A stretch of 7,498 nt of DNA from assembly GCF_946478835.1 (NCBI RefSeq), contig NZ_CAMLDV010000167.1, positions 1 through 7,498 of the forward strand, written 5' to 3'. Below the pieces are notes generated by a model that did not search any database, was not told the DNA's origin, and was given only the letters and a program-made list of their open reading frames with translations. Positions 1-7,498 of this stretch are shown here, piece after piece (within the stretch, counting starts at the first letter, position 1; each line of letters starts with the position of its first letter). The stretch comes from an uncultured Bdellovibrio sp. (lineage in GTDB: Bacteria; Bdellovibrionota; Bdellovibrionia; Bdellovibrionales; Bdellovibrionaceae). The position numbers and the translations under genes were made by a program.

Positions 1-120
1 TCGTCGGCGCCACGCCGCCGCGACCCACCCCACCGCGGTGGCGCCGACCGACCCCGGCAGCCGTGCCCACCCACGCGACTCCTAGAACAAAGCCCCTCGC
101 CAGCCCACCCGCTCTTCGCC
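1..120. other. GC-rich, C-skewed segment without a supported gene
   Basis: Bases 1-60 are about 83% GC and bases 61-120 about 70%, with far more C than G on the plus strand. Composition drops sharply to AT-rich sequence at about base 121. Plus frame 1 stays open from the edge to a TGA at 121-123 and plus frame 2 to a TAG at 83-85. Open frames are expected by chance at this GC content, and neither translation (Pro/Arg/Ala-rich) resembles a protein I know. It could be the end of a gene beyond the edge, a structured non-coding stretch, or foreign or misassembled sequence. Confidence 0.5.
3..48. repeat. 11-bp perfect inverted repeat
   Basis: Bases 3-13 (GTCGGCGCCAC) are the exact reverse complement of 38-48 (GTGGCGCCGAC), around a 24-base GC-rich loop. 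If C49 is bulged, two further pairs form with bases 1-2. The stem would be very stable. No T-run follows on the plus strand, so it is not a standard intrinsic terminator in that direction. The minus-strand continuation is outside the window. Confidence 0.6.
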
Positions 121-125
121 TGAAA

Positions 126-161
126 CAAAAAAACAAACCCCGCCTTTACAGACGGGGTTTG
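126..161 (-). terminator. Rho-independent terminator of the beta-barrel gene
   Basis: On the minus strand a perfect 9-bp stem, CAAACCCCG (161-153) with CGGGGTTTG (142-134), encloses a 10-base loop. It is followed directly by seven T residues (133-127), then G and three more T. It lies 41 bases after the TAA stop at 203-205. This is a textbook intrinsic terminator and supports minus-strand transcription of the gene upstream of it. Confidence 0.93.
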
Positions 162-202
162 CAACCACTGAGGAATTAATAAAACTACTTACTAATATTA
201 GA

Positions 203-1417
203 TTAGAAATTAACTCGTCCGACAAGCGACATTACATAGTACTGAAGCTTTTCGATCGGAGTTCCATACTGAGGTCCAGACATCCAAGTGTTTCCAGCGT
301 TCACACGGCTAGACAAATTCCACATATATCTGAAATCCAAACCCAAAGAGTACTTCGGAGAGAATTCCAAATCCGCACCGATGATCGTACCGATATCGAT
401 CGCGTGAGAGTTGGCTTTCGTGTCGTTGTAGTAACCGTAGGATTTGTTATCCCAAGAGAAACCTCTGTAAGAGTAAGACACCACACCACCGAATACAGGT
501 TTTACGATACCAGAGAACAATTGAACTTTCGCAGCCAATGAACCTGAATATTGTTGTACGTCGATAGAATCCGGAACGTAAACTCCGCCACCGCCATACG
601 CGTAACCATTTGTGTAGTAACCTTGTCCTTCAACTGTGTAGTTTGAGTACAAGAACGAACCTTCGACAACGATATTGTCGTACTTCGTACCGAACGCCAC
701 ACCGAGGGCATAATTTCCTTTTACTTGGCGAGTGTCTGGATAGTCACCGACTCCCAAGATACCTGCCACGTATTTAGTTTCAAGAGGAGCAACAGCCGCT
801 TCTTCTTCCGTTTTCATAGCCGCAGCTAATTCTTCACGAATGATGTCGCGTGTGTTCTCTTTAGGTTCTTCAACTTGTTGAACTTGCACAGGTTGTACTT
901 GTTGTACAGGCTGAGCATAAACAGGTTGTTGAACTTGTTGAGGTTGCTGTTGTTGTTGGTCTAATTGGTTGAATTTATCACCAAATAAAACCGAAGCTCT
1001 TTTCTTCTCGTCTTCCATACGAGATTGCTCGAGCTTTTCAACGATTCTTTGTTCAGTTTGCAACTCAGCATCTTGACGTGATCTGCGGATTTGTTCCGCG
1101 CGAGATTCCGTCAGTGGAGAAGCTTCAATAACAGTCGTTGGCTGTTTTTGAACTTGTGTTTGTTGCAACTGAGCATTGGACGTCGGTGTTGCCTGATTCA
1201 AAATATAAATAGGCTGACCGCTGACCGGTGCTGTGTTTGCAATACCCGCTTGAGCCTGAGGCTGAGCTTGTACTGGCGCGGCCGCTGCCGCAGGTGCCGC
1301 TTGCTGGCTTGAATACATTTGATCAAGCTCGGCATCGACATCACTTTCGATACTTTGAGCTAGCGCATAAGTGGGCGCAATACTCAAAGCCGCAAGTATA
1401 TAGAAATACTTTTTCAT
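203..1417 (-). CDS. Exported outer-membrane beta-barrel protein with Gln-rich N-terminal segment
   Basis: The 404-residue product has a Sec signal peptide (residues 1-20, cleavage after Ala-Leu-Ala). Residues 35-100 are low-complexity Ala/Gln/Pro. Residues 101-143 are charged and heptad-like, probably coiled coil. Residues 153-185 are Gln-rich, with a Q run and repeated VQQ/QPV units. The C-terminal ~190 residues (215-404) alternate hydrophobic and polar residues, are rich in Tyr and Gly, and end in Phe, as in outer-membrane barrels recognised by BAM. The barrel size suggests about eight strands of OmpA-like or OMP_b-brl type; this is inferred. An earlier in-frame TTG at 1444 is possible, but the ATG at 1417 has GAGGAG (1423-1428) five bases upstream and begins the signal peptide directly. 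The gene is monocistronic, with its own terminator. The N-terminal segment may span the periplasm or bind a partner. I do not recognise a named orthologue. Confidence 0.85.
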   Translation of the reverse strand: MKKYFYILAALSIAPTYALAQSIESDVDAELDQMYSSQQAAPAAAAAPVQAQPQAQAGIANTAPVSGQPIYILNQATPTSNAQLQQTQVQKQPTTVIEASPLTESRAEQIRRSRQDAELQTEQRIVEKLEQSRMEDEKKRASVLFGDKFNQLDQQQQQPQQVQQPVYAQPVQQVQPVQVQQVEEPKENTRDIIREELAAAMKTEEEAAVAPLETKYVAGILGVGDYPDTRQVKGNYALGVAFGTKYDNIVVEGSFLYSNYTVEGQGYYTNGYAYGGGGVYVPDSIDVQQYSGSLAAKVQLFSGIVKPVFGGVVSYSYRGFSWDNKSYGYYNDTKANSHAIDIGTIIGADLEFSPKYSLGLDFRYMWNLSSRVNAGNTWMSGPQYGTPIEKLQYYVMSLVGRVNF

Positions 1418-1694
1418 AGAGTCTCCTCGTGGTTCTGGTTTCAAAAACCTTTTTAAGTCACTTGGGCGTAAAGCAAGCCTGATGCCAACAGGGCCGAATT
1501 TCGTCCCCGGCGTCTAAGTTGTTGATATCAAAAGTAAGTCGCTGTCTGCCCCTTGAACGCGAGCCCCGGTCACTGACCACAAATGTGACAACTTACAAGA
1601 CGCTTTCTGAAATTCTTGCAAAGAGGAGTCATTTCGCCCCTGACTAGGGAAGGATTTGGTAAAACTACGCTCTATATATAAGGAGATGTCTCTC
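1418..1694. promoter_or_regulatory. Divergent intergenic region between the barrel gene and the protease gene
   Basis: These 277 bases must hold the promoters of both divergent genes. For the protease (plus), the best candidate I see is GTGACA (1585-1590), a 17-base spacer and TGAAAT (1608-1613), matching the sigma-70 consensus 5/6 and 4/6. This gives a leader of about 75 bases. TTGATATCAA (1522-1531) is a 10-bp perfect palindrome, and GGTCACTGACC (1568-1578) is a short dyad just upstream of that candidate -35. Either could be an operator, but such short dyads also occur by chance. I found no convincing promoter for the minus-strand gene. Confidence 0.35.
1680..1685 (+). promoter_or_regulatory. 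Ribosome binding site of the protease gene (decides the start)
   Basis: AAGGAG lies nine bases before the ATG at 1695. A second ATG follows at 1698. In-frame starts further upstream (TTG at 1656, ATG at 1686) lie before or directly against this site and would add a charged stretch ahead of the signal peptide. The site therefore favours 1695. Confidence 0.75.
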
Positions 1695-2588
1695 ATGATG
1701 TCGAAACTCCTCAGAGCCAGCGCACTCGTTCTTTCTCTTTCTACTCTGGCGGCATGTTCTTCTGGCGGCGGTGGCGGTGAAGACTTAAAAGTCGAACCAG
1801 CCAACTGCGAAATCAACGGTAAATCTTTTGGTATTGTTGGCGGCGAAGTTCTTGGAACCGGGAATGAGTTGAGTGCGAGCACGGTGATGGTTGTGCACGT
1901 CAATTATAAAGACGACGTCAGCATCTGCACGGGCACACTTATAGATAAAGACAAAGTCTTGACGGCGGCTCATTGCATTTCGGCTTTCGGCGGAAAGTCT
2001 GTGATTGCGTTTACTAATAATATTGATTGCGCGGCGAAAGCGAAAAATAGAACTCTTCGTCCTGTGGTAAAGGATACTTATCATAAGGACTATTCTTATT
2101 GGACGAAGTCTTTGGACAATGCCTCTTACGATCTTGCGATTTTAAAATTCAGCGGTGGCATTCCTGCGGGTTACAAAGTGCGCGAGCTTCCTTCTAAGGA
2201 TTTTGAGCCTGTTGCCAGCGACACCATCGTGATGTCAGGTTACGGCAATACGGCTGAGAAAAATGAAGACGCCGGTGTTCTGCGCTTTACAACGGCGACA
2301 GTGTCGCGTTTGGTGAAGGATTTCTATTTAGCATTGGTCGGCTCCACAGTTTCAATCAAGAATACTTGGATGCTTCAACAATATGACAATGGTGTTTGCA
2401 CAGGCGATTCTGGCGGACCTCTTTATGTTAGCACGGAAAAAGGTTTAACTTTGATCGGTGTGACATCGATGGGAGTTGATAACCGCGCGACGGATGAAAA
2501 GAATGTGCGCACTTGCCATGGTATGGCTCTTTTCACAGACCTCAGACCTCATCTTGATTGGATTCGCGGAAAAATGAATTCCCTTTAG
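1695..2588 (+). CDS. Trypsin-like serine protease (S1 family), lipoprotein
   Basis: The 297-residue product begins with a lipoprotein signal ending in the lipobox L18-A-A-C21, followed by an SSGGGGG linker, so it is probably lipidated and attached to a membrane on the periplasmic side or the surface. Residue +2 is Ser, which in E. coli would send it to the outer membrane. An S1 catalytic domain starts at IVGG (47-50). The triad is complete: His93 in TAAHC, Asp146 in YDLAIL and Ser239 in CTGDSGGP. C78/C94 and C235/C274 match the conserved 42-58 and 191-220 disulfides of chymotrypsin. The position equivalent to 189 at the base of the S1 pocket is Gly, not Asp, so cleavage after Lys/Arg is not expected. 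The residue before IVGG is also Gly, not basic, so trypsin-type activation is unlikely. C38 in the propeptide and C112 remain and could pair. Substrates are unknown; secreted S1 proteases are common in predatory bacteria. Confidence 0.92.
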   Translation: MMSKLLRASALVLSLSTLAACSSGGGGGEDLKVEPANCEINGKSFGIVGGEVLGTGNELSASTVMVVHVNYKDDVSICTGTLIDKDKVLTAAHCISAFGGKSVIAFTNNIDCAAKAKNRTLRPVVKDTYHKDYSYWTKSLDNASYDLAILKFSGGIPAGYKVRELPSKDFEPVASDTIVMSGYGNTAEKNEDAGVLRFTTATVSRLVKDFYLALVGSTVSIKNTWMLQQYDNGVCTGDSGGPLYVSTEKGLTLIGVTSMGVDNRATDEKNVRTCHGMALFTDLRPHLDWIRGKMNSL

Positions 2589-2595
2589 TGCTTAC

Positions 2596-2638
2596 AGGGT
2601 CCCGCAAGCTTGACAATATCCGCTGGGCCCTCACTTTT
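2596..2638 (+). terminator. Possible weak terminator after the protease gene
   Basis: AGGGTCC (2596-2602) pairs with GGGCCCT (2625-2631), seven pairs including one G-U. Two more pairs (2604-2605 with 2622-2623) follow after a mismatch. Only four T (2635-2638) come after the stem, so termination is probably partial. A TTGACA (2610-2615) sits in the loop, with no good -10 at the right distance. Confidence 0.35.
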
Positions 2639-2643
2639 GAGAA

Positions 2644-2802
2644 GTGAAAGCAAAAAAGATCCTCTTTTATACTTTGCTACCTCTCTTTGCCCTGCTCGCT
2701 ATGGTGGGTGTTCCGCCGCCTGTAATGTTCAATGAGCAAAAAAAAGATAAGCCCGCTCAGTCTGAAAATTTGAAAGAAGAAAAAGAAGAGGAAAAGAAAT
2801 AA
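2644..2802 (+). CDS. Small membrane or exported protein, 52 residues, unknown function
   Basis: This frame starts at GTG 2644, two codons after an in-frame TGA, and stops at TAA 2800-2802. The start MKAKK is basic, a hydrophobic stretch follows (residues 6-23, rich in Leu, Phe and Ala), then PPP at 24-26, and a highly charged Lys/Glu tail fills residues 31-52. This fits a signal anchor or a signal peptide with a short soluble tail. The organisation (basic, hydrophobic, charged) is unlikely in random sequence. Support for the start is weak: only TGAGAA lies upstream, directly against the GTG. It follows the protease gene by 55 bases on the same strand and may be reached by read-through. Its stop is one base from the CCA end of the convergent tRNA. 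An eight-A run at codons 31-34 could allow slippage. I recognise no family. Confidence 0.55.
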   Translation: MKAKKILFYTLLPLFALLAMVGVPPPVMFNEQKKDKPAQSENLKEEKEEEKK

Positions 2803-2803
2803 T

Positions 2804-2889
2804 TGGTGCGGGTGGAGGGACTTGAACCCCCACGGACGTGAATCCAAGAGATTTTGAGTCTCTCGTGGCTACCATTACACCACACCCGC
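2804..2889 (-). tRNA. tRNA-Leu (anticodon CAA)
   Basis: On the minus strand this is an 86-base class II tRNA including an encoded CCA (2806-2804). The acceptor stem is GCGGGTG/CACCCGC with discriminator A. The D arm is GTG/CAC with the GG pair in its loop. The anticodon stem is AGAGA/TCTCT with loop CTCAAAA, giving anticodon CAA at 2856-2854, which reads UUG. A 15-base variable region contains a short stem (GGAT/GTCC with one G-U pair), as expected for leucine. The T arm is GGGGG-TTCAAGT-CCCTC. All helices pair and there is no intron. I see no clear intrinsic terminator downstream; the next stretch on this strand is pyrimidine-rich and antisense to the small ORF at 2644-2802. Confidence 0.97.
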
Positions 2890-2902
2890 GCGTGAGGGAT
2901 AT

Positions 2903-2931
2903 TTTGTAAATAAAAGTGCCCTAATACTCAA
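2903..2931 (-). promoter_or_regulatory. Candidate sigma-70 promoter of tRNA-Leu
   Basis: On the minus strand, TTGAGT (2931-2926) is followed by a 17-base spacer and TACAAA (2908-2903), each matching 4 of 6 consensus bases. The predicted start is near 2896, seven bases before the mature 5' end. A C-rich discriminator (CCCTC) follows, which would fit stringent control of a stable RNA promoter. Confidence 0.5.
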
Positions 2932-3023
2932 GCTCTTTTTTCTAAAAAGTGCTTACGGACGCTAAAAACGCAGTGTTTCAATGGCTCCTGCATGCTTTGT
3001 AAGCAAATTTTCAATTCTCGCAT
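2928..3023 (-). CDS. Possible 31-residue basic small ORF (speculative)
   Basis: On the minus strand an ATG at 3023 (with an in-frame GTG directly before it at 3026) opens 31 codons and stops at TGA 2930-2928. AGGAG (3037-3033) lies six bases before the GTG or nine before the ATG. The peptide is basic, with Lys/Arg clustered at the end and two Cys, and has no signal peptide or recognisable domain. It sits directly after the four-gene operon on the same strand, and its stop overlaps the candidate -35 of the tRNA promoter. The only support is the ribosome binding site and the position, so it may be chance. No strong terminator for the operon is visible here; a 5-bp CAGTG/CACTG pairing before CGTTTTT (near 2965-2971) is the best I see. 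Confidence 0.22.
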   Translation of the reverse strand: MRELKICLQSMQEPLKHCVFSVRKHFLEKRA

Positions 3024-3041
3024 CACTGACCACTCCTCAAA

Positions 3042-3506
3042 TTAAATATTGGACCATACGGAACAGGCAATATCGCTTAACTGAATTTGATCTGTCGCTG
3101 AGTGACCGGGTCCCTTCCAAACTCTTAAGAAGTTATTTTTAATGGGTTGGGTTTTTCCATCTTCGATCACGGATTTTTGATCCATGTCGACGAAGTTCGG
3201 TCCGTTGTATTTAATTGAAATGGGGAATTCTTTTTCTGCGTAGGCGGCTAACCCCACAATCGCTGAATTGTTGGCTGGTTCGTCGTATTCGAAGAACTGC
3301 GTGATCTCTTCTTTGGTGAAACGGTAGCCGAATTTGTTTTCTTCGTTTTCGAAAATCACTTCGCCGCTTTCTGGAGTTCCTGTAGCTCCTGTCGTATTGA
3401 TGTGAACTGTGACCCAGGTGTTGTCACTTGCGCGACCTGTGCATTCAGAGACCGCGAAGGCTTTTGCTGAACAAATCAAACTTGCTAATAGAAAAAAATA
3501 TTTCAC
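3042..3506 (-). CDS. Small exported protein of unknown function, last gene of the operon
   Basis: The 154-residue product has a clear Sec signal peptide (1-18, ending Ala-Lys-Ala-Phe-Ala). The mature part is about 136 residues, acidic to neutral, and probably beta-rich given its alternating hydrophobic pattern. It has only two cysteines, C22 near the mature N-terminus and C148 near the C-terminus, which could close the fold with one disulfide. A single-domain periplasmic or secreted protein is likely. The start is GTG at 3506, supported by AGGAG (3517-3513) six bases upstream. The TAG stop of the preceding gene lies inside that Shine-Dalgarno (TAGGAG), so translation is probably coupled. The gap to the preceding gene is 9 bp. 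I recognise no family. Confidence 0.82.
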   Translation of the reverse strand: MKYFFLLASLICSAKAFAVSECTGRASDNTWVTVHINTTGATGTPESGEVIFENEENKFGYRFTKEEITQFFEYDEPANNSAIVGLAAYAEKEFPISIKYNGPNFVDMDQKSVIEDGKTQPIKNNFLRVWKGPGHSATDQIQLSDIACSVWSNI

Positions 3507-3515
3507 AACAAACTC

Positions 3516-4361
3516 CTAATTTCTTAAAAACCAAAAAACGAGTTCCACTCCGCCGATCGTCATCTTTCCAGAGACTTGGCAGACACCTTTTTCAGGAAGC
3601 AGACAGGCTCCCCATTCAGGTTCAAATATCATTTCGCCTTTCACGGTTTTCGCTTTGTCAAAAACCGTGATTTCGTATTTATGAAAAAGACCGCGGGCAT
3701 TGCTTGATGGCGGTGTCACGCCCGTCTGTTTAACGATTTGCACTTCTCGGTAAGAGTCTTTGCAGTCTCCCGTAGATTCCATCACTAAAGTTTCTGCCGA
3801 AAGTTTGACATCCAGTTTTCCCGGCTGAATTGTGCAGCCCTCGGGCGCGAAACTGAGTTGCGCTTTGACGTAGTTTGCAGGGTTCACCGGATTCCACCAA
3901 ATGCTGGGGCTGTAGTTACTTATGTTGAGCAACTCAATTAAATGTTCGGAGTGAACAAAGTTTGTATCATCGACTCCGCTGATCCAAAGATATTCGTGCA
4001 AAACAAGGCGCAGGCGTGCTTTGGTTTCTGTGGATCGACGAAGATCGGTCCAGCGTGAGCGATTGACTTTAATAAGACGTTTTGTCGGATAGTAGTTTAC
4101 GGCGTCTCGTTCAAATCCGTCGAGCATCACATGATCTTCGGAAACGACTTCCGTTGTCATAATGGCTGCTCTTAAGTTTGTGGTATCGAAAACGGGTTTG
4201 TTATTTTCAAACAGCAGCTCAAGCCTTTGCAAAATATCTCGGCCGCTGAGAATAAATTCTGAGGCGACGGTGTCACCGGCATTTCCGTGGTCCCATCCTG
4301 CAGCAGCGGCGTGGACTGCGGAGCTTAAAAAGGTCATGATGACGATGAACCAAAACCTCAT
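3516..4361 (-). CDS. Exported protein with HExxWxxGxxD motif, unknown function
   Basis: The 281-residue product has a Sec signal peptide (1-18, Val-His-Ala before the cleavage site). The N-terminal part of the mature protein (about 22-150) is mostly helical in character and holds H122-E-Y-L-W126-I-S-G129-V-D-D132, with H137 and H140 shortly after. This matches the metzincin zinc motif HExxHxxGxxD except that the second His is Trp, so it may be a degenerate or unrelated site. The second part (about 160-281) looks beta-rich and has four cysteines (C176, C200, C253, C261), enough for two disulfides. The frame is open much further upstream, to 4655, but the ATG at 4361 begins the signal peptide, has AGGAG (4374-4370) eight bases before it, and overlaps the stop of the preceding gene as ATGA. 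Periplasmic or secreted; no enzyme activity can be claimed. Confidence 0.85.
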   Translation of the reverse strand: MRFWFIVIMTFLSSAVHAAAAGWDHGNAGDTVASEFILSGRDILQRLELLFENNKPVFDTTNLRAAIMTTEVVSEDHVMLDGFERDAVNYYPTKRLIKVNRSRWTDLRRSTETKARLRLVLHEYLWISGVDDTNFVHSEHLIELLNISNYSPSIWWNPVNPANYVKAQLSFAPEGCTIQPGKLDVKLSAETLVMESTGDCKDSYREVQIVKQTGVTPPSSNARGLFHKYEITVFDKAKTVKGEMIFEPEWGACLLPEKGVCQVSGKMTIGGVELVFWFLRN

Positions 4362-5104
4362 GATTTTTTCTCCTGTGAAAGAGGAAAAAGTTGAATGTTC
4401 AAACGATAGACGGCGTCTCTTTTTCCGTCTTCTAAGTACGTAGACAAGCGACGGCGAAAATCTTGGATCATCACCTTGGCTTCCGGCAAACGCGCTTTGG
4501 AAATCGCCATGGTGATACCACTGATATCTCGGGTCTCCACAGGATCGGCTTCTAAAGAGTGCAGAGCCTTTGAGATGTATTGTCGATGCCCTTCTCTTAA
4601 AGCCGCAGAGGGAATTTGCGATGGCGTTGCCATGTTTTTTCCCGTGAGCTGCCAAAGACCATTTTTATTTTCGATCAAATCCAACTTTTCTAAACGGACC
4701 AAACACTCTGAAACGATTCCAAAGGGAATATTTAATCGCTCTGAAATATTTCGTTCTTGCCCTTTGAAGTCTTTAATCTCAAGCAACGCTAAAATTGCAA
4801 AATGTTGCCAAGATGAAATCGCTTCGGCACTTTCCATTGCAAGCTCACTGTAATTAGGAACAGCTTCATTTTCTTCTTTCACGAAGGTGCTCATAATTAA
4901 AGCCTGGGCTTCAACGGGGTTTGTGATATTTAAACCCTCGACGATTTTTTGCGCCGTTTTGATTGTGAGCGGACGCTTGCCTTTAAGAATCGCTGACACC
5001 GTGGAAGAATCCATTCCCAGCGAGCGGGAAAAAGCTCGCAGGGAATAGGAAGAATTCTTCCGGCAGCGTTCAGCAAAGGTGCGTTTCATGTGCTCAATCA
5101 ACAT
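4358..5104 (-). CDS. TIGR02147 family HTH protein (DUF4423), putative transcriptional regulator
   Basis: The 248-residue protein has no signal peptide and should be cytoplasmic. Residues 20-60 form an XRE-like helix-turn-helix (SYSLRAFSRSLGMDSSTVS, then ILKGKRPLT). The C-terminal DUF4423 region carries the family's hallmark stretches: ISSWQHFAIL (96-105), a winged-helix-like segment (116-156), the HRQYISKAL block (173-181), the DISGITMAIS block (193-202) and YRLNIQLFPL (233-242). TIGR02147 was named for a Fibrobacter paralogue family and, as I recall, is abundant in Bdellovibrio. Its members are presumed DNA-binding, but targets are mostly unknown. At 248 residues it is slightly short at the N-terminus for the family. 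The ATG at 5104 follows the macroglobulin stop by 8 bp, and TAGGTG containing that stop serves as ribosome binding site. It probably autoregulates or regulates this operon; that is inference. Confidence 0.93.
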   Translation of the reverse strand: MLIEHMKRTFAERCRKNSSYSLRAFSRSLGMDSSTVSAILKGKRPLTIKTAQKIVEGLNITNPVEAQALIMSTFVKEENEAVPNYSELAMESAEAISSWQHFAILALLEIKDFKGQERNISERLNIPFGIVSECLVRLEKLDLIENKNGLWQLTGKNMATPSQIPSAALREGHRQYISKALHSLEADPVETRDISGITMAISKARLPEAKVMIQDFRRRLSTYLEDGKRDAVYRLNIQLFPLSQEKKS

Positions 5105-5115
5105 GCCTTCACCTA
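5102..5115 (-). promoter_or_regulatory. Stop-in-Shine-Dalgarno junction, macroglobulin to TIGR02147
   Basis: The minus strand reads TAGGTGAAGGCATG. The TAG stop of the macroglobulin gene forms the first part of the Shine-Dalgarno TAGGTG, five bases before the ATG of the next gene. A terminating ribosome would sit on the initiation region, so coupled translation is expected. Confidence 0.6.
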
Positions 5116-7498
5116 TTTCACGGTCATAGCCGCATTCGGCGTTTCACCAAAAATACTTGGCGTGTACAGACCTTCTGCGCGTGTTGGTGGAAGTTTGAAC
5201 GTGCCCGGATTGTTGAGCTGATATTGATACTTCACGGTTGTGCTACCTGAAGACAGCTGTTCGAAATAGAACTTATATCCCGAATAACTTTTTTGGCCCG
5301 AGCTGTAGTAACCATAAGCTTCACTTAGAATATTACTTCCGGCAGGAATAGGATCTTGCATCGCTATATTGTTCACATGACCGCTAGAGTGAATTTTTAA
5401 AGTCACTTCGATCACGTCACCCGCTTGATAGCCAGAGTCTCTTGTGATGTTATGGATTTCCTTTTCGATTGAAAGTCCCTGACCGCGCGGAGCCGTCAAT
5501 GGCACCGCAGTCAAGCCTTGAATACCAACCCACGGTTTTCCCTCCCCGGCGTGAGTGATTTGCACTGTGGCTTTTGTTTGAGTCCATGGAGTTTTCATCT
5601 CGACTCCGCTTGTGCGACTCCAATCCACGGAACCATGTGCTTGCTGTTCAGGAATCGAAATCACCGAGAAGCCTGTCACCGTTTCTGCCTCATAGGCTTT
5701 AGCAAACACTTTAAGACCTTGCGCGACTGACATCATAGTTGATGTGTTATACCAAGCATTCGTGTTCAGATTAACAAGCCCGACAGAGAGACTTCTTGCT
5801 GCGTTGCTATCTCCGTGCAAACGCGCATGTCCCAACAAAAGGTTGGCGGTCTCTGTGGTTTCATCCGAATAGAACCAACCGTAGCTAGGAGCGCCTTTTA
5901 ATTGCGCCGTATTTCCTGTGTAAATCAAACGCGAAGGTCCCATCAGTTGAATGTAGAATGGTGAACTTAATGCCATCTCTGGTGTGGCAAAAACCTGCAA
6001 GAGCCACACGTTCACTAGATCACTGTTTGTCCACTTATCAACCGTTGGGCCATAGACCGCAGGATTTCGTTGAAGCTCCGTTGCGATCGTCACACTCACG
6101 GCTTTTGCAGAAGCTTGAAGGTTCTGATCTTTAAAGGCGAAAGCACTTCTGCCCATCACGGACTGCGCACGCACCCAATCCAGAGGTTCTTTACCGACGT
6201 ATACGGGGTTTACGGATTTTGTAAGAACTTGGGAAACAGCGCCTTTGAGTTTTTCGCTTAAAGCCGTTGGAACATATTTTAAAGCCCATGGTTCCTCTTG
6301 AAGAGCATTGAGAATATTCGCCGTCAGCCACACACTTCCGCGACGGGCTTGCGGATAATATTTTACAAAACCGTTTAAGTCTGTGTAGCCAAGCAACATG
6401 TTCAGAACTTTTTTGAGTTCTTCGGGTTTTGCCTCGGAACTATTCAGCAAGGCTTTATAGAATTGAGACTCGATAAAGAAATCTGCAAAAATATCTTGCG
6501 AGACACGTTCTTGAATTTGTTTAAGAGCGCCGTTCACAAGACTGCTCGACAAAGAAATTCGGATCTCGCCTTTTTGCGGAAGAGCGGTGGCTTCTTTGTG
6601 AAGTTCTTGAATGAAACTGTCATTGTCCATTTGCACGATAAAAGAATTATGTATCGCAAGAGGAACGGATGGCAAAATCACTTGAGCCTCCGGCTCCATG
6701 CTGTCCACGAGGTTTCCGTTTTCATCGTAAACGTTCACCACGTATTCGATGCGACCTGCATCCTCAGAAATCGCGATGTCACCGACGTCCACAGTCTCTG
6801 AAGCGGAAGGCTTGATCTCGGTTTGTTTCGTGAGTGTCTTACGGGCGATCTCTTTGCCGTTGCTGTCCTTAACAATCACTTCCACTTCTGTCTTGTATTT
6901 AACTGCTTTGGCACCGTTGTTTTGCACAGTGATTTTTACGGGATATGTGTCACCGTGATGGGCTACGGACGGAATATTGGAATAAGCTTGCGTGTCTTTT
7001 TCAGTTAAATATGTTGCTTCGCCCGTTCCAAATTTTTGTGAAGAATCCGTGGCAATCGCGAAAACTTTAAAGCGCGTGAGGCTGTCATTCGTTGCAAATG
7101 AGAACTTGGCGACACCATTGACAACGGGAATTCCTGGTTGGAAAGCGACAAGTGCGTTAAACAATCTTCTTTTGAAATCAGCCTTGGCACTTCCGTCACC
7201 ACCTTCATCCCCGCCTTTACGAGAATTTTCACTTGGAATATCGGCGTTTTCGTTCGACGTCACCGTCTCGATTTTTTCAAGCGGCGTCACTGTTTCAACG
7301 CCGTGACCGCGAAGCTGCATCAAAGCATCCAGAATTTTGTAAGTATCGTTGGCCTTGAGTTCTAAAATCTTTTCTTCAATCGCAACAAGAGTCACTGTGC
7401 CATTTCCTAAAGATCCTTCTTGCGCCTTAACTACCACTTGGCCGTCAACAGCTTCACCAGGTTCATATTTTTCTTTGTTCAACTTTACCGTCACTTTG
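5113..7498 (-). CDS. Alpha-2-macroglobulin family protein, thioester-less; 5' end outside the window
   Basis: The visible 794 residues are the C-terminal part of a larger protein; the frame is open through the window edge, and the GTG at 7494 is an internal Val. Positions below count that Val as 1. The KYEPGE stretch (9-14) and the following strands fit the MG/bait-region domain A2M_N_2, with a Gly/Asp/Ser linker at 83-105. F113-W-like strands, then ATNDSLTRFKVFAIATD (134-150) and FGTGEA (155-160), fit the A2M domain. Residues 320-620 are the alpha-helical TED-like domain. The end DPIPAGS (714-720) to PPTRAEGLYTPSIFGE (769-784) is the typical bacterial C-terminus. Where a CxEQ thioester is expected (about 330-345) the sequence is SQDIFADFFIES, and the visible part has no cysteine. 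It therefore belongs with YfaS-like members without a thioester. Bacterial macroglobulins are envelope protease traps; without the thioester, only conformational trapping or another role remains. The signal peptide and any lipobox are outside the window. No pbpC is visible nearby. Confidence 0.93.
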   Translation of the reverse strand, partial: KVTVKLNKEKYEPGEAVDGQVVVKAQEGSLGNGTVTLVAIEEKILELKANDTYKILDALMQLRGHGVETVTPLEKIETVTSNENADIPSENSRKGGDEGGDGSAKADFKRRLFNALVAFQPGIPVVNGVAKFSFATNDSLTRFKVFAIATDSSQKFGTGEATYLTEKDTQAYSNIPSVAHHGDTYPVKITVQNNGAKAVKYKTEVEVIVKDSNGKEIARKTLTKQTEIKPSASETVDVGDIAISEDAGRIEYVVNVYDENGNLVDSMEPEAQVILPSVPLAIHNSFIVQMDNDSFIQELHKEATALPQKGEIRISLSSSLVNGALKQIQERVSQDIFADFFIESQFYKALLNSSEAKPEELKKVLNMLLGYTDLNGFVKYYPQARRGSVWLTANILNALQEEPWALKYVPTALSEKLKGAVSQVLTKSVNPVYVGKEPLDWVRAQSVMGRSAFAFKDQNLQASAKAVSVTIATELQRNPAVYGPTVDKWTNSDLVNVWLLQVFATPEMALSSPFYIQLMGPSRLIYTGNTAQLKGAPSYGWFYSDETTETANLLLGHARLHGDSNAARSLSVGLVNLNTNAWYNTSTMMSVAQGLKVFAKAYEAETVTGFSVISIPEQQAHGSVDWSRTSGVEMKTPWTQTKATVQITHAGEGKPWVGIQGLTAVPLTAPRGQGLSIEKEIHNITRDSGYQAGDVIEVTLKIHSSGHVNNIAMQDPIPAGSNILSEAYGYYSSGQKSYSGYKFYFEQLSSGSTTVKYQYQLNNPGTFKLPPTRAEGLYTPSIFGETPNAAMTVK

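Follow-up and report, generated by a model that had tools for sequence, protein, structure and literature searches.

The window, a stretch of 7,498 nucleotides from an uncultured Bdellovibrio sp., contains four tightly spaced genes on the minus strand:

5113..7498, minus strand: C-terminal part (794 aa) of a macroglobulin (A2M), thioester-less, the rest lying beyond the window
4358..5104, minus strand: regulator of the TIGR02147 family with XRE-type HTH and DUF4423, 248 aa
3516..4361, minus strand (ATG at 4361, end at 3516): gene 3, exported, with signal peptide, zincin-like N-domain and C-terminal beta domain
3042..3506, minus strand: gene 4, exported beta-barrel protein, 154 aa, GTG start

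The A2M reading frame occupies 5113-7497 and is open at the window edge; the visible piece covers the end of the bait-region domain, the A2M domain, a TED-like part and bMG10. The gaps between the genes are 8, -4 and 9 bp, the negative value being a 4-bp overlap of regulator and gene 3, and in the related genome G114 they are 8, -4 and 10 bp. Ribosome-binding sites (AGGTGA or AGGAG-like), read from the sequence, precede genes 2-4. On positions, gaps and ribosome-binding sites our analysis agrees with the first-pass annotation, which had proposed a single operon. All four genes are under purifying selection, with dN/dS of 0.02-0.05 against G114 (A2M 0.045, regulator 0.021, gene 3 0.050, gene 4 0.032). 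No promoter- or terminator-like site above chance was found in 2600-5400.

Directly behind the operon lies a tRNA-Leu(caa) gene (2804-2889, minus strand), and the identical sequence stands behind gene 4 in G114 (L039). An exported trypsin-family serine protease with a lipobox-like start (LAACSS) and a GDSGGP motif is encoded at 1656-2588 on the plus strand, convergent with the operon; this neighbour is retained in G114 at 96% identity. A secreted protease adjoining a protease trap is suggestive. An exported Gln-rich protein at 203-1444 (minus strand), with a weak match to outer-membrane beta-barrels, is 99% identical in G114, with a dS of 0.11 versus 0.66-0.95 for the operon genes.

The macroglobulin piece passed the Pfam cut-offs for A2M (PF00207) and bMG10 (PF17973), and the full-length A2M of G114 (1994 aa by the ORF used) passed those for PF00207, PF07703, PF11974 and PF17973. 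A2M and bMG domains within a large exported protein are what defines a bacterial A2M, and they are present here. The full-length protein P0212 (1972 aa) is identical to the window A2M at 788 of 794 residues. The thioester motif CxEQ is absent from the G114 protein and, after residue 900, from all window-type A2Ms (0/58), where the aligned residues read FADFFIES or similar; it is present in 56 of 62 other homologues, counted among the 120 of 180 matches listed. The earlier description of the protein as thioester-less therefore holds for its full-length relatives. In a FastTree phylogeny of 53 sequences (midpoint root, support values not printed) the window-type clade stands beside long, mostly thioester-bearing A2Ms and nearer to the long thioester A2Ms than to the yfaS piece.

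PMC5764988 states that A2Ms with a thioester are co-expressed with PBP1c and that those without it are often found in a six-gene mag operon, whose MagD is a thioester-less A2M that traps a protease. The first-pass annotation saw neither partner here, and for pbpC this did not stand. A survey of 368 genomes of the phylum gave six with a window-type A2M (G114, G002, G299, G195, G123 and G099), and pbpC adjoins it in all six, divergently in five and co-directionally upstream in G123; the G195 copy is partial, at a contig end. The G114 neighbour, of 714 aa, passes the cut-offs for the Transgly and Transpeptidase domains and falls slightly short of the one for BiPBP_C (24.3 vs 26.8 bits). That no pbpC is visible in the window is due solely to its being cut within the A2M gene, and we infer from the relatives that pbpC probably lies next to A2M in this genome too. 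Another A2M of G114, encoded separately, bears the thioester and has a pbpC of its own behind it (L060). Two genes from the divergent pbpC, the same genome carries a second, divergent gene of TIGR02147 type (L039, 312-1175, plus strand).

The absence of CxEQ from all 58 proteins together with the adjacent pbpC breaks the published two-type split. Like Type I (E. coli yfhM-pbpC), the window type is a periplasmic A2M next to pbpC with MG3, BRD, A2M and MG10 domains. However, it lacks the thioester in 58 of 58 cases, its pbpC is divergent in five of six genomes instead of co-directional behind A2M, and some loci have added a regulator and exported proteins. With Type II (P. aeruginosa MagD in the mag operon; E. 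coli yfaS) it shares the missing thioester, whereas the pbpC neighbour sets it apart; none of the neighbours listed for the six A2Ms, as named without mag profiles, was matched to magABCEF. The window type appears to fit neither published class, and the locus is a new variant of the A2M-PBP1C loci.

How far is the association conserved? The full order A2M-regulator-gene 3-gene 4 occurs in G114. G002 has, on two contigs, A2M and regulator followed by a gene 3 N-domain fused to a gene 4 domain, and the 7-8 bp spacing is retained in both genomes. The trio of regulator, gene 3 and gene 4 stands without A2M in G179, G213, G153 and G120, and no A2M relative was detected in G213 and G120. In G001 regulator and gene 3 are found, with a split regulator frame and a contig that ends inside gene 3. 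Conversely, G299, G195, G123 and G099 have A2M-pbpC but no trio, and gave no gene-3 match. The first-pass annotation had named scattered genes in relatives as the sign of an accidental association; that separation is seen between trio and A2M-pbpC in these four and four genomes, and the joint order is kept elsewhere. Since each part is found alone, we regard the locus as two modules joined and not as one fixed operon. The link is modular, not universal.

On a wider scale, a regulator or gene-3 cluster occurs on the same contig for 30 of 58 window-type A2M clusters, sharing being judged by equal size of the longest contig. This is a count of co-occurrence, not adjacency, and a lower bound (it misses G114). 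By A2M identity the fractions are 29/50 at 50% or more, 1/2 at 45-50% and 0/6 below 45%, so that joint loci span about 50-92% identity. Regulators share a contig with A2M in 6/10 cases at 75% identity or more, 16/29 at 62-75% and 3/27 at 50-62% (contigs of at least 8 kb, among 120 of 514 matches listed). The arrangement is real and partly conserved. It is also so far undescribed: our literature searches found no description of this A2M/TIGR02147/exported-protein neighbourhood, in agreement with the earlier suggestion that it is new.

Neither gene 3 nor gene 4 matched a family of Pfam or of the curated NCBIfam set. Gene 3 starts with a signal-peptide-like stretch (AF2 helix 2-19), followed by the zincin-like N-domain (residues about 21-147) with the motif HEYLWISGVDD at 122-132. 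HEYLW replaces HExxH here, the second His being Trp; His122, Glu123 and Asp132 are the same in all 53 sequences of the alignment. The best VIA matches of the N-domain are metallopeptidases, with middling fold matches, and HExxH was not present in any of the 41 N-domain genes examined. Gene 4 has conserved Cys22 and Cys148, and in 20 relatives (P0070-P0089) a gene-4 domain and the gene-3 N-domain form a single protein. In profile comparison HEYLWxxGVDD aligns column by column with HEYSHLIGFNE/HEYSHLIGFDE of exported partners of TIGR02147 genes in G213. Because its motif aligns with these HExxH-bearing proteins, gene 3 is best read as a putative degenerate representative of a family of exported zincin-like proteins that goes with TIGR02147 regulators. 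The zincin-like domain also lends some substance to the protease-control theme raised in the first-pass annotation.

Pairs of an HTH regulator and a zincin are known from ImmR/ImmA, DdrO/IrrE and BlaI/BlaR1. The window pair resembles them in its order, an XRE-type regulator followed by a zincin-like protein, often with a 4-bp overlap. In contrast, gene 3 has a signal peptide and is predicted to sit outside the cytoplasm, and it has no second zinc His; direct cleavage of the regulator is therefore unlikely. An ImmR/ImmA-type pair with a cytoplasmic regulator-cleaving protease does not fit, as the predicted gene 3 product starts with the signal-peptide-like stretch.

The palindrome TTTGCCGC-N5-GCGGCAAA was drawn from intergenic regions of G114, G002, G179, G213 and G120, and is present with two mismatches at most in all seven regulator loci, including two (L042 and L044, from G153 and G001) that were not used to write the pattern. 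In the five A2M-free loci (L040, L041, L042, L043 and L044, with 2, 2, 0, 0 and 2 mismatches) its centre is 50-54 bp upstream of the regulator ATG, and still further upstream comes a third half-site, GCGGCA. In both A2M loci with a regulator (L039 and L079, with 2 and 1 mismatches) it lies between the A2M and pbpC starts. At the same threshold it was found in none of the four A2M/pbpC loci without the regulator and in none of the 11 thioester-A2M loci scanned; the canonical A2M loci of the trio genomes have no site. Shuffled sequence gave three matches in 1.88 Mb. Over whole genomes the total is unremarkable (39 sites in 14 genomes vs 35 for a reversed control); the only two perfect copies in these genomes are both at regulator loci. 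Among 88 TIGR02147 loci of three genomes only two, both trio loci (L127 and L162), carry it with two mismatches or fewer, so paralogous regulators do not share it. From these positions we consider the palindrome a probable operator of the TIGR02147 regulator. Weaker palindromes (three mismatches) were also seen further upstream of the trio in L040 (11886), L041 (12210) and L043 (9844).

The proposal of one transcription unit under a dedicated regulator gains support from the spacing kept in G114, from the A2M-regulator-gene 3 spacing in G002, and from the palindrome common to these loci, which is found in the A2M/pbpC promoter region or upstream of the regulator. The best explanation, to which we give a probability of about 0.5, is that the operon is an envelope-protection unit in which an A2M-PBP1C pair has been captured by a TIGR02147/pseudo-zincin module. 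The regulator would bind the palindrome in the A2M/pbpC divergent region. It would thereby control the whole transcript from A2M to gene 4, of which the regulator gene itself is a part, and perhaps also pbpC on the other side. The relatives' pbpC and the candidate binding site point to a dedicated switch for envelope protection. Periplasmic A2M may trap proteases non-covalently, by analogy with the thioester-less MagD, and PBP1C would repair peptidoglycan. The gene 3/gene 4 pair, presumably unable to bind zinc in the usual way, may serve as a binding partner, made up of a pseudo-peptidase and a small barrel, whose task would be either to recognise proteases or peptides or to stabilise A2M. The likely setting would be the predator envelope as it meets hydrolases, its own and those of prey. 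Against this explanation we counted that the bait-region candidate of the window-type A2M is conserved, that G213 and G120 have the trio with no detected A2M relative, and that no site stands at the canonical A2M loci of the trio genomes.

The two parts may instead be independent, a TIGR02147-gene 3-gene 4 cassette having been inserted behind A2M-pbpC and read through from the A2M-pbpC promoter with no shared task. Each part does occur alone (trio or regulator-gene 3 in five genomes, two of these trio genomes, G213 and G120, having no detected A2M; A2M-pbpC in four). However, joint loci are common, at least 30 of the 58 A2M clusters by shared contig over about 50-92% A2M identity, and both G114 and G002 keep the 7-8 bp spacing and have the palindrome at the A2M/pbpC promoter region. 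We consider such independence unlikely. The palindrome might also be the hairpin of a transcription terminator or attenuator, which would leave A2M outside the control of the regulator; the inverted repeat is rich in GC, its loop has 5 nt, and where A2M is absent a gene of the same strand precedes it. Against this, the palindrome is also found between divergent genes, its stem is not followed by a T-run, and the half-site letters themselves are kept, as is the third half-site GCGGCA in all five A2M-free loci. We consider the hairpin the least probable of these readings. Hardly more probable is that gene 3 is an active metallopeptidase with unusual metal ligands (His122, Asp132 and others), that A2M restrains it or similar enzymes, and that the regulator senses the products. 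The invariant His122, Glu123 and Asp132 would suit such an enzyme, as would the HExxH kept by 6 of 28 listed partners of other TIGR02147 genes, whereas the Trp in place of the second His, the lack of HExxH in all 41 N-domain genes and the middling VIA matches speak against it.

If the capture of A2M-PBP1C by the regulator module is true, then an A2M-PBP1C defence can lose its thioester and gain a dedicated regulator, contrary to the division into two types in the literature. It would also give a handle on a large and almost unstudied regulator family, with 28, 32 and 39 TIGR02147 matches in the predator genomes G114, G120 and G213, naming likely exported partners and one probable operator. Protease control is sensibly sought in a predator whose home is the periplasm of other cells. 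The window regulator is a full member of the TIGR02147/DUF4423 family (130.7 bits vs a cut-off of 50; DUF4423, PF14394, and HTH_3), with 514 homologues. Our literature searches gave no paper for TIGR02147 and a single one for DUF4423, PMC12546842, where the DUF4423 protein Bd3700 is listed as raised during growth in prey.

The pairing of these regulators with exported proteins may be the more interesting part. Gene-3 matches, mostly to the N-domain only, occur in 78 of 290 phylum genomes. Among 41 distinct N-domain genes, a non-random sample of best hits and chosen regions, 31 directly follow a TIGR02147 gene of the same strand (gaps from -46 to +19 bp, most commonly -4 bp), nine have one elsewhere in the locus and one has none. 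In G114, G120 and G213 (28, 30 and 30 loci covered) an exported GNGG...HE protein, identified with a permissive regular expression and a manually composed rule for signal peptides, lies directly downstream of 26 of 84 distinct TIGR02147 genes and of none of 86 other genes, after two TIGR genes caught in the control set were taken out. Many of these partners are of a sister type (HEIIYR; profile comparison 94% probability, E 1.3e-7, 48 columns), and two of the six HExxH-bearing ones are the HEYSHLIGFD/N proteins of G213. In this regular pairing they differ from the family as known, and our literature searches found no paper on it.

We put forward, as a tentative and somewhat doubtful generalisation, that TIGR02147/DUF4423 genes of Bdellovibrionota form lineage-wide two-gene systems of a cytoplasmic HTH regulator and an exported zincin-like protein (mostly with broken, sometimes with intact HExxH). 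Each pair would report on peptides or proteases in the periplasm or outside the cell, or act against them, and the window version would, by means of an operator of its own, have taken over an A2M/PBP1C defence that lacks the thioester. Three exported TIGR02147 partners, at L096, L126 and L160, carry an intact HE[FM]GHHxGxY motif, and no Pfam family scored over cut-off for L126 and L160 or, with L096 among its members, for A3; by their motif they are a candidate family of active zinc peptidases.
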